Positions 1 to 64,000 of a stretch of DNA of 64,000 nt are shown here, one piece after another. The notes below the pieces were generated by a model. The model did no database searches. It had not been told where the DNA came from and saw only the letters and a list, made by a program, of their open reading frames with translations. The stretch spans positions 1 to 64,000 of the forward strand of contig JAMPGX010000013.1 of assembly GCA_023663725.1 (NCBI GenBank), in the 5' to 3' direction. The stretch comes from a bacterium. GTDB taxonomy: Bacteria > Bacillota > Clostridia > Lachnospirales > Lachnospiraceae. Position numbers and translations under genes: made by a program. Each line of letters starts with the position of its first letter. Positions within the stretch are counted from its first letter, which is position 1.

Positions 1-6
1 GACTGA

Positions 7-1217
7 AAATCCATTCTGCGTCATTTAGCTGAAAATGAACGGTACAGCACACTAGGATTTCTTGCAGATGTGAATTTGCTTAAAAAAATGGATTGGATTA
101 TATTGAAATTATTGTAAGCCCCAGTAGCTATCCGGTGAGTTATAAGGGAGAGTATCACTTCCGGAGCGGAAGCACCAAGCAAATACTGCGAGGTACAGCT
201 TTAACGGAATTTATATCTTCCAAAACTGGTATACGGTGGGAGGATTCTGTGATTGAGGGAGTGACAGTAGAGGATTTGGATAAGGAAAGCTTCGATATTT
301 TTCGCAGGGAAGCGATCCGAAGCAAACGTATGACGAAAGATGATTTGAATATGAGCAATGCAGAACTCTTGGACAGTTTGGATTTGTTAAAAGATGGAAA
401 ACTCACCAGAGCTGCAGTGCTTCTTTTTCATCGGACGCCACAAAGATGGATGTTTGGAACATATACAAAAATCGGAAAATTTGGGGAAGGTTCTGATTTA
501 CAGTATCAGGACGAGGTGATAGGATCATTATTTATGCAGGCTGAGCGAGTGGTTGAATTGATTTATTTAAAATATTTAAAAGCGCCTGTCACTTATGACA
601 ATTTCACCAGGATAGAAACATATCCTTTTCCAAAAGACGCAGTGCGGGAGGCACTGTATAATGCACTTGTGCATTCCCGTTGGAGTGCCGGAATACCAAT
701 ACAAGTCCGTATTGAAGACGATGCAATGTATATTAGTAATGAATGCGTATTCCCATCAGATTGGACGATGGAATCCCTGTTACAAAGGCATCAATCTCGG
801 CCGTATAATCCCAAAATTGCGAGAGCGTTTTTTAGGGCAGGCTACATTGAAAGCTGGGGACGAGGGATTCAAAAAATCTATGAAGTGTGTAACGAATACG
901 GAACTTTACAGCCAGAATATGTGGTACATTCAGAAGATATCATGATAAAACTATCTGCCGTTTCACTGTCTAATAAGCAGATTTTAAAGCCGGATTCCAA
1001 AGCTGGGAATACAGCTTTGAAGATGAAAATCATGGAATACTTGCAAAATCAACCAACAGCAACACAAAAGGAGTTACAAGAAGCTTTAAACGAAACGAGG
1101 ACACATATACAAAAAAATATGAAGGAATTAGTGAATGAGGGGAGAATAGAACGTAAAGGCGGAAAACGATTTGGATATTGGGAGATCAAAAATAGTATTT
1201 TGCCAAAGCTGTTCTAA
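7..1217 (+). pseudogene. AlbA/HATPase-type ATP-binding transcriptional regulator, 5'-truncated and frameshifted
   Basis: The readable part from 93 gives 374 residues. It contains the segment following an AlbA_2 (Schlafen-like) domain, an HATPase_c_4-like region (motifs DAVREALYNALVHSRW and ESWGRGIQKIYE) and a C-terminal winged helix (about residues 310-370, TQKELQEALNETRTHIQKNM). Upstream, another frame reads STLGFLADVNLLKK and would run straight into NGLDYIEIIV if the A7 run at 82-88 had one more A, so I infer a one-base deletion. The stop at 4-6 and the missing N-terminal AlbA domain indicate further damage or truncation. The TTG at 93 has no convincing ribosome binding site. Family assignment is fairly sure; loss of function is inferred. 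Confidence 0.7.
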
Positions 1218-1336
1218 TGCTCTATTTCAGCTTTGGAACAGCTTTGATGAAGAGTTCGTAGCAGGAGGTAAAACCTAAGGGCAAACTTTTTTCCGAAAAG
1301 GGAGTAAATCTTTGTCTAAATCTGGTTAGAAATCTC

Positions 1337-1390
1337 TTGACAGACGATACTACAAAGTGTAGTATATAAGTATACTATTGACTGTAGTAT
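1337..1390 (+). promoter_or_regulatory. Promoter with two BlaI-type operators upstream of the first BlaI gene
   Basis: TTGACA at 1337-1342 and TAGTAT at 1360-1365 are separated by 17 bases. A perfect dyad ATACTACA-N3-TGTAGTAT covers 1347-1365, overlapping the spacer and -10. A second, imperfect dyad ATACTATT-N3-TGTAGTAT lies at 1372-1390, centred 25 bases further on. The TACA/TGTA core matches the known BlaI/MecI operator type, so autoregulation by the BlaI protein encoded just downstream is very likely. Confidence 0.85.
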
Positions 1391-1398
1391 TGAGCGGT

Positions 1399-1496
1399 TA
1401 ATTGCGAAACCGTTTATTGCCAGTACTGAATTGTGCATATTGCAAAATACCTCTTTTATTGACCAATCCCGTCACTTGCGGAGAGAGTTTTGCAAT
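1399..1496 (+). repeat. Diverged copy (A) of the dispersed palindromic element
   Basis: Bases 1399-1440 match the left arm of the 176-nt elements at 47808 and 60457 (shared TTTATTGCCAGTAC and GAATTGTGCATAT). The rest diverges, but ATTGCAAAA at 1439-1447 is perfectly complementary to TTTTGCAAT at 1488-1496, so a closing stem is kept with different bases. It sits in the leader of the BlaI gene, 38 bases before the start codon. Confidence 0.6.
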
Positions 1497-1533
1497 CAAC
1501 TAATGTAGAATCGAAGAATGTGAGGAGTCTGTC

Positions 1534-1893
1534 ATGAGTGATTTCAAAATTGGTTCCGCGGAGGCCCGCTTTGCGGATATGATCTGGGAGAATGAGCCGG
1601 TATCCTCCGGCCAGATGGCGAAGCTGGGAGCCGAAGCGTTTCAGTGGAAGAAGACCACGTCCTTCACGGTGTTGAAGCGGCTCTGCGACAGGGGCATTTT
1701 TCAGAATCAGGGCGGCACTGTGACATCCCTGATCTCGCGGGAGGAGTTCTATGCCAGACACTCCGAGCAGTATGTGGAAGAGACCTTTGGGGGTTCTCTG
1801 CCCGCGTTCCTGGCGGCATTTGGGAGCAGAAAGAAGCTGTCAGACAACGAGATCGACGAGCTGAAAAAAGTGATAGAAGGCATGAGGGGGTGA
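1534..1893 (+). CDS. BlaI/MecI/CopY-family transcriptional repressor (first copy)
   Basis: A 119-residue protein of normal BlaI length. The N-terminal winged helix (residues about 5-75, with WKKTTSFTVLKRLCDRG as the recognition region) binds the palindromic operators seen 150-190 bases upstream. The C-terminal helices serve dimerisation and in this family contain the site cut when the cognate BlaR1 protease is activated. Start ATG follows GAGGAG by 7 bases. It is followed after 4 bases by the M56 sensor gene, the classic blaI-blaR1 order. Identification is confident; the controlled targets beyond its own operon are unknown. Confidence 0.9.
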   Translation: MSDFKIGSAEARFADMIWENEPVSSGQMAKLGAEAFQWKKTTSFTVLKRLCDRGIFQNQGGTVTSLISREEFYARHSEQYVEETFGGSLPAFLAAFGSRKKLSDNEIDELKKVIEGMRG

Positions 1894-1897
1894 GGGA

Positions 1898-4441
1898 ATG
1901 GATTGGCATGCGTTTCTTCCGGCGCTCCTGAATATGAGCCTGACAGCGAGTCTTGTGATCCTGGTCGTTCTTTTTGCCAGGCTGCTTCTCAGGAGGGCGC
2001 CCAAGATATTTTCCTATATCCTCTGGCTGGCAGTGCTGCTCAGGCTGTTCTGTCCGGTGGCCCTCAGCTCGCCGCTGTCTCTGCTGGGAATGCTGGATGC
2101 TCCGGCGGGGGAGTCTCGCGGCGGACTGTCCAGTATGCAATATATTGAAGAGCGTCAGGCTGGTATCGGATTTACGCCGGCTCAGATCGCGGTTCCCCGT
2201 GTAGATGACGGACGCGATGAGCTTGACGGACGGGAAGGGCAGCCTGGGAGTAGGGATATCGGGGTGCATGCAGGCCGCTTTGATACCGTTGCGTCCAGTC
2301 TGGTGACTGTTTTGGTCACCTGTGCCTGGGGAGCAGGATTCCTGGGCATGATCGGCTATGGCGCGTTCTCGCTATGCAGAATTCGCAGAAAGCTCAGAGT
2401 AGCAATCCCGCTGAGGGACAATATCTTTCTCGCGGACGATATTCAGACTCCCTTCGTCATCGGTATGATCCGCCCGAGAATCTATCTTCCCTGCGGGCTG
2501 AGCGACAAAGAACAGAGCTATATTGTCCTCCATGAGCAGCACCACATCAAAAGGTTTGACCATATCATAAAAGCGCTGGCGTTTCTGGCCCTGTGCATTC
2601 ACTGGTTCAATCCGCTGGTCTGGCTGGCCTTTGTCTTCTCTGGGCGGGATATGGAGATGAGCTGCGACGAGGCTGTGATCAGAAAGATGGGGGAGGATAT
2701 CAGGGCGGATTATTCCGCTTTGCTGCTGGCGTTGGCCACCGGACGGCGCGTGTTCGCGGGCGCTCCTCTGGCCTTTGGCGAGGGCGATACCGGGGGAAGG
2801 ATTCGCAATCTGGCCAACTGGAGGAGACCGGCGTTCTGGGCGGTGCTGGCCGCGGTGGTCGGCTGCGTCGTGCTGACCGTGTGTCTGCTGACCAATCCTG
2901 CGGATGGTGATGAACGAGACGGGAGGGCTGACGCGGGACATGCTCCGGAGGAGACTACAGGGAGAGACAGCGGGGGAGGAACAGCCCCCGAGCCTGGCAC
3001 GGATGCAGAGCCCGAGGGAAATATGGATCACAACTTGAACGCGGGGGCAGCACAGGGCGAGGAAGGCTCAGAGGATAGCGGGGAACCGGCGCCGGTGAGA
3101 AGACTGTCGATTGGCGATCTGGAGCATCTCCTGACAGAAAAGGGGGATAAACTGTCCTGGGGAGATTTTGCGCCGTACGTCTGTGAGGATGTGGGCTCAG
3201 GTCTGTATATCCTGCGGTATGAGATTGATAAATTGTTTTCTGTATATGTGGGCGGCAACGATATGACAAGCGAGCCGACATATATCTATCTGCAGGCTGA
3301 CGGAGAGCCCGCGGACAGCTTGTCGACTCATCATCAGAGCATGATGCTTGAGGACTCTCAACAGCAGCAGACGGAGGATAGGATAGATATCCGCTATGAG
3401 GATATGTGGACTTTCATAAATAGAATCTGTGAGACATATGTTCGGGTCGTAGCATACGCCGATCTCGATCACGATGGCGAGAGCGAAGTGATTGCGCAGC
3501 GGACCATTTGCCCGGGCATGGAGTATGGACTGGTGGTGCAAAAGCTGGATGGCACACAGATCTGGGAGCAGGAGGCTGCTCTAGCCCATGTGGGGTGGAA
3601 TACGGTCCTGCTCTACAGCGAGGGCGGCGAGGACTACCTGGTTCAGTATCAACCCACCATGTATCAGGGAATGGGTAACTACATCTGTAGGGTGTTCTCT
3701 TTGGAGGGCGGCGGGGAGACCGTGAAAGAGGAGTGGAGCGTAGACTATATGCTGCCGGTGGAGGAGACTGCGGAGATGACGGCATTTGCCGAAGAGGTTG
3801 GCCTGCTGCTGGAAAAATGTAAGGTGCTGTTGTCTACGGAGGAGGGGATACTCGTGGATGAGTATGTCCCTGCATCCGACATTCCCTGGCTCTATCCTGT
3901 GCGCTTTGACCCAGATGAGATTGAGGAGGCTGTTTCCAGTGCGGCGGATAGGCAGGAGTCGGCTTCGAATGCCGTCGCATACCCACAGGATACTCTTGAG
4001 ATGCTGTTTGCCAGTGGCGCGGGAGCCTGGGGAACCAACCTGACTCTGAAGCCGGACGGTAGCTTCACAGGCAGTTATTCGAGTACAGAGGCGCATACGA
4101 TCCGCATATGCGAGTTCAGCGGCCGATTTGGTGAGCCTGTCCGGATCAGCGACTATGCGTTCTCCATGCGTCTGGAGGAGCTGACGACGGAGGAGCAGGT
4201 CGGCATAGAGTGGGATGAGGGCGAATTTCATTACATTACCTCCGACGCCCTTGGTATAGCCGGCGGCGAGGAGTTTATTCTCTATGCGCCCGGCATTCCG
4301 GCGGATGAGCTTCCAGAGGAATGTCGGAACTGGTGGCCTGCAGCCTGGCGCTGGCGGGAAGGAAGCGTGAGCCAATTGGACGGCTGGGGGCTCTATAATG
4401 TAAAGGAAGAGGCGGGATTTTTTACCAGTTGGTTTGATTGA
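1898..4441 (+). CDS. BlaR1/MecR1-like M56 metallopeptidase sensor with large non-PBP C-terminal domain
   Basis: 847 residues. Membrane segments lie near residues 7-30, 35-58, 128-155 and 311-333. Between the last two is the cytoplasmic zinc peptidase, with HEQHH (HEXXH) near residue 212 and the downstream metal-ligand motif MEMSCDEAVI. In the family, ligand sensing outside activates this protease, which inactivates the BlaI partner. The C-terminal half (about 400-847), after an acidic linker, is not a penicillin-binding sensor: no SxxK/SxN/KTG set was seen. It contains a DLDHDGESE acidic loop and a shared N-terminal stretch (DLEHLLTEKGDKLSW) resembling the extension of the second sensor at 49972. 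The signal it senses is unknown. The gene starts 4 bases after blaI and is surely co-transcribed. Confidence 0.88.
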   Translation: MDWHAFLPALLNMSLTASLVILVVLFARLLLRRAPKIFSYILWLAVLLRLFCPVALSSPLSLLGMLDAPAGESRGGLSSMQYIEERQAGIGFTPAQIAVPRVDDGRDELDGREGQPGSRDIGVHAGRFDTVASSLVTVLVTCAWGAGFLGMIGYGAFSLCRIRRKLRVAIPLRDNIFLADDIQTPFVIGMIRPRIYLPCGLSDKEQSYIVLHEQHHIKRFDHIIKALAFLALCIHWFNPLVWLAFVFSGRDMEMSCDEAVIRKMGEDIRADYSALLLALATGRRVFAGAPLAFGEGDTGGRIRNLANWRRPAFWAVLAAVVGCVVLTVCLLTNPADGDERDGRADAGHAPEETTGRDSGGGTAPEPGTDAEPEGNMDHNLNAGAAQGEEGSEDSGEPAPVRRLSIGDLEHLLTEKGDKLSWGDFAPYVCEDVGSGLYILRYEIDKLFSVYVGGNDMTSEPTYIYLQADGEPADSLSTHHQSMMLEDSQQQQTEDRIDIRYEDMWTFINRICETYVRVVAYADLDHDGESEVIAQRTICPGMEYGLVVQKLDGTQIWEQEAALAHVGWNTVLLYSEGGEDYLVQYQPTMYQGMGNYICRVFSLEGGGETVKEEWSVDYMLPVEETAEMTAFAEEVGLLLEKCKVLLSTEEGILVDEYVPASDIPWLYPVRFDPDEIEEAVSSAADRQESASNAVAYPQDTLEMLFASGAGAWGTNLTLKPDGSFTGSYSSTEAHTIRICEFSGRFGEPVRISDYAFSMRLEELTTEEQVGIEWDEGEFHYITSDALGIAGGEEFILYAPGIPADELPEECRNWWPAAWRWREGSVSQLDGWGLYNVKEEAGFFTSWFD

Positions 4442-4450
4442 ACAGAAAGA

Positions 4451-5818
4451 CTAAATAGAAAGGTTTTGGGAAGAAGAAACGGATTGTCGTAACTTTCTGT
4501 ACTGCAGAAAGGCCAGCAGGACTGCAACGGCAGCGGCGGCAATATCGGAGACGATATGCGCAATGATATTTCCGGTCACGCCAAACAGGGCGTTCATGGC
4601 ATAAAGCAGGGGAATCAGGAAAATGCCTTGGCGCAGCATGGAGACGATAGTTGCCAACAGGACGTTTCCTGACGCCTGCAAAAAGTTGGAGCCGATATAG
4701 AACAGGCCCAGGAACGGGCCGGAGAGTACCAGCAGATTGACCATTTGCTGCCCCAGCGCCAGCGCCTCCGGTTCTTTTAAAAACAGGGAGACTACCGTCC
4801 GGCTGTTGAACAGGCAGAATAAGGTTACGGACAGACCGATGGCGATGGTGAGAATGGAGAGTTTGGTCAGAACTTCCTTGAGCCGCGGCATATTTTTGGC
4901 GCCGTAGCAGTATGCCATCAGGGGCTGCACACCCATACACAGGCCCATCTGGATCATGGAAATGATGAGAGTGGATTTTCCGGCAGCGCCCATGGCGGCT
5001 ACGGCATGGGTGCCATGCTGTACAAGCAGTTGATTGGCAAAAGCGCCTGCAAAGCTGGCAAGGGTGCTGTTGATCATATTGGGAAGGCCGAGAGCCAGTA
5101 TCCCGGTAATCGCAAGAGGAGCCTTAGCCGCATGAGACGGACGCAGGGTGAGATTGGTATTGGACCTTTTGATATAAACGAGGAGATACAGCGCCGCAGC
5201 TATATTTCCCAGGACGGTGGCCACAGCAGCTCCGCCCACGCCCATATTCAGGACGAGGATAAAGAGTGGATCCAGTACGATATTGACAACCGTGCCAAGC
5301 AAGTGCCCCAACATACCTTCTTTTACCGCGCCTTCGCCGCGGATGACGTTGCCGAACCCATTGGCAAAGATCGTGATGGGCGCGCCGAGAGCCAGAATGA
5401 GCATGTACTGTTTTGCATAGGAAAAGGTATCGCTGTTAGCGCCCAAAAAACGCAAAAGCGGATGGGAGAAGAGAACAACAACAGCGGAAAAGATCAGGCC
5501 GAAGACAATGCCGCCCCAGCAGCAGAGGCTGGAGTAAAGCTTTACCTTTTCAAAATCCTCTTCCCCCAGAGTCTTGGCGATCAATACACTGCCGCCTCCG
5601 CCGATCATGGTTCCGATGGCCATCATCAGCGTAAAAACCGGACCGACCAGGGAAACCGCCGCTACCTGCGCCGTATCGCCCAGTTGTCCCACAAAGAACA
5701 TGTCGGCCATATTGTAGATGATCATCACAATAATGGAAACCATGGCCGGGATTGCCATTTGGCTGATCGCTTTCCAGACACTGGCCTTTTGAAATAAATA
5801 TTCCTGTCTCTCTTTCAT
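4451..5818 (-). CDS. MATE-family multidrug/cation antiporter
   Basis: 455 residues, the usual MATE length, with about 12 hydrophobic segments in two internal halves. The N-terminus (KASVWKAISQMAIPAMVSIIV) and the GAIMIGGGGSVLIAKTLG-like first-repeat region (IGTMIGGGGSVLIAKTLGE) are typical of DinF/NorM-related exporters, which extrude cationic compounds using Na+ or H+ gradients. Start ATG is preceded by AGGAG. It is transcribed divergently from the TetR-family gene at 6064, and a perfect 14-base palindrome sits just above its ribosome binding site, which suggests TetR control. The substrate cannot be told from sequence. Confidence 0.9.
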   Translation of the reverse strand: MKERQEYLFQKASVWKAISQMAIPAMVSIIVMIIYNMADMFFVGQLGDTAQVAAVSLVGPVFTLMMAIGTMIGGGGSVLIAKTLGEEDFEKVKLYSSLCCWGGIVFGLIFSAVVVLFSHPLLRFLGANSDTFSYAKQYMLILALGAPITIFANGFGNVIRGEGAVKEGMLGHLLGTVVNIVLDPLFILVLNMGVGGAAVATVLGNIAAALYLLVYIKRSNTNLTLRPSHAAKAPLAITGILALGLPNMINSTLASFAGAFANQLLVQHGTHAVAAMGAAGKSTLIISMIQMGLCMGVQPLMAYCYGAKNMPRLKEVLTKLSILTIAIGLSVTLFCLFNSRTVVSLFLKEPEALALGQQMVNLLVLSGPFLGLFYIGSNFLQASGNVLLATIVSMLRQGIFLIPLLYAMNALFGVTGNIIAHIVSDIAAAAVAVLLAFLQYRKLRQSVSSSQNLSI

Positions 5819-5828
5819 ATACTGCTCC

Positions 5829-5842
5829 TTTGATATATCAAA
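5829..5842. promoter_or_regulatory. Perfect palindrome upstream of the MATE gene, possible TetR operator
   Basis: TTTGATATATCAAA is its own reverse complement and abuts the AGGAG ribosome binding site of the MATE gene. A TetR-family regulator is encoded divergently about 220 bases away. Role as operator is an inference. Confidence 0.4.
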
Positions 5843-6063
5843 ATTAGTATCCGCACTGGAATAATCCCATAGACAATTGTTGATTCATAATGTACAATAA
5901 AAACTATAATACGCGCCTTTTATCAGAACCTTCAAAAGCATGTTCCGATAAGATATATTATAAAAAGAAAGAAAAGCGCATACAATCATCAATTAAGAAA
6001 GAGAATGCAAAATATTCAACAAAAAAATAAAGTATGTTGCTTAACTGCGTAAAGGAACCTGAT

Positions 6064-6618
6064 ATGAAAACAGATGCCAGAGTAAGATACACCCGAATGG
6101 TAATTGAAAACACTTTCCTGGAGCTCTTGCAGGAGAGACCGGTGAGCCGCATCACGGTAACGGAAATCTGCCGACGCAGCCACATCAACAGGACTACGTT
6201 TTACCATCATTATAGGGATCCGCTGGACTTGATGGAAAAGCTGGAGGAAGAACTTTTGGAAAGTCTCCGCAGCCTGATCTTCCAGAAGAGTTATACGGAT
6301 ATTACCGCAGTATTTTGCGGAGTGTTGAGCGCTTTGAAAGAAAATAGCGGACGGTACAAGGCGCTTGTATCCGCGCATGGGGATACTGGCCTGCCCGGGC
6401 GGATCTTTGCGCTTTGTTATGACATGATCTTCCCGCTCATCTGCGACAGGTATCCGCATCTGGACAGCGTGCAGCAAAATCTGCTGTATCGTTATATCAC
6501 GCAGGGATTCAGCGGGACTGTCAGTTACTGGCTTGAAAATGGCATGGAGGAACCGGCGGAGAAAATAGCGGAATTTGCAGGCCGGGCCACCTGCGCCGTG
6601 ACGCGCGATTTTGCGTAA
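6064..6618 (+). CDS. TetR/AcrR-family transcriptional regulator
   Basis: 184 residues from the ATG at 6064, chosen because AAAGGA lies 7 bases upstream; an earlier in-frame ATG at 6034 lacks a ribosome binding site. The TetR helix-turn-helix is at residues about 10-50, with ITVTEICRRSHINRTTFYHHY as the recognition part. The ligand domain is all-helical and short, as in TetR proteins of Clostridia with a C-terminal TetR_C_33-like domain. It lies divergent from the MATE exporter and 24 bases before an AraC gene, so it could control either. Family is certain, target inferred. Confidence 0.88.
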   Translation: MKTDARVRYTRMVIENTFLELLQERPVSRITVTEICRRSHINRTTFYHHYRDPLDLMEKLEEELLESLRSLIFQKSYTDITAVFCGVLSALKENSGRYKALVSAHGDTGLPGRIFALCYDMIFPLICDRYPHLDSVQQNLLYRYITQGFSGTVSYWLENGMEEPAEKIAEFAGRATCAVTRDFA

Positions 6619-6642
6619 AGAGATCGGGTAAGGGGTGAACAA

Positions 6643-7842
6643 GTGGAACGTGACGTAAGAGACCGGTTTTTTCAGATGCTGCTGGAATGTTATGGACTGT
6701 GGACATGGGAATATGACGGACAGTTGAATCTACTGACCACAAACAGCACGTCACCCTATTTTCACGGATTGCTGCTGCTTGGCAGGGACCGCAGGGAAGT
6801 GATATTGGAGCATGGACAGAAGACCACGGTACCCCTGATCGTCAGCAATACCATTGGAACCATGTGGGCGGTGGCGGCCAGGCATGACGGGGAGGGTAAG
6901 CCGGAAAGCTTTTACGCAATCGGTCCGGCGCTTGCGGGGGAGTATGCGAGAAAAGAGATAGAGCAGGCGGCGGATAAGCTGAATCTCAGCATTCGGAATA
7001 AGCTGGCGATTCTGGATTGCCTGAAAGCTACGCCCTATGTGAGCACCAACGTACTGTTTCAGCATGCCGTCGCCCTGCACTATTATGTCACGGGAAAGAA
7101 AGTGCGAATCAGCGATTTTGTGTACCATACGTCGGGGGAGGAACAGAAACGGAAGAGATCCGGGGAGGAAAAGATGCCCCATGCGCCTCATTATACGGAG
7201 AAAAAGCTGCTGGACATGGTGCGCACGGGAAATCTGGATTATCATGACGCCCTGTCGGAATCGGGCAGCGCCAGCGCGGGAATCCGCATGCAGAGCGTCG
7301 ACCCGGTGCGGCAGGCCAGATACTCCGTGGTGGCGTTTATCACACTGTGCTCCCGCGCGGCTATCGAGGGCGGGCTGTCGTCGGAATGGGCCTATACCCT
7401 GAGCGACACTTATACCGCAGCCGTGGACAGCGCGCGGAATGTGAGCCAGATCGCCGCAATCAGCCATACCATGTATGAAGACTTCATCCGAAGGGTCAAC
7501 CAGGTGAGGCGGAGGAAAGGAATATCGAGGCCTGTGCGGATGTGCTGTGATTATATCGATACCCATGTTGCGGAGCCCCTGACGCTGAAGAGCCTTGCGG
7601 AGCATGTGGATTATACGGAGTATTATCTGTCCAGAAAGTTTAAGGCGCAAATCGGGATGAGTATAAACTCGTATATCTGCCAGGCGCGCATGAGGGAGGC
7701 AAAAACTCTGTTAAGCTCCACGAATCTCAGCATCCAGGAGATCGCGGACAGGCTCCACTTCTGCTCCCGCAGTTATTTTTCGGAACAATTTAAAAAAGAG
7801 ACCGGGATGCTGCCGGTAGAATATCGTGAGAGCTTTTTATAA
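6643..7842 (+). CDS. AraC-family regulator of the sugar-utilisation locus (YesN-like)
   Basis: 399 residues from a GTG start with AAGGGG 7 bases upstream; no ATG fits. The C-terminal 100 residues form a double helix-turn-helix (LTLKSLAEHVDYTEYYLSRKF, then SIQEIADRLHFCSRSYFSEQF). The long N-terminal part has a PAS-like start and a helical middle, as in regulators of the YesN/MsmR type beside Clostridial glycan genes. It ends before a terminator and precedes a GPH symporter and three glycosidases, so it is the likely activator of that operon. The middle region is matched by the AraC fossil at 16020-16430. Confidence 0.88.
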   Translation: MERDVRDRFFQMLLECYGLWTWEYDGQLNLLTTNSTSPYFHGLLLLGRDRREVILEHGQKTTVPLIVSNTIGTMWAVAARHDGEGKPESFYAIGPALAGEYARKEIEQAADKLNLSIRNKLAILDCLKATPYVSTNVLFQHAVALHYYVTGKKVRISDFVYHTSGEEQKRKRSGEEKMPHAPHYTEKKLLDMVRTGNLDYHDALSESGSASAGIRMQSVDPVRQARYSVVAFITLCSRAAIEGGLSSEWAYTLSDTYTAAVDSARNVSQIAAISHTMYEDFIRRVNQVRRRKGISRPVRMCCDYIDTHVAEPLTLKSLAEHVDYTEYYLSRKFKAQIGMSINSYICQARMREAKTLLSSTNLSIQEIADRLHFCSRSYFSEQFKKETGMLPVEYRESFL

Positions 7843-7854
7843 GAAAAATCGGTT

Positions 7855-7907
7855 AAAATCTGCTATGGAAAACAAAGCTAATTATTTGTTTAAATAGCAG
7901 ATTTTTT
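7855..7907 (+). terminator. Rho-independent terminator after the AraC gene
   Basis: AAAATCTGCTA at 7855-7865 pairs with TAGCAGATTTT at 7895-7905, followed by a T-run. This separates the regulator gene from the transporter-glycosidase operon. Confidence 0.8.
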
Positions 7908-7941
7908 GTTGCGGCGTTTTCAGGGGCATGATAGAATTATT

Positions 7942-7970
7942 TTGAAAATTCATAGAATTGTCAGACAATA
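7942..7970 (+). promoter_or_regulatory. Putative promoter and dyad operator of the GPH-GH operon
   Basis: TTGAAA at 7942-7947 and a weak -10 ACAATA at 7965-7970 are 17 bases apart. The perfect dyad ATTGTC-A-GACAAT at 7957-7969 overlaps the -10. A site for the upstream TetR or AraC protein is plausible; both readings are inference. Confidence 0.4.
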
Positions 7971-8010
7971 CAAAACAAAGGCTTTATAGGACGCAAAGAA
8001 GGAGGTTTTT

Positions 8011-9783
8011 ATGAGTACACAGGCAACCGCAAAAAAGGGACTGCTGGCAAATGCATTCAGCAGCTCGAAATGGGATTCCCGTATTAAGTCCCAGAACACC
8101 ACCCGCAAGGAGCTATGGCTGGGCTATGTCCTGGGCATATGGGGCATGGCGATGACAAGCTCCATTGTAAACAGCTATTTCAACCAGTATCTCACGGATG
8201 TCATCGGTTTTGACTCCAGCAAGGGCGCATGGATCGCATCTTTTATGGTGCTGTTCCCGGTGCTGAGCAAGCTCATTGACGCGGTGACGAATCTGGTCAT
8301 GGCCAAGGTGATAGACTCTACCACCTGTAGGCAGGGCAAGGTGCGCCCCTGGCTCCTGATTTCTACGCCCTTTGTATTTGTCAGTGTGATCCTCCTGTTC
8401 TGGATGCCTTTTACACAGCCCGTGCATCAGGCCATATGGATCATGGTGGCGTTCAATCTCTATTACAGCGTTTCCTTTACCATGTGGAATATGGCGAAGG
8501 AGCTGACCGCCCCGGTTTCCACAAGGAATGTGAACCAGCGCAAGAACCTGGCGGTGGCGGCAAGGATCGTGGTCAATGTGGGAACGGGTCTGGTCTCCAT
8601 CCTCTTCCCCATGATCCTGGCGTCAGTCTGTAAAATGGTTCATGGCAACAATGCCCAGGGATATCTCCTGAGCATGTCCATTATGGCGTTGATCGGCGTA
8701 TGTACCACATTTGTGCAGTATTTCTATACAAGAGAGCGTGTCACGGAAGAGCGCCGCAATCAGAGCGGAGCCGCAAAAGAGGGGGAGAACGCAGGGGAGA
8801 TCCACAAGGAAGAAGGCATGTGGGTCCAGCTGAAAGCCTGCCTGAAAAGCAAATACTGGATTTTGCTGGTGATTATCTTCCTGCTCACGGAAATTATGAC
8901 GCAGATTCGGAATATTTCGCTGATTTACTATTCGGGCTGGGTGGTAAACGGAAACGCATACGGCAATGTGGGGGCGATTCAGGCCAAGTTCCAGATGATC
9001 GCTTTATCGCCCATGGGCCCCGGCATCCTGCTGATGCTGCCGCTGACAAAGAAATTCGGCCGGACAAAGACCATATGGACGACTTCGATTCTGACGATCA
9101 TAGGTTCGATCACAGCGTTTTTGAGCGCCGGCCACGGCACCATGATCTATGCGGGCACGGCCCTGTCAGCCATCGGTAATATCTCTTTCAGCTATATGAT
9201 GCTGTCCTTTATGGGAGATGTGATCGATCAGGTAGAGTGGAAGACAAAGGTTCGTGCGGACGGTATTACCGGCGGCTTTGTCAGCGCGGTGATGATGTTC
9301 GCCGTGGGTATCGCGCAGGGAATCTTCAATCTGGGTCTGATGGTCAGCGGCTATATGCAGCCCCAGCAGATTGGCATGGACGGAGATATCGCCCTATATG
9401 CAGATCAGGCGGCGTCCGCCACAAACTGGATCAATATGGCTTATCAGGGCAGCTATATTATTATCGGTCTGCTGGTATTCTTCATATTCTGCTTTGTGTT
9501 TGAACTGGAAAAGGATATGCCGCAGATTTCTAAAGAGTTGCAGGAGCGCCATGTGGCAGAGTGCAAGGCCAGGGGAATCGAGTACATACCCGCAGATGAG
9601 CTGGAGCGCCGGGAGCGGGAAGAGGCCGACCGCATGGAGGAAGAGATCCGGGTGAAAGAGCTGAGAGAGAAGTGTGCGAAGAGAGGACTGGATTTTGAAG
9701 AGGAGAACCGGAAAGCTCTTGAGAAAATAGCGGCTAAAAAGGCGAAAGCAGAGGCAAAGGCCCGGAAAAAGGCCGGAAAATAG
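8011..9783 (+). CDS. GPH-family glycoside:cation symporter with charged C-terminal tail
   Basis: 590 residues. Residues about 25-500 carry some 12 hydrophobic segments of the glycoside-pentoside-hexuronide:cation symporter family (MelB/XynB-like); the ISTPFVFVSVILLFWMPF region and MAKELTAPVSTRNVNQR are typical. It should import di- or oligosaccharides with Na+ or H+. The last 90 residues are a soluble, strongly charged helical tail rich in Glu, Arg, Lys and Ala, longer than in the basic family. The start has GGAGG 8 bases upstream. The gene leads a run of three glycosidase genes spaced 19-80 bases apart. Confidence 0.9.
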   Translation: MSTQATAKKGLLANAFSSSKWDSRIKSQNTTRKELWLGYVLGIWGMAMTSSIVNSYFNQYLTDVIGFDSSKGAWIASFMVLFPVLSKLIDAVTNLVMAKVIDSTTCRQGKVRPWLLISTPFVFVSVILLFWMPFTQPVHQAIWIMVAFNLYYSVSFTMWNMAKELTAPVSTRNVNQRKNLAVAARIVVNVGTGLVSILFPMILASVCKMVHGNNAQGYLLSMSIMALIGVCTTFVQYFYTRERVTEERRNQSGAAKEGENAGEIHKEEGMWVQLKACLKSKYWILLVIIFLLTEIMTQIRNISLIYYSGWVVNGNAYGNVGAIQAKFQMIALSPMGPGILLMLPLTKKFGRTKTIWTTSILTIIGSITAFLSAGHGTMIYAGTALSAIGNISFSYMMLSFMGDVIDQVEWKTKVRADGITGGFVSAVMMFAVGIAQGIFNLGLMVSGYMQPQQIGMDGDIALYADQAASATNWINMAYQGSYIIIGLLVFFIFCFVFELEKDMPQISKELQERHVAECKARGIEYIPADELERREREEADRMEEEIRVKELREKCAKRGLDFEEENRKALEKIAAKKAKAEAKARKKAGK

Positions 9784-9823
9784 CGTGAGATCGAAATCAG
9801 TCTGAAAGAAACGGAGATTTCGT

Positions 9824-12034
9824 ATGAGAAAAGTAATAAATCTGAATGACAACTGGCGTTTTGAAAAAACTTCCCAGGTTCCGGCAGCGATGCCGGACTG
9901 GGAGGCCGTGACGCTGCCCCATACCTGGAACGCGGAGGACGGGCAGGACGGCGGAAACGATTACTGGCGCGGAACGGCCATGTATTGCAGGCAGTTTGAC
10001 AGACCGCAGTCTGACGGCAGGGCCGTGCTGGAATTTCCCGGAGCGGCCATGACAGCCGATGTGTATGTAAACGGAAAGCATCTGGCGCACCATGAGGGCG
10101 GCTATTCCACGTTTCGCGTGGACGTCACCGGGGAGCTGCGGGAGGAAAATCTCCTCTGCGTGGCAGTGGATAACAGTGTGAACGATACTGTCTATCCGCA
10201 GAAAGCGGATTTTACCTTTTACGGAGGACTGTACCGGGGCGTGAAACTGATCCTGGTGCCGGAGGAGCATTTCGAGCTGATTAAGGACGGGACGCCGGGC
10301 ATAAAAATCACGCCGAAAGTGGAGGGAAGTCAGGCGGCGGTGACTTTGGAGACCTGGCAGACAGGCGGGGAAACGGTGCGCTTTACCGTCATGGGAGACG
10401 GCCGTGTATATACGGCGGAAACAGCGGTAGCGGGCGGTTATGCAAAGGCGCAGATCCTTATTCCCCAGGCACATTTATGGGACGGCGTCAAAGACCCGTT
10501 TCTGTACTGGGTGAAAGCGGAACTGCTCTGCGGCGGCAGCGTCAAAGACGAGATCGGCAGCAGAATGGGCTGCCGGACATTCGGTTTTGATCCGGAGAGA
10601 GGTTTTCTGCTAAACGGCAGGGAATATCCCCTGCGGGGCGTGTCCAGGCACCAGGACCGCAAAGGGGCGGGCAACGCGCTCACGGAAGAAATGCATCGGG
10701 AGGACATGGATATCATAAGGGAGATCGGCGCCAATACCGTCCGACTGGCCCACTATCAGCATGCCGGAGAATTCTATGATCTGGCGGACGAAAACGGCAT
10801 GGTGGTGTGGGCGGAGATCCCCTATATCACGGCCCATATGGAGGGAGGAAGGGAAAACACCCTGACCCAGATGCGAGAGCTGGTCACCCAGTGCTACAAT
10901 CATCCCTCTATTGTCTGCTGGGGACTGTCCAACGAGATTACCGCAGGCGGCAGCGTCACGGAGGATATGCTGGAAAATCACAGGCTGTTAAATGATCTGT
11001 GTCATAAAATGGATCCTGTCCGCCCCACTACCATGGCTCATGCGTTCATGCTGGAGACAGACAGCCCCATGACGGAGATTGCGGATCTGAACAGCTACAA
11101 TCTGTATTTTGGCTGGTATCTGGGAGAGCTGGAGCAAAACGGGAGCTTTTTCGACGAATATCATACAAAGTTCCCGGAGCGCATCATCGGATTTTCGGAG
11201 TACGGCGCGGATGCCAATCCCCGGTATCAGGCAGAGTGTCCGGAGAAAGGCGATTACACGGAGGGCTATCAGTGCGTTTACCATGAGCATGTTTTGCAAT
11301 GTATTGAACAGCGCCCCTATCTGTGGGCGACCCATGTGTGGAACCTGTTTGATTTTGCCGCGGACGGCAGGGACGAGGGCGGAAAACACGGGGAGAATCA
11401 GAAAGGTCTGGTGACCTTTGACCGGAAACTTAAGAAAGACGCTTTCTATCTGTATAAGGCGGCCTGGAGCAGCGAGCCTTTCGTGCATCTGTGCGGAAAG
11501 CGCTATGTGAACAGGGAACAGGCAGAAACCGTGGTGAAAGTCTATTCCAACCAGCCGCAGGTGACACTGTCTGTGGACGGCAGGGAATGCGGGACGCAGA
11601 CGGGGAGCAGAATATTTGAATTTACAGTCACAATAAGCGGAGAACATGAGATCACTGCCGAGGCAGGCGGGCTGAAGGATACCATGGTGGTACGAAAGGC
11701 GGAAAAGGCCGACCCGCAGTACAGTATGCTGGAAAAAGAGGCGGTGGTGAACTGGTTTGACGCCGATACTTTTAAGCCGGACTGTTTTTCCATCAGGGAC
11801 ACAATGGGAACGCTGATGCAGAACCCGAGATCGGCGGCAATCGTAGGGAGAATGATGGAGGCGGCGAGGGCGTCCCGGGGAGAGGTGGCCCAGGCTGCCG
11901 CCGGCAATGCCAATCTGGAAAAGATGATGGCGGGCATGACGCTGGAAAATCTCTTAAAGATGGCAGGACCCGCCATCAAGCCGGAGCAGGTTACGGCGCT
12001 GAACCAGGCGCTGCAGGAGATCAAGAAACGGTAA
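9824..12034 (+). CDS. Glycoside hydrolase family 2 (beta-galactosidase/glucuronidase type) with helical C-terminal module
   Basis: 736 residues without a signal peptide, so cytoplasmic. Order: GH2 sugar-binding jelly roll (1-150), immunoglobulin-like domain (150-265), TIM barrel (265-560). The acid/base is the Glu of CWGLSNEI (about residue 370) and the nucleophile the Glu of IIGFSEYGADA (about residue 457). It should remove beta-linked galactosyl or uronyl units from imported oligosaccharides; exact specificity cannot be fixed. After residue 640 comes a helical segment (MAGMTLENLLKMAG, then VTALNQALQEIKK) that resembles the N-terminus of the GH43 protein two genes downstream. Second gene of the operon. 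Confidence 0.92.
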   Translation: MRKVINLNDNWRFEKTSQVPAAMPDWEAVTLPHTWNAEDGQDGGNDYWRGTAMYCRQFDRPQSDGRAVLEFPGAAMTADVYVNGKHLAHHEGGYSTFRVDVTGELREENLLCVAVDNSVNDTVYPQKADFTFYGGLYRGVKLILVPEEHFELIKDGTPGIKITPKVEGSQAAVTLETWQTGGETVRFTVMGDGRVYTAETAVAGGYAKAQILIPQAHLWDGVKDPFLYWVKAELLCGGSVKDEIGSRMGCRTFGFDPERGFLLNGREYPLRGVSRHQDRKGAGNALTEEMHREDMDIIREIGANTVRLAHYQHAGEFYDLADENGMVVWAEIPYITAHMEGGRENTLTQMRELVTQCYNHPSIVCWGLSNEITAGGSVTEDMLENHRLLNDLCHKMDPVRPTTMAHAFMLETDSPMTEIADLNSYNLYFGWYLGELEQNGSFFDEYHTKFPERIIGFSEYGADANPRYQAECPEKGDYTEGYQCVYHEHVLQCIEQRPYLWATHVWNLFDFAADGRDEGGKHGENQKGLVTFDRKLKKDAFYLYKAAWSSEPFVHLCGKRYVNREQAETVVKVYSNQPQVTLSVDGRECGTQTGSRIFEFTVTISGEHEITAEAGGLKDTMVVRKAEKADPQYSMLEKEAVVNWFDADTFKPDCFSIRDTMGTLMQNPRSAAIVGRMMEAARASRGEVAQAAAGNANLEKMMAGMTLENLLKMAGPAIKPEQVTALNQALQEIKKR

Positions 12035-12053
12035 AATCAGGAAAGGAAACCGT

Positions 12054-14546
12054 ATGAAAACTGTTTTAAAAGGAAGTCTGTCGAAAGAAGTCTCCGCGCT
12101 GGAGAAAAAGAACCGGGCGCTGGCCAGGAAGGCAGCCGCGGAGGGATTCGTTCTTCTGGAAAACGACGGGACACTGCCGTTAAAAGAAAAAAAGATTGCT
12201 CTTTATGGCTCAGGAGCGCGCATGACCGTCAAAGGCGGCACAGGCTCAGGCGCTGTGAGGGAGCGCTACAGCGTGACCATTGCGGAAGGCCTGGAGGCCG
12301 CCGGTTATGAGATCACTACAAAGAACTGGCTGGACCGTTTCGACGCATTTTATGCGGATGCCTATGAGAGCTACCGGCAGGAGCAGGAAAAGAGAGTGGA
12401 GGGAATCCGGGAATTTTACAGGATTCTGGGCATGATTCCCCCTTTCGAGCATCCCACGGGGATTCCGGTGACCGGGAGAGACGTGGAGGAATCCGCCTGC
12501 GACACAGCCGTTTACGTGTTGGCGAGACAGGCGGGAGAGGGTAACGACAGGGAGGATAAGCAGGGGGATTACCGCCTGGATGATGTGGAGCGGGAGAATC
12601 TGGAGACAGTGTCCAAAGCTTATCCCAATCTGGTGGTGGTGATCAATGCGGGCGGCGTTATAGACGTATCCTTTCTGGATACCCTCCATGTCAGCGCGCT
12701 GGTGTATTTTGTGCAGGGGGGAGAGGAGGGCGGAAACGCGTTGGCGGACGTGCTCTCGGGGAAGGTGAATTTCTCGGGAAAACTGGCGACGTCCTGGGCT
12801 TATCGGTTTGAGGATCTGCCTTCAAACACCACCTATTCCTATCTGGGGAAAGACAAGTACAATCAGGAATATAACGAAGGGATTTATGTGGGCTACCGTT
12901 TTTTCGATACTTTCGGAGCAAAACCCAGATATGCTTTCGGCTATGGCCTCAGTTACACTGCCTTTGCCCTTGAATGCAGGACGGCGATTGTGGAAAAGGG
13001 CGCGGTAAAAGTATGCGTAAATATCAGAAATACAGGCAGGGTATCCGGCAGGGAGGCGGTTCAGTTATATGCGTCCGTTCCGTTTGGCTCGGGGGCGGAG
13101 TGGCAGCGCCTGGTTGCTTTTGCGAAGACCGGAGAACTAAAGCCCGGCGAGACACAGGAAATCACACTCCATGTCCCGATGAAAGAGCTGGCCTGTTATG
13201 ACGAAAGCCGGGCGGCCTGGATACTGCGAAACGGCACGTATCTTTTGCGGCTGGGAAATGCCTCAGACCTAAACCGGCCGGTGGCGGCGCTGACGCTGAG
13301 GGAAGAGGCCGTTCTGGAACAGTGCGAGAATATCTGTCCGCCCCGGCACGCAATCGAAGAGATACAGCCGCCGAAACGACAGGAAGAGGAAGTGGGAGGC
13401 ATTCCGGTACTGGAGCTGGACGAATATCTTCCGGAGACGGTCACGCACCGGTACAGCGTCCCGGAGGCGGAGGATCCCCTTGCGGATATAATGACGGCGC
13501 GGCAGTTGGCGCGGCTGACGGTGGGGGCCGGAACCTCCGCGAAGAACCTGCAGGCGGAGGCTATGGGGGCCTCCGGCTCCACCACCCAGAAGCTGTATGA
13601 GGAGCTGGGCATTCCCAATGTCATATTGGCGGACGGCCCCGCAGGACTGAATCTGACAAGTCAGGTGGTGGAATTGCCGGACGGCAGCACAAAGGCGGCG
13701 AGAGTTCCGGAAACCCTGGAAGCTTATAAGCGGTATCTCTTCGGTTTCAGCCGCGTTGCGCTGACGAGCCAGATGGCGGAGCCCTCGGAGGGCGCCGTCC
13801 ATTACCAGTATGCCACCGCATGGCCCTGCTCCCAGCTTTTGGCGCAGACCTTTGACACGAAACTTATGGAAGAAATAGGAGACTGCGTGGGGGCGGAAAT
13901 GGAGGCTTTCGGCGTTACCGTATGGCTGGCGCCGGGAATGAATATTCACCGCAATCCCCTCTGCGGGCGCACCTTTGAGTATTACTCGGAAGACCCCCTT
14001 GTCTCCGGAAAGATGGCGGCGGCTGTAGTACGGGGGGTTCAGAGGCACCCCGGAAAGGGCATGAGCGTGAAACACTTTGCGGCAAACAGCTGCGAGCTGG
14101 AGCGGAACATGTCCTCCTCCAATATGACGGAGCGCACCCTGCGGGAGCTGTATCTGAAAGGATTTGAGATTGCGGTAAAAGAGTCGGCGCCTATGACGGT
14201 GATGGCTGCCTATAATAAAATCAACGGCGTTTACTGTACGAACAGTTACGACCTGCTTGTGAAAGTGCTGCGGAATGAATGGGGCTTTGAAGGGCTGGTG
14301 ATGTCGGACTGGGACGCCATGAAAGCAGAGCGCGAGGACTGTACCAAACCGGCCAGCGGAGATGTGCAGAAGGCCCACGCCGCCCAGTGCGACCTGGTGA
14401 TGCCAGGCAGGGAGGATCAGGTGGAAGCTCTTCTTGCGGGCCTTGAGAGCGGTGCGGTAAAAGTAGAAGATCTGAGACGCAGCGGCGCCCGCATTCTGAA
14501 AATGATCCGCAAAAATACGGTAGTTGGACTGGGAGAGCGGAGATAA
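12054..14546 (+). CDS. Glycoside hydrolase family 3 beta-glycosidase with permuted domain order
   Basis: 830 residues, no signal peptide. The domains run in reverse of the usual GH3 order: first the alpha/beta sandwich (AAAEGFVLLENDGTLPL, residues 25-240), then a fibronectin III-like domain (about 300-400), then the TIM barrel (about 475-830). The barrel carries the KH motif of VKHFAANS and the nucleophile Asp in GLVMSDWDAM (about residue 752). This inverted layout is known from Ruminococcus albus and Butyrivibrio beta-glucosidases. It likely trims beta-glucosyl or beta-xylosyl ends of imported oligosaccharides. Start has AAAGGA upstream, 19 bases after the GH2 stop. Confidence 0.92.
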   Translation: MKTVLKGSLSKEVSALEKKNRALARKAAAEGFVLLENDGTLPLKEKKIALYGSGARMTVKGGTGSGAVRERYSVTIAEGLEAAGYEITTKNWLDRFDAFYADAYESYRQEQEKRVEGIREFYRILGMIPPFEHPTGIPVTGRDVEESACDTAVYVLARQAGEGNDREDKQGDYRLDDVERENLETVSKAYPNLVVVINAGGVIDVSFLDTLHVSALVYFVQGGEEGGNALADVLSGKVNFSGKLATSWAYRFEDLPSNTTYSYLGKDKYNQEYNEGIYVGYRFFDTFGAKPRYAFGYGLSYTAFALECRTAIVEKGAVKVCVNIRNTGRVSGREAVQLYASVPFGSGAEWQRLVAFAKTGELKPGETQEITLHVPMKELACYDESRAAWILRNGTYLLRLGNASDLNRPVAALTLREEAVLEQCENICPPRHAIEEIQPPKRQEEEVGGIPVLELDEYLPETVTHRYSVPEAEDPLADIMTARQLARLTVGAGTSAKNLQAEAMGASGSTTQKLYEELGIPNVILADGPAGLNLTSQVVELPDGSTKAARVPETLEAYKRYLFGFSRVALTSQMAEPSEGAVHYQYATAWPCSQLLAQTFDTKLMEEIGDCVGAEMEAFGVTVWLAPGMNIHRNPLCGRTFEYYSEDPLVSGKMAAAVVRGVQRHPGKGMSVKHFAANSCELERNMSSSNMTERTLRELYLKGFEIAVKESAPMTVMAAYNKINGVYCTNSYDLLVKVLRNEWGFEGLVMSDWDAMKAEREDCTKPASGDVQKAHAAQCDLVMPGREDQVEALLAGLESGAVKVEDLRRSGARILKMIRKNTVVGLGERR

Positions 14547-14614
14547 TCAGTCTGCGTCCGCACTGCAATCGCAGACTTGAAAGATATGAAAGCAGCGCAG
14601 AAATGGGGAGAGCG

Positions 14615-16012
14615 ATGATTTATAACATCAGCATGAAGATAGAGCATCTGCTGGAAAACGATAAGGCGGTGCAGATTCTGGAGCAGCATCTGCCGGGACT
14701 GTTGGAGAGGGCAAAGGCAAATGCGCAGGCAGTCAAGCTGTCGGTGGAACAGATGGTGCGCTATGCACGTCTGCCCCAGGCGGAAACCGTTCTTGAAAAG
14801 CTGGACGCGGCGCTCAGAGAACTGAACACACCGGGGAATGCCATCAGTCCCTCGGAGGTGAAACAGATTGCTTTCTTTCGGGAGATTGCAGAAAGGGAAG
14901 CGGAGAAGAAAGAAGAGATAAAAACTCCGCATACGCAGGATGCGATTTATCCGGGACAGCCCTGGCTGGATACGAAAGGGGAGCGCATCCAGGCCCACGG
15001 CGGGGCAGTGTATTATGAGGACGGCGTATATTACTGGTACGGTGAAAATAAAGAGTATACGGACGGGAAGAACGGTATCTGGACCTGGGGACTGAAGATT
15101 TACGCATCCAAAGACCTCTATAATTGGGAAGACAGGGGATATCTGATCCCGCCGGTGCCGGATGACCCGGACAACGCGCTGTTTCCCGCCAAACGGGTGG
15201 ATCGGCCTCACATCGTAAAGTGTGAAAAGACCGGAAAATATGTCTGCTGGATCAAGCTTTCGGGGCCGGAGGCCGCTTTCAGCATATGGCAGGCGGATAA
15301 ACTGACGGGCCCTTATGAAACGGTCGAAAATCTGTACAATCCGGGCGGACACAAGGCCGGGGACTTTGATCTGACGGTGGATACGGAGAGCCAAAAGGCT
15401 TATCTCTATTTTGACGCCGATCATACCTCCATGCTCTGTATGGAGCTTTCGGAGGACTATCTGCATGCGGAAAAAGAAGTGGGAAAGAGCTATCGGAACC
15501 TGATGCCGCCTTTTACCCGGGAGGCGCCGGCGCTGTTTGAAGCAGGCGGCAGAAAATATATGGTGACAAGCGGGATGACAGGCTATATTCCCAATAAGAG
15601 CGACGCGGCGGCAGCCGACGGCTGGGATAAGGAATTTATCAGCATCGGCAATCCTCATGTGGAAGACGATTCCCATGCGTCGTTCAACAGCCAGATTTCC
15701 AAAATCTTTAAGGTGGAGGGAAAAGAAAACTTCTTTATCGCCATGGCCGACCGCTGGGTTCCGTCCTACAGGGTGGACGCCAGGATTGCGGATCTGTTTA
15801 CCAGAGTCATTGCAAACAGATACGACCCGCAGAATTATCAGGCCACGGACGGGGAACGCCGGGAGATGTATGCCGCCAATGTACTGGAGGAGGCGGATAC
15901 TTCCGTCGCGGATTATGTGTGGCTGCCGATTCATATAGAAGAAGCCTCTGCGTCCTGTCCTCAGGGACGCGTGCGGATAGAATGGAAAGATAAATGGCGG
16001 GTGGAGGACTGA
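14615..16012 (+). CDS. GH43-family glycosidase (subfamily 24-like) with N-terminal helical module
   Basis: 465 residues from the ATG at 14615, which has GGGGAG 4 bases upstream; an in-frame ATG at 14603 lacks a ribosome binding site. Residues 1-85 are helical (IEHLLENDKAVQILEQHLPG, KLSVEQMVRYARLP). The five-bladed GH43 fold starts near residue 110 (HGGAVYYEDGVYYWYGENK) and includes DRPHIVK, DFDLTVD and REAPALFEAGGRKYM. The YYWYGE signature suggests exo-beta-1,3-galactanase-like subfamily 24, fitting arabinogalactan side chains, but this is inferred by eye. No signal peptide, so an intracellular enzyme. Last gene of the operon. Confidence 0.85.
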   Translation: MIYNISMKIEHLLENDKAVQILEQHLPGLLERAKANAQAVKLSVEQMVRYARLPQAETVLEKLDAALRELNTPGNAISPSEVKQIAFFREIAEREAEKKEEIKTPHTQDAIYPGQPWLDTKGERIQAHGGAVYYEDGVYYWYGENKEYTDGKNGIWTWGLKIYASKDLYNWEDRGYLIPPVPDDPDNALFPAKRVDRPHIVKCEKTGKYVCWIKLSGPEAAFSIWQADKLTGPYETVENLYNPGGHKAGDFDLTVDTESQKAYLYFDADHTSMLCMELSEDYLHAEKEVGKSYRNLMPPFTREAPALFEAGGRKYMVTSGMTGYIPNKSDAAAADGWDKEFISIGNPHVEDDSHASFNSQISKIFKVEGKENFFIAMADRWVPSYRVDARIADLFTRVIANRYDPQNYQATDGERREMYAANVLEEADTSVADYVWLPIHIEEASASCPQGRVRIEWKDKWRVED

Positions 16013-16019
16013 CATATTT

Positions 16020-16430
16020 ATGAATTTTCGGGACAGATGCGTCTCTGTATAGCCGGTCATCTGTGCCAATGTTTTCAGATCCAGTTATTTATAGATATGG
16101 GCTTTTATATATTCACAACACTGTCGTATTGTGGAGGAGCTTCAGGGGGTCTGCTGAATCTTGTAAACCCGCTCCACATAGTCCATGACCATATCATGAT
16201 TTAATGTGAGCAGTTCACCGATATTGGCGCACTGCTCCGCTTTTTTTCGGTATTCCGTACACAGTGAGAAAGAAATTTTCTGAGGGAGTCCGCCGTCTAC
16301 GGCAGTCCTGGAGACGAGAGTTAATAATACCAATTTTGCTCCGATATATAATGTGGACATATATTTATTCGTAATGGCAAAATTTTGACCCTTCGACAGA
16401 TCGTTAATATGGTATGATAAATGAAAAATC
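16020..16430 (-). pseudogene. AraC-family (YesN-like) regulator fossil
   Basis: Read on the minus strand, one frame gives residues homologous to the middle and first helix-turn-helix of the AraC protein at 6643: ITNKYMSTLYIGAKLVLLTL, LVSRTAVDGGLPQK, CCEYIKAHIYK, then LDLKTLAQMTGYTETHLSRKF. It is broken by an in-frame TGA after YKIQQTP and a TAA after AHIYK, lacks the second helix-turn-helix and the N-terminal half, and its upstream end overlaps the start of the glycerate kinase gene. It looks like the remnant of a regulator once facing the sugar locus. Confidence 0.8.
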
Positions 16431-16446
16431 AGACAGGAGACAGGCC

Positions 16447-17691
16447 ATGGATTTGAGGAAGGATGCCGATAGGATTATAAGCGCCGCATTGCGGGAAGTG
16501 ATGCCGGATGGGGCAGTGGTTCGGGCATTGACGGGTAAAAGCTTTGACAAGGGCAGGATATATCTGGTGGCGGCGGGAAAGGCGGCGTGGCAGATGGCGA
16601 AAACAGCCGCTGGAATTCTGGGAGACAGACTGCAGGCAGGGGTATGCGTGACAAAATATGGGCATGTAAAAGGTGATATACCGAAGGTTCGGTGTTTTGA
16701 AGCAGGACATCCCGTGCCGGACGAAAACTCCTTTGGAGGTACCCAGGCGGCGCTGGATCTGGTGAGCGATTTAATGTGGGAGGATACGGTCGTTTTCCTG
16801 TTATCAGGAGGAGGATCCGCCCTGTTTGAAAAACCTCTGATTCCCGGGCATGAACTTTCCGGTATTACGGAGCAGCTTCTGGCCTGCGGAGCGGACATCA
16901 CGGAGATGAACATCATACGCAAGCGCCTCTCCGCCGTAAAAGGGGGACGGTTCGCGAAAATATGCGCTCCCGCAAGGGTGTACAGTATCGTGTTAAGCGA
17001 TATCCTGGGGGATCCGCTGGATATGATCGCCTCTGGCCCCGCATACCCTGACAGCAGTACCTCCGCACAGGCTCTGGCAGTGGCGGATAAATACAGGTTG
17101 CGGCTCAGTGAGCGGGCGGCGGAATTGTTAAAGGAGGAGACGCCCAGAGAACTGGACAATGTGGAAACTGTCATTACGGGCAGCGTCAGAGAATTGTGTC
17201 AGAGGGCGGCGCGGGCCTGCGAGGAGCTTGGATATCGACCGTTGATTCTGACAGACAGGCTCTGCTGCGAGGCGCGGGAGGCGGGAAGTTTTCTGGCTTC
17301 TATTGCAAAAACCCATCAGGATTCAGAACAGAGTCTGGCTTTTCTGGCAGGGGGCGAGACCATTGTACACCTGTCCGGAACAGGGAAGGGCGGGCGGAAC
17401 CAGGAGTTGGCGCTTGCCGCTGCGGAGGGTATCTCCGGTCTGAGGGATACCGCTGTGTTCAGCATCGGAAGCGATGGGACGGACGGCCCCACGGATGCTG
17501 CCGGAGGGTATTGTGATGGAGATACAAAAGGATGCCTGAGGGACAAGGGAATCGATATTTACCAGGTGCTGCAGGACAACAATGCCTATGCTGCTCTGGA
17601 GAAAGCGGGCGGGCTGATCAAAACAGGGGCAACCGGCACGAATGTCAATGACGTTGCGATATTACTGATCAAGAGGAATGATTTAAAGTAA
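16447..17691 (+). CDS. Glycerate kinase, MOFRL type (glycerate 2-kinase family)
   Basis: 414 residues from the ATG at 16447, chosen for GGAG 8 bases upstream over an earlier ATG at 16414. N-terminal DUF4147-type domain with VVFLLSGGGSALFEKP and MNIIRKRLSAVKGGRF, and C-terminal MOFRL domain with GKGGRNQELALAAAEG and IGSDGTDGPTDAAGG. The family (TtuD/GckA/GLYCTK) phosphorylates D-glycerate with ATP, normally to 2-phosphoglycerate, feeding glycolysis. The length is right for a complete enzyme. A membrane protein follows after 18 bases. Confidence 0.92.
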   Translation: MDLRKDADRIISAALREVMPDGAVVRALTGKSFDKGRIYLVAAGKAAWQMAKTAAGILGDRLQAGVCVTKYGHVKGDIPKVRCFEAGHPVPDENSFGGTQAALDLVSDLMWEDTVVFLLSGGGSALFEKPLIPGHELSGITEQLLACGADITEMNIIRKRLSAVKGGRFAKICAPARVYSIVLSDILGDPLDMIASGPAYPDSSTSAQALAVADKYRLRLSERAAELLKEETPRELDNVETVITGSVRELCQRAARACEELGYRPLILTDRLCCEAREAGSFLASIAKTHQDSEQSLAFLAGGETIVHLSGTGKGGRNQELALAAAEGISGLRDTAVFSIGSDGTDGPTDAAGGYCDGDTKGCLRDKGIDIYQVLQDNNAYAALEKAGGLIKTGATGTNVNDVAILLIKRNDLK

Positions 17692-17709
17692 GATTCAGGA
17701 GGGCTGCAG

Positions 17710-18621
17710 ATGGAAAAATGGAAGAAGATATTAAAAAAAATATTTTTTTTGCCACTATCTGCAACCATACTGATAGCGGTTTTTTCGTTTACACTGTGTT
17801 TCGTATCTCTTTCTTTGGAGATAGACGGCATAGTTGCGTATCTGTCATATGTAATGGCTGCTTACGCGTTGGTCGTTAGCATAACAGGATTTCCCGAATT
17901 AGTGCGCCGGGGACGGCGATGGATGGAAAAGAATATAAATAATCACCCGCTAATGAAAAAGATCATGCGGTACTCGTTGGGGCGGCGTTACTTTACGGAT
18001 GGCCTGTTTCGCGCTAAAATAGCGCTTTATCTGGATTTTGCCATCAACCTGTTTTATATTGCGTTAAAATTATCTGTAGGGATTTATTCCCGTTCAATTT
18101 GGCTGTCTGCTCTTGCTTTATATTATATTCTGCTGGCGTTGATGCGCTTTTTTCTGTTACATTATGCAGGAAGGTCTGAACTGGGAGAAGACATATGTTC
18201 AGAGTTACGAAGATACCGACTGTGCGGCATTATACTACTGTTCATGAATCAGGCATTGACGGCGGTGGTAGTGTTGGTGGTCTATCAGAATAAAGGATTT
18301 GAATATCCGGGACTGCTGATTTATGGTATGGCATTGTACAGCTTTTATATTACGATCACGGCCGTAATAAATCTGACGAAATTCCGCAGGTACGGGAGTC
18401 CGGTCATATCGGCCGCCAAGACGATCAATCTTATAGCGGCTCTGGTATCCATGCTTTCTCTAACCACGGCTATGATTGCGCAGTTTGGAGGCGGGGAGGA
18501 CTTCAGACGGGAAATGACGGGGGCAGTGGGGGGAGGTGTCTGCACATTTGTAATCGTTATGGCGGTTTATATGATTGTGCGGGCAACTTTATGTCTGAAA
18601 AAATTCCATTTGCCTACATAA
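17710..18621 (+). CDS. Multi-pass membrane protein of unknown function
   Basis: 303 residues with about eight hydrophobic segments (near residues 12-35, 40-62, 108-130, 132-156, 180-200, 203-225, 240-262, 270-295) and a basic loop at 65-100 (RRGRRWMEKNINNH, KKIMRYSLGRRYF). I do not recognise an assigned family, although proteins of this shape recur in Clostridia. The GGAGG ribosome binding site is good. It starts 18 bases after the glycerate kinase and may share its transcript, but nothing in the sequence links the two functionally. Confidence 0.75.
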   Translation: MEKWKKILKKIFFLPLSATILIAVFSFTLCFVSLSLEIDGIVAYLSYVMAAYALVVSITGFPELVRRGRRWMEKNINNHPLMKKIMRYSLGRRYFTDGLFRAKIALYLDFAINLFYIALKLSVGIYSRSIWLSALALYYILLALMRFFLLHYAGRSELGEDICSELRRYRLCGIILLFMNQALTAVVVLVVYQNKGFEYPGLLIYGMALYSFYITITAVINLTKFRRYGSPVISAAKTINLIAALVSMLSLTTAMIAQFGGGEDFRREMTGAVGGGVCTFVIVMAVYMIVRATLCLKKFHLPT

Positions 18622-18652
18622 ACTTGAAAGCGCGATGAAGGAGGACACAGGG

Positions 18653-19423
18653 ATGCTATTCAAATTTCTAATCTGTTTTCTGGCGGGGATCGGCGCCGGG
18701 CTGGGCACCGGGTTTGCGGGGATGAGCGCCGCTGCCGTGATCAGCCCCATGCTCATCACTTTTCTGGGACTTCCGGCTTATGAGGCGGTGGGAATCGCGC
18801 TGGCCAGCGACGTCCTGGCCAGCGCTGTCAGCGCCTATACTTACGGGAAAAACAAGAACCTGGATATCAAAAACGGCCTGGTGATGATGGTCACGGTGCT
18901 GCTGCTCACGCTGGGCGGGAGCTGGGTAGCCAGCAAGGTTCACGACACTACGATGGGCAGCTTTTCCGTCTTTATGACGCTGCTGCTGGGCATTAAGTTC
19001 ATCGTAAAACCGGTGATGACCACCAAGGAGTCCATGAACAAAGTCAGCGGGAAAAAACGGATTATACAGTCGGTGATCTGCGGCACGGTAGTGGGATTTA
19101 TCTGCGGGTTTATCGGCGCGGGCGGGGGCATGATGATGCTGCTGATTCTCACCAGCGTGCTGGGTTATGAACTGAAAACGGCGGTGGGAACCAGCGTGTT
19201 TATCATGACGTTCACCGCGCTGACCGGATCGGTCAGCCATTTTGCCATCGGGGGGATGCCGGATCTGTGGTGTCTGCTCTTCTGTGTGGCCTCCACGCTG
19301 CTGTGGGCGAGGATCGCCGCCAAGTTCGCCAACAAAGCCAGCGCCGTCACGTTAAACAGAGCCACCGGCGTGGTGCTGGCGGTGCTGGGCGCGGCGATTC
19401 TGGCGGTGAATTATCTGTCCTGA
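18653..19423 (+). CDS. TauE/SafE (TSUP) family anion exporter
   Basis: 257 residues from the ATG at 18653, with AGGAGG 9 bases upstream; the ATG at 18635 lies before that site. About eight membrane segments in two inverted halves, each starting with the family pattern GIGAGLGTGFAGMSAA and GFICGFIGAGGGMMMLLILT. TSUP proteins move small organic or sulfur anions such as sulfite or sulfoacetate across the membrane. No sulfur-metabolism gene is adjacent, so the substrate is open. Codon use is GC-rich compared with the gene before it. Confidence 0.9.
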   Translation: MLFKFLICFLAGIGAGLGTGFAGMSAAAVISPMLITFLGLPAYEAVGIALASDVLASAVSAYTYGKNKNLDIKNGLVMMVTVLLLTLGGSWVASKVHDTTMGSFSVFMTLLLGIKFIVKPVMTTKESMNKVSGKKRIIQSVICGTVVGFICGFIGAGGGMMMLLILTSVLGYELKTAVGTSVFIMTFTALTGSVSHFAIGGMPDLWCLLFCVASTLLWARIAAKFANKASAVTLNRATGVVLAVLGAAILAVNYLS

Positions 19424-19535
19424 GGGCGGAGGGCATCTGGCACGGCGGGATAGAGCTTGCAGTATTATACTTTTTTGGTCAGGACTGGAGGGCGGAATGA
19501 TGGTATGCTGGTAAAAAAGCAGGAGGAGTCAGACG

Positions 19536-20465
19536 ATGGAATGGTTGGCTAAAATGAATGAGGCCCTGGTCTATATCGAAGAGAATCTGGAGGGAACGGT
19601 CGATCACCGCAGGGCGGCGCAGATCGCCTGTTGTTCCCTGACCAGATTTCAGAGGATGTTCGCTTTTTTGACAGATGTGACCGTCGGCGAATATGTGCGC
19701 CGACGGAGGATGACCCTGGCGGCCCGGGAGCTGCGGGATACGGAGATAAAGATCATAGATCTGGCGGCAAAATACGGCTATGATTCGCCGGAGGCATTTA
19801 CGAGAGCCTTTCGCGCGTTTCACGGCATAGCGCCCACCGCGGTCAGAAAAGGCGGCAACGTAAGGGAATATCCACCGCTCTCGCTGGAGATCACGGTGCG
19901 GGAGGGCAGCACGATGCTGGGAGAAAAGCCGTTGGTGCGCATGGAGGAACTGACCGGCCGCCGGGTCGCGGTATTTACGGCGAACTGTCCGGAGCCGGAG
20001 ACCAGGGCCTGGAATCTCATGCGGGAATGGGCGGTCAGGAATCTGCGGGATTACGAGGCCAGGAGATATATCGGCTGCGCTCCCGGCGGGCACCATCCGG
20101 ACGGGCCGGAGGAAACCGCGCATGAATATTGTGCCATGATGATCCTGCACGGCGACGAGGGGGATGGGGAGAACTTTTTGGGCGCGCGGGTGGTCGGTGC
20201 GCCAGAAGGTGTGTTTCTGGTGGGCGACGTGGCGCTGAATGAGTATTTTGATGACGGAACCATTGATATCGGCCTGTCCATGAAGAATTCCTCCATGACA
20301 GTCTATGAATGCATGGTAAATATGGGCGGGTATGAGATGGATTTTGACGGCAGAAACTATCTGGAGGAGCATGTCTTTCAGAAACAGTGGTTTACCGCCG
20401 AGCATCCCGAGGAAATATTGCCGGAGTATAGATTCTGGCTGCCGATCAGGAAAGCTGATATGTGA
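19536..20465 (+). CDS. AraC-family regulator with GyrI-like effector-binding domain
   Basis: 309 residues. Residues 1-110 form an AraC/SoxS-Rob helix-turn-helix pair (AAQIACCSLTRFQRMFAF and IIDLAAKYGYDSPEAFTRAF, followed by the GIAPTAVRKG ending). Residues 130-305 are a GyrI-like/AraC_E_bind small-molecule domain (MEELTGRRVAVFTANCPEPE through EEILPEYRFWLPI). Such proteins sense drugs or metabolites. GGAGGAG lies 8 bases before the ATG. A two-component system follows on the same strand. Confidence 0.92.
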   Translation: MEWLAKMNEALVYIEENLEGTVDHRRAAQIACCSLTRFQRMFAFLTDVTVGEYVRRRRMTLAARELRDTEIKIIDLAAKYGYDSPEAFTRAFRAFHGIAPTAVRKGGNVREYPPLSLEITVREGSTMLGEKPLVRMEELTGRRVAVFTANCPEPETRAWNLMREWAVRNLRDYEARRYIGCAPGGHHPDGPEETAHEYCAMMILHGDEGDGENFLGARVVGAPEGVFLVGDVALNEYFDDGTIDIGLSMKNSSMTVYECMVNMGGYEMDFDGRNYLEEHVFQKQWFTAEHPEEILPEYRFWLPIRKADM

Positions 20466-20622
20466 ACCGTTTCGCCTGTACGCGCATTTCACGTCGTCAG
20501 AATTACATCCTGCGGCATGCGTGTGGATATGGGAGCCGGGATATGTTATCATCCATACTGAGGGAAACAGGGGAGAGGCGGGATGGGAATGGCAGGCAAT
20601 ACATGGGAGGGTGAGTGCCGGA

Positions 20623-21330
20623 GTGATCAACGTGGCGGTTTGTGACGATGAGCGATATATGGCGGACGCCATTGGGAAGATGGCGACGGATTTTTTTCGC
20701 AGTAAAAACAGGGAGATAGCAGTCTGCCTGTTTTTTAGTGGGGAGGAGCTGCTGCGATGCGACCGCAAAATAGATATATTGTTTCTGGATATCCGCATGG
20801 GATCCATGGACGGGCTGGAGACGGCCTCGGAGCTGCGCAGGAGGGGATTCGACGGATACCTGATCTTTACCACGGCCCTGCGCGAGGAGGTGTTTCGGTC
20901 TTTTGCGGTATCGCCCTTTGACTATCTGGTCAAGCCTATCGGGGCTCAGGCTTTTGCGAGCGCCATGGAGCGGCTGCTGGCGGACATGAGTGGCCGGGGG
21001 GCTAGCCTGCTGGTGCAGAGAGGGACGGAGAGCCGTATCGTGACGTTTGAGGAGATCGTATACTGTGAGGTGATGGACCGCAAGATATACTTGCATCTGC
21101 GCAGCGGGGAGACGGTGGATTACTACGAGCGGATCGAGAGGCTGGAGGCGAAACTGGACAGGCGTTTTTACCGCTGCCACAGAAGTTATCTGGTTAATCT
21201 GCAATATCTGCGCAGTTATCAGTCAGGGCGGGCCGTTCTGGAAAGCGATGGGAGCGGGAGAGTGGAAGTCCCCATATCGAGGCTGAAAAACAAGGAGTTC
21301 GCCCAGGCAGTTCTGCAATATCTGAAGTAG
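20623..21330 (+). CDS. LytTR-family response regulator (AgrA/VirR type)
   Basis: About 235 residues from the GTG at 20623; the frame is open further upstream, but the receiver domain begins here (VINVAVCDDE) and GGGAGG lies 12 bases before it. Receiver: DD pair at residues 7-8, phospho-acceptor Asp in ILFLDIRMG, Thr/Lys in FTTALRE and LVKP. The LytTR DNA-binding domain covers about 135-235 (FEEIVYCEVMDRKIYLHL, FYRCHRSYLVNLQYL). Such regulators bind pairs of 9-base direct repeats and control cell-wall or secreted-peptide genes. The cognate kinase follows 55 bases later. Confidence 0.9.
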   Translation: MINVAVCDDERYMADAIGKMATDFFRSKNREIAVCLFFSGEELLRCDRKIDILFLDIRMGSMDGLETASELRRRGFDGYLIFTTALREEVFRSFAVSPFDYLVKPIGAQAFASAMERLLADMSGRGASLLVQRGTESRIVTFEEIVYCEVMDRKIYLHLRSGETVDYYERIERLEAKLDRRFYRCHRSYLVNLQYLRSYQSGRAVLESDGSGRVEVPISRLKNKEFAQAVLQYLK

Positions 21331-21385
21331 GAATAAAGTTGTGCGTTCCGGCGCAGACGGGGATGCGGTATGCGGGGGTGTGGAG

Positions 21386-22696
21386 ATGGATGCGGTCGTA
21401 AAGTATTTTCCCGCAGTGTTGGCGGGTTTGGAGATATTGGCGGGTTTTCACTGTTTTACCCGGTTTATCGGGAGGAGGGCGAAAGCGGCGCATTATCTGC
21501 TCTGTCTGGCAGTGGTGGGTATTCCCATGTGGGTACTTGAGGGAAAGGGCGGCGCGCAGATACTGTTGTTTGGAATCTCTTTGGCGGCGGCAGGGCTGTT
21601 CTATGGGGCGGCGTGCGGGAAGTCTTTGCTGTACAGTGTTGTGACGGTGGAACTGCTGCAGGTATGTTTCGGTATATTTGATTCTATCTCTTCTCTGCTG
21701 TTTCCGGTGTTTTATCCGCTGTGCCCTGCGGCGGGAGCCTGGTTCATGGTTTTGGGCGGCCTGATGGCGTTGCTTTTGTTTTCGCTTTGCGGGCAGATCA
21801 CGCGGCGGCATTTTCTGGATGCGGGGGAGGAGAACGGGCGGGGGAGTGTGCTGTTGCCTCTTGTCCCCATGCTCCTGCTGGTACTGGTGGGAAGATATAT
21901 CAGCGCGGAAATATATGGGAACACTGTCTCCGTGCTACCGGGGAGCAGTCTCCCGGGCACTGCCGATCTTTTGTTGCTGGCGATGCAGATATTGGGGGTA
22001 GCCAGCCTGTTTTGCATTCTCTATGCCGATAAAAGGGCGGCGGAGGGCTTTCGGCTGCGCATGGAGTGCGCGCTGCTGGAGCAGGAGGCCCGCAGTATGG
22101 AGCGGTATGTGGAGGAGGCGGGACTGCGCTGCGAGAGGACAGCCGCATTCCGGCATGACGCGCGCAATCATCTGGCTGTGGTGAGAGAGCTTGTGCGCAG
22201 AGAAAAATACGGGGAGGCGCTGGCCTATCTGGAGGAGACGGAGGAGGTCAGGGCGCAGGCGGATTTCCCCTGCGCCACAGGCAATCCGGTGCTGGATATC
22301 CTGCTGGGGTCGAAACTGGGGGTGGCCGCGGAGTTGGGGATACGGGCGTCCTGCACGCTTAAGCTGCCCTGTCCCTGTGGGGTCAGCAATATTGATTTCG
22401 GGATCGTCCTGTCCAACGCGCTGGACAATGCGATACGGGCATGTCGGGACGTCGAGGGACGGGAGCGGTTTATCGACGTGAGGGGCAGGGCGCAGGGAGA
22501 GCTGTTCCTTGTGGAGGTGGAGAACAGTTGCAGCGGCGCGGCCCGTATTGTCGAGGGGAGAGGGATCGCCAACATACGGGCGGTGGCGGAGAAATATCAG
22601 GGGAGCCTGGAGCTGGAGAGACGGGAGAAAACGGTACGCCTGAGCGTACTGCTGGTCGTTCGAGCCGCGAATGTTTCCAAAGAGGACGGTCTGTGA
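21386..22696 (+). CDS. GHKL sensor histidine kinase (AgrC-like), partner of the LytTR regulator
   Basis: 436 residues from the ATG at 21386. Five to six hydrophobic segments occupy residues 1-215, the AgrC-type membrane sensor. A helix leads to the H-box FRHDARNHLAVV, and the ATPase has N-box SNALDNAIRACR and G-box GRGIANIRAVAEKY. In this class the membrane part senses small peptides or membrane state and phosphorylates the LytTR partner. No peptide precursor or AgrB-like maturase was found nearby, so the signal is unknown. The start is one of several; the GGGGGTG before it is a modest ribosome binding site. Confidence 0.88.
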   Translation: MDAVVKYFPAVLAGLEILAGFHCFTRFIGRRAKAAHYLLCLAVVGIPMWVLEGKGGAQILLFGISLAAAGLFYGAACGKSLLYSVVTVELLQVCFGIFDSISSLLFPVFYPLCPAAGAWFMVLGGLMALLLFSLCGQITRRHFLDAGEENGRGSVLLPLVPMLLLVLVGRYISAEIYGNTVSVLPGSSLPGTADLLLLAMQILGVASLFCILYADKRAAEGFRLRMECALLEQEARSMERYVEEAGLRCERTAAFRHDARNHLAVVRELVRREKYGEALAYLEETEEVRAQADFPCATGNPVLDILLGSKLGVAAELGIRASCTLKLPCPCGVSNIDFGIVLSNALDNAIRACRDVEGRERFIDVRGRAQGELFLVEVENSCSGAARIVEGRGIANIRAVAEKYQGSLELERREKTVRLSVLLVVRAANVSKEDGL

Positions 22697-22741
22697 TGGA
22701 GCGATTTTATTCACTTTATGCTTTTTTTATGCAAAAATGCC

Positions 22742-22772
22742 TTGACTTAAAGGATGCTTTCAGTAGTATACT
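22742..22772 (+). promoter_or_regulatory. MerR-type promoter with 19-base spacer and dyad
   Basis: TTGACT at 22742-22747 and TATACT at 22767-22772 are 19 bases apart, the over-long spacing that MerR-family activators correct. The spacer region holds the dyad ACTTAAAG-N4-CTTTCAGT (7 of 8 paired) at 22745-22764. The promoter drives the DUF362 gene. No MerR-family gene is in the window. Confidence 0.65.
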
Positions 22773-22913
22773 AAGTTTAGAGTTATTGTATATACTTCAA
22801 AAAGAGGTGCCATGTATAAGCGCATGGGGGAGAGGGGTGAACAGACCTCTGTGCCGTTTGCGGGGAATATTTCACAGGTGCTGACAGAACTGACATGCAG
22901 AGAGGAGAGACGT

Positions 22914-23795
22914 ATGGAAAAGGCAAAGGTATATTTCACGAAGGAGATCACGCCGGAGGCTGTGATCAGGATGTACAGGCTGTTGGGAAAGGAGCTGCCG
23001 GGCAGGGTGGCGGTGAAGGTGCATTCCGGTGAGAAGGGCAACCAGAACTATCTGCGGCCGCAGTTCATGCGTCCCATGGTGGAGGCGGTGAGCGGCACGG
23101 TGGTGGAGTGCAACACGGCCTACGACGGGGCCAGGAATTCCACGGAGAAACATAAGATGCTGATGGCAGAGCACGGGTGGAGCAGATATTTCCAGGTGGA
23201 TCTGCTGGACGCGGAGGGGCCGGATCTGGTGCTGCCCATACCCGGGGGCAAGGTGCTGCATGAGAATCATGTGGGAAAAAATATCGTGAATTACGATTCC
23301 CTGTTGGTGTTGTCCCATTTTAAGGGGCATCCCATGGGCGGCTTTGGCGGGGCGCTGAAACAGCTCTCCATCGGCTGCGCCTCCACTGCGGGCAAATGTC
23401 TGATCCATTCCGGCGGTACTACAGCCGATCAGAATGTGGTGTGGGATCAAGTGGCGGAGCAGGACGCTTTCTGCGAGGCCATGGCGGAGGCCGCCGGGAG
23501 CGTCATGGAGTATTTCAGGGGAAATACCGCCTTTGTCAGTATGATGTGCAATCTGTCCGTGGACTGCGACTGCTGCGCCGTGGCGGAGGATCCCTGCATG
23601 AAGGATATCGGCATCCTGTCCTCCTTGGATCCGGTGGCGCTGGATCAGGCGTGTATGGATCAGATCTATCGGTCTGAGGACAGGGGGAGGGAGCATTTTT
23701 TGCAGAGGGTGGAGTCTCGGCACGGCACCCACACCATCGACGCGGCGGCGGAGCTGGGGTACGGAACCAAGGAGTATGAGCTGATTACCGTGTAG
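22914..23795 (+). CDS. DUF362-family protein
   Basis: 293 residues from the ATG at 22914 (GAGGAG 7 bases upstream); the frame is open to 22812 without another ribosome binding site. Typical DUF362 features: RVAVKVHSGEKGNQNYLRP, TVVECNTAYDGARNST, VLSHFKGHPMGGFGGALKQL and LDPVALDQACMDQIY. Members often carry a C-terminal 4Fe-4S ferredoxin domain; here none is visible, only scattered cysteines (CNLSVDCDCCAVAEDPC). The function of the family is not settled. The leader is about 130 bases after a MerR-type promoter, so expression is probably inducible. Confidence 0.88.
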   Translation: MEKAKVYFTKEITPEAVIRMYRLLGKELPGRVAVKVHSGEKGNQNYLRPQFMRPMVEAVSGTVVECNTAYDGARNSTEKHKMLMAEHGWSRYFQVDLLDAEGPDLVLPIPGGKVLHENHVGKNIVNYDSLLVLSHFKGHPMGGFGGALKQLSIGCASTAGKCLIHSGGTTADQNVVWDQVAEQDAFCEAMAEAAGSVMEYFRGNTAFVSMMCNLSVDCDCCAVAEDPCMKDIGILSSLDPVALDQACMDQIYRSEDRGREHFLQRVESRHGTHTIDAAAELGYGTKEYELITV

Positions 23796-23812
23796 AGCGC
23801 GATTTGTGTAAA

Positions 23813-23889
23813 AAGCGGCGGTTTGCCTGTCGATATGTCTCCTGTCAGGCTGACAGGTACATGTCTCTTTTCGGTCAAACCGCCGCTCT
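23813..23889 (+). repeat. Large hairpin with nested stem between DUF362 and the next gene
   Basis: AAGCGGCGGTTTG at 23813-23825 pairs with CAAACCGCCGCT at 23876-23887, and inside is a second stem CCTGTCA-N3-TGACAGG at 23841-23857. The outer stem is GC-rich and followed by T-rich sequence (CTTATCATGTCTTTT), so it may end DUF362 transcription, but the 50-base structured loop is larger than a plain terminator needs. Confidence 0.6.
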
Positions 23890-23937
23890 TATCATGTCTT
23901 TTGCAGAGACCTGCGCAGGGGCGGAGGACGAAAGGAA

Positions 23938-24195
23938 ATGGGAATCATGAAGATACTGGATGTTTTTTCCTGGCTATCGGCCAAAGAGTTGAGTATGGAG
24001 GAAATTGAAAATACAGTTATCGGTTTGCGGGAGGGAAGTTCCGGCTATGAGGGATATCTGTTGGAGGGACAGATACCGGAAAACGCCAATGAAAATGTGA
24101 CCGACTGTAAAAACCGATTGGCGGCCGAAGGTAAGCAGGTGTGTTTTCTCCTCAGAGACGGAGAGACTGTGGCGGTCATTGGGTACAGGGATTAA
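23938..24195 (+). CDS. Small hypothetical protein
   Basis: 85 residues, alpha/beta in character (KILDVFSWLSAKELSMEEIE, then CKNRLAAEGKQVCFLLRDGE). No membrane segment or known motif. Start is uncertain: ATG 23938 has AAAGGA very close, ATG 23947 is 11 bases from it. The stop lies 50 bases before the next gene on the same strand. No family recognised. Confidence 0.5.
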   Translation: MGIMKILDVFSWLSAKELSMEEIENTVIGLREGSSGYEGYLLEGQIPENANENVTDCKNRLAAEGKQVCFLLRDGETVAVIGYRD

Positions 24196-24244
24196 AAGAG
24201 ATATTTCTGGGCGGCGGAGGGTCAGATTCTACGGGGGACAGGGT

Positions 24245-25102
24245 ATGGAATACATTATGGAACACATAGCAGAGCTGGGGAAAGCGGTGACTGGTTTTCA
24301 TGTGGCGGAGCAGTGTATAGACTGCATATGCGGGAAAGATCTGGTGAAGATCGACAGATGTTCAGGGGAGATTGTCGCACAAAAGACGGTTTTTGAGAAA
24401 GAGGGCTTATCGAGAAAACTCATTGCGGACGGAGGGCAGATTGTCATATATGATTTCTGTACGCTGTATGTGTTTTGCCAAAAGGATTATGCGCTGATCG
24501 GCAGATGGCAGTTGGGCGACGATCTGCGTTCCGACATATGCGGGATGGCCGTGGACCGCGATACGGTCTACTGTTCCATCCGAAACGGCAAGATCGTTAC
24601 CCTGGACAGGCAATCGCATCTGGTAAAGGAGCACAGCGTCTGCGAGAGCAGTATGTGGAGCGTCAAAATATACGGTTCCCACCTGGTATGCGGAACCGTG
24701 GACGGGAAGTTGCTGCTGTTGGATAAATCTACCCTTTCCACGGAAAAAGAACTTGTTCTGGGCAGAAAAAATATCGGCAGTCTGTATGTGGACGGAGAAA
24801 TCCTGTATGCCGCCGGTCACGACGGAAGACTTTTCAGGATCGGTCTGGAGGCCTTTGCAGTGGAGGCTTGCGCGAAGAACGCCCACAGGAAAATGTTTGT
24901 CTGCGCGGGGATATGGGAGGATACGCTGGTCACCGTGTCCTTTCCCTGCTCGGAAATCGCCTTTTGGAACAAAGATACATTGGAAAAGATAAGGAAAATG
25001 GACGTCCCGTTACAGTTGTCCGGGCGCACGCATATAGAAGACGGTTTTATGTATATCTCCTCCCGCAATATCGCAGGGATAGACAGGATCAAACTGAGCT
25101 GA
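24245..25102 (+). CDS. Cytoplasmic beta-propeller-like (WD40/PQQ-type) protein
   Basis: 285 residues from the ATG at 24245, with GGGGACAGG upstream. At least three repeats of about 40 residues are visible: VDRDTVYCSIRNGKIVTLDR, IYGSHLVCGTVDGKLLLLDK and VDGEILYAAGHDGRLFRIG, plus weaker ones at both ends ending in YISSRNIAGIDRIKLS. This is the pattern of a WD40- or PQQ-like propeller. There is no signal peptide. Such proteins usually act as binding scaffolds; nothing here points to an enzyme. Immediately downstream lies a fragment of an unrelated HAD hydrolase. Confidence 0.7.
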   Translation: MEYIMEHIAELGKAVTGFHVAEQCIDCICGKDLVKIDRCSGEIVAQKTVFEKEGLSRKLIADGGQIVIYDFCTLYVFCQKDYALIGRWQLGDDLRSDICGMAVDRDTVYCSIRNGKIVTLDRQSHLVKEHSVCESSMWSVKIYGSHLVCGTVDGKLLLLDKSTLSTEKELVLGRKNIGSLYVDGEILYAAGHDGRLFRIGLEAFAVEACAKNAHRKMFVCAGIWEDTLVTVSFPCSEIAFWNKDTLEKIRKMDVPLQLSGRTHIEDGFMYISSRNIAGIDRIKLS

Positions 25103-25104
25103 GC

Positions 25105-25377
25105 AGCCGTTTCGACGAGGGACTGCAAAAGCCCGATCCTGCTATCTTTAAAAGTTGTCTGAAAAAGTTGGATGTACAGGCCAGAGACTGCCTGTATGTG
25201 GGCGATGGGGGAAGTGACGAGCTGGAGGCGGTGGAGGCGGCAAAAACGGTCGGCATGAGGGCGCTGCAGGCTGTGTGGTATCTGAAAGAGGGAACATGCC
25301 AGCCCTCAGGGAGAAAGGACGGATTCCGGCAGTTCGAGATGCCGCTGGATATTTTGGATATTATACGAGGAGTATAA
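25105..25377 (+). pseudogene. HAD-superfamily hydrolase, C-terminal fragment
   Basis: This frame encodes about 90 residues matching the last half of an HAD-IA hydrolase: GLQKPDPAIFKSCLKKL, then the motif IV region CLYVGDGGSDELEA and an ending FEMPLDILDIIRG. The N-terminal half with the nucleophile DxDxT is absent, and the upstream sequence belongs to the propeller gene in another frame. No ribosome binding site or start precedes it. A remnant left by deletion is the simplest reading. Confidence 0.75.
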
Positions 25378-25463
25378 AAGATGGGAAAAATACAAAATAA
25401 TCCGGAAAATGATTTGGCAGGAAAAAGAATTGTTTCAGTTTATCCATCGGGAGGGAGCGTATC

Positions 25464-25814
25464 ATGGGAAATGATAAGGTATTTGGAATGCGTTTTGCAA
25501 AGGTCTATCCAATGCTGCTTGAAAAAGCAGAGAGAAAAGGCCGTACAAGAGAGGAAGTCAATAAGATTGCCTGCTGGCTGACAGGGTACAGCAGCGAGGA
25601 CATCAGCGGATTTCTGCGCAGTGATCTGACATATGGCGATTTTTTCAGGCAGGCCCCCGCGCTTAATCCTGACCGTAAGCTCATTAAGGGAACTGTATGC
25701 GGCGTGCGTGTTGAGAACATTGAGGATCCTTTGATGCAGGAGATTCGATACCTTGACAAGCTGGTGGATGAGCTGGCCAGGGGTAAAAGTATGAAAGATA
25801 TATTAAGAAAATAG
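25464..25814 (+). CDS. DUF2200-family protein
   Basis: 116 residues, full length for the family: FGMRFAKVYPMLLEKAERKG, RTREEVNKIACWLTGYS, FFRQAPALNPDRKLI, then CGVRVENIEDPLMQEIRYL and KLVDELARGKSMKDILRK. GGAGGG lies 9 bases before the ATG. DUF2200 proteins are small soluble proteins of unknown function that are widespread in Firmicutes and Bacteroidetes. It stands among gene fragments on both sides. Confidence 0.9.
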   Translation: MGNDKVFGMRFAKVYPMLLEKAERKGRTREEVNKIACWLTGYSSEDISGFLRSDLTYGDFFRQAPALNPDRKLIKGTVCGVRVENIEDPLMQEIRYLDKLVDELARGKSMKDILRK

Positions 25815-25872
25815 CGCATGTCTGTACTCAGGGCTTTAGATTCGGAGGATTATAGAAAAAACAGGAGGGATT

Positions 25873-26019
25873 ATGGAACGGTTAGAGGCATTTGAGAAGA
25901 TGCTTTCTGATCTCAGAGAGCAGGCCAATTATGAGACTGCCCAGATGGAGGAGCTGAAAGCGGCAGGAAAGGAAAAGTCCGCAACGTATCGTCAGTATCT
26001 GGGCTACCCCAAAAGATGA
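25873..26019 (+). CDS. 48-residue small helical protein, probably a truncated gene
   Basis: ATG at 25873 follows a strong AGGAGGG by 4 bases. The product is a charged helix (MERLEAFEKMLSDLREQAN, then MEELKAAGKEKSATYRQYLG) ending at YPKR. The abrupt end, just where a different frame becomes coding-like, suggests that the original protein was longer and that a deletion joined it to the fragment at 26003-26212. Whether the short product is made is unknown. Confidence 0.5.
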   Translation: MERLEAFEKMLSDLREQANYETAQMEELKAAGKEKSATYRQYLGYPKR

Positions 26020-26212
26020 ATATGGCTGTATTTATTATGAAAATGGGGATATTGCGGACCGCGTCGGATATCTGGCGATTGGCAGATACCGAAACGATGG
26101 GGCATATTGGGTGGTCGGAGACAGCGTCTGGGACAGTGTGGAAGAATGCATGGGCGCGGCCAATTCGTCCCGTGGAGGAGATATCATTTGGATCGACGCA
26201 AGCAATCGATAG
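26003..26212 (+). pseudogene. Unidentified gene fragment, 3' end only
   Basis: This frame reads TPKDEYGCIYYENGDIADRV, then GYLAIGRYRNDGAYWVVGDS and ends IIWIDASNR with a TAG at 26210-26212. The amino acid composition is that of a folded protein, but there is no start codon with a ribosome binding site. It overlaps the tail of the 48-residue reading frame. I do not recognise the family. Confidence 0.5.
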
Positions 26213-26224
26213 ATTTTGGAGGAA

Positions 26225-27616
26225 ATGAGTTTGGATGCAATACTTCACAGACTGAGGAATGTCTGGAAAAGGATCGTGAATCAGGGGCTGTTCTTTCTGT
26301 CCGCGGTCATGCTCCTGTGGCTGTCTGGCTGCGGCAGCAGCAGAAAGGAGGAGATCCCGATTGATTTTCCTTTTTATGAGACAGACGATTATACCCTTGC
26401 CCTGGCTGCGGCGGAGGGCGGCGAATATGCGCTGCTGTTTCGGGACGGAGACGGGCAGATCCTGCAGCGGATTCCCTGTGGCAGGCTCAGGGAGCCGGTG
26501 ACTTTCTCCTACGACGGGATAGCATACGGTTCCTGGACGGATCTGGAGATATTTTCCGCCGATTCCGACACTGGACTGCTCTTTTTGTGGGAAGATGAGC
26601 GGTTTGTGGAAGAGCCGATCCCGATTCCGCGGTATGGGGAGGTTCGCCGGGGTGCCATGCTCACCGTATCGGAGAGCGGGGATACGCAGGAGAAAAAGAT
26701 CTATCAACTGAACCGATTCAGGAACCGGGTCGAGGAGATTCGCGGATGGAATCTGGAGCAGGACAGCGGTATACTCAGGATATGGGACAGTCTGCGGCGG
26801 CAATGTCTGTTTGAGGGAAAGGTTGCGCTGGATGAAGAGGGGGAGCCGCAGAATCGGGAATATTATGAGTACCTCTTCTGGCAGGGGCGCGACTTGCTGT
26901 GGGAGTATTCGGCCAGTTCCACCGTCAGAGTGTGGGAGGACAGCGGCGCGGCAGAGTATGAGAGCCGCACGGCTTTTCTGGAAAACTGCGGCTATGCGGG
27001 GGAGGCTCCCTTTTATCGGTATTATGACAGATTTCAGAATCTCCAACTGGAGTTGTATCTGGATGAGGAAAAGCAGAGATATTACGGCATAGCGTACATA
27101 CACCGTATAAACAGTGATTTGGAGCCGGTGGCGGATATGCTTGGATTTGCCGGGCATGGCATTGGGAAAGAGCAGTGGGATGAGGGACAGACCTTTGTCC
27201 TGCCTTTTGCGGGCGATGCAGGGGGAGCGGAGGATGGATACCGGGAGACGGTGGAATATACGGAGAGCGGCAGGCCGGATCACTTTCTGGCCCAGGGGCT
27301 GATGGACGACTGTGGGGTGGAGACGCTGGGTAATCTGGTGGAGATCGACTTCCTATACCGGGAGGACGGCGCCCTGTTTTGCAGGGAGTATCACCATGAC
27401 GCCCGTACCTTTGGCTCCAACCTCTGCGGCAGGGACAGCTTTTATGACGAAAAGGAACGGCTGGTATATGAGAACGGTTATCTTACCCACGGCTCCTGCG
27501 AGTTCTATTATGTTTATGCAGGGGAGGAGAAAAATCCCGTATATCGCCTGTATCTGGACTATAACGGCGGGTGTGTGTTCCCAGAACTGGCGCGGCTGTA
27601 TGACAGCGGGCAATAA
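26225..27616 (+). CDS. Putative lipoprotein of unknown function
   Basis: About 463 residues. An unusually long basic N-region (MSLDAILHRLRNVWKRIVNQ) precedes a hydrophobic stretch and the lipobox LSGC (Cys near residue 37), so it should be lipidated and anchored outside. The rest is beta-rich and acidic with many Tyr/Trp/Glu and no domain I can name; segments such as YEYLFWQGRDLLWEYSASST and FLYREDGALFCREYHH suggest repeated beta hairpins. GGAGGA is only 2 bases before ATG 26225, so TTG 26231 or TTG 26216 are alternative starts. Confidence 0.7.
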   Translation: MSLDAILHRLRNVWKRIVNQGLFFLSAVMLLWLSGCGSSRKEEIPIDFPFYETDDYTLALAAAEGGEYALLFRDGDGQILQRIPCGRLREPVTFSYDGIAYGSWTDLEIFSADSDTGLLFLWEDERFVEEPIPIPRYGEVRRGAMLTVSESGDTQEKKIYQLNRFRNRVEEIRGWNLEQDSGILRIWDSLRRQCLFEGKVALDEEGEPQNREYYEYLFWQGRDLLWEYSASSTVRVWEDSGAAEYESRTAFLENCGYAGEAPFYRYYDRFQNLQLELYLDEEKQRYYGIAYIHRINSDLEPVADMLGFAGHGIGKEQWDEGQTFVLPFAGDAGGAEDGYRETVEYTESGRPDHFLAQGLMDDCGVETLGNLVEIDFLYREDGALFCREYHHDARTFGSNLCGRDSFYDEKERLVYENGYLTHGSCEFYYVYAGEEKNPVYRLYLDYNGGCVFPELARLYDSGQ

Positions 27617-27913
27617 GTAAAACGGCCGTGTTTACACAGACAGTTGACGAATGCCGTGAGGGTCAGATCCCCCATAACTTTGCCGCACGTCGAGTTTGAT
27701 ATCCTGTCAGCCGGATGCCTTGCAAATTGATTTCTATGCAGTGGCAGGGCGGCCTTTATTTGTCAGCATTGTCCAATCCCTGTTTCAGAAAAGAATCGTT
27801 TTGCAATTATTTGATTCGATTCGGGTGTCAAAAGGATATCCGGTCAAAATGGCTTGTGCGATATGCCTGATTTACGGGAAAAATAATGAGGAGAATCAAA
27901 ACGGAGAGAATTT
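27617..27913. other. Intergenic stretch without a supported gene
   Basis: Between the lipoprotein and GNAT genes. A 73-codon open frame from a TTG at 27696 lacks a ribosome binding site and known similarity, so I do not call it. No terminator or clear promoter was seen. Confidence 0.4.
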
Positions 27914-28804
27914 ATGACGGGGAGAATCTACAAGCCGGATCATCCGCATATGGCGGCGCATCTGTTTGTGGGCTGGCAGGAGACTATGATCCTGTCCTGC
28001 CTGCAGGGGATCATGGGGGAAATCTACATATCGGAGCCGAGGGCTTTGGAAACCTGGGGCAAGACCTTACAGGCGGATACTTACCCCGCGGATGCCCGGC
28101 CGCTATCTGCCGCAGCCATATTGGGAGATTTCTGTTTCCTGGCGGGGGAGCCGGATGCGGAGCTGGCGGCCTTCACGCCAGAGGGCCGGGACAGAGATTT
28201 CAGGATATTGGTTCCGCGGGAGCGCTCACAGAATACGGCGGATGAACTGACAGGCCCGCCATATCCTGCCGATGGAACCTGGGAGAGCGCGATCCGGCAG
28301 ATTTACGGCGACAAGGCGCGCAGGGTGACTCGCTACGCCATCAAAAAGGAACCGGGGGTGTGGGACATGCACCGGCTGCGGGCAGCGGTGGCGGCTCTGC
28401 CCCCTGAGTATGAGCTGCGCCTGATAGACGAAGAACTCTACGGTCAGTGCGGGGAAAGCGAGTGGAGCAGGGATCTGGTGGCTCAGTTTCGCGACTATGG
28501 GCTATACCGCAAGTGGGGGCTGGGAGCGGTAGTTCTTCGGGGCCGGGAGATTGTCTCTGGCGCCTCCTCCTACTCCGCTTACCGGGGCGGCATCGAGATC
28601 GAGATAGATACCCGGGAGGACTACCGCCGAAAGGGGCTGGCCTATGTCTGCGGCGCGCGCCTGATCCTGGAGTGCTGCGCCCGCGGGCTGTATCCGAGCT
28701 GGGATGCCCACAACCTCTGGTCGGTGGCGCTGGCCGAAAAGCTGGGGTATCATTTTGACCATGCGTATGACGCGTATGAAATAGGGGGGCAGCAAGGGCC
28801 TTGA
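27914..28804 (+). CDS. GNAT-family N-acetyltransferase (GNAT_acetyltran/PF12746 type)
   Basis: 296 residues. The N-terminal 160 residues are the variable half of this two-domain Firmicutes family; the C-terminal GNAT fold carries SGASSYSAYRGGIEIEIDT, the acetyl-CoA loop REDYRRKGLAYVCGARLILE and ending WDAHNLWSVALAEKLGYHF. It should transfer an acetyl group from acetyl-CoA to a small-molecule or peptide amine; the acceptor is unknown. GGAGAG precedes the ATG. Its stop codon is embedded in a terminator. Confidence 0.88.
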   Translation: MTGRIYKPDHPHMAAHLFVGWQETMILSCLQGIMGEIYISEPRALETWGKTLQADTYPADARPLSAAAILGDFCFLAGEPDAELAAFTPEGRDRDFRILVPRERSQNTADELTGPPYPADGTWESAIRQIYGDKARRVTRYAIKKEPGVWDMHRLRAAVAALPPEYELRLIDEELYGQCGESEWSRDLVAQFRDYGLYRKWGLGAVVLRGREIVSGASSYSAYRGGIEIEIDTREDYRRKGLAYVCGARLILECCARGLYPSWDAHNLWSVALAEKLGYHFDHAYDAYEIGGQQGP

Positions 28805-28828
28805 GACAATAGTCTCAGGGCCTTTTTT
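28792..28828 (+). terminator. Rho-independent terminator at the GNAT gene end
   Basis: GGGCCTTGAGAC-N4-GTCTCAGGGCC followed by TTTTTT. The left arm overlaps the last codons and stop of the GNAT gene. Confidence 0.85.
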
Positions 28829-28853
28829 CGCACTCCACGGCATAAGATACCGC

Positions 28854-28887
28854 CAGTCATTTATCTGTAACTTTTTTCTGTTATAAT
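28854..28887 (+). promoter_or_regulatory. Promoter and response-regulator box of the OmpR/HK operon
   Basis: CAGTCA at 28854-28859 and CTGTAA at 28865-28870 are 11 bases apart, followed by a T-run and TATAAT at 28882-28887, with no proper -35. The same arrangement and spacing occurs at 30901-30934 before the downstream operon, so this is probably the binding site of the response regulator encoded at 29049. Confidence 0.65.
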
Positions 28888-28944
28888 ATAGCTTATGAGA
28901 AATCGCGCAGCGGTTTCTCATAAAAGGCGCGACCAAGCGCCGTA
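28888..28944 (+). repeat. Hairpin repeat unit 1 in the leader of the OmpR/HK operon
   Basis: A 57-base unit with two hairpins: TATGAGAAA...TTTCTCATA and GGCGC-N6-GCGCC. It is repeated identically 92 bases further on. It starts just past the -10, so it lies in the 5' leader RNA. Confidence 0.8.
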
Positions 28945-28979
28945 AATCTAATCCCAGGAAAAGTTATAGTTCCTGGGAT

Positions 28980-29036
28980 ATAGCTTATGAGAAATCGCGC
29001 AGCGGTTTCTCATAAAAGGCGCGACCAAGCGCCGTA
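28980..29036 (+). repeat. Hairpin repeat unit 2 in the leader of the OmpR/HK operon
   Basis: Identical to the unit at 28888-28944. Between the two lies a third hairpin (TCCCAGGAA-N9-TTCCTGGGA, about 28952-28978). The unit ends 12 bases before the start codon of the response regulator and so could affect its translation. Confidence 0.8.
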
Positions 29037-29048
29037 TAGAAAGGATGA

Positions 29049-29729
29049 ATGAGGTTTATGGTAGATTTATATTATGTGGAGGACGATCCCAATATTGCCG
29101 GTATCGTAAAGGAATATCTGGAACAGAGGGACTTTCGGGTGACGGTATGCCCGACGCTGGCCCGGGCAAGGCAGGCGCTTGAGGAGCGTGTGCCCGCGCT
29201 GGTGCTGCTGGACTGGAACATGCCGGACGGACGCGGGGACAGCCTGTGCCAGTGGATCCGGCACAGCCGGAAAGAATTGCCGGTCATTTTTCTTACGGTC
29301 CGGGGGGACAGCGCGGATATCGTTCAGGGATTTCAGAACGGGGCGGACGACTATGTGGTCAAGCCTTTCGCGCTGGAGGTATTACATTCGCGGATATTGG
29401 CCCTCCTTCGCAGAGCGGGCAATGCGGTCGGGCAATATCTCTCCTGCGGCGGGATCGTAATCGATCAGGAACGCCGGACGGTTTCCAGCCATGGGGAGGA
29501 GGTCGCGCTGAGTCCGGCGGAATATCAACTGCTGTTATATCTGATGCAAAACAGGGGAAAGACCGTTACCAGGGAAAAAATATTGGAGCAGGTATGGGAC
29601 TTAAACGGCAGCTATGTGAACGACAACACGCTGACCGTCACCGTGAAACGGCTGCGGGATAAGCTGGGAGCGCCGGAGTGCCTAAGGACGGTCAGATCTG
29701 TGGGCTACCGTATGGAGGATGGGATATGA
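29049..29729 (+). CDS. OmpR/PhoB-family response regulator
   Basis: 226 residues. Receiver: acidic VEDDP near residue 10, phospho-acceptor Asp in LVLLDWNMPDG, Thr and Lys in FLTVRGD and YVVKPF. Winged helix at about 130-226 (SPAEYQLLLYLMQNRGKTVT, NDNTLTVTVKRLRDKL). Start could also be the ATG at 29058; GAAAGGA lies close to 29049. The gene overlaps the kinase start by an ATGA. With the downstream FtsX-type ABC transporter this forms a BceRS-AB-like peptide-stress module. Confidence 0.9.
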   Translation: MRFMVDLYYVEDDPNIAGIVKEYLEQRDFRVTVCPTLARARQALEERVPALVLLDWNMPDGRGDSLCQWIRHSRKELPVIFLTVRGDSADIVQGFQNGADDYVVKPFALEVLHSRILALLRRAGNAVGQYLSCGGIVIDQERRTVSSHGEEVALSPAEYQLLLYLMQNRGKTVTREKILEQVWDLNGSYVNDNTLTVTVKRLRDKLGAPECLRTVRSVGYRMEDGI

Positions 29730-30910
29730 GCGGGCGGAAAAATATATTTATCACGGTGGGGTTTGTCTGTTCGGTCAGTCTGATCGTCTCCGCAGCGTCG
29801 GTCTTGCTGGTCTCTTTCTATTACAGCCGCTTTCAGTTCGACCTGCTGAACGCTGTCTGCGGCGAGGTGCTGGAGCGGGATCAGGAGACAAGGGGGATCA
29901 TCGCCGCCGCCCTGAAAGAATATTCGGCAGGGGCGGCCGAGACAAAGGCGGACGAAGATATCTTAACGGCGCTGGGGTACGGAATATCCGATTTTTCAGG
30001 TCTGTCAGTCAAACAAAATATCCTGTTTGCGGCAGCGGGGCTTTTGCCCGGCGTTTTTCTGTTTATCGCTGCCTTTCTGTACCGGAACAGGCAGGAGGTC
30101 ATGCGCATTCAGGCTCTGACCAACTATCTGGAACAGGTCAACACGGGCAAGGCCATCATTCTCTCCCCCGCCGGAGAGGATGACTTTTCCAAACTGGAGG
30201 ATGAGATATACAAGACGGTGACTTATCTCTACCATACCAAGGAGACGGCGGTGCAGGCCAGAGATGATTACGCGGAAAATCTGTCGAACATCGCGCATCA
30301 GATCAAGACGCCGATCACCGCCATCTTCCTGTCTGTCCAGATGATGCGGCAGGACATTGGAGGGAAGTATCCTGAGCAGGTGGAAAAGCAGTTGTCGAGG
30401 CTCATGCATCTGGAGGAAACCCTGCTGGTACTGTCTCGAATGGACGCGGGGACTTTGACGCTGAAGAAAGAGGAGGTGGACGTCTATACCCTGCTCGTGC
30501 TCGCGGCGGACAATCTGCAGGAGCTGTTTGCGGATACCGGCAGCCGCGTGGATATACCAGAGCTGGGGGAGGCGGCTGTCATAGCCGATATGGACTGGAC
30601 GATGGAGGCGATCATCAATGTGCTGAAAAACTGTATGGAACACAACGCGGGCGGCACTGTCCACTGTTCATACGCGCAAAATCCGCTGTGCACGGAGATC
30701 CTGATCTGGGACGAGGGAGAGGGCTTTGAGAGAGAAGATATCCCCCATCTCTTTGAACGGTTTTACCGCGGAAAAAACGCGGGGGAGGGCGGCATCGGAA
30801 TCGGCCTGTCCCTGGCCAGAGAGATCATAGAGCGCCAAAACGGGACGATACGGGCCAGGAACAGACCGGACGGAGGAGCATTATTTGAAATTCGGTTCTA
30901 CAGTCACTAA
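29726..30910 (+). CDS. Sensor histidine kinase, partner of the OmpR regulator
   Basis: 394 residues; the start overlaps the regulator stop (ATGA). Two membrane segments (about 8-32 and 105-128) flank an extracytoplasmic loop of about 70 residues. HisKA H-box with His in AHQIKTPITAIFLSVQM (about residue 195); ATPase domain with IINVLKNCMEHN, the DEGEGF box and GIGIGLSLAREI. The stop codon lies inside the operator of the next transcription unit. Confidence 0.9.
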   Translation: MSGRKNIFITVGFVCSVSLIVSAASVLLVSFYYSRFQFDLLNAVCGEVLERDQETRGIIAAALKEYSAGAAETKADEDILTALGYGISDFSGLSVKQNILFAAAGLLPGVFLFIAAFLYRNRQEVMRIQALTNYLEQVNTGKAIILSPAGEDDFSKLEDEIYKTVTYLYHTKETAVQARDDYAENLSNIAHQIKTPITAIFLSVQMMRQDIGGKYPEQVEKQLSRLMHLEETLLVLSRMDAGTLTLKKEEVDVYTLLVLAADNLQELFADTGSRVDIPELGEAAVIADMDWTMEAIINVLKNCMEHNAGGTVHCSYAQNPLCTEILIWDEGEGFEREDIPHLFERFYRGKNAGEGGIGIGLSLAREIIERQNGTIRARNRPDGGALFEIRFYSH

Positions 30911-30934
30911 ACTGTAATTTTTACGTGCTATAAT
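30901..30934 (+). promoter_or_regulatory. Second promoter with the same regulator box
   Basis: CAGTCA at 30901-30906, CTGTAA at 30912-30917, T-run, and TATAAT at 30929-30934: the same spacing as at 28854-28887 (11 bases between boxes, 17 from CTGTAA to TATAAT). It drives the membrane protein and ABC transporter genes and overlaps the end of the kinase gene. Confidence 0.65.
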
Positions 30935-31023
30935 AAGATCGGTAAACACCCAAAGGAGTAGAAGCCCAGTGTGGGTGCAGCGGTATGGATGCTGCGATAC
31001 CGGAGAAGCAGAGGAGGACTATA

Positions 31024-31869
31024 ATGAACCGTAAGAAAAGAACAGGAATAACGATTGTTTTGAGCATAATTATTGGCCTGATAGGTCTGTTGGGCAGCAT
31101 TGCCGGTAGCGCGCGCTATGCTATGAGGGATGATGCCATTGAGAAATTGACGGTGGAATGGGACCTTTCTCAGATGCAGATCACGAAGATTGCTGGAAAT
31201 TTGCCAATGTCGTGTTTTTTGATGTTGATGATGGAGACTTCAGGGATTGATGAAACAGGGACAGGCAATCTGATAGATGCGGAGTACACCAGGGAGTTTA
31301 TCGCGCAAAAGATGCGGGATTATCGGGATGACTTATTAAAAAATAACGGAAAAGGTAAGGTAGAGTTCTCGGAGCTTGTCATGTTGGAGAAGAGATATCA
31401 GGATGCCGTGAGCCAGGATTTACAGTACCGTCTTACTGCGGACGACATAGAGCGATATGAGATGGTGTGGGACAATCTGGCCATTTCTGAGCGAAGCATG
31501 TTGGAAAACTACCGCAGTGAGAGACCGGTAGTGTTTGCGCTTATCAGAGTTGTCTTATCCGGATGGTTTCTGGCGTTAGCGGTGCTGTCCGTGCTGGGCG
31601 GCGGGATTGGGTTGTGGTATTTACACGGACATAGCTTCCGAGGTCACATGCCATACGGTGTAGCATTGATTCTATTGGGTGTTGTGGACTGTGTGGCAGC
31701 GGCATTGAGAGGGAGTGTGGCGGCCACATTTAACTGCTTAGTAGATATACATACCAATCTGACGGAGTTGGCGCTTGCCCCTGTAGGGAATGTGCTGTGG
31801 GCAGTGGGAGCGGCGGCAGCCGTGCTGGGGGTGGTGACTGCCACGCTCTCTCGGATTGCAAGAAAATAG
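31024..31869 (+). CDS. Membrane protein encoded inside the two-component/ABC cluster
   Basis: 281 residues from the ATG at 31024 (GGAGG 7 bases upstream). One N-terminal membrane segment (about 8-30), a hydrophilic helical middle of about 140 residues (DLSQMQITKIAGNLPMS, YRLTADDIERYEMVWDN), and three C-terminal membrane segments (about 175-200, 208-230, 245-275). No family recognised. It lies between the kinase and the ATPase genes, in the same direction and behind the regulator box, so an accessory role for this transporter is likely. Confidence 0.7.
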   Translation: MNRKKRTGITIVLSIIIGLIGLLGSIAGSARYAMRDDAIEKLTVEWDLSQMQITKIAGNLPMSCFLMLMMETSGIDETGTGNLIDAEYTREFIAQKMRDYRDDLLKNNGKGKVEFSELVMLEKRYQDAVSQDLQYRLTADDIERYEMVWDNLAISERSMLENYRSERPVVFALIRVVLSGWFLALAVLSVLGGGIGLWYLHGHSFRGHMPYGVALILLGVVDCVAAALRGSVAATFNCLVDIHTNLTELALAPVGNVLWAVGAAAAVLGVVTATLSRIARK

Positions 31870-31939
31870 CGCCAAAATGAGCATCGTGGGATTTGTAATT
31901 GGCTATTATCACATATACAGGAAAGGAGACAACAATAGA

Positions 31940-32620
31940 ATGGAGATTTTAAAATGTGAAGGCGTCAGGAAGGTATACGGCGAGCGCGGCAATCAGGTGG
32001 TGGCGCTGGACGGCATCGATCTGTCGGTGGGCAAGGGGGAATTTGTGGCGATAGTCGGCGCGTCCGGCTCAGGAAAATCCACTCTGCTGCATATTCTCGG
32101 CAGTGTGGACAAGCCCACCGAGGGAAAAGTTCTGATCGACGGAACGGAGCTCTCCCGGTTAAACCGGACGCAGGCGGCCATCTTCCGGCGCAGGAAAGTA
32201 GGATTGGTGTATCAGTTTTACAACCTGATCCCCACTCTGACAGCCCGCAAAAATATCCTCCTGCCCCTGGCGCTGGATAAAAAGAAACCGAATCAGGAAT
32301 TTTTTGAACAGATCGTCAACTCCCTGGGTATTGCCGACAGACTGGAGGCTCTGCCCAGAGAGCTGTCGGGCGGACAGCAGCAGAGGGTCGCCATCGCGCG
32401 CTCTCTGATCTACCGTCCAGCCCTGCTGCTGGCGGACGAACCCACCGGCAATCTGGACCAGAGGAATTCCAAGGAGATCATCGACATGCTGAAACTGTTG
32501 GGCCGCAGTCTGGAGCAGACGATCCTGCTGATTACCCACGACGAAAAGGTAGCTATGGAGGCGCAGCGCGTCATCACTGTGGAAGATGGGCGTATCATCA
32601 GCGACGAGAGGCGGAGGTGA
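31940..32620 (+). CDS. ABC transporter ATP-binding protein (BceA/MacB/LolD type)
   Basis: 226 residues from ATG 31940 (AAAGGAG about 12 bases upstream). Walker A GASGSGKS, Q-loop VYQFYNLIP, signature LSGGQQQR, Walker B LLLADEP and the H-loop in LLITHDEKVA. This is the ATPase class that pairs with FtsX-fold mechanotransmission permeases. It overlaps or abuts the permease gene, whose ribosome binding site lies in its last codons. Confidence 0.92.
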   Translation: MEILKCEGVRKVYGERGNQVVALDGIDLSVGKGEFVAIVGASGSGKSTLLHILGSVDKPTEGKVLIDGTELSRLNRTQAAIFRRRKVGLVYQFYNLIPTLTARKNILLPLALDKKKPNQEFFEQIVNSLGIADRLEALPRELSGGQQQRVAIARSLIYRPALLLADEPTGNLDQRNSKEIIDMLKLLGRSLEQTILLITHDEKVAMEAQRVITVEDGRIISDERRR

Positions 32621-32625
32621 CGGAT

Positions 32626-34851
32626 ATGTGGAAAGCTTACTCTTCGGACTATATCAAAAACAACCGTTCATCGGGGGTATCCGTCATGATCGCGGCATTT
32701 GTCTCGGCGCTGCTGTTATCCCTGTTATGCGGATGGTTCTATAATATGTGGAAGTATGAGGTGGAGAGGATCGAACTGCAGGAGGGCGGCTGGCAGAGCC
32801 GGATGACCGGTGCATTTGACCGGCAGGATATAGAAACCGTCCGCAGTTTTGCCAATATCAGGGAGGCGTTGATCCGTGACGGGGAAGGCGCGGAAACGGA
32901 TACGGTCATGGAACTCTATTTTAACGATTACAGGGCTGTCTTCTCGGACACGCCCCGCATTGCCGGTCAGCTCGGGGTCAGTCCGGAGCAGATCGCCTAT
33001 AATTATGGGCTGCTGGCCATGTATATGATCCGCAGTCCGCAGGATACGGCGCCGAGACTGCTGTTTCCGATGTTCGTGGCGATACTGCTGTTGGCGTCCG
33101 TCTCGCTGATCCTGATTATACACAATTCTTTCGCGGTATCCATGAACGCGCGGATTCACCAGTTCGGTATCTTTTCCAGCATCGGGGCCACGCCGAAACA
33201 GATCTGTGCGTGTCTCTTACAGGAGGCGGCAGTCCTGTGCGCCGGGCCGATATTGGTCGGGAATCTGCTGGGCATCGCGGGCAGCATGGGTGTGATACAG
33301 TTATCCAATATATTGCTGGGAGATGACATACCGGGGCGGCATGAGGCGGTTTTTGGCTACCGTCCGCCGGTTCTGGCGCTGACGCTTTGCGTAACCGCGC
33401 TCACCGTATGGATCTCGGCGTGGCTGCCCGCGAGAAAGCTGAGCAGGCTGACGCCGCTCGAGGCCATGCGCAGCACGGGGGAATTGCAGTTAAAGCGCAG
33501 GAAAAGATCCCGCGTCCTTGCCCTTTTGTTCGGCGTGGAGGGTGAACTGGCCGGAAACGCGCTGAAAGCGCAGAGAAAAGCTCTGCGCACGGCCTCGCTG
33601 TCCCTGATCTTTTCGTTTATGGCTTTCACGGTCATGCAATGCTTTTTTGCGACTATCCAGATCAGTACCAGAGAGACCTATTTTGAAAGGTATCAGGACG
33701 CCTGGGATATCATGGTCACGGTAAAGGGCGCGGAGCCCGGTGGGTTTGAAATGGCGGGAGCCATTCGGGAGCTTAATGGGGTGGAGAGCGCCATCGCCTA
33801 TCAGAAAGCGGCGGCAAAAACAATCGTCACAGAGGGGGAGATGAGCGAGGAGATGAAAGCTCTGGGCGGTTTTACCTATGCGCCCGATCATTATGTGACA
33901 GAGGCGGATGGCGGATGGCTGGTGAATGCTCCGGTCATCATACTGGACGATGACAGCTTTATGTCGTACTGTGAGCAGATCGGGGCGATACCGCGGCCGG
34001 ACGGGGCCGTAGTGCTGAACCAGATCCGTGATGTGACCAATCCTGACTTCAGGCACCCAGAGTATATGCCCTATATCAACGCGCGTGACAGCGAAGAAAA
34101 TGCCGCAAGCGTTTTAAGGCGGCAGGGCGATACGGAGATGGCGGCGCGGATCCCGGTGCTGGCATACACGGACAAGGTTCCTGTTTTGCGGGAGGAGTAC
34201 GCCACTCTGGATTACTATGAGCTGGTGCATTTTATCCCGGCGTCTCTGTGGAGAGAGATCAAGGGGCAGATAGGGGGAACGGAGCCGGATTTCCATATCT
34301 GTGTCCTGGGCGGGGAGCATGCGACGCCGGAAGAGCTGGACGCGCTGCAGAGCCGGATCGATCAACTGCTGGGGCAGACTTACAGGACGGAGAGCGAGAA
34401 CCGCATTCGGGAGTATGAGACGAACGGCAGACAGATACTGGGAATGCAGGCGATATTTGGCGGTTTCTGCGTGCTGCTCGCCGTCATTGGGATCGGCGAC
34501 GTCTTTACCAACACGGTGGGGTTTGTGCGCCAGAGGAAAAGGGAATTTGCCAGATATATGTCGGTGGGGATGACGCCCGGCGAGATCAGGAAGATGTTCT
34601 GTGTGGAGGCGCTGGTTCTGGCAGGGCGTCCGGCGCTGATTACCCTGCCGCTGGCTGTGGTCGCCGTGGGGTTCATGCTGAAGATGTCTTATCTGGGGGC
34701 GGATGAATTCTTCGCGGAGGCTCCGCTGGCGCCGATCCTTATCTTTATGCTGGCGATCTGGAGCAGCGTGGCGCTGGCATACCGTCTTGGCTGGAGAGCT
34801 CTGCGCGGGATCAGTCTGGCGGAGGTGCTCAGGGACGATACGATGCTGTAA
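32626..34851 (+). CDS. FtsX-family ABC permease (BceB-like)
   Basis: 741 residues from ATG 32626 (GGAGGTGA 5 bases upstream; a GTG at 32617 is less likely). Segments near residues 20-40, 150-172, 205-235, 250-275 and 325-350 precede a large extracytoplasmic region (about 355-590); the last segments near 610, 660 and 705 carry the FtsX fold (GDVFTNTVGFVRQRKREFAR, MTPGEIRKMF). Such permeases with a big external domain transfer conformational energy to resist antimicrobial peptides and also signal to the kinase. Last gene of its operon, followed by a GC-rich hairpin. Confidence 0.9.
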   Translation: MWKAYSSDYIKNNRSSGVSVMIAAFVSALLLSLLCGWFYNMWKYEVERIELQEGGWQSRMTGAFDRQDIETVRSFANIREALIRDGEGAETDTVMELYFNDYRAVFSDTPRIAGQLGVSPEQIAYNYGLLAMYMIRSPQDTAPRLLFPMFVAILLLASVSLILIIHNSFAVSMNARIHQFGIFSSIGATPKQICACLLQEAAVLCAGPILVGNLLGIAGSMGVIQLSNILLGDDIPGRHEAVFGYRPPVLALTLCVTALTVWISAWLPARKLSRLTPLEAMRSTGELQLKRRKRSRVLALLFGVEGELAGNALKAQRKALRTASLSLIFSFMAFTVMQCFFATIQISTRETYFERYQDAWDIMVTVKGAEPGGFEMAGAIRELNGVESAIAYQKAAAKTIVTEGEMSEEMKALGGFTYAPDHYVTEADGGWLVNAPVIILDDDSFMSYCEQIGAIPRPDGAVVLNQIRDVTNPDFRHPEYMPYINARDSEENAASVLRRQGDTEMAARIPVLAYTDKVPVLREEYATLDYYELVHFIPASLWREIKGQIGGTEPDFHICVLGGEHATPEELDALQSRIDQLLGQTYRTESENRIREYETNGRQILGMQAIFGGFCVLLAVIGIGDVFTNTVGFVRQRKREFARYMSVGMTPGEIRKMFCVEALVLAGRPALITLPLAVVAVGFMLKMSYLGADEFFAEAPLAPILIFMLAIWSSVALAYRLGWRALRGISLAEVLRDDTML

Positions 34852-34871
34852 AATGAAAGCAAAAATTGTGT

Positions 34872-34922
34872 AAAACGCGGCGATTGCGCACAAGGCGGAT
34901 GTTGACCTGCATCGCCGCGTTT
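34872..34922 (+). terminator. GC-rich hairpin after the permease gene
   Basis: AAACGCGGCGAT at 34872-34883 pairs with ATCGCCGCGTTT at 34911-34922. The loop is 27 bases and the T-run is short, so termination is probable rather than certain. A -10-like TATAAT follows at 34925-34930 and may serve the next gene. Confidence 0.6.
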
Positions 34923-35067
34923 GCTATAATTCGGTTATGTGCTCCCATGCCTGCACGGCATATGAGATATGGGAATACGGCAATTCAGAATAGAGCGGAA
35001 AATACAGGGAATGCGTATCGCACGGCAGTATTGGAACTGTTGAGAAAGCGATTATAGGAGAGCAGTT

Positions 35068-35793
35068 ATGCGCAGTGATGAGGAGATCAGGGACATATCG
35101 GGGCAGGAGCGGGATTTCCTGAGAAAGCTCAGAACCCGCCCCGGTATGTATTTGAGGAGCAATTCCTTTCAGAGACTTATCAGCTTTCTGGATGGTTACA
35201 GGGTGGCTCTCCATACACTTGGATTGGAAGAAAACCACTGCATATTGCCTTGGATGTTTCATGATTTTGTACAGGAAAAGTATGGTATTCATGATTCAAG
35301 AGGTTATTCATCTGTTATTTCTGCGCAGGAGACGGATGACGGGAAAGCGTTGTGGCTCTTTTTTGATCTGTTGGATGAATATTTGACAGCGAACGGATTT
35401 GAGCCGATCGGAGAGACGGCGCTCGGACTTTGGTACCGTCTCAGAACATGTATTGACAGGGATGAGTTGTTTGGAAAACTGGGCGAAACAGGGATTGATG
35501 AACTGCTTAAAAAGCGAAAGACGGGGAAATACAGGGAACAATATGACAGGGTGAAACGGGAAATTGACATGCGCAGGACTTCAGAAAACTTTCCCGATTC
35601 TGTATGCTCCAATCTTGAGTACCGCAGGGGACTTCTTGAGGAAATTATATTTGGTCACTGTGCAAATGGGGAATTGGCACGGAGTGTGGCCGAAGAGATC
35701 AACATGCTCTGCGAAGGATGCCAAGTGGATTACCGCGACAAATGGTATGACAGGGTGTTAGCTGTCTATAAGGGGGCAGGGATTCCCTGTTAA
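35068..35793 (+). CDS. Hypothetical protein with RPGMY motif
   Basis: 241 residues, soluble. The N-terminus has FLRKLRTRPGMYLRSNSF followed by QRLISFLDGYRVAL, a pattern shared with a loosely described bacterial group carrying an RPGMYxG motif and a helical LDGY segment. The middle is acidic with no catalytic signature I can name; the C-terminus is helical with several cysteines. Strong GGAGAG ribosome binding site 6 bases before the ATG. Lower GC than its neighbours, which could indicate transfer. Function unknown. Confidence 0.7.
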   Translation: MRSDEEIRDISGQERDFLRKLRTRPGMYLRSNSFQRLISFLDGYRVALHTLGLEENHCILPWMFHDFVQEKYGIHDSRGYSSVISAQETDDGKALWLFFDLLDEYLTANGFEPIGETALGLWYRLRTCIDRDELFGKLGETGIDELLKKRKTGKYREQYDRVKREIDMRRTSENFPDSVCSNLEYRRGLLEEIIFGHCANGELARSVAEEINMLCEGCQVDYRDKWYDRVLAVYKGAGIPC

Positions 35794-35861
35794 ATCGGAA
35801 ACTCTTCTTCTATCGTTTCATTGATTGGTATATGCGCTTTAGCGTACAGGGAGGTATAAGT

Positions 35862-36290
35862 GTGAAAAAGGTAAGGTTTTACGACAGCGTGGAGGACGGT
35901 CTGCTGCGGTTCGCGGTGATCATCGCGAGGGCAGGGGATAAATGGGTATTCTGTAAGCACCGGGAGCGGGACACTTATGAGGTGCCCGGCGGCCACCGGG
36001 AGCAGGGGGAGGACATTGAGACTGCCGCCCGACGCGAGCTGTACGAGGAGACGGGCGCGCTGACATACACTCTGCAGCCTGTCTGCGTGTACTCTGTGGC
36101 GGATACGGACGGTCCGGACGCGCAGGAGAGTTTCGGCATGTTGTATTTTGCCCGGATCGAGACCTTTGAGCCGGAGCTGCACAGCGAGATCGAGAAGATC
36201 CTACTGACAGAGGAACTGCCGGATCGATGGACGTATCCAGAGATACAGCCCCGCCTGCTGGCGGAGGCCCACAGACGGGGGATCCTATAA
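35862..36290 (+). CDS. NUDIX hydrolase
   Basis: 142 residues from the GTG at 35862 with GGGAGG 9 bases upstream; an in-frame ATG at 35832 lies before that site. The Nudix box is complete: GGHREQGEDIETAARREL followed by YEETGA. It should hydrolyse a nucleoside diphosphate linked to another group, for example an oxidised or modified nucleotide; specificity is not readable. It is 18 bases from the DNA glycosylase gene, which suggests a shared nucleotide-damage role. Confidence 0.9.
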   Translation: MKKVRFYDSVEDGLLRFAVIIARAGDKWVFCKHRERDTYEVPGGHREQGEDIETAARRELYEETGALTYTLQPVCVYSVADTDGPDAQESFGMLYFARIETFEPELHSEIEKILLTEELPDRWTYPEIQPRLLAEAHRRGIL

Positions 36291-36308
36291 AAAGGAGGGA
36301 AAACCGAT

Positions 36309-36800
36309 ATGGCAAAGTACGAACAGGTGACGCAGCCATTTGCGCCGGTGTATGACAGCAATTCACGGATACTGATCCTGGGCAGTCTGCCCTCCGTAAA
36401 ATCCAGAGAGCAGGGTTTTTACTACGGACATGCCCGAAACCGTTTCTGGCCCATGCTGGCGGCGGTGTATCGGGAACCGGCGCCAGACGATATCCCTGCC
36501 AAAAAAGCGCTGCTGCTGCGTCACGGCCTGGCGGTCTACGACGTGATCGAGAGCTGTGAGATCAGGGGTTCCAGCGACAGCAGTATCCGCAATGTAAAGG
36601 CGGCGGATATTCGGGTCATTATGGAGGCGGCCCGCATTGAGAGGATATTGGCAAACGGCAGAACCGCGGCAAAATACTTTAAAGCCTACCAGCCCGCCGC
36701 CTATCAGCCGCTATTGATGGAGCTGCCCTCCACCAGTCCGGCCAACGCCGCCTTCTCTCTGGAAAAGCTGGTGCGGATCTGGGAAGAATGTCTGCGATAA
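36309..36800 (+). CDS. DNA-deoxyinosine glycosylase (uracil-DNA glycosylase superfamily)
   Basis: 163 residues, normal length. Motif 1 ILILGSLPSVKSREQGFYYG, then HARNRFWPMLAAV, the central GLAVYDVIESCEIRGSSD and the final PSTSPANAAFSLEKL are characteristic of the small hypoxanthine/uracil DNA glycosylases, which excise deaminated adenine from DNA. AAAGGAGG precedes the ATG. Together with the adjacent NUDIX gene it forms a small base-damage operon. Confidence 0.9.
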   Translation: MAKYEQVTQPFAPVYDSNSRILILGSLPSVKSREQGFYYGHARNRFWPMLAAVYREPAPDDIPAKKALLLRHGLAVYDVIESCEIRGSSDSSIRNVKAADIRVIMEAARIERILANGRTAAKYFKAYQPAAYQPLLMELPSTSPANAAFSLEKLVRIWEECLR

Positions 36801-36803
36801 CTC

Positions 36804-36831
36804 TCGACAAAGATAAAAAATGTATTATAAT
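36804..36831 (+). promoter_or_regulatory. Promoter of the rubrerythrin gene
   Basis: TCGACA at 36804-36809 and TATAAT at 36826-36831 with a 16-base AT-rich spacer. No PerR-like dyad was noticed. Confidence 0.6.
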
Positions 36832-36911
36832 GAGAATAGGCGAAAGCGGCAGACAGTAATGGAAACCGATTCTGCCCAAATACAAAAAAACAGATACGAG
36901 GAGGAAACAGT

Positions 36912-37454
36912 ATGGGAGCGACAAAGTATACGGGAACCCAGACGGAAAAGAACCTGGAGGCGGCATTTGCGGGCGAGTCCCAGGCGAGAAACAAGTACAC
37001 CTATTTCGCGTCCGTAGCCAAAAAGGAAGGCTATGAGCAGATCGCGGGTCTGTTCCTGAAGACGGCCGACAATGAAAAAGAGCACGCGAAGATGTGGCTT
37101 AAGGAGTTGAGTGGCATCGGCGACACCAGAGAAAACCTTACCGCCGCAGCGGAGGGTGAAAACTTTGAGTGGACGGATATGTACGAGAATTTTGCCAGGA
37201 CCGCCGAGGAGGAAGGTTTCCCGGAGCTGGCCGAGAAGTTCAGGCTGGTGGGCGAGATCGAAAAGCATCATGAGGAGCGCTACCGCGCGCTGTTAAAAAA
37301 CGTGGAGACGGCGGCTGTATTTGAGAAGAGCGAGGTAAAGGTATGGGAGTGCCGCAACTGCGGCCATATTGTCGTAGGCACGAAAGCGCCTGAGGTTTGT
37401 CCGACCTGCAATCATCCCCAGAGTTATTTTGAGGTACATGCGGAAAACTATTGA
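36912..37454 (+). CDS. rbr: Rubrerythrin
   Basis: 180 residues, standard length. The N-terminal four-helix di-iron domain has [26 protein letters not shown], and EKHHEERY as metal ligands. The C-terminal rubredoxin domain has CRNCG and CPTCNHP for a single Fe(Cys)4 site. Rubrerythrin reduces hydrogen peroxide to water in anaerobes with electrons from NADH via rubredoxin-type partners. GGAGG precedes the ATG. Single-gene unit between its own promoter and terminator, fitting an obligate anaerobe. Confidence 0.96.
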
Positions 37455-37462
37455 TCGGGTAT

Positions 37463-37500
37463 AAAAGAGGGGCCAGAGATGCGGCTCCTCTTATTTTTTG
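37463..37500 (+). terminator. Terminator after rubrerythrin
   Basis: AAGAGGGGCC-N6-GCGGCTCCTCTT followed by ATTTTTT. The stem has one mismatch; placement just after the rubrerythrin stop fits. Confidence 0.8.
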
Positions 37501-37552
37501 CCGGAAATGGGCTGGGCGTTGCCGCACGCGCGTCCATCTGGAGGTTGCCGCG

Positions 37553-39253
37553 TCAAACGCCCCGCAGGATCGCCACAGTCCCGTTGCCGGTCAGCGGGTC
37601 GCGCTTATCATATCCGAACAGCACCAGGGTGGGCTCGTCAAAGATCGCGGTAAATACTTCCGCGTGCAATGCCTTGGTGAGTTCCCGGTAACTGTGCCCT
37701 GTCAGTTCGGGAAACAACGTATGTTCCTGAGACTCCCTGTGCAGCGCGTCGTGGATCACGTCTTTCCAGAGATCCAGGGAGGGGGCGAAGGCAGGGCGGT
37801 TTTTCATGTGCTCGCGCAGATACAGATCATAGAGAAGATATTCTCGCAGCGCCAGGAGCGGGCGGTCTGCCTGCGTCTGCTCCTGGCGCAGAAACTGTGC
37901 GGTTCCCCATTCCATCAATATCTCATACTTGCGCACGCGGGAGGACTGCACCCCGGACAGTCCATTTTTTTCATACCACTTTGCCAGACTGTCATACATG
38001 GAGAAGGCGTTCTCAAACAGCGTGCCGATATACTCCAGCGTATGGGTGAACTGACCGCTGTTGTAGTAGGTCTCCACCATCTCCTCCACCTGTTTCAGAC
38101 CGCAGATATCCTCGTAAGAAAGCCATCCGGTGGACAGTACCTCATACGGGGGACGGCCTGTGTACAACAGGTCGTATGCGGGAGCCTGCCGCTCCATCTG
38201 CGAGCCCTTCAGCACTTTGAGAAAACCGAGCTGTAACTGCTGGGGACGAAGGGTATACACGTCATTGAAGGAGATCTGAAAGCGCCGCAGATCCTCAAAG
38301 GGCAGTCCGGCGATCAGATCCAGATGGATATGGATATTTCCCCAGGAGGAGATGCGCCGGACGACGGCGGCCACCCGCTCAAAGTCCATCTTGCGGCGAA
38401 TCTCGGCGATAGTCTCCTCGCAGGTCGACTGCACGCCGATCTCCAGTTGTACGGCGCCGGGCCGCAGCTTTTCCAGCACGGCGAAATAATCCTCGTCCAA
38501 CAGGTCGGCGGCGATCTCAAAGTGAAAGTTCGTCACGCCGTTGTCATGCTCCAGAATGTGCCGCAGGATGGGCAGGGCGTGTTCCTTTTTGCAGTTAAAG
38601 GTGCGGTCAACGAATTTTACCTGGGGCACTTTTCTCTCCAGAAAGAAATCCAGCTCCCGGCACACCCGCTCGGGACGGCGAAAGTCCATGGTTCGGTCGA
38701 TGGAGGAGAGGCAGTAGCTACAGGAGAACGGGCAGCCCCGGCTGCTCTCATAATAAACGATGCGGTGCTCGAAGTCCCCCATGTCCTCATACCAGAAAGG
38801 AATCTCATCCAGCGTAAGCCTCGGCATGCTGTTCCCATCCAAAACGGCGGGCAGCTCCCAGGACTTGCCCGTCCCGTAGGCCGCAGTCAGGCGGGCGAAG
38901 GCGGCCTCCCCCGGCCCGGTCATCACGCCCCGCAGTCCCCACTCGGCGGCGGTCTCGGCGGCGTCGTAGGAGACTTCCGGCCCTCCGGCCCAGATATCCG
39001 CCTGGGGCAGGATCCTGTGCAGATCAGGAATGAGCGCGTCCATCACTTCCCGATTCCAGATATAGCAGGAAAAGGCGATCACGTCGGGCCGTCTCTTATA
39101 GATCTCCCGCAGGATAAACCCGGTCGGCTGGTTGATGGTAAACTCCGCGATCTCTGTGCAGGACTTGTATTCCCCCGCGCAGGAACGCAGGGAGTGGACT
39201 GCCGGATTGGAGTGGATGTACTTGGCGTTGATGGCGACTAACAGGATCTTCAT
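37553..39253 (-). CDS. B12-binding-domain radical SAM protein (DUF4080 type)
   Basis: 566 residues. Residues 1-130 are a cobalamin-binding-like Rossmann domain (INAKYIHSNPAVHSLR, DVIAFSCYIWNREV). The radical SAM barrel follows with the cluster motif CPFSCSYC (about residue 178) and QLEIGVQSTCEETI. The C-terminal 200 residues are the DUF4080 region. Such proteins cleave S-adenosylmethionine to start radical chemistry; the substrate of this widespread group is unknown. Convergent with rubrerythrin and divergent from the toxin-antitoxin locus. Confidence 0.9.
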   Translation of the reverse strand: MKILLVAINAKYIHSNPAVHSLRSCAGEYKSCTEIAEFTINQPTGFILREIYKRRPDVIAFSCYIWNREVMDALIPDLHRILPQADIWAGGPEVSYDAAETAAEWGLRGVMTGPGEAAFARLTAAYGTGKSWELPAVLDGNSMPRLTLDEIPFWYEDMGDFEHRIVYYESSRGCPFSCSYCLSSIDRTMDFRRPERVCRELDFFLERKVPQVKFVDRTFNCKKEHALPILRHILEHDNGVTNFHFEIAADLLDEDYFAVLEKLRPGAVQLEIGVQSTCEETIAEIRRKMDFERVAAVVRRISSWGNIHIHLDLIAGLPFEDLRRFQISFNDVYTLRPQQLQLGFLKVLKGSQMERQAPAYDLLYTGRPPYEVLSTGWLSYEDICGLKQVEEMVETYYNSGQFTHTLEYIGTLFENAFSMYDSLAKWYEKNGLSGVQSSRVRKYEILMEWGTAQFLRQEQTQADRPLLALREYLLYDLYLREHMKNRPAFAPSLDLWKDVIHDALHRESQEHTLFPELTGHSYRELTKALHAEVFTAIFDEPTLVLFGYDKRDPLTGNGTVAILRGV

Positions 39254-39290
39254 GACAGATCGATCCTTTCCAGAATATAAAATAAACTCA

Positions 39291-39319
39291 TTGCGCCAGA
39301 AAGAGTCCTATGGTACACT
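39291..39319 (+). promoter_or_regulatory. Promoter of the small toxin mRNA
   Basis: TTGCGC at 39291-39296 and TACACT at 39314-39319, spacer 17. It would give an mRNA with a leader of about 85 bases that contains the palindrome GGAGGGGCATGCCCCTCC (39366-39383) just before the GC-rich ribosome binding site. Confidence 0.6.
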
Positions 39320-39412
39320 GCCCATATGGGGAACCAGAGAGCCCGGCGGCTTTACCCTTCGTTTCGGAGGGGCATGCCCCTCCAGACGCAAGGAAGGGGG
39401 GCGATATCATTG

Positions 39413-39505
39413 ATGATTACATACTCTGATCTGATTCAGACAGGAATATTCATCGTTGCCCTTATAGGATTGTGTTATACAATCTTTAAGGAAAAAAGAA
39501 AATAG
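39413..39505 (+). CDS. 30-residue membrane peptide, probable type I toxin (holin-like)
   Basis: The product is one membrane helix with a short polar start and a basic tail: MITYSDLIQTGIFIVALIG, then LCYTIFKEKRK. This is the shape of the putative holin-like/TxpA-type toxins of Firmicutes type I systems, which damage the membrane when overproduced. GGAAGGGGGG lies 11 bases before the ATG; a TTG one codon earlier has better spacing. The mRNA 5' end (39334-39359) is complementary to its own 3' region (39563-39584), as in type I toxin mRNAs held inactive by a long-range fold. A convergent antisense RNA overlaps its 3' end. Confidence 0.7.
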   Translation: MITYSDLIQTGIFIVALIGLCYTIFKEKRK

Positions 39506-39596
39506 CCGCCACTACCACAAATAGTGACGGCTGACCTCTTTAAGAGGTTAGTTACAACCGTTTAAGGGTAGAGCCGCGTCTCTGGCTTTCCCTTTA
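39488..39596 (-). ncRNA. Probable antisense antitoxin RNA
   Basis: On the minus strand TTGCGT (39630-39625) and TATATT (39607-39602) form a promoter with a 17-base spacer, so transcription should begin near 39596. The RNA ends in a strong terminator: stem GCCGTCACTA/TAGTGGCGGC over 39506-39533 followed by ATTTTCTTTTTT. It would be about 105 bases long and overlap the last codons and 3' end of the toxin mRNA, the convergent layout of txpA/RatA. Confidence 0.65.
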
Positions 39597-39659
39597 TTTA
39601 CAATATAGCATATTCCCTCCCGCAACGCAAGGGGTTTCGGCGAATGAAAGGACAAAACC

Positions 39660-40301
39660 ATGACAAACATTGAGAAAACAGAGATCTTCCTGCGGGAGCA
39701 GTTTGAAAACTGCGCCTATTTCAAGGAGCATCCCGCCGACGGGGAATACCGTCTGCAGCATTCCTATCGAGTGGCCAATATAGCCAGAGAAATCGCCCGC
39801 AGAGAGGGGCTGGACGAGGAGGGACTGGTGATCGGCGGGCTGCTGCATGACGTGGGCTACAGCCTGCTCTTTGAGTCGGAGGACGGCTGGATAGAGCATG
39901 GGCGCATGTCGGCCCGGCTGGTCCGGCCCTTTTTGGAGGGGCTTGACCTGAGAGCAGAGCGGGTGCAGGAGATCTGCTACGGCATAGCGATACATGCGGA
40001 CGGCAAGGCGGACTTTGCGGGGGAGGAGACGGCCTTTGCCCTGAGTATCGGGGAAGCGGATGATGTGGACCGGTTTGGCGCCTACAGGATCTATGACGCC
40101 ATGGAGTACGCGGATTTCCGCAATCTGAAAATAGAGGACAAGCGCAGTTGGCTCAGGGAGAAGCTGGAGTGGGTCAGCTGGCGTCTGGAGCAGAGAGCAG
40201 GCACGGAGACGGCCCGGCAGATGATCACACAGTGTCTGCTGTACCAGCGGCAGTACTATGAGAAGGTGCTGGAGCAGATGGAACACAGCGAGACAGTCTG
40301 A
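39660..40301 (+). CDS. HD-domain phosphohydrolase
   Basis: 213 residues. The HD signature is QHSYRVANIAREIARREGL followed by VIGGLLHDVGYSLLF, with a further metal ligand likely in AIHADGKADF. HD hydrolases cleave phosphate esters of nucleotides or related compounds; this single-domain type has no assigned substrate. The C-terminal 60 residues are helical (RQMITQCLLYQRQYYEKV). Ribosome binding site GAAAGGA about 8 bases upstream. Confidence 0.85.
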   Translation: MTNIEKTEIFLREQFENCAYFKEHPADGEYRLQHSYRVANIAREIARREGLDEEGLVIGGLLHDVGYSLLFESEDGWIEHGRMSARLVRPFLEGLDLRAERVQEICYGIAIHADGKADFAGEETAFALSIGEADDVDRFGAYRIYDAMEYADFRNLKIEDKRSWLREKLEWVSWRLEQRAGTETARQMITQCLLYQRQYYEKVLEQMEHSETV

Positions 40302-40351
40302 GAACCCCAAAGGCAGGGGAGATCAAAAATTGCCATCCGTGGAAATAACGA

Positions 40352-40431
40352 TTCTATAGCGGTTTTGGCGGTCCCGTAGCGGATTTGACGGTTCTATGGT
40401 GGCTTTTGCGGTTACGCAGCGGTTATGGCGG
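40352..40431 (+). repeat. Four degenerate 20-base tandem repeats
   Basis: Units start at 40352, 40372, 40392 and 40412 and share TNCNNNNGCGGNTTTGNCGG, e.g. TTCTATAGCGGTTTTGGCGG and TTACGCAGCGGTTATGGCGG. They lie in the 298-base gap before the ABC exporter gene. No reading frame explains a 20-base period. The remaining gap shows no clear promoter or terminator. Confidence 0.7.
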
Positions 40432-40599
40432 GCGTCGATGCGACCTGTGCGCATGGAAAAAGGACTTGCGCACTTTCGGTAAATATGGCATTATATTTGA
40501 GGATAGGCGCGCAGCGTCGCAGGCAGTCCTGCGATATGCGGGCGTATATCCGCAGAATATGTTGTAGATATTGTGGGGAAAAGAGGTTTGGCAGGAACT

Positions 40600-42369
40600 A
40601 TGGCAGAGAGTAAGCAAAAACGGGCGGGACAGATGGAAACGATAAAAAAAGTGATGCATTATATCAAGAGATACTGGCTGCTGGTGGGACTGTCCCTGGT
40701 GCTGGCGGCTGTGATCGTGGCGCTGACGCTGTATGTGCCCATACTGACGGGGGACGCGGTGGATCTGATCGTGGACAGGGGACTGGTAGATATGCCCGGG
40801 ATCCTGGACATACTGGTAAAGATAGCCGTTGCCATGCTGCTGACCGCCGTGGCCCAGTGGGTCATGAATACTGCCAACAACTATATCACTTACCATGTGA
40901 TCCAGGATATCCGGCAGGACGCTTTTCACAAGCTGGAGAATCTGCCGCTGAGATATCTGGACGCTCAGTCCTATGGAGATATCGTCAGCAGGGTCATCGC
41001 GGATGTGGATACCTTTGCGGACGGTCTGCTGATGGGATTTACCCAGCTCTTTACCGGCGTCCTGACCATATTTGGCACACTGTTTTTCATGCTGATCACC
41101 AATGTGCCCATCGCCCTGGTGGTGATCTGTATCACGCCGGTATCCTTTTTGGTGGCAAAATTCATCGCCACCCGCACTTATACGATGTTTAAGGAGCAGT
41201 CCGAGACCAGAGGGGAACAGACCGCGCTGGTGGAGGAGATGGTGGGCAACCAGAAGATCGTGAAGACCTTTTCGCGGGAGGAGGCAGTTACGGAGCAGTT
41301 TCGGGAGATCAACGGCAGACTGGAAAAGTGTTCTCTGAAAGCGATATTCTACTCCTCTCTGACCAATCCCTGCACCCGTTTTGTCAACAGTCTGGTGTAT
41401 GCGGGGGTTGGCGTCTTTGGCGCGCTGGTGGTTATTAAAACAGGAGGGGCAGGTCTCAGCGTGGGCAGGCTGTCCTGCTTTTTGAGCTATGCGAATCAGT
41501 ACACCAAGCCCTTCAACGAGATATCCGGCGTGATCACGGAGCTGCAGAACGCCATCGCCTGCGCCGCCCGCATATTTGAACTGATCGAGGAGGAGGCTCA
41601 GACTCCGGACGCGGCGGACGCGGGAGTCCTCACGGACGCCCAGGGCAATGTGCGCCTGGAGCACGTGTATTTCCAGTATGTACCGGATAAAAAACTGATT
41701 CAGGACTTCAACCTGAATGTACAGCCGGGACAGAGAGTGGCTATCGTAGGTCCCACCGGCTGCGGCAAAACGACGGTTATCAACCTGCTGATGCGATTCT
41801 ATGATGTGGACAGCGGCAGCATCAGCGTGGACGGAAGGGATATCCGCAACCTGACCAGAGGGAGTCTGCGCACCAGCTACGGCATGGTGTTACAGGAGAC
41901 CTGGCTGCGGGCCGGCACGATCCTGGACAATATCCGCATGGGCAATCCTCAGGCCACGGAGGAAGAGGTGATAGCGGCGGCGAAGGCGGCTCATGCCCAC
42001 AGCTTTATCAAGCGCTTGCCGGAGGGCTATCACACCGTGATCACGGAGGACGGCGGCAGTCTGTCCCAGGGACAGAAACAGCTCCTGTGTATCGCCAGAG
42101 TCATGCTGTGCCTGCCGCCCATGCTGATCCTGGACGAGGCCACCTCCTCCATAGATACCCGCACTGAGATCCGGATCCAGAAAGCCTTCGCCCGCATGAT
42201 GGAGGGCAGGACCAGCTTTATCGTGGCCCATCGCCTGTCCACGATCCGCGAGGCGGACATCATCCTGGTCATGCGGGACGGCAACATCATCGAGCAGGGC
42301 AACCACGAGAGCCTGCTGGCCCAGGGCGGATTCTACAAAGAACTGTATAACAGCCAGTTCGCTGGATAA
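40600..42369 (+). CDS. ABC exporter with fused membrane and ATPase domains
   Basis: 589 residues from ATG 40600 (AGGA 5 bases upstream). Six membrane segments in residues 15-310, then an ATPase with Walker A GPTGCGKT, signature LSQGQKQL, Walker B LILDEATSS and H-loop VAHRLST. The half-transporter works as a dimer, probably with itself since no second half-gene is adjacent. The signature motif is LSQGQ rather than LSGGQ, a frequent variant in multidrug-type exporters of Clostridia. Substrate unknown. Confidence 0.9.
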   Translation: MAESKQKRAGQMETIKKVMHYIKRYWLLVGLSLVLAAVIVALTLYVPILTGDAVDLIVDRGLVDMPGILDILVKIAVAMLLTAVAQWVMNTANNYITYHVIQDIRQDAFHKLENLPLRYLDAQSYGDIVSRVIADVDTFADGLLMGFTQLFTGVLTIFGTLFFMLITNVPIALVVICITPVSFLVAKFIATRTYTMFKEQSETRGEQTALVEEMVGNQKIVKTFSREEAVTEQFREINGRLEKCSLKAIFYSSLTNPCTRFVNSLVYAGVGVFGALVVIKTGGAGLSVGRLSCFLSYANQYTKPFNEISGVITELQNAIACAARIFELIEEEAQTPDAADAGVLTDAQGNVRLEHVYFQYVPDKKLIQDFNLNVQPGQRVAIVGPTGCGKTTVINLLMRFYDVDSGSISVDGRDIRNLTRGSLRTSYGMVLQETWLRAGTILDNIRMGNPQATEEEVIAAAKAAHAHSFIKRLPEGYHTVITEDGGSLSQGQKQLLCIARVMLCLPPMLILDEATSSIDTRTEIRIQKAFARMMEGRTSFIVAHRLSTIREADIILVMRDGNIIEQGNHESLLAQGGFYKELYNSQFAG

Positions 42370-42386
42370 ACAATATAATGTATAGA

Positions 42387-42420
42387 CAATTGCGGAATAT
42401 ACAATATGCACAATGACACT
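42387..42420 (+). repeat. Reduced copy (D) of the dispersed palindromic element
   Basis: CAATTG at 42387-42392 matches the left end of the 176-nt element and is joined directly to its right arm (GGAATATACAATATGCACAA, then TGACACT). About 140 internal bases are missing. It ends 25 bases before the start of the response regulator gene. Confidence 0.7.
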
Positions 42421-42444
42421 TGCAAAGCAACCGGGGAGAGAACT

Positions 42445-43119
42445 ATGTACAGGATACTGATCGTGGAGGATGACGAGGGAATAGCGGACTCCCTGTCCCG
42501 GCAGATCGCGAGCTGGGATATGGAGCCCTGTTGCGTGTCGGACTTTCATAAGGTGATGCAGGAATTCGCGGCCTTTGATCCGCAACTGGTGTTGCTGGAC
42601 ATCATGCTGCCCTTCTACAACGGATACTATTGGTGCAGTGAGATCCGCCGCGTGTCCAAGGTGCCCATTATCTTTCTCTCCTCCGCCTCCGACAACATGA
42701 ATATCGTCATGGCCATGAATATGGGCGGGGACGACTTTATCGCCAAGCCCTTTGACATGGCGGTGCTGATCTCCAAGATGCAGGCCATTCTGCGCCGTAC
42801 CTATGATTTTGGAGGCACATTGCCGGTGCTGGAGCACAGGGGAGCGCTGCTGAACACCGGAGACAATACCCTGACCTATCAGGGGGAGCAGATTCCCCTG
42901 AGCAAGAATGAGTACCGTATCCTGCTGACCCTGCTGGAGAGCAAGGGCCAGGTGGTGAGCAGGGAGCGTCTGATGGAGAAGCTGTGGGAGACCGATAATT
43001 TCGTGGACGACAACACACTGACGGTCAACGTGAACCGCCTGCGCAGGAAGCTGGAGGCGGCGGGACTTGCGGACTTCATTGTCACAAAGTTCGGAGTGGG
43101 GTATCTGGTCTGCGGCTGA
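42445..43119 (+). CDS. OmpR-family response regulator of the Bce-type module (BceR-like)
   Basis: 224 residues from ATG 42445 (GGGGAGAG 6 bases upstream). Receiver with VEDDEG, phospho-acceptor Asp in LVLLDIMLPFYNGYY, FLSSASD and FIAKPF; winged helix from about 130 (LSKNEYRILLTLLESKGQVV, DDNTLTVNVNRLRRKL). The LPFYNGYYW loop is typical of BceR regulators paired with short intramembrane-sensing kinases. First gene of RR-HK-ATPase-permease. Confidence 0.92.
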   Translation: MYRILIVEDDEGIADSLSRQIASWDMEPCCVSDFHKVMQEFAAFDPQLVLLDIMLPFYNGYYWCSEIRRVSKVPIIFLSSASDNMNIVMAMNMGGDDFIAKPFDMAVLISKMQAILRRTYDFGGTLPVLEHRGALLNTGDNTLTYQGEQIPLSKNEYRILLTLLESKGQVVSRERLMEKLWETDNFVDDNTLTVNVNRLRRKLEAAGLADFIVTKFGVGYLVCG

Positions 43120-43183
43120 TATCAGAAGGGATATCGAGATGCAGCATCGCAAGCAGGCGTGCGATATGCAAAGGGGTATAGCC

Positions 43184-44317
43184 ATGAAACAATTTATTCG
43201 CATCTATTTCAGACAGCAGAAAAAGCAGATGTTTACTGCTCTGTTGTTCTGCGCTATCTTTTCGGTTATCTTCCTGCTGTATCAGCTTCCGCCCGCAGGG
43301 GTGGCGTATCCCTTGCTGCTGTGCGCGTTGGCTTATCTGCTTTTCACAGCTGTGGATATGCGCCTTGCCTGGCAGCGCTACCGTTCCCTGCAGCACATAT
43401 TGAAAGCTGTGGGGCTGGATCGGGTTCAGGAGATGTTTGAGGATGAGGCTGGCGGAGGCCGTGGTCGTCATCAGACGCGTGGAGGTCGTGAAGTACAGGA
43501 GAGGACAGAGGAAGATGGCCAGGCGGAGGAGCACTGCGATTGGGAGCTGTTTGGGGAGCTGCTGAGAGAGCGGGGGGACAGCGGGGAATGGGAATGCACA
43601 GTCTACCGGGAGCTGGTGGAGCGGCTGTTGAAGGAACGGCGCCGGCAGAGAGATGACCTGATGATACAGTATCAGGATACCATAGACTATTACACGACCT
43701 GGGTACATCAGATCAAGACGCCCATCGCCTCCATGGGCCTGGCGCTGCAGAAGGAGGACACGGAGCACTCCCGCAGACTCAGCGAGGACCTGCAGCGCAT
43801 TGAACAGTATGTAGACATGGTGCTGACCTACCTGCGGCTGGGCAGTCAGGAGACGGACTATGTGTTTACGCAGGTGAATCTGGACCGGCTGGTCAGGGAT
43901 TGCATCAAGAAATACGCCAGCCAGTTTATCCGCAGGCATCTGGCGCTGGACTATCAGGGCGTAGACTGCCTGGTGCTGACGGACGAGAAATGGCTCTCCT
44001 TCGTGGTGGGTCAGGTGCTGTCCAATGCGCTGAAATATACCCGCTCCGGGAGCGTCAGCATCTATATGGAGACTCCTCTCACCCTGTGCATTCAGGACAC
44101 GGGTATCGGCATCTCCCCGGAGGATCTGCCCCGCATATTCGAGAAGGGCTACACCGGCTACAACGGGCGCAGCGACAAGAAGGCTACCGGTCTGGGGCTG
44201 TATCTGTGCAAGCAGGTCTGCGACCGGTTGAAACATGGTATTACCGTGCAGTCTCTGCCGGGTGAGGGGACGACCGTCCGCATCGATCTGCGCCGCGAGG
44301 TGTTGGAGGTCGAATAA
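43184..44317 (+). CDS. Intramembrane-sensing histidine kinase (BceS-like)
   Basis: 377 residues from ATG 43184 (AAGGGG 9 bases upstream; an ATG at 43138 is possible). Two close membrane segments near residues 17-35 and 38-58 with almost no external loop, the hallmark of BceS kinases that read the transporter rather than a ligand. A charged insertion with Gly/Arg/Glu (about 85-125) precedes the H-box HQIKTPIASMGLALQ (His about residue 180); ATPase with SNALKYTRSG, DTGIGI and GLGLYLCKQV. The insertion is unusual for BceS. Confidence 0.9.
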   Translation: MKQFIRIYFRQQKKQMFTALLFCAIFSVIFLLYQLPPAGVAYPLLLCALAYLLFTAVDMRLAWQRYRSLQHILKAVGLDRVQEMFEDEAGGGRGRHQTRGGREVQERTEEDGQAEEHCDWELFGELLRERGDSGEWECTVYRELVERLLKERRRQRDDLMIQYQDTIDYYTTWVHQIKTPIASMGLALQKEDTEHSRRLSEDLQRIEQYVDMVLTYLRLGSQETDYVFTQVNLDRLVRDCIKKYASQFIRRHLALDYQGVDCLVLTDEKWLSFVVGQVLSNALKYTRSGSVSIYMETPLTLCIQDTGIGISPEDLPRIFEKGYTGYNGRSDKKATGLGLYLCKQVCDRLKHGITVQSLPGEGTTVRIDLRREVLEVE

Positions 44318-44339
44318 GGTGATAGAACTTGTGACAACA

Positions 44340-44405
44340 ATGTAAGATTTTTTCGGGGAAATGTAAGGCGATTCGATGGCGGCCATTTCCCCGTTTTTTT
44401 ATAAT
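44340..44405 (+). promoter_or_regulatory. Control region of the BceAB-like transporter: direct repeats, hairpin and -10
   Basis: ATGTAAG occurs at 44340-44346 and 44361-44367, exactly 21 bases (two helical turns) apart. The second overlaps a stem CGGGGAAATG (44354-44363) / CATTTCCCCG (44384-44393) followed by a T7 run, a terminator for the RR-HK unit. TATAAT at 44400-44405 starts within the T-run and has no -35, as expected for an activator-dependent promoter. Confidence 0.6.
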
Positions 44406-44507
44406 AAGTCCATAGTCATTGAGCTGTCGGCGTGAGAGGAAGCAGGCGGGAGAGTCTGTCCGAAGGATAAAGCACACAGTTCGGCAGCGGGAATATGGAG
44501 GTAAGCT

Positions 44508-45323
44508 ATGAGTATATTGGAAGTCAAAGAAGTGAAAAAGATCTATACCACGCGCCTGGGGGCCAACCGGGTGGAGGCGCTGAAAAATGTGTCCTTCAGC
44601 GTGGAGCAGGGTGAATATGTCGCGATCATGGGAGAGTCAGGCTCCGGCAAAACCACGCTGCTGAATATCCTGGCGGCTCTGGACCGCCCCACCGGGGGCA
44701 GCGTGACGCTGGGCGGTCAGGAGCTGGGACGGATCAAGGAGTCTGCGGTGGCGGCGTTTAGGCGGGACAATCTGGGATTTGTGTTTCAGGATTTCAATCT
44801 GTTGGACACCTTTACCCTGGAGGACAATATCTATCTGCCGCTGGTGCTGGCCGGCAAGCGCTATGATGAGATGCGGGCCAGGCTGCAGCCCATTGCCGAG
44901 GAGCTCGGCATCACGGAGCTATTGAAAAAATATCCCTATGAGGTGTCCGGCGGTCAGAAGCAGCGGGCGGCGGTGGCCAGGGCCCTGATCACCACCCCCA
45001 AGCTGGTGTTGGCGGACGAGCCCACAGGAGCGCTGGATTCCAAGGCTACGGATGAGCTGCTGCGGCTGTTCGGGAAGATCAACAGAGGCGGACAGACCAT
45101 ACTGATGGTGACGCATTCCGTGAAAGCGGCCAGTCATGCGAGCAGAGTGCTGTTCATCCGAGACGGCGAGGTGTTTCATCAGATCTATCGGGGCAGTGGC
45201 ACCAATGAGCAGCTCTACCAGAAGATTTCGGATACTTTGACCCTGCTGGCCACCCGGTCGGGAAAGCTGCCCCAGCAGGGTCAGGCAGAGCAGCCTGTTG
45301 CCGGAGAGGAGGGAGAGAGATGA
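44508..45323 (+). CDS. ABC transporter ATP-binding protein (BceA-like)
   Basis: 271 residues. Walker A GESGSGKT, Q-loop FVFQDFNLLDTF, signature VSGGQKQR, Walker B LVLADEPTGALD, H-loop MVTHSVKAA. The QDFNLLDTFTLEDNIYLP segment is characteristic of BceA/PsdA ATPases for antimicrobial-peptide resistance. The C-terminal 40 residues are an extra Gln-rich tail. GGAGG precedes the ATG and the stop overlaps the permease start (ATGA), so translation is coupled. Confidence 0.93.
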   Translation: MSILEVKEVKKIYTTRLGANRVEALKNVSFSVEQGEYVAIMGESGSGKTTLLNILAALDRPTGGSVTLGGQELGRIKESAVAAFRRDNLGFVFQDFNLLDTFTLEDNIYLPLVLAGKRYDEMRARLQPIAEELGITELLKKYPYEVSGGQKQRAAVARALITTPKLVLADEPTGALDSKATDELLRLFGKINRGGQTILMVTHSVKAASHASRVLFIRDGEVFHQIYRGSGTNEQLYQKISDTLTLLATRSGKLPQQGQAEQPVAGEEGER

Positions 45324-47350
45324 GGATCGCTTTCTATCCCCGCCTGGCCTGGTCGGGCATCCGCAAGAACAAAGAGCTCTATATTCCCTATCTGCTCACC
45401 TGCACCGGCATGATCATGATGTTCTACATCGTGAGCTACCTCTATTCCAGCAATCTGATGCTGGCGATGCGGGGCGGGGCGGTGATTGCGACGTTGATGG
45501 GGCTGGGGCGCATAGTGGTCGGCGCGTTCTCTATCGGTTTTTTGTTCTACACGCATTCCTTCCTGATCCGCAGGCGTAAAAAGGAGTTCGGGCTCTACAG
45601 CATCCTGGGAATGAACAAAAATAACCTGGCCCAAGTCATGATCTGGGAGAGCGTGATGGTCGCCGGAATCAGCCTGACGTCCGGCCTGATTTTGGGCATA
45701 GTCTTCTCCAAGCTGGCGGAACTATTGATGTTCTTAATTCTGCGGACGGACGTGAATTATGCCATGCGGATCAGCCCGGATAATATACGACAGACAATAA
45801 CGCTCTATCTGGTTATTTTCTTGCTGATCCTGGTCGTGACGCTGTGGCAGGTGCGAATGGCGGACCCTATTCAACTGCTGCGCAGCGAGAATACGGGCGA
45901 GCGCCCTCCAAAGGCGAACTGGCCCATGGCGCTTGCCGGCGCAGTGCTGCTGGGGCTGGCGTATTATCTGGCAGTGTCCATTGAAGATCCCATATCCGCT
46001 ATATTGTGGTTTTTTGTGGCGGTGCTGCTGGTCATCGCGGGCACTTATCTGCTGTTTGTGGCTGGCTCCGTGGCACTGTGCCGGATGCTGCAAAAGAATA
46101 AAAAATATTATTACAAGACTAATCATTTTGTGTCTGTGTCTTCCATGATATATCGCATGAGAAGGAATGGCGCGGGGCTGGCGTCCATCTGTATCCTGTG
46201 TACTATGGTGCTGGTCATGCTGTCCTCCACCGTGTGTCTGTACGGGGGGATGGAGAGCAGCCTCCGCGCCCGCTATCCCCGCAACATTATAACGGATTGT
46301 CGTGCGAACAGCTACGGGGAACTGCGGGAGGAGAATATTGCGCCGGTGCGCGCCGCGGTCTCGGAGGTGCTGGAGGCCCATGGACAGACGGATGCGGCTC
46401 ACAATGTTCTGGAATATTCCTACGCTGCTCTGGTGGGAATTCTGAGCGATGGCGTTGTGGAGACCGGTACTTCCGATATCTATAACACTTATCGGGATCT
46501 CTGGCAGATATTCATCGTACCTCTGGCGGATTACAACCGGCTCATGGGAACGCAGGAGACTCTGGAAGCGGGGGAGGTGCTGATGTGTACCACGAAGATG
46601 TGGTTTCATCAGGACAGCTTGCAGTTCACAGGGACAGATCAGGTGTGGCGGGTGAAAAAGGCCGAAAGCTTTGTGAAGAACGGCGTGGACAGCATGCAGA
46701 TCATTCCCTCCATGTTTCTGTTTGTGGAGGATGTGGAGAGCTTCGTCGAGCCCCTCAAGGGACGGGCGGATTACGCAGGGGACCAACTGCTGCAATACGA
46801 TTGGATATACGGGTTTGATCTGGACTGCTCCGGTGAGGAGCAGGGGACGGTCTTCTATGAGATACAGGGGAAGCTGAATGAGCTTGCCCAGGCAGGATAT
46901 TCGCTTAATTGTACCGTAGAGTCCATTGCGCTGAACAGGGATGATTTCGCGGAGATATATGGCGGTCTGTTTTTCCTGGGAATCCTGCTGAGCATCGTGT
47001 TTGTGGCGGCCACCACGCTGATCATGTACTACAAGCAGATTTCGGAGGGATACGAGGACCAGGGACGCTTCGAGATCTTACAGAAGGTGGGCATGACGAA
47101 GCGGGAGGTCAAAAAGAGTATTAACAGTCAGGTGATGACCGTATTTTTCCTGCCTCTGATCGTGGCCGGAATCCATCTGGCCTTTGCGTTCCCATTTTTA
47201 TACAAGGGCCTGATGCTGTTGAACTTCTATAATCTATGGCTGCTTGTGTGGGTGGCGGCGCTGGCGTACCTGCTCTTCGGCGTGGGCTATGTGATCGTGT
47301 ACCGCATCACCTCCAGGGCTTACTATCACCTGGTCGGCGGCGCCAATTGA
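45320..47350 (+). CDS. FtsX-family ABC permease (BceB-like)
   Basis: 676 residues, ten membrane segments expected: near 20-40, 55-85, 110-140, 150-180, 195-215, 225-250 and 285-310, then an external domain of about 200 residues (320-535), then three at 540-565, 605-630 and 635-660. The N-terminal LAWSGIRKNKELYIPYLLTC and RRRKKEFGLYSILGMNKNN are BceB signatures. With the BceA-like ATPase it should protect lipid II-cycle targets from peptide antibiotics, and it activates the kinase. Confidence 0.92.
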   Translation: MRIAFYPRLAWSGIRKNKELYIPYLLTCTGMIMMFYIVSYLYSSNLMLAMRGGAVIATLMGLGRIVVGAFSIGFLFYTHSFLIRRRKKEFGLYSILGMNKNNLAQVMIWESVMVAGISLTSGLILGIVFSKLAELLMFLILRTDVNYAMRISPDNIRQTITLYLVIFLLILVVTLWQVRMADPIQLLRSENTGERPPKANWPMALAGAVLLGLAYYLAVSIEDPISAILWFFVAVLLVIAGTYLLFVAGSVALCRMLQKNKKYYYKTNHFVSVSSMIYRMRRNGAGLASICILCTMVLVMLSSTVCLYGGMESSLRARYPRNIITDCRANSYGELREENIAPVRAAVSEVLEAHGQTDAAHNVLEYSYAALVGILSDGVVETGTSDIYNTYRDLWQIFIVPLADYNRLMGTQETLEAGEVLMCTTKMWFHQDSLQFTGTDQVWRVKKAESFVKNGVDSMQIIPSMFLFVEDVESFVEPLKGRADYAGDQLLQYDWIYGFDLDCSGEEQGTVFYEIQGKLNELAQAGYSLNCTVESIALNRDDFAEIYGGLFFLGILLSIVFVAATTLIMYYKQISEGYEDQGRFEILQKVGMTKREVKKSINSQVMTVFFLPLIVAGIHLAFAFPFLYKGLMLLNFYNLWLLVWVAALAYLLFGVGYVIVYRITSRAYYHLVGGAN

Positions 47351-47436
47351 GCAGGCGGAAAAGCTGGCATAAAAGAGATTGAAAATTTCCAGCAAAGCGG
47401 GAAATTGTAGAAATATTACAAAAATCAAAAAAGTGG

Positions 47437-47465
47437 TTGCAATTTTCGTGGAAATATATTATAGT
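47437..47465 (+). promoter_or_regulatory. Promoter of the tRNA-Glu pair
   Basis: TTGCAA at 47437-47442 and TATAGT at 47460-47465 with a 17-base spacer, 28 bases before the first tRNA. Confidence 0.7.
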
Positions 47466-47493
47466 AAACAAGTGCCACGTAAATGGCGACCAC

Positions 47494-47565
47494 GGCTGAT
47501 TGGTCAAGCGGTTAAGACGCCGCCCTCTCACGGCGGAAACAGGGGTTCGATTCCCCTATCAGCTG
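47494..47565 (+). tRNA. tRNA-Glu (CTC), first copy
   Basis: 72 bases. Acceptor GGCTGAT pairs with ATCAGCT (one G-T). D arm, anticodon stem CCGCC/GGCGG with loop CTCTCAC giving anticodon CTC, and T arm GGGGT-TCGATTC-CCCTA-like all fold. CCA is not encoded. Confidence 0.93.
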
Positions 47566-47597
47566 TTTTCTTTTCTGAATATTGCGATAACGGTTAT

Positions 47598-47669
47598 GGC
47601 TGATTGGTCAAGCGGTTAAGACGCCGCCCTCTCACGGCGGAAACAGGGGTTCGATTCCCCTATCAGCTG
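47598..47669 (+). tRNA. tRNA-Glu (CTC), second identical copy
   Basis: Identical in sequence to the tRNA at 47494, 32 bases downstream; the spacers differ, so this is a tandem duplication. A terminator follows. Confidence 0.93.
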
Positions 47670-47699
47670 TTGTTCTTTTTGAACAGCCCAACCCGAAAG

Positions 47700-47732
47700 T
47701 GCCTCAAACAATTTGTTTCAGGCATTTTTTTT
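47700..47732 (+). terminator. Terminator of the tRNA operon
   Basis: TGCCTCAAAC-N4-GTTTCAGGCA followed by a run of T; the stem has one internal mismatch pair. Confidence 0.85.
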
Positions 47733-47807
47733 GTCTAAATATCACAGAGCATTTTTCGTCAAGATAAAAACTTTGCGCGGCTGTATGCTGTACTTGTAAC
47801 TTGTAGG

Positions 47808-47983
47808 CAATTGCAAAACTGTTTATTGCCAGTACCGAATTGTGCATATTGTATATTCCATAAGCAATGCCCTTTCGAACCGTCGGTACTTAGATGCCGT
47901 ATTTTGGCATCTTATGTACCGCTACGGTGAGAACGGAGCGAGAGCGTGCTTGCGTTGGAATATACAATATACACAATGACACT
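47808..47983 (+). repeat. 176-nt dispersed palindromic element, full copy (B)
   Basis: Nearly 90% identical to the element at 60457-60632 and exactly the same length. Arms ATTGTGCATATTGTATATTC (left) and the complement ending CACAAT (right) pair over 22 positions with one mismatch; further inner stems CGGTAC/GTACCG and ACCGT/ACGGT lead to the apical hairpin AGATGCC-N7-GGCATCT. It lies 58 bases before the AraC gene start at 48042. No protein is encoded and no target-site duplication is evident. Confidence 0.8.
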
Positions 47984-48041
47984 GACATAGAAACCAAGCT
48001 TAGCAATCGTCTATCACAACTCAAGACAGGAGGTGGAGGAA

Positions 48042-49535
48042 GTGAAGCGCTATGATACGATCTTTTCTTCCCTGGAGTTGATCGAGGAGAGAATCCGAGA
48101 GAGACTCACAGTGGAAAACCTGGCGGGCAGCGCACATTTTTCCAAATATCACTACCAGAGGCTCTTTCGCGAGGCGGTGGGAGAGAGCGTGATGAGATAT
48201 GTGGCCGGACGCAAGGTGGCTCTGGCGGCTCAGGAGCTGGTCGAGACAGATGCCTCTGTGCTGGAGATCGCCCTGAGATACGGGTATGACTCCCACGAGG
48301 GCTTCACCCGCAGCTTTCGGACGCATATGGGCGTGACTCCCGCAGAGTACCGGAAGTATCATTCCTCCATAGGCCTCCCACAGACGCGAAAGGAGAGAGG
48401 AAGTATGGGAGCAAAAATGAAGGTTTCCAAGAACACAGACGAGATTATTCGGGAGTTGAACGGGCTGATCGTCCAGATTCGGGAGACAGCGGCTTTTACC
48501 CGAAGGAATCAGGGAGCTTTAGGTTTGGAGCGGTACGGGGAATTCTGGACTACCGTGGCGGGCAGGGCGGAGGCTGCGGCGGACGCACTGGCGGAGATGC
48601 TGGAGCGCGTCACAGCCATTGTCCGGCGACCCGACGAGATATCCGCCCGCTTTATGATCATCAAGGCCATTGAGGACGCCACATTCCGGCTTCAGCTAAC
48701 CGCGTTCCAGGTCAGACTCACCGTGGCGAGGGCTATGCTGGAGCACCGCATGGTCTTTGAGCCCATATGTGAACGGTATGACGCTCTGGCCCGCAATGCC
48801 GGAATGCGGACAGAGCGGATCGCCGCCTTTTTGAGTGAGCTGGCACAGCTCATCTTCCGAGATATGAGGGAGAATGCTGGGCAGTGTCTGCGAAGAGCCG
48901 CAGAGAGCGGCAGGGCGGCAGCGGAAAAGCTCTCCGGTGATCCGGCGCTGCCCTACGGCTATATCGCGCAGGCGGTGGACGGACTTGCGCAGGAGTTGGC
49001 CGACCTGCCCCCAGAGGAGGCGAAGGTGAGCTGTCTGGAGGACTTCCGTATCAGGCTGGATATCATCGAAACCGCCGCAGATTTGGACGGACTGCGTACG
49101 CCGAAGCACAGAGCGCTGCTGGAGTGCATAGGCGATTTTCGGGTCCGACTCGACGAGGCAGTGGACTTTTTCAGGAATCTTCCGACAAACGTGGCGGATA
49201 CTGTGCAGGAGACGGGGGCGATGGGGCGCACGGCCGCCAAAGCGCGCGAGGATATGGTTTTTCAGGGCAGTATCCTGCTCTTTTATCTGAGAGGCGAGAT
49301 GCAGAAAATGGGACTACATTTGGATATGGAGCGGAGAACGGCGCTGGAGGAGATCTGCGGCCGGATGGAGATGACGCTCGGACAGAAGGCGCCGGACGCG
49401 GAGAGCCAGGCAGATGACATTGCGCAGGGCCTGAGGGCAATCGAGCGCGAACTGGCGCAGCAGGCACAGGAGCTGGGAGAGTGCGGAACGGCGATAGCTT
49501 ATATCGCAAAAGAGATCGGCAATATGTCAAAATAG
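48042..49535 (+). CDS. AraC-family protein with long helical C-terminal region
   Basis: 497 residues from the GTG at 48042, which has GGAGGTGGAGG upstream; a GTG at 48033 overlaps the ribosome binding site. Residues 1-105 are an AraC helix-turn-helix pair at the N-terminus (LTVENLAGSAHFSKYHYQRL, VLEIALRYGYDSHEGFTRSF, ending GVTPAEYRKY). Residues 130-497 are almost entirely amphipathic helix with Arg/Glu/Ala heptads (AAADALAEMLERVTAIVRR, ISARFMIIKAIEDATFRLQL), like a methyl-accepting or methylation-type helical bundle, and no enzyme motif. A helical effector domain this long is unusual for AraC proteins. Confidence 0.8.
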   Translation: MKRYDTIFSSLELIEERIRERLTVENLAGSAHFSKYHYQRLFREAVGESVMRYVAGRKVALAAQELVETDASVLEIALRYGYDSHEGFTRSFRTHMGVTPAEYRKYHSSIGLPQTRKERGSMGAKMKVSKNTDEIIRELNGLIVQIRETAAFTRRNQGALGLERYGEFWTTVAGRAEAAADALAEMLERVTAIVRRPDEISARFMIIKAIEDATFRLQLTAFQVRLTVARAMLEHRMVFEPICERYDALARNAGMRTERIAAFLSELAQLIFRDMRENAGQCLRRAAESGRAAAEKLSGDPALPYGYIAQAVDGLAQELADLPPEEAKVSCLEDFRIRLDIIETAADLDGLRTPKHRALLECIGDFRVRLDEAVDFFRNLPTNVADTVQETGAMGRTAAKAREDMVFQGSILLFYLRGEMQKMGLHLDMERRTALEEICGRMEMTLGQKAPDAESQADDIAQGLRAIERELAQQAQELGECGTAIAYIAKEIGNMSK

Positions 49536-49538
49536 GTC

Positions 49539-49591
49539 TTGACAGAATATGTCTAATGCGTTAGACTTACTATAGGTCTAACGCATTAGAT
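49539..49591 (+). promoter_or_regulatory. Promoter with two BlaI-type operators upstream of the second BlaI gene
   Basis: TTGACA at 49539-49544 and TAGACT at 49562-49567, spacer 17. Dyads GTCTAA-TGCG-TTAGAC at 49551-49566 and GTCTAA-CGCA-TTAGAT at 49576-49591 are centred 25 bases apart, the same geometry as at 1347-1390 but with different half-sites. The first overlaps the -10, so repression by the following BlaI protein is expected. Confidence 0.85.
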
Positions 49592-49612
49592 TTTTTAAGG
49601 AGGGGAATGCAG

Positions 49613-49975
49613 ATGGAGATACCGAAAATTTTTGAGAGCGAATACCGCTTCTGTGAGATTCTGTGGGAGAATGAGCCCATCGGCAGCGGGGAATTGGTGG
49701 AGCTGTGCAAGGAGCGCCTGGGATGGAAGAAATCCACCACCTACACGGTCATCAAGCGGCTGGCGGAGAGGGGCGTGGTCAGATCGGAAAAGGCTGTTGT
49801 GACCGCTCTGATCTCCAGAGAACAGGTGCAGGAGGCGGAGAGCAGGGAGATCGTCACCAAAAGCTTCTCTGACTCCCTGCCGCAGTTCGTGGCGGCTTTT
49901 ACCAGAACCAGAAAGCTGCGCCCTGAGGAGGCGGAGGAAATTCGCAGACTGATTGAGGAGTACAGGGAGAAATGA
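49613..49975 (+). CDS. BlaI/MecI/CopY-family repressor (second copy)
   Basis: 120 residues from ATG 49613, 9 bases after AAGGAGG; ATG 49607 is only 3 bases from it. Winged helix with WKKSTTYTVIKRLAERGVV at residues about 38-56 and helical dimerisation tail (LRPEEAEEIRRLIEEYREK). It is clearly a paralogue of the repressor at 1534 (shared CEILWENEPIGSGELV-like start). The stop overlaps the sensor start, so the two are translationally coupled. Confidence 0.9.
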   Translation: MEIPKIFESEYRFCEILWENEPIGSGELVELCKERLGWKKSTTYTVIKRLAERGVVRSEKAVVTALISREQVQEAESREIVTKSFSDSLPQFVAAFTRTRKLRPEEAEEIRRLIEEYREK

Positions 49976-52037
49976 ATCATATGGAAGGACTATTTTTGAA
50001 AATACTGGAGATGAATCTGGCGGGATGTGCCTGCATTTTGGCAGTGCTGGCGCTGAGGCTGCTGCTGCGGAGAAAGCCGCGGAGCTTTTCCTATGTGTTG
50101 TGGGCGGTGGTGTTCTTGCGGTTGCTGTGTCCTTTTACGCTGCAGAGCCGCTATTTCGGTCTGGAGCTGGGGAATATGGAACAGAGGCTGGAGGCCGCGG
50201 CCTATGAACAGGAAGTGCTGCAGTACCAGACGCTGATACACAAGGACGGCACGGTGGAGACCTCCGTGAGCCGAGGGAGACTGGGAGGGCCTGTAGAAGT
50301 TTTTGTCTCTCTGGATGCCCAGGGTGTCAATCCTGCTGAATCTGCGCCCGATCGTGGGATAGACAGGGGGCCTGCCGCGGCTCCTGGGAGGAGCAGATCA
50401 GCAGACGGTACAGCCACAGTGAGGTGCTGTATCAGACCCGTAGCTGGGTTACTGTGGGTAGCCTGATCTGGGGAGCAGGAGCGGCGGCACTGTTGGGATA
50501 CAGTATGATATCATATCTGTTGCTGCGCAGGCGGCTGAGACAGGCTGTGCGGATACAGGAGGGTGTGTATGAGAGCGAACGGATCGCTACTCCGTTCCTG
50601 CTGGGAATAGTAGATCCCCATATCTATCTGCCCGTGGGACTGTCTCAGGAGGAGAGGGCTTATGTGCTGACCCATGAGCTGGTGCATCTGAAGAGGAGGG
50701 ATTATCTGGCCAAGGTGCTGGCATGGCTGGCAGTGTCTTTCCACTGGTTCAATCCGCTGGTGTGGTTGGCCTATGGCCTGATGGTGCGGGATATGGAGAT
50801 GTCCTGTGACGAGCAGGTGATCCGGCGGATGGGAGAGGGGAACAAAAAGGCATATTCTCAGGCGTTGCTGGCTATATCCAGCGTGTCAGGGGACAGCTTT
50901 GGCAGGCGTGTGTTGACGGTTACGCCCCTCGGTTTTGGGGAGAATGATATTCGCAGCAGAGTGAAAAATATCCTGGCCTACCGCGGGGTAAAGCTCGGAA
51001 CAGGAGTGGCGTTGGCGGTGTTGTTTGTGGCGCTGGGACTGTTATTGATGACGGATAACAGGCAGAGGGAGGAAGGCGACGCAGTGCAGCTGTCAAAAGA
51101 TGCACAGACGGTAGAGCCAGAGGCGGAGAAAGTGCCGGAGGCCGGTGGGAGCCTGGACGAACGGGAGCTGACCTGGGAGCTGTTGCAGACTCTGGTGGAG
51201 GCGGACAAGCCGCGGCTGGAGGACTATGTCGGTTACGCGGGGGCGAGCTGGTCGGAGTATGAAGGAGGTACACGGCGGCTGTTCTATTATCTGGAGGATG
51301 CGGACAATGGACAGAATTACCGTCTCGATGTCTATTGTGACAGGGAAAGTCTGGAGCTTGACAGCGTATATCTGTATCGGGAGAGCGACGGGGACCAGCG
51401 GTTGCTGTATTGGGACAGGGCGGACGGCTCAGAACCCAGACGCTATACGGATATCGCAGCGTTTCGCCGCGATATCAGGCAGCTTGGCGACTGGGTGAGC
51501 GGCTGGGAGCTTCCCCACGAAGAGCAGGTACAGGTTGGCGCATATCGGGCGGATCTATATCTGGAGGGCGGGGGTGTCCTGTTCCATTGGAAGGAGGAGA
51601 GCCGTAATCTGGAGGAGATGTGGGCGCCGGAGGAATGGAAGAGCGCCGGAGGCTTTATGCAGGTGGCCAACATGGAAGAGGGCGAAACGAGCTTTGTATT
51701 TGACCGTGCAGGACATCTGACAGATATGGTTCTGAGCATGAATCACTCGGAGAAGCTGGGGGACGGCGAAGTCCTGGAGGGCTGTCAGGAGCAGGCTGTG
51801 CTCATATCCATGAACCACGATCTGTATACGATCTCCGATCTGGATGAGCTGGCGGAGGCGGGCCGGCCGGTGCCGGAGGAGGAGAGCACGGCGAATATCT
51901 GGTATATCGGCTTTGCGAGAGAGGATGCGCCCTATGCCTATATCCTGTTTTTGTCGGAGCGCTATTATACGAAGGAGGAGGCCATAGCCATGGCCCGCAG
52001 CGTCCGCTTTACCCAGGAGGCATGGAATATGGAATAA
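49972..52037 (+). pseudogene. BlaR1-like M56 sensor, interrupted by a frameshift
   Basis: The first part (49972 to about 50370) gives two membrane segments (about 17-30 and 42-60) and an external loop; then the frame is lost. Adding one G to the G5 run at 50366-50370 restores a single 688-residue reading frame through SWEEQISRRYSHSEVLYQTR into the M56 domain, with HELVH (HEXXH), HWFNPLVWLAYG and MEMSCDEQVIRRMG. After a further membrane segment (LGTGVALAVLFVALGLLLM) is a C-terminal non-PBP sensor related to the one at 1898. If real, the lesion leaves repressor without sensor; it may also be a homopolymer sequencing error or a phase switch. Confidence 0.8.
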
Positions 52038-52040
52038 TCT

Positions 52041-52070
52041 GTAACCTTTCCCAGATATCCCTGTCATATA
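52041..52070 (+). promoter_or_regulatory. Conserved block upstream of serpin 1
   Basis: GTAACCTTT...TCCCTGTCATATA over 30 bases recurs at 53563-53592 before serpin 2 with the same length and about 24 identical positions. It is the only conserved part of the two upstream regions apart from the ribosome binding site, so it may be a control site. Confidence 0.5.
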
Positions 52071-52216
52071 TCGTGAAACATAATTTCACATCCTGATATG
52101 AGTACCCGCTGAAGCTGGCAGCAGGCGTTTGTGCGAAGAGAAGCTCTAATGCACACAAGGGCTGCTTCGTGGGAAGAGTCAGGAACAGGGAAATTTGGGA
52201 AAGGGGTATCAGAGAT

Positions 52217-53548
52217 ATGAGAAAGCATTGGAAATGTTTTTTGGGAATCCTGTTGGCGGGAAGTGTGCTGGCGGGCTGCGGCAGCCAGTCGGGAGGCGCG
52301 GAGCCATTTACGAGGGGCGGTGAGCAGGGCGTTGCGGGTGACGGCGGGACGGTTCATAGCGGAATGGACGCATCGGCGGGTGTTTTGGAGCCGTCCCGAA
52401 TGCAGATGACACAGGAACCAGTCTGGGACAGACAGGATACGGCTTCATATGAGGCGCTGCGTCTCTTTTCCCAACAGTTGATGTTGGAGAACATGGAGAA
52501 GGAGAATCCTCTGCTGTCGCCGGTGTCCGCTTATCTGGCGCTGGGCATGGTAGGTATGGGCGCTCGGGGGGATACTCTGGGAGAATTTCAAGCTGTGATG
52601 GGTGTCAATATGCCGGCTCTGTCAGGAGAACTGATGGAACGTTATCTGCAGGAGCAGGAGGGCATGACTCTGACAGTTGCCAACTCCGTCTGGGTGGATC
52701 AGCAGTTTGAGCCAGATGAAAAATGGGTTGCGGATATGGAGAATATCTTCAGAGGAAAAGGCTATCGGGGCGTGCTCTCCAGCGAGGAAGTCATGGAGCA
52801 GATCAATACCTGGTGCAGCGACAACACCAGAGGTCTGATCCCGACGATGCTGGATGAGCCCCTGCCCGAAGATGCTCGTCTGGCGCTTTTGAATGCCATA
52901 TACTTCAAGGGGGACTGGGCCAGTCCCTTTGATACCGCGAACACTGCAGAGCGCCCTTTTACCAGAGAGGACGGAACGGAATTGCAGGTGGACACCATGA
53001 GCAAGTACAGCAAAAGCCAGAGTTATTTGAGCAGCGCTCTGGGAGAGGGAGTGGTGTTGCCCTATCAGGGGGAGGACTTTGCCTATGTCGCTATTTTGCC
53101 CAGAGAAGGGACTACGGTGCGGGAGTTATACCGGCAGCTTACCCCGGAGGCGTTGGCGGAGCTGCTGGAGAGTGAGAGCGTGGAGCTGTGTGATCTGCGC
53201 CTGCCCAAGTACGAGATCAGCTTTGACCAGAAATTGAACCAAAGCCTGCAGGCCATGGGGCTGACCAGAGCCTTTGACGGGAGTGAGGCCGATCTTTCCG
53301 GCCTGGGCAGAACAGAGCAGGGCGATCCTCCGTGCATCAATCTGGTGAAACAGAAGGCGGTCTTTAAGGTGGATGAGGAGGGGACGGAGGCCGCCGCCGT
53401 GACGCTGGTGTCTGTCAAATGCACGGCTATGGAAGTGCAGCAGGAACCCAGGGAGCTATATTTTGATCGGCCCTTTGTCTATATGATTCTGGATGTGAAG
53501 ACCCAGGTGCCGCTGTTCGTAGGGATCATGGACGACCCCAGTAAATAA
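52217..53548 (+). CDS. Serpin-family lipoprotein protease inhibitor (serpin 1)
   Basis: 443 residues from the ATG at 52217 (AAGGGG 10 bases upstream). Lipoprotein signal MRKHWKCFLGILLAGSVLAGC with lipobox LAGC, a 60-residue linker, then a complete serpin domain (from about 75): NPLLSPVSAYLALGMVGMGA, NAIYFKGDWASPFD, and the serpin signature LYFDRPFVYMILD near the C-terminus. The hinge EEGTEAAAVT shows a small-residue P12-P10 stretch needed for loop insertion, so it should be an inhibitory serpin. The reactive loop after it reads LVSVKCTAMEVQ. It would sit on the outer face of the membrane and trap serine or cysteine proteases. Confidence 0.93.
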   Translation: MRKHWKCFLGILLAGSVLAGCGSQSGGAEPFTRGGEQGVAGDGGTVHSGMDASAGVLEPSRMQMTQEPVWDRQDTASYEALRLFSQQLMLENMEKENPLLSPVSAYLALGMVGMGARGDTLGEFQAVMGVNMPALSGELMERYLQEQEGMTLTVANSVWVDQQFEPDEKWVADMENIFRGKGYRGVLSSEEVMEQINTWCSDNTRGLIPTMLDEPLPEDARLALLNAIYFKGDWASPFDTANTAERPFTREDGTELQVDTMSKYSKSQSYLSSALGEGVVLPYQGEDFAYVAILPREGTTVRELYRQLTPEALAELLESESVELCDLRLPKYEISFDQKLNQSLQAMGLTRAFDGSEADLSGLGRTEQGDPPCINLVKQKAVFKVDEEGTEAAAVTLVSVKCTAMEVQQEPRELYFDRPFVYMILDVKTQVPLFVGIMDDPSK

Positions 53549-53562
53549 GATAATGCCTATTG

Positions 53563-53592
53563 GTAACCTTTTTCATTTTTCCCTGTCATATA
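53563..53592 (+). promoter_or_regulatory. Conserved block upstream of serpin 2
   Basis: Counterpart of 52041-52070: GTAACCTTT...TCCCTGTCATATA, again about 20 bases after the stop codon of the preceding gene. Confidence 0.5.
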
Positions 53593-53674
53593 GGGAAAGA
53601 CACAAAATCTAATCTGGATTTGGGAAGTTCTAAGTCTCATAGACGGTAAAACGATGGAAAGGGGTATCAGAGAT

Positions 53675-55006
53675 ATGAGAAAGCATTGGAAATGGGTGTT
53701 GGGAATACTGTTGGCAGGGAGTGTGCTGGCGGGCTGCGGCAGTCAGACGGGAGGCGCGGAGCCGCTTACAAGGGGCGGCGAATCGGGTGTTGCGGGAGAC
53801 GGCGGGACGGTTCAGGGCGAACCGGATGCGCTGGCGGACATCGTTGAGCCGACCCGGACGCAGATGACACAGGAACCGGTCTGGGACAGACAGGACACGG
53901 CCTCCTATGAGGCACTGCAGCGCTTTTCCCAGCAGTTGATGTCGGTGAATATGGATGGGGACAATCCTCTGCTGTCGCCGGTATCCGCGTATCTGGCGCT
54001 TGGCATGGTGGGCATGGGAGCGCGGGGAGACACCCTGCAGGAGTTCCAGAATGTGTTGGGCGTCAATATGCCGGCGTTGTCAGGGGAGGTGATGAGAAGA
54101 TATCCCCAGGAGCAGGAGGGCATGATCCTGACGGTCGCCAACTCCGCCTGGGTGGACCAGCAGCTTGAACCGGACGAACAGTGGATCGCGGACATGGAGG
54201 ATATCTTCAAGGGCAAGGGCTATCGGGGTGTGCTCTCCAGTGAGGAGATCATGGAGCAGATCAATAGCTGGTGCAGCGACAATACCAGAGGACTGATCCC
54301 GAAGATGCTGGAGCGGCCTTTGAACGTGGAGGCCCGGCTTGTTCTGTTGAACGCCATCTATTTCAAGGGGGACTGGGCCAGTCCCTTTGACGCCATGGAC
54401 ACTGCTGAGCGCCCTTTTACCAGGGAGGACGGGACGGAATTGCAGGTGGATACCATGAGCAAGTACGGTGAGGACCAGAGGTACTTAAGCAGCAGCCTGG
54501 GCGAAGGGGTAGTGCTGCCCTACCGGGGTGAGGACTTTGCCTATGTAGCCATTCTTCCCAGAGAGGGTATGCAAGTGCGGGAGCTGTACCGACAGCTCAC
54601 CCCGGAGGCGCTGGCGGAGCTGCTGGAGAGTGAGAGCACGGAGCTGTGCAATCTGCGTCTGCCCAAGTACGAGGTCAGCATGGACAGAAAGTTGAATGAA
54701 AGTTTGCAGGCCATAGGACTGGTCAGGGCCTTTGACGAGGAGTTGGCAGACTTTTCCGGACTGGGAAAAACAGAGCAGGGGGATCCGCTCTATATCAGTT
54801 TGGTGAGACAGAAAGCGGTATTTCGGGTAGATGAGAAGGGGACGGAGGCCGCCGCCGTGACGATGGTTGTCATGGATGAATGTGGGATGGTGCTGTCACA
54901 GGAGCCCAGAGAGCTGTATTTTGACCGTCCCTTTGTCTATATGATTCTGGATGTGAAGACTCAGGCGCCGCTGTTTGTGGGGATCATGGATGACCCCGGC
55001 AAGTAG
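53675..55006 (+). CDS. Serpin-family lipoprotein protease inhibitor (serpin 2)
   Basis: 443 residues, a tandem duplicate of serpin 1 of identical length and, by eye, about three quarters identical. Lipoprotein signal MRKHWKWVLGILLAGSVLAGC, linker, serpin fold with NPLLSPVSAYLALGMVGMGA and NAIYFKGDWASPFD, and signature LYFDRPFVYMILD. The hinge EKGTEAAAVT is kept, but the reactive loop reads MVVMDECGMVLS, different from serpin 1 at almost every position, while the flanks are nearly unchanged. A different target protease is therefore expected. The start was set by alignment with serpin 1. Confidence 0.93.
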   Translation: MRKHWKWVLGILLAGSVLAGCGSQTGGAEPLTRGGESGVAGDGGTVQGEPDALADIVEPTRTQMTQEPVWDRQDTASYEALQRFSQQLMSVNMDGDNPLLSPVSAYLALGMVGMGARGDTLQEFQNVLGVNMPALSGEVMRRYPQEQEGMILTVANSAWVDQQLEPDEQWIADMEDIFKGKGYRGVLSSEEIMEQINSWCSDNTRGLIPKMLERPLNVEARLVLLNAIYFKGDWASPFDAMDTAERPFTREDGTELQVDTMSKYGEDQRYLSSSLGEGVVLPYRGEDFAYVAILPREGMQVRELYRQLTPEALAELLESESTELCNLRLPKYEVSMDRKLNESLQAIGLVRAFDEELADFSGLGKTEQGDPLYISLVRQKAVFRVDEKGTEAAAVTMVVMDECGMVLSQEPRELYFDRPFVYMILDVKTQAPLFVGIMDDPGK

Positions 55007-55108
55007 ATAGTTGGACGAACAAAAATGAATTGATTTTCGGGAGCAGAAAGGATATATTATTGCTATAGGGGATGACATATATAAAAAACGCGGCGGGAGG
55101 AAAAAAAC

Positions 55109-55165
55109 ATGGCAGGGACGGTCAGCATGGAAGGTCAGCATAGAAGGGCAGGATATGGGTGCTGA
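55109..55165 (+). CDS. Possible 18-residue peptide before the LytTR regulator
   Basis: ATG 55109 follows GGGAGGAAAAAAAC with ideal spacing and encodes MAGTVSMEGQHRRAGYGC, then TGA, 22 bases before the regulator start. It has no leader or double-Gly type cleavage site except AGYGC. It could be a translated leader or a signal peptide for the following exporter; the evidence is only the ribosome binding site. Confidence 0.3.
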   Translation: MAGTVSMEGQHRRAGYGC

Positions 55166-55187
55166 TCAGCGAAGGTGGAGAGACGGT

Positions 55188-55889
55188 ATGAGACTTCAGA
55201 TAGTCATCTGCGACGATGAGCAGGAGCAGGCGCAGACCTTGAGAGCGGCCGTCCTCGCGTGGGCGGAGTCAGCCGCGCATCACTGTGAGATTCGGGTGTT
55301 TCCGTCCGCAGAAGCTTTCTGGTTTGCGAACGGCGCGGATTCGTGTTTTGATATCCTGCTGTTGGATATTGAAATGGCGGGACAGAGCGGCATCGACCTG
55401 GCGAAGCGGCTGCGGCGTGAGGGCAGCCGAGCGGAGATCATTTTTGTCACATCTCACACCGAGTTCTACGGGGAGGGGTATGAGGTTGACGCGCTCCATT
55501 ATCTGCTCAAGCCGATAGACGCACAGAAGCTTGGCAGTGTGTTGACCAAGGCGGTGCGGCAGTTGGAGACAGAGCCGCCTTTTGTAATCATTCGCTGTGA
55601 GGGGGACACCGTCAAGCTCTATGAGCGCGACATCCTGTACGTTGAGTCATCCCTGCATTATATCGAAATCTGTACGACGAACGGAATGTATCGGATCAAG
55701 GAGAATCTGACGACTTTTGCGGCGCGGCTTTCAGAAGATTTTTACCATACGCATCGCAGCTACTATGTATCGCTGAAGCATGTCACGCGGATATCCCGCG
55801 CGTCGGTCACTCTGGACGGGGGATATGAGCTTCCGCTTGCCCGTGGCCGGTATGACGATATCAACCGTGCGTATATCGAGAGAAACTGA
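55188..55889 (+). CDS. LytTR-family response regulator
   Basis: 233 residues from ATG 55188 (GGAG 8 bases upstream). Receiver with ICDDEQEQ, phospho-acceptor Asp in ILLLDIEMAGQSG, FVTSHTE and LLKPID. LytTR domain at about 135-233 (YERDILYVESSLHYIEICTT, FYHTHRSYYVSLKHVTRI). It is followed after 8 bases by a soluble kinase and then two exporter half-genes, so it probably controls the exporter. LytTR sites would be paired 9-base repeats; none was recognised with confidence. Confidence 0.9.
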   Translation: MRLQIVICDDEQEQAQTLRAAVLAWAESAAHHCEIRVFPSAEAFWFANGADSCFDILLLDIEMAGQSGIDLAKRLRREGSRAEIIFVTSHTEFYGEGYEVDALHYLLKPIDAQKLGSVLTKAVRQLETEPPFVIIRCEGDTVKLYERDILYVESSLHYIEICTTNGMYRIKENLTTFAARLSEDFYHTHRSYYVSLKHVTRISRASVTLDGGYELPLARGRYDDINRAYIERN

Positions 55890-55897
55890 GGCATGTT

Positions 55898-56551
55898 ATG
55901 ACAAGGAAGAACTATTTAAAGCTCGTGGAGTACCAGACGGAGCAGTCGTCCCGCCATCTGGACGAGGTGCGGGGCATTTACATGGAGATGCGGGGCTACA
56001 AGCATGACCTGCGCCATCATCTGCAGACGCTCAGGGGATACCTCTCGTCAGGGGAGTATGAGCGCGCTCTTTCCTATATCGACGCGCTGGACAGGGAATT
56101 GCAGAGCGTGGATACTCTCTTAAAGACCGGCAATGTATCCGTCGACGCCATCCTTTCCGCGAAGGTCGCTCAGGCTGGAGCGGAGCATATCGCGGTGAAT
56201 GTCAAGGCCAATATTCCCGATTCCCTCACGATTTCCGATCTGGAACTCAGCATTGTGATCGGCAATCTGCTGGATAACGCGATTGATGCCTGCCGCGGCG
56301 TCACTGGAGAAAAGTTTATCCGCATCTATATGGCGATGAAAGGGAAAATGCTCTATTTCAGTATGCTCAACTCGGCAGAGCGCAAGGAGGAAAAAGTCTG
56401 CAGCCTGTTCCCCTCGCATAAGCAGGGCTTCCATGGCTTCGGGCTGCGCCGGGCCGAGGCGATCATCGAGGAGCACGGAGGCTGGTGCAAGTATAACAGC
56501 GAGGAGGGGGCCTTTACCTCAGAGTTTCTGGTTCCGGCTATGGAATCATAA
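55898..56551 (+). CDS. Soluble GHKL histidine kinase without membrane sensor
   Basis: 217 residues. It starts directly in the dimerisation helix (YLKLVEYQTEQSSRHLDE) and has H-box YKHDLRHHLQTLRGYL, N-box IGNLLDNAIDACRG and G-box FHGFGLRRAEAIIEEHGG. The five to six membrane segments normal for the AgrC/GHKL class are absent, and there is no hydrophobic helix at all, so it acts in the cytoplasm. Either it takes its signal from a partner such as the adjacent ABC exporter or is a natural minimal form. GTTATG start has a weak ribosome binding site. Confidence 0.88.
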   Translation: MTRKNYLKLVEYQTEQSSRHLDEVRGIYMEMRGYKHDLRHHLQTLRGYLSSGEYERALSYIDALDRELQSVDTLLKTGNVSVDAILSAKVAQAGAEHIAVNVKANIPDSLTISDLELSIVIGNLLDNAIDACRGVTGEKFIRIYMAMKGKMLYFSMLNSAERKEEKVCSLFPSHKQGFHGFGLRRAEAIIEEHGGWCKYNSEEGAFTSEFLVPAMES

Positions 56552-56661
56552 AAATATAAGGCTTAAAACGCAGATCGTGCACAGTGGGAAACTACTCGTG
56601 TACGATTTTACTTTTTTCGGGGCAGTCTATGATAGAATAGCGCAGAAGGGAGTTGAGACAA

Positions 56662-58506
56662 ATGAGAGAAAAGAAGAAAAAACAATCCCCCAGCCATTCC
56701 ATGTTGGCGAACGCGCTATGGTCAACCGGTATGCTGGCGCGCAGCAGCCCTGCGGCCTTTGTCATCATGGCGTTGATGATTCCGGTCAATATCGGAACTC
56801 AGTATCTGGGCATCTGCCTGCCTGCGCTTGTCGTGTCTGAGGTGACGGCAGGGCAGACAGCGAGGCATACCCTGATATCCGTGGGCGGAATCATACTTGC
56901 CCTTATGATGGGTAATCTGTTCAAGCAGGCGCTTCGGCATGTCGAGGACGCCAAGCTCGGTATATACCGCTATAAGCTCAGCGATATGCTCACCAGAAAA
57001 GGTCTGGGTATGTTCTATCAGAACTATGAGAAAAAGGAGGTCCGCGACCTGAAATACAGGGCGGAGCACACGACCTGGATGTGGAACGGCAAGCTGCCGG
57101 TGGCGGATATCGTCAAGAACGCTTTTGGGATCGTGGAAAATCTGCTCGGCTACGCGCTGTTTGGAACGGTGGTGTCCCTGGCCAGCCCGTGGCTGTTGCC
57201 GCTCCTGACGGCGACGCCCCTGGTCCACATCCTGTCGGCGCGATTCTATGATAAGTGGAGATATGCGCACCGCGAGGAGATGGCCGTCATCGATGACAGA
57301 CTGCAATATGTCACAAGACTTCCCGACGACTTTGCCACCGCCAAGGATATCCGCGTATACGGTATGGCAAAGTGGCTGCGGCAGCGCTTTTGCAGCCTCT
57401 CGGCGGAGTGCGCGGTGTGGGAGAGGCGGGACGCCAGGCGTCGCATGGGGACTTCTGTGCCGGATCTGCTGGTGATCCTCCTCAGGGACGGCGGCGCCTA
57501 TGCCCTCCTGATCGCCATGTACTTAAGGGGCAGCATTACGATCAGTCAGTTTGTCCTCTATTTTGCCGCCGTCTCATCCTTTGCGGAGTGGGTGGGCGGC
57601 ATCGTGCGCTGTTTTAACGAGATTCGCGCAGGCAGTCTTGCGATCTGTGACTTCCGCGACTATCTGAACTATCCGGACGAGGATGGCAGCGGCGCGGCGT
57701 CGGCGCAGGAGCATATGGCTCACGCGCCGGAGATTGTCTTCGACAGGGTGTGTTATCGGTATGAGGGGGCGCAGGAGGACGCGGTCCACGATCTGTCCTT
57801 TGCCCTGAAGAGCGGCGAGAGATTGGCGCTGGTGGGCATGAACGGCGCTGGAAAGACCACGGTAGTCAAGCTCCTCTGCGGGCTGTACCGTCCCACGGCC
57901 GGAGAGATCCGTCTGGATGGGATACCGCTTGACAAGTTTAAGCGGGAGGATTATTACCGGCTGTTCTCCCCTGTATTTCAGGACGTGTCCACCGCGTTCT
58001 TTTCCCTGGCCGAGACGGTCTCCTGCACCCGACTTGCGGACACCGATCTGGAGCGCGCGGCGGAGTGTATGCGCCGGGCAGGACTTGAGGAGAAGTTGGC
58101 GGACTTGCCGCAAGGGATATTGACTAAGTTGGATAAGCATGTCAACCGGGACGCCACGGAGCTGTCGGGAGGTGAAAGCCAGAAATTGATGCTGGCCCGC
58201 GCGCTCTATAAGGACGCGCCTGTGCTGGCGCTCGACGAGCCCACCGCCGCTCTGGACCCCATTGCCGAGAGCAGAATATATACGCAGTATCAGGAGATGT
58301 GCAGGGACAAGACATCGCTCTTTATCTCCCATCGTCTCGCCTCCACCTCGTTCTGCGACAGGATTCTGTTCATGGACCACGGACAGATCATCGAGGAGGG
58401 AACTCATGCCGCGCTGCTGCGACAGAACGGGGAGTATGCCAGACTGTTTGCGATACAGAGCTGCTGGTATCAAGAGGATAGGGAGGTGGAAGAGTATGAC
58501 GCTTAA
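56662..58506 (+). CDS. ABC exporter half-transporter 1 (fused membrane and ATPase domains)
   Basis: 614 residues from ATG 56662 (GGGAG 10 bases upstream). A basic N-terminus (MREKKKKQSPSHSMLANALW) and six membrane segments in residues 40-330, then the ATPase: Walker A GMNGAGKT, signature LSGGESQK, Walker B VLALDEPTAALDP, H-loop ISHRLAS. It overlaps the next exporter gene by 11 bases, and the two probably form a heterodimer. The cargo, perhaps a peptide, is unknown. Confidence 0.9.
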   Translation: MREKKKKQSPSHSMLANALWSTGMLARSSPAAFVIMALMIPVNIGTQYLGICLPALVVSEVTAGQTARHTLISVGGIILALMMGNLFKQALRHVEDAKLGIYRYKLSDMLTRKGLGMFYQNYEKKEVRDLKYRAEHTTWMWNGKLPVADIVKNAFGIVENLLGYALFGTVVSLASPWLLPLLTATPLVHILSARFYDKWRYAHREEMAVIDDRLQYVTRLPDDFATAKDIRVYGMAKWLRQRFCSLSAECAVWERRDARRRMGTSVPDLLVILLRDGGAYALLIAMYLRGSITISQFVLYFAAVSSFAEWVGGIVRCFNEIRAGSLAICDFRDYLNYPDEDGSGAASAQEHMAHAPEIVFDRVCYRYEGAQEDAVHDLSFALKSGERLALVGMNGAGKTTVVKLLCGLYRPTAGEIRLDGIPLDKFKREDYYRLFSPVFQDVSTAFFSLAETVSCTRLADTDLERAAECMRRAGLEEKLADLPQGILTKLDKHVNRDATELSGGESQKLMLARALYKDAPVLALDEPTAALDPIAESRIYTQYQEMCRDKTSLFISHRLASTSFCDRILFMDHGQIIEEGTHAALLRQNGEYARLFAIQSCWYQEDREVEEYDA

Positions 58507-60322
58507 GGAACATTGGAAGATAGAAAAGCGCGCGGTAAAAAAGTGCTTTGAACTGGAGAAAAAATTTATGATATTTCTGATGCTGGGGGCGTTCCTGGAG
58601 GCGGCGACGGGCTATATCCCGATCTATTTTTCCGCCAGGCTGATCGACGCTCTGGCAGCGCGCGCTCCGCTGGCCGAGTTGGTAAAATATGCCGCTTTGA
58701 CGGTGGGACTTGTCTTTGCGGTTCGGCTGTTGGGCCTGTTTTTCACAACCAGGAGGGACCTTTACAGGAGCGCAATGTGGCGAAATGAGGACTGGTCCTA
58801 CTCTCAAAAGGCTATGGAGATGGCTTATGAGTCGATCGAGGACCCTCAGGTCACACGTCTGAAGTACCGCATCCGCAAGGAGTCGCAGACCGGCTTCAAC
58901 TGGTTTTATCTGATCAACGGTGTGGAGCGTCTGATTCAGGATATGACTCGAATCGCGGTATCCGTAACCATGGCGGCATCTTTTTTCATGATTCCCAGCC
59001 TGTCTGCGGCAGTTAAGCTGGCCCTGGTTACGGGACTTGCGCTGACGCTTGCGGTCTCGATGCGCCAGACTGCGAGGATCGAAAAGCTGGAGCGGGAGTT
59101 CTGGGACGCAAGCGTGGAGATGAACGTGTACGGCGAACAGTTTTCGAGATATACCGAGGATTACAGTTCGGGCAAGGATATTCGGCTCTACGGCATGAAG
59201 GATTATCTGGCGGATGAGACATTAAGGTATCATGCCGAGTATTACGGCATGGGTGTACAGAAAGCCTGGCGGCAGGCCCTCTGTACAGTTCCCAATACCC
59301 TGCTGAGCTATGTGTTCCGATATGGGGTCTATGCCGTGCTGATCTGTGCCGCCCTCTCCGGGCAGCTCACAGTGGGCTCCATCGCAAAATATGTGGCGTG
59401 CATCAATCTGCTGATTGCTGCGGTTCTGGATACAGTGAGGGTAGCGCAGCGCATGTTTCAGAACCATCACTACCTCAAACGGTATTTTGGCTATTTTGAC
59501 ATACCGAACCACATGTACCATGGAAGTCTGACCGTCGAAAAGCGGGATGACAACGATTATCAGGTAGAGTTTCGCCATGTCAGCTTCCGCTATCCGAACA
59601 CAGCGAGCTACGCCCTGAAGGATGTCAGTATCCGGTTTAACATCGGGGAAAAGCTTGCCCTTGTGGGTCAGAATGGCTCCGGCAAGACCACATTCATCAA
59701 GCTCCTCTGCCGTCTGTATGACCCGACGGAGGGAGAGATCCTGCTAAATGGCGTGAATATCAGGAAATACGATTACGACGAGTATATGTCTATCTTCTCG
59801 GTGGTGTTCCAGGATTTTCAGCTCTTTGGCTTTAAGCTGGGCGAGGTGATCGCGTCGGGGGAGCAGTTTTCCCATGATCGTATCGAGGAATGCCTGGAGA
59901 GAGTGTATTTCGGGGACCGATTCCGCGAACTGGCGGACGGCGCGGACACTTATCTCTATAAGAGCTACGACAAATCCGGCGTGGAGATCGCAGGGGGCGA
60001 GGCGCAGAAGATTGCCCTTGCGCGGGCGCTCTATAAGGACGCGCCGTTTATTCTCCTGGATGAGCCCACCGCGGCGTTGGACCCTGTCTCGGAATACGAG
60101 GTCTACTCCAATTTCAACGCCATCTCCGGAGACAAGACGGCAATCTATATCAGCCACAGGCTGGCCTCCTGCCGCTTCTGCGACAAGATCGCCGTATTTG
60201 ACAGCGGCAGAATCATACAGACAGGCAGCCATGAAAGTCTCCTCTCCGACGCAGCGGGCAAATACCGAGAACTCTGGGAAGCGCAGGCCCAATACTACAC
60301 GCGCCAGAGCGCCCCCGCATAG
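58496..60322 (+). CDS. ABC exporter half-transporter 2
   Basis: 608 residues from ATG 58496, with GGGAGGTGG upstream inside the previous gene. Six membrane segments in residues 20-320, then ATPase: Walker A GQNGSGKT, signature EIAGGEAQK in place of LSGGQ, Walker B FILLDEPTAALDP, H-loop ISHRLAS. The altered signature in one half and the overlap with half-transporter 1 fit a heterodimeric exporter. Both follow the LytTR regulator and soluble kinase in one apparent operon. Confidence 0.9.
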   Translation: MTLKEHWKIEKRAVKKCFELEKKFMIFLMLGAFLEAATGYIPIYFSARLIDALAARAPLAELVKYAALTVGLVFAVRLLGLFFTTRRDLYRSAMWRNEDWSYSQKAMEMAYESIEDPQVTRLKYRIRKESQTGFNWFYLINGVERLIQDMTRIAVSVTMAASFFMIPSLSAAVKLALVTGLALTLAVSMRQTARIEKLEREFWDASVEMNVYGEQFSRYTEDYSSGKDIRLYGMKDYLADETLRYHAEYYGMGVQKAWRQALCTVPNTLLSYVFRYGVYAVLICAALSGQLTVGSIAKYVACINLLIAAVLDTVRVAQRMFQNHHYLKRYFGYFDIPNHMYHGSLTVEKRDDNDYQVEFRHVSFRYPNTASYALKDVSIRFNIGEKLALVGQNGSGKTTFIKLLCRLYDPTEGEILLNGVNIRKYDYDEYMSIFSVVFQDFQLFGFKLGEVIASGEQFSHDRIEECLERVYFGDRFRELADGADTYLYKSYDKSGVEIAGGEAQKIALARALYKDAPFILLDEPTAALDPVSEYEVYSNFNAISGDKTAIYISHRLASCRFCDKIAVFDSGRIIQTGSHESLLSDAAGKYRELWEAQAQYYTRQSAPA

Positions 60323-60456
60323 TGAGAGACAGCTCCTTAGCATTTCCCTGCTGTAACATTTTACTTTCTTTTCCCCAAAATATCTGGTATGATAAAAACA
60401 GCATTTAAAAACGGATTCCGATCATACGTTTCTGGCAATACTTATATATTGGCAAA

Positions 60457-60632
60457 CAATTGTAGCACTATCTATTGCCAGTACCGAATTGTGCATATGG
60501 TATATTCCATAAGCAATGCCCTTTCGAACCGTCGGTACTTAGATGCTGTTCTTTAGCATCTTATGTACCGCTACGGTGAGAACGGAGCGAAAGCGTGCTT
60601 GCGTTGGAATATACCATGTACACAATGACACT
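60457..60632 (+). repeat. 176-nt dispersed palindromic element, full copy (C)
   Basis: Same length and order as the copy at 47808-47983. Where the sequences differ, pairing is often kept: ATATGGTATATTCCA pairs with TGGAATATACCAT (copy B has T-A there), and the apical stem AGATGCT/AGCATCT replaces AGATGCC/GGCATCT. It lies 61 bases before the NUDIX gene start. The rest of the 370-base gap (60323-60693) shows no other feature. Confidence 0.8.
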
Positions 60633-60693
60633 AGCAAAGCATCTAAATTTTGCAAATGTCCATAATAGCATGGAAAAGAGAGGGGACATACCA

Positions 60694-61311
60694 ATGAACA
60701 GGGTAAAGCAGATCAAAAAGCAGACGGACAACCGCTTCCTGAACCTCTATGAGTTCGAGGCGGAGCATCGGGACGGCGTGACCACACCCTACTTTGTGGC
60801 TTCCCGTGCCAGGAGTCAGGAGGAGCTGAAGGCGCTGTGCCACGATAAACGCTCGGATGGTGTGATCATCTACGCCGTCTACGGGGAGCAGAAAGATAAG
60901 GTGGTGCTGATTCGCCAGTTCCGTTATCCGATCAACGATTATATCTACGAATTCCCCGCCGGACTCGTGGAGGACGGGGAAGACATGTTTGAGGCGGGAG
61001 TGAGAGAGATCTATGAGGAGACAGGACTTACCTTTACTCCCAGGAAGGTGGACGACGCTTACGCCAAGCCCTACTATACGACAGTTGGCATGACGGACGA
61101 GTGCTGCGGCACCGTGTACGGCTACTGCACAGGCGTTCCCAGCAACAGCCATCAGGAGGACTCGGAGGATATTCAGATCGTGCTGGCGGACCGAGAGGAA
61201 TGCAAACGAATTCTGCGGGAGGAGAATGTGTCGATCATGTGCGCATATATGCTGATGCACTTTATTCACAGCAGGGAGGAGGACCCGCTGGCTTTTACGG
61301 AGGAGATATAG
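60694..61311 (+). CDS. NUDIX hydrolase, ADP-ribose pyrophosphatase-like
   Basis: 205 residues from ATG 60694 (GAGGGGA 9 bases upstream; the frame is open upstream through the repeat, without a ribosome binding site). The Nudix box is complete: GLVEDGEDMFEAGVREI then YEETGL, preceded by QFRYPINDYIYEFPAG, the pattern of ADP-ribose/nucleoside-diphosphate-sugar hydrolases. It should split ADP-ribose to AMP and ribose 5-phosphate. The next gene starts 38 bases later on the same strand. Confidence 0.9.
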   Translation: MNRVKQIKKQTDNRFLNLYEFEAEHRDGVTTPYFVASRARSQEELKALCHDKRSDGVIIYAVYGEQKDKVVLIRQFRYPINDYIYEFPAGLVEDGEDMFEAGVREIYEETGLTFTPRKVDDAYAKPYYTTVGMTDECCGTVYGYCTGVPSNSHQEDSEDIQIVLADREECKRILREENVSIMCAYMLMHFIHSREEDPLAFTEEI

Positions 61312-61348
61312 AGAAGGCAAGACGCTGGCCAGTCTGGGAGGTGATCGC

Positions 61349-62653
61349 ATGGCTGCGGAACAAAAACGTACAGAAGATTGGTATCAGCTCGATCTGTCAG
61401 CTATCGTCTACCCGACTCTGCAGCGGAGGGATTTTTCTTCCGTCTATCGCCTGTCGGTGATCCTGAAGGAAGAGATCGATCCGGCTGTGCTGCAGCAGGC
61501 GGTGGATCAGGTGATGCCCCGTTTTCCCACCTACAAGGCGGCTATCAGAAAAGGTGTATTCTGGCGGTATTTGGAGCCCAATCACCGGCCCGGCCCCTTT
61601 GTGCAGCCGGATGTAAAGAACCCCTGCCAGCCCATGCATTTCAAGGGAAACAATCGGTATCTGGTGCGGTTTTACTACTACGGGGGCAGGATCGCTCTCG
61701 AGGCGCATCACAGCCTGGGCGACGGCACCGGCGGCATGTGTCTGCTGATGACGGTGACGGCCCGGTATATCTGGTTGAAGCATCAGGTGCGGATACGGCC
61801 GGAGGGCTTTGTGCTGGACCCGGAGGGCCAGCCTGACCCGGAGGAGCTGGAGGACGCCTATATGCGTTATGCCAACGCCAAGGTGTGTCCGCCCAGACCG
61901 GGCGAGAAGACCTATCGCGTCAGGGGAACGATGGAGCCCTTTTACACGTTGAACATCATTGACGGAATCATGCCGGTGAAGCAGGTGTTGGAGGTGGCAA
62001 AGCGTTACCGGGCGACGATCACCGAGTATCTCAATGCCGTGCTGATCTATGCCCTGCTGCAGAAGCAGGAGCAGGAGAAGAACCGCAGGCCCAGGCCGGT
62101 AAAGATTGCGATGCCGGTGAATCTGCGCCGTTTTTTCCCATCAAAGACGCTGCGGAACTTTATCACAATGATTTATCCGGGGGTGGACCCCAGATTGGGT
62201 GAATACACTTTCCCGGAGATCGTGGAGCAGGTGCATAATTATATGCGCTATTATCTAAATGAGAAGCTGCTGCGGGGAGACATCACCACCAACGCGGCCA
62301 CACAGCGCCATCCGCTGATTCGGGTGGTGCCCCTTTTTATCAAGGATTTCGTGGTGCGGCAATTCTATACCAAGGTGCAGGATAAGAATTCCTCGGCGGG
62401 TCTGACCAATATGGGAGCGCTGCAGGTGCCGGAGGCCATGAAGCCCTATATCGAGCGCTTTGATATCTATATGGGACAGCCTTTTTCTTCCCGCACGAAC
62501 TGCGCGATCATCAGCTTTGGCGATGTGTTGACCGTCAATTTTGCCAGCAGCATCATTGAGGCGGATGTGGAGCGGTATTTCTTTCGCAAGCTCGTGCAGG
62601 ACGGTATTCATGTGAAGATCGAGAGCAACCGCGGCGATGCGGTCAGGGAATGA
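61349..62653 (+). CDS. Acyltransferase-like protein with condensation-type HHxxxDG motif
   Basis: 434 residues, with a strong GGGAGGTGATC before the ATG. The catalytic-type motif HHSLGDGTGG (about residue 117) and the RYLVRFYYYGGRIALEA strand before it fit the chloramphenicol acetyltransferase/condensation/alcohol acetyltransferase fold; a second half starts near residue 200 (VLEVAKRYRATITEYLNAVL) and a late ISFGDVLTVNFASSI strand closes it. No carrier-protein domain is attached. Acyl donor and acceptor unknown. It is followed by the DUF6320 and esterase genes, a set that recurs in Clostridia. Confidence 0.82.
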   Translation: MAAEQKRTEDWYQLDLSAIVYPTLQRRDFSSVYRLSVILKEEIDPAVLQQAVDQVMPRFPTYKAAIRKGVFWRYLEPNHRPGPFVQPDVKNPCQPMHFKGNNRYLVRFYYYGGRIALEAHHSLGDGTGGMCLLMTVTARYIWLKHQVRIRPEGFVLDPEGQPDPEELEDAYMRYANAKVCPPRPGEKTYRVRGTMEPFYTLNIIDGIMPVKQVLEVAKRYRATITEYLNAVLIYALLQKQEQEKNRRPRPVKIAMPVNLRRFFPSKTLRNFITMIYPGVDPRLGEYTFPEIVEQVHNYMRYYLNEKLLRGDITTNAATQRHPLIRVVPLFIKDFVVRQFYTKVQDKNSSAGLTNMGALQVPEAMKPYIERFDIYMGQPFSSRTNCAIISFGDVLTVNFASSIIEADVERYFFRKLVQDGIHVKIESNRGDAVRE

Positions 62654-62686
62654 CAATCCGTAATGGAATGAAAATGAGGAGCGACT

Positions 62687-63391
62687 ATGTCATATTGTGT
62701 GAATTGTGGTGTGGAATTGGATGGGGCGCTGGAGGAGTGTCCCCTGTGCAATACGCCGGTGATCAATCCCAGAGAGCTGGCCCTTCACAGAAAGGAATCC
62801 CCTTTCCCAACTGAAAAGGGGGCGGTGGAAACGGTTCGGCGCAAGGATCTGGGCATACTCACCACCAGTATTCTGGGAGCCACGGCGGTGGCTTGCGGCG
62901 TGATAAATCTGCTGGTATTTACAGGGGTCGCCTGGTCCCTGGCGGTCATCGGGGCATGTCTGTTGGTGTGGGTCATGATGGTGCCGCTGATGATGGACAG
63001 CCATCAGCCGGTGTATATTTATCTGTTGTTTGACGGTATAGCGGCAGGCCTGTATCTGTTTATGCTGAGCTTTCTCACCTCCGGACAGAGATGGCTGTGG
63101 GGACTGGGAATTCCAATTGTGCTTCTGGTGACGATTATGGCGGAGCTTTTGACGGTATGTGTCCGCCATCTTCCCAATTCTTTTCTCACCAACGCCTTGT
63201 ATGTGGTCAATGTGGTCGGGCTGTTGTGTCTGGGGCTGGAGATATTGATTGACCGGTATATCTCAGAGCATATCGCTCTGAGCTGGTCTGTGGTGGTGCT
63301 GGCGGTAATGGGGAGTGTGGATGTGATGCTGATCACGGTGCTGTCCCGGCGCAGACTGCGCAATGAGGTGCGGCGCAGGCTGCATTTTTAG
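62687..63391 (+). CDS. DUF6320-type membrane protein with N-terminal zinc ribbon
   Basis: 234 residues. The N-terminus has CVNCGVELDGALEECPLCNT, a CxxC...CxxC zinc ribbon. After a linker come about six hydrophobic segments (near residues 60-80, 83-105, 110-130, 135-160, 170-190, 200-222) and a basic end (LSRRRLRNEVRRRLHF). It lies 33 bases after the acyltransferase gene and 26 before an esterase gene. The family has no known function; the context suggests membrane-associated acyl or lipid modification. Confidence 0.82.
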   Translation: MSYCVNCGVELDGALEECPLCNTPVINPRELALHRKESPFPTEKGAVETVRRKDLGILTTSILGATAVACGVINLLVFTGVAWSLAVIGACLLVWVMMVPLMMDSHQPVYIYLLFDGIAAGLYLFMLSFLTSGQRWLWGLGIPIVLLVTIMAELLTVCVRHLPNSFLTNALYVVNVVGLLCLGLEILIDRYISEHIALSWSVVVLAVMGSVDVMLITVLSRRRLRNEVRRRLHF

Positions 63392-63417
63392 GTGAAAGGA
63401 TTGACGGGGGTATACAG

Positions 63418-64000
63418 ATGACGACGAAAAAGAAAGAGACCGGCCGCAATCAGAGGCTGATGCAGCTGGTGAGGCGGGCTCACGGCCTGGTGGAGAATCA
63501 GGATATCGAGAAGCACAGGCAGTCACAGGACCACATAGGGGAGATACTGGGGAACACCAGAGAGATACATTATGAGGAGTTCCGCATCGGGGAGATGAAT
63601 GCGGAGTGGGTCTCGGTGAATCGTTCCCATATGAAGAAATATGTGATCCTGTATTGCCACGGCGGAGGATATTCCACCGGCAGCAGCAAATATGCCCGCA
63701 CTCTGACATCCAAGCTCGCTTCCTCAACATTCATGAATGTGCTGAGCTTTGACTATCGGCTGGCACCGGAGCATCCCTATCCGGCCGCGCTCGAGGATGC
63801 GGTAAAGGCGTGGGACTACCTGATGCTACAGGGTTATGGGGCCAGGGAGGTGATCGTGGCGGGAGACTCCGCTGGGGGCAATCTGGCGCTGGTGTTGACG
63901 CTATATCTGAAGGAACAGCGGAGAATGTTGCCCAGAGGGTTGGTGCTCATGTCTCCCTGGACGGATCTGACATCTTCGGGGGAATCCTTTCAGGCGCGGG
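63418..64000 (+). CDS. Alpha/beta hydrolase, HSL/GDXG esterase family (partial, runs off the window)
   Basis: 194 residues are visible and the gene continues past 64000. Oxyanion-hole motif YCHGGGYSTGSS (about residue 80), FDYRLAPEHPYPAALEDA and the nucleophile elbow VAGDSAGGNLAL (about residue 145) are typical of the hormone-sensitive-lipase-like GDXG esterases. It should hydrolyse short acyl esters. Third gene after the acyltransferase and DUF6320 genes, so the pair of acyl-forming and acyl-removing enzymes may act on the same substrate. The catalytic Asp and His would be beyond the window. Confidence 0.9.
   Translation, partial: MTTKKKETGRNQRLMQLVRRAHGLVENQDIEKHRQSQDHIGEILGNTREIHYEEFRIGEMNAEWVSVNRSHMKKYVILYCHGGGYSTGSSKYARTLTSKLASSTFMNVLSFDYRLAPEHPYPAALEDAVKAWDYLMLQGYGAREVIVAGDSAGGNLALVLTLYLKEQRRMLPRGLVLMSPWTDLTSSGESFQAR

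Follow-up and report, generated by a model that had tools for sequence, protein, structure and literature searches.

Bacterial MITEs are short, non-coding sequences with terminal inverted repeats common to a transposase gene, target duplications and many intergenic copies. The elements analysed here resemble them in each of these respects, but their core also lies in MITEs with unrelated ends and outlasts the adjacent intergenic DNA in three of five orthologues. The bcr1–bcr18 repeats of the Bacillus cereus group include MITE-like members (bcr1–bcr3) and members with conserved secondary structure (bcr10 and bcr18), and about half of the copies are transcribed, often within UTRs, according to the portions of the published account used here (PMC3446304). 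Compared by description, the bcr repeats in those portions belong to one species group, whereas the present core was found in 13 sampled genera and on several carriers (PMC3446304). The GTAG/CGTC REPs are likewise palindromic and mostly intergenic, prefer head-to-head dimers, which are frequent, and are in some cases nested in longer palindromes; however, in the part of the source drawn on here they are 20–40 bp long and have an unpaired tag, whereas the core is ~110 nt long, has a GNRA side hairpin and carries no such tag (PMC3733652).

Among insertion sequences, the IS1182 family is the closest. A transposase in the genome of the present strain is related to the NCBIfam IS1182 model, and the ends of its element resemble those of the MITE, but its score against this equivalog is 78 bits, under the cut-off of 270, and the enzyme is therefore called 'IS1182-like' only and is no certified IS1182 member. 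The transposon part of the elements is ordinary, and their core matches nothing in Rfam 15. On balance, we consider it probable that they are non-autonomous MITEs that are moved in trans and carry a selected core, probably acting at the RNA level, within arms that are rewritten by DNA copying.

The MITE family in the window and its genome

The window, i.e. the whole stretch of 64,000 nucleotides that was analysed, contains four related stretches, which are two full MITEs, one hybrid and one remnant. Their parts and the genes on their 3' sides are as follows.

47804..48013, + strand: full 210-bp MITE, consisting of 47808–47983 plus both ends (from end repeats, length and family alignment)
47804..47820, + strand: left terminal inverted repeat TAGGCAATTGCAAAACT, differing from the family end at 2 positions
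47997..48013, − strand: right terminal inverted repeat TAGACGATTGCTAAGCT, differing from the family end at 3 positions
47853..47963, + strand: conserved structured core of the first MITE (match to covariance model R1, 113.8 bits)
47938..47945, + strand: P4 mini-hairpin GC-GAGA-GC with a GNRA tetraloop (read from the sequence; loop statistics of core copies)
60453..60662, + strand: second full 210-bp MITE, with 6 and 4 mismatches in its degenerate ends
60502..60612, + strand: core of the second MITE, placed by offset as in the first copy and by end-to-end alignment; no separate model match among the 13 candidates scored per genome
1395..1502, + strand: hybrid with no core, its left end from the 210-bp MITE and its right end from the related 143-bp MITE (judged by eye against the 143-bp elements L070, L071, L073 and L077)
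42383..42432, + strand: deletion remnant in which 11 nt of the left end adjoin the right half; right end repeat missing
1534..1893, + strand: penicillinase-repressor family gene (BlaI-like), 3' of the hybrid (Pfam Penicillinase_R)
42445..43119, + strand: response regulator gene, 3' of the remnant (Pfam; the ORF opens at 42406, start at 42445 picked by eye)
48033..49535, + strand: AraC-type HTH regulator gene, 3' of the first MITE (Pfam)
60694..61311, + strand: NUDIX hydrolase gene, 3' of the second MITE (Pfam; start at 60694 picked by eye, the ORF as listed opening at 60595, inside the second MITE)

The earlier note had described a 176-nt element that folds end to end and is present in two full copies. 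Both stretches (47808–47983 and 60457–60632) exist and are 92.6% identical, with folding energies of −68.5 and −68.8 kcal/mol (z-scores of −7.67 and −6.94, respectively); they are far stabler than shuffled sequences, none of the 200 shuffles being as good. The compensated pairs pointed out in them (T-A to G-C in the closing arm, and AGATGCC/GGCATCT to AGATGCT/AGCATCT) are present in the sequence, and Pfam agrees with the identities proposed for the four downstream genes. The length of 176 nt proved too short: when 30 genome copies were aligned with their flanks, similarity extended to terminal inverted repeats, TAGACAATTGCGAAACT and its complement, and the true unit is 210 bp, from which the 17-bp terminal inverted repeats had been cut off. 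The two shorter stretches were located correctly but read differently. That at 1399–1496, taken as a diverged copy, is related to the others but is a hybrid of two MITEs, hence the other bases in its closing stem, and that at 42387–42420, thought to be a shortened copy keeping both ends, is a deletion remnant. No target duplication was seen at either full MITE of the window. Two tandem tRNA genes with equal Rfam scores (47494–47565 and 47598–47669) lie just 5' of the first MITE.

A similarity search of the window's own genome gave 64 match rows from 40 of the 119 candidates scored, some of these rows being reverse-strand matches to the same palindrome. In total, 71 copies or pieces were located in the stretches fetched, 65 of which match over >150 nt. 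Both ends were recognisable in 46 of the 71 (no more than 6 mismatches in 17 per end), and 18 of these two-ended copies are bordered by target duplications of 10–14 bp, a few with one mismatch (the count allows, in effect, up to one). When left and right flanks of different copies were paired, the mean number of such duplications was 0.015 and the maximum was 1 in 200 trials.

The IS1182-like transposase (485 aa) is encoded between the ends TAGGTAATTGCGAAACA and TAGGCGTTTGCGAAACG of a 1755-bp element, which was pieced together from two contigs by an exact 55-nt overlap. The likeness of this element to the MITEs is confined to the end repeats. Against Pfam, the protein scores over the cut-off for DUF772 and below that for DDE_Tnp_1. 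No clear target duplication was found at the borders of this autonomous element. The matching ends of the many copies, their target-site duplications and the ends that they have in common with an autonomous element bear out the MITE-like nature that had been suggested as one possibility, and it is well supported that the window elements are MITEs with ends like those of the IS1182-like transposon. The transposase would act in trans at TAGACAATTGCGAAACT ends, duplicating 10–14 bp of target, and is presumably what moves the MITEs; the two halves of each MITE pair to form one long hairpin.

Other repeats were encountered in the same material. A second MITE of 143 bp has similar ends but another centre (L070 2681–2823, L071 1395–1537, L072 1317–1459, L073 2835–2977 and L077 5922–6064), and direct repeats of 10–11 bp border four of these five printed copies, L072 being without them. 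In L073 (2500–2822), another long palindrome is seemingly inserted in the P3 hairpin of a core, with a possible TA duplication. A repeat containing GGGGCTGTGAAAAAAGTCCCC, probably another insertion sequence, lies at or near many contig edges of genome G000 (C22, C20, C5, C17, C31 and C44).

Fold, distribution and carriers of the core

The core combines a long helix with a side hairpin that has a GNRA tetraloop. The helix contains a CU bulge and a U.U mismatch, and its loop is GUAYUUU-like and 7 nt in length. The core is positioned at the tip of unrelated palindromes. Its CGGUAC/GUACCG stem varies by genus, reading CCCUAC/GUAGGG, CGUUAC/GUAACG, GGGUUC/GAACCC or CAGUAC/GUACUG. A covariance model built from 12 seeds recovered 109 core copies at 94 loci. 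In the alignment of these copies, which was fitted to the structure and thus favours it, 89.9% of the cells are paired and 36 of the 38 pairs show a two-sided change in some copy. The covariation score was reached by none of 500 shuffles, and sliding the partner strand reduced pairing to 28–46%. Relative to a tree-based null of our own design (20 simulated alignments), 19 of the 38 pairs scored above all 119,900 null pairs, as did none of the 5,957 other pairs. The earlier note had proposed a search for covariation across Lachnospiraceae genomes, and by shuffles and tree-based null alike it is strong; such covariation beyond phylogeny is what a structured RNA should have, although arm copying could yield part of it.

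The unpaired parts are also conserved. A GNRA sequence was found in 103 of 106 tetraloops, with the third base always A or G, and three of the 109 copies have no tetraloop at this place. The main loop is mostly GUAYUUU-like in a set that kept only cores with GNRA nearby, which was used for both P3 stems and main loops and in which loop counts are biased; the GNRA figure was counted separately.

When relatives were searched with the 176-nt query, matches were found in 19 of 61 genomes, including its own. They often covered the middle part only, which we read as the same centre within differing outer arms. A pattern scan of public genomes yielded at least 116 stretches. Among the matches listed in that scan, 57 of 80 titles name Lachnospiraceae or a genus that we take to be a member; the others are Clostridium, Clostridiales, Firmicutes or Bacillota (16) and Gastranaerophilales or Bacteroides (7). 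Metagenome-assembled NALB records with the last two titles (L140, L155, L164 and others) carry the element, and their titles may be wrong. In an order-wide sample of 295 genomes, the core was detected in 30, all among the 48 genomes of the host family, which is Lachnospiraceae as judged from record titles, and spanning 13 genera. The model search found it in none of the 247 genomes of the order outside this family and did not find it in 18 of the 48 family members; these absences are soft, as 13 candidates per genome were scored with strict filters (likewise 13 in the search of relatives), and the five genomes for which 150 candidates were scored contain 12 to 38 model matches each.

At the gathering score, Rfam 15 identified only the two tRNAs in the window and nothing on the element. 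Five loci were searched at E ≤ 1: nothing overlapped the element in L001, L014 and L069, and below-threshold miRNA matches that overlap element variants in L073 and L074 were taken as chance. Phage records gave two weak partial matches, and the plasmid collection and viral contigs gave no match to the element. A search of the literature for the letters of the core returned, among the matches listed, seemingly unrelated primer or probe sequences, and no report of the core turned up in our literature searches.

The carriers of the core are diverse. IS1182-type ends (no more than 3 mismatches in 12) flank 25 of 101 core copies on both sides, the remaining 76 being without them; no copy qualified when the flanks were reversed. 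These 101 are 107 copies less 6 that lie too near a contig end. In genome G316, the 20 copies fetched divide, by eye, into 12 within a MITE whose ends are different, GGGGCTGTAAAAAATC, and 8 whose arms are copy-specific; the ends of this MITE resemble the GGGGCTGTGAAAAAAGTCCCC repeat of G000. Further copies sit inside other palindromes, and in G006 (L305, 3931–4381) the core is within a mostly intergenic repeat of ~450 bp. Of the 30 genomes with the core, only G000 and G282 contain an IS1182-like transposase at E ≤ 1e-20, which counts against our preferred explanation. A conserved structured core common to unrelated carriers in Lachnospiraceae is well supported. Because it is more widely spread than the MITE, the core is probably the older of the two, and it would travel through the family in several unrelated palindromes.

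Probable selection on the core and probable copying of the arms

Two genomes of different species, G061 and G098, have five orthologous elements in the four regions compared. In three of the five, the core and inner arms are 93–100% conserved in 40-nt windows, against 23–60% in the adjacent intergenic DNA, although in one of the three the contrast is present on one side only; in the other two, conservation of the flanks comes close to that of the core. As the core outlasts adjacent intergenic DNA in three of five orthologues, selection on the core is suggested. It would most likely act on a folded single-strand RNA bound by a putative protein.

The arms follow another pattern. Three orthologous elements located 5' of one common gene (G399, G282 and G331) have identical cores but differ in 7 of 35 arm pairs. 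Of these 7, 6 keep Watson-Crick pairing throughout the trio and one is a mismatch; there are no wobble pairs. By eye, the coding sequence there has diverged by no more than a few percent, which makes stepwise compensation via intermediates unlikely; these changes favour, and are more simply explained by, the copying of one arm onto the other. Correction of quasipalindromes by template switching occurs in Escherichia coli. In the present elements, template switching within the hairpin would probably keep the arms complementary beyond what selection alone would do. With such correction at the DNA level, arm covariation alone is no proof of RNA function.

Selection acting on an RNA helix would be expected to favour G.U pairs. 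In P3, 63 distinct stems contain 358 Watson-Crick pairs, 3 G.U, 3 A.C and 12 other combinations, and the whole 109-copy alignment, in which P2 is badly aligned, contains 104 G.U and 82 A.C. G.U is thus as rare as A.C in P3 and nearly equal to it overall, which is evidence against the RNA level. The arms in the window's own genome contain 98 G.U versus 13 A.C, most of which come from a few fixed positions; P3 counts of this genome were left out, as two hairpin types are mixed there. Considered together, the paired changes appear to be partly a DNA process, whereas the unpaired motifs and the conservation between orthologues speak for a selected core, for which a putative RNA-level function is plausible.

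A broader version of this reading, to which we give somewhat less than an even chance, makes the core a family-wide structured nucleic acid, probably RNA, that rides unrelated MITEs and palindromes, is kept once it has settled and has a putative protein partner, its stems being rewritten while its unpaired motifs stay fixed.

The strongest alternative, though an unlikely one, is a plain inverted-repeat mobile element, in which template switching alone produced the covariation and recent spread gives only the appearance of conservation. It would account for the two-sided arm changes without intermediates in close orthologues, for the equal G.U and A.C counts in P3 and for the target duplications and even gene orientation. 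However, arm copying would not keep unpaired features such as the GNRA tetraloop, the GUAYUUU-like loop and the CU/UU bulge; nearly all stem letters differ between the cores of different genera, so the spread is not recent; and the survival of three of the five orthologous cores amid diverging intergenic DNA is against it as well. The earlier note had set random orientation with target duplications, as signs of a plain element, against covariation across genomes. The outcome is mixed: both signs were seen, yet covariation is strong.

That the core is an independent mobile hairpin with its own putative recombinase, the MITEs being carriers that it entered or that captured it, seems improbable to us, although the unrelated ends of the carriers and the events upstream of rapZ are in its favour. 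An element is present upstream of this gene at 2 of 28 loci (L372 and L364, in two genera). A conserved rapZ leader was rejected, since 26 of the 28 loci are without the element, and the two occurrences are read as separate gains. Compared with G098, the rapZ locus of G061 appears to have gained a clean 183 bp, which comprise the element with its arms and lack a target duplication; a route of gain besides IS1182-type insertion may therefore exist. Among 79 genomes of the genus of G061 (ten candidates each), the only full-length match was the element itself, the next longest (G346) covering about 148 of 196 nt at 77%. On the other hand, no associated enzyme was found, the rapZ gain could instead be a loss in G098, though the element is at so few rapZ loci, and selection on old orthologous copies would be unexpected for a purely selfish unit. 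The terminator-like outer arms in G316 had also raised the idea of insertion into pre-existing hairpin loops, which is unsupported at the one empty site observed, where the arms arrived with the insert.

Orientation to genes, paired cores and meaning of the element

Some copies of the core have a neighbouring copy within 500 bp. Of the 30 such pairs, 25 have the order minus-then-plus and none the order plus-then-minus; the other five comprise 3 minus-minus and 2 plus-plus pairs. This count covers the 109 copies and three of the five more deeply scored genomes, the remaining two (G316 and G325) showing no pair within 500 bp; one pair is present in two sets, L218 and G270 C26 having equal coordinates, and an insertion that splits a single element accounts for one of the minus-minus pairs. 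The doublets (e.g. L163, L183, L221 and L283) have mostly divergent cores with their 5' sides facing, variable gaps and different arms. Although this arrangement and the nesting in longer palindromes recall the published REP families, it is very improbable that a Y1/RAYT transposase moves the core as a REP-like element of single-stranded DNA. PF01797 (Y1) gave no match in the window's genome, where 7 candidates were scored and 65 copies of >150 nt are present. Of the 30 genomes in which the core was detected, 16 contain this domain, as do 11 of the 18 core-negative ones, and a Y1/RAYT mobiliser was rejected because the domain does not track the core. The RAYT/Y1 association of GTAG REPs is thus not seen here, nor is there an unpaired conserved tag: CGT pairs with ACG, and the C that follows is in a stem that varies between genera.

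The earlier note had also suggested a structured leader RNA, on the grounds that the element always lies upstream of genes in the same orientation. This is true of all four stretches in the window, each in sense before a gene, and, as judged by eye, 7 of 14 copies in G061 are in sense just 5' of a start codon, which shows that a skew within one genome can occur. It does not extend to the whole genome, where the gene on the 3' side of the 71 copies or pieces is on the same strand in 35 cases, on the opposite strand in 28 and undetermined in 8. Across many genomes (94 loci, 107 of the 109 covariance-model matches), 31 copies are sense, 30 antisense, 10 convergent and 5 divergent, and the remaining 31 are cut by locus ends or overlap an ORF; these counts are approximate, being based on simple longest-ORF gene calls, and the palindromic copies themselves contain ORFs. 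A cis-acting leader RNA (riboswitch or attenuator) loses its main support because sense and antisense copies are about equal in number, was rejected on this ground and is highly unlikely, the more so as one of the three conserved orthologues is antisense to both neighbours, the downstream genes met in passing are diverse and the two rapZ elements appear to be separate gains.

If the core works as RNA, Lachnospiraceae would possess a widespread structured element outside Rfam 15, an RNA-like fold that hitchhikes on unrelated types of transposon. A caution comes from the orthologous trio: paired changes in long hairpins can stem from arm copying at the DNA level, and strong covariation by itself is therefore no proof of RNA function.
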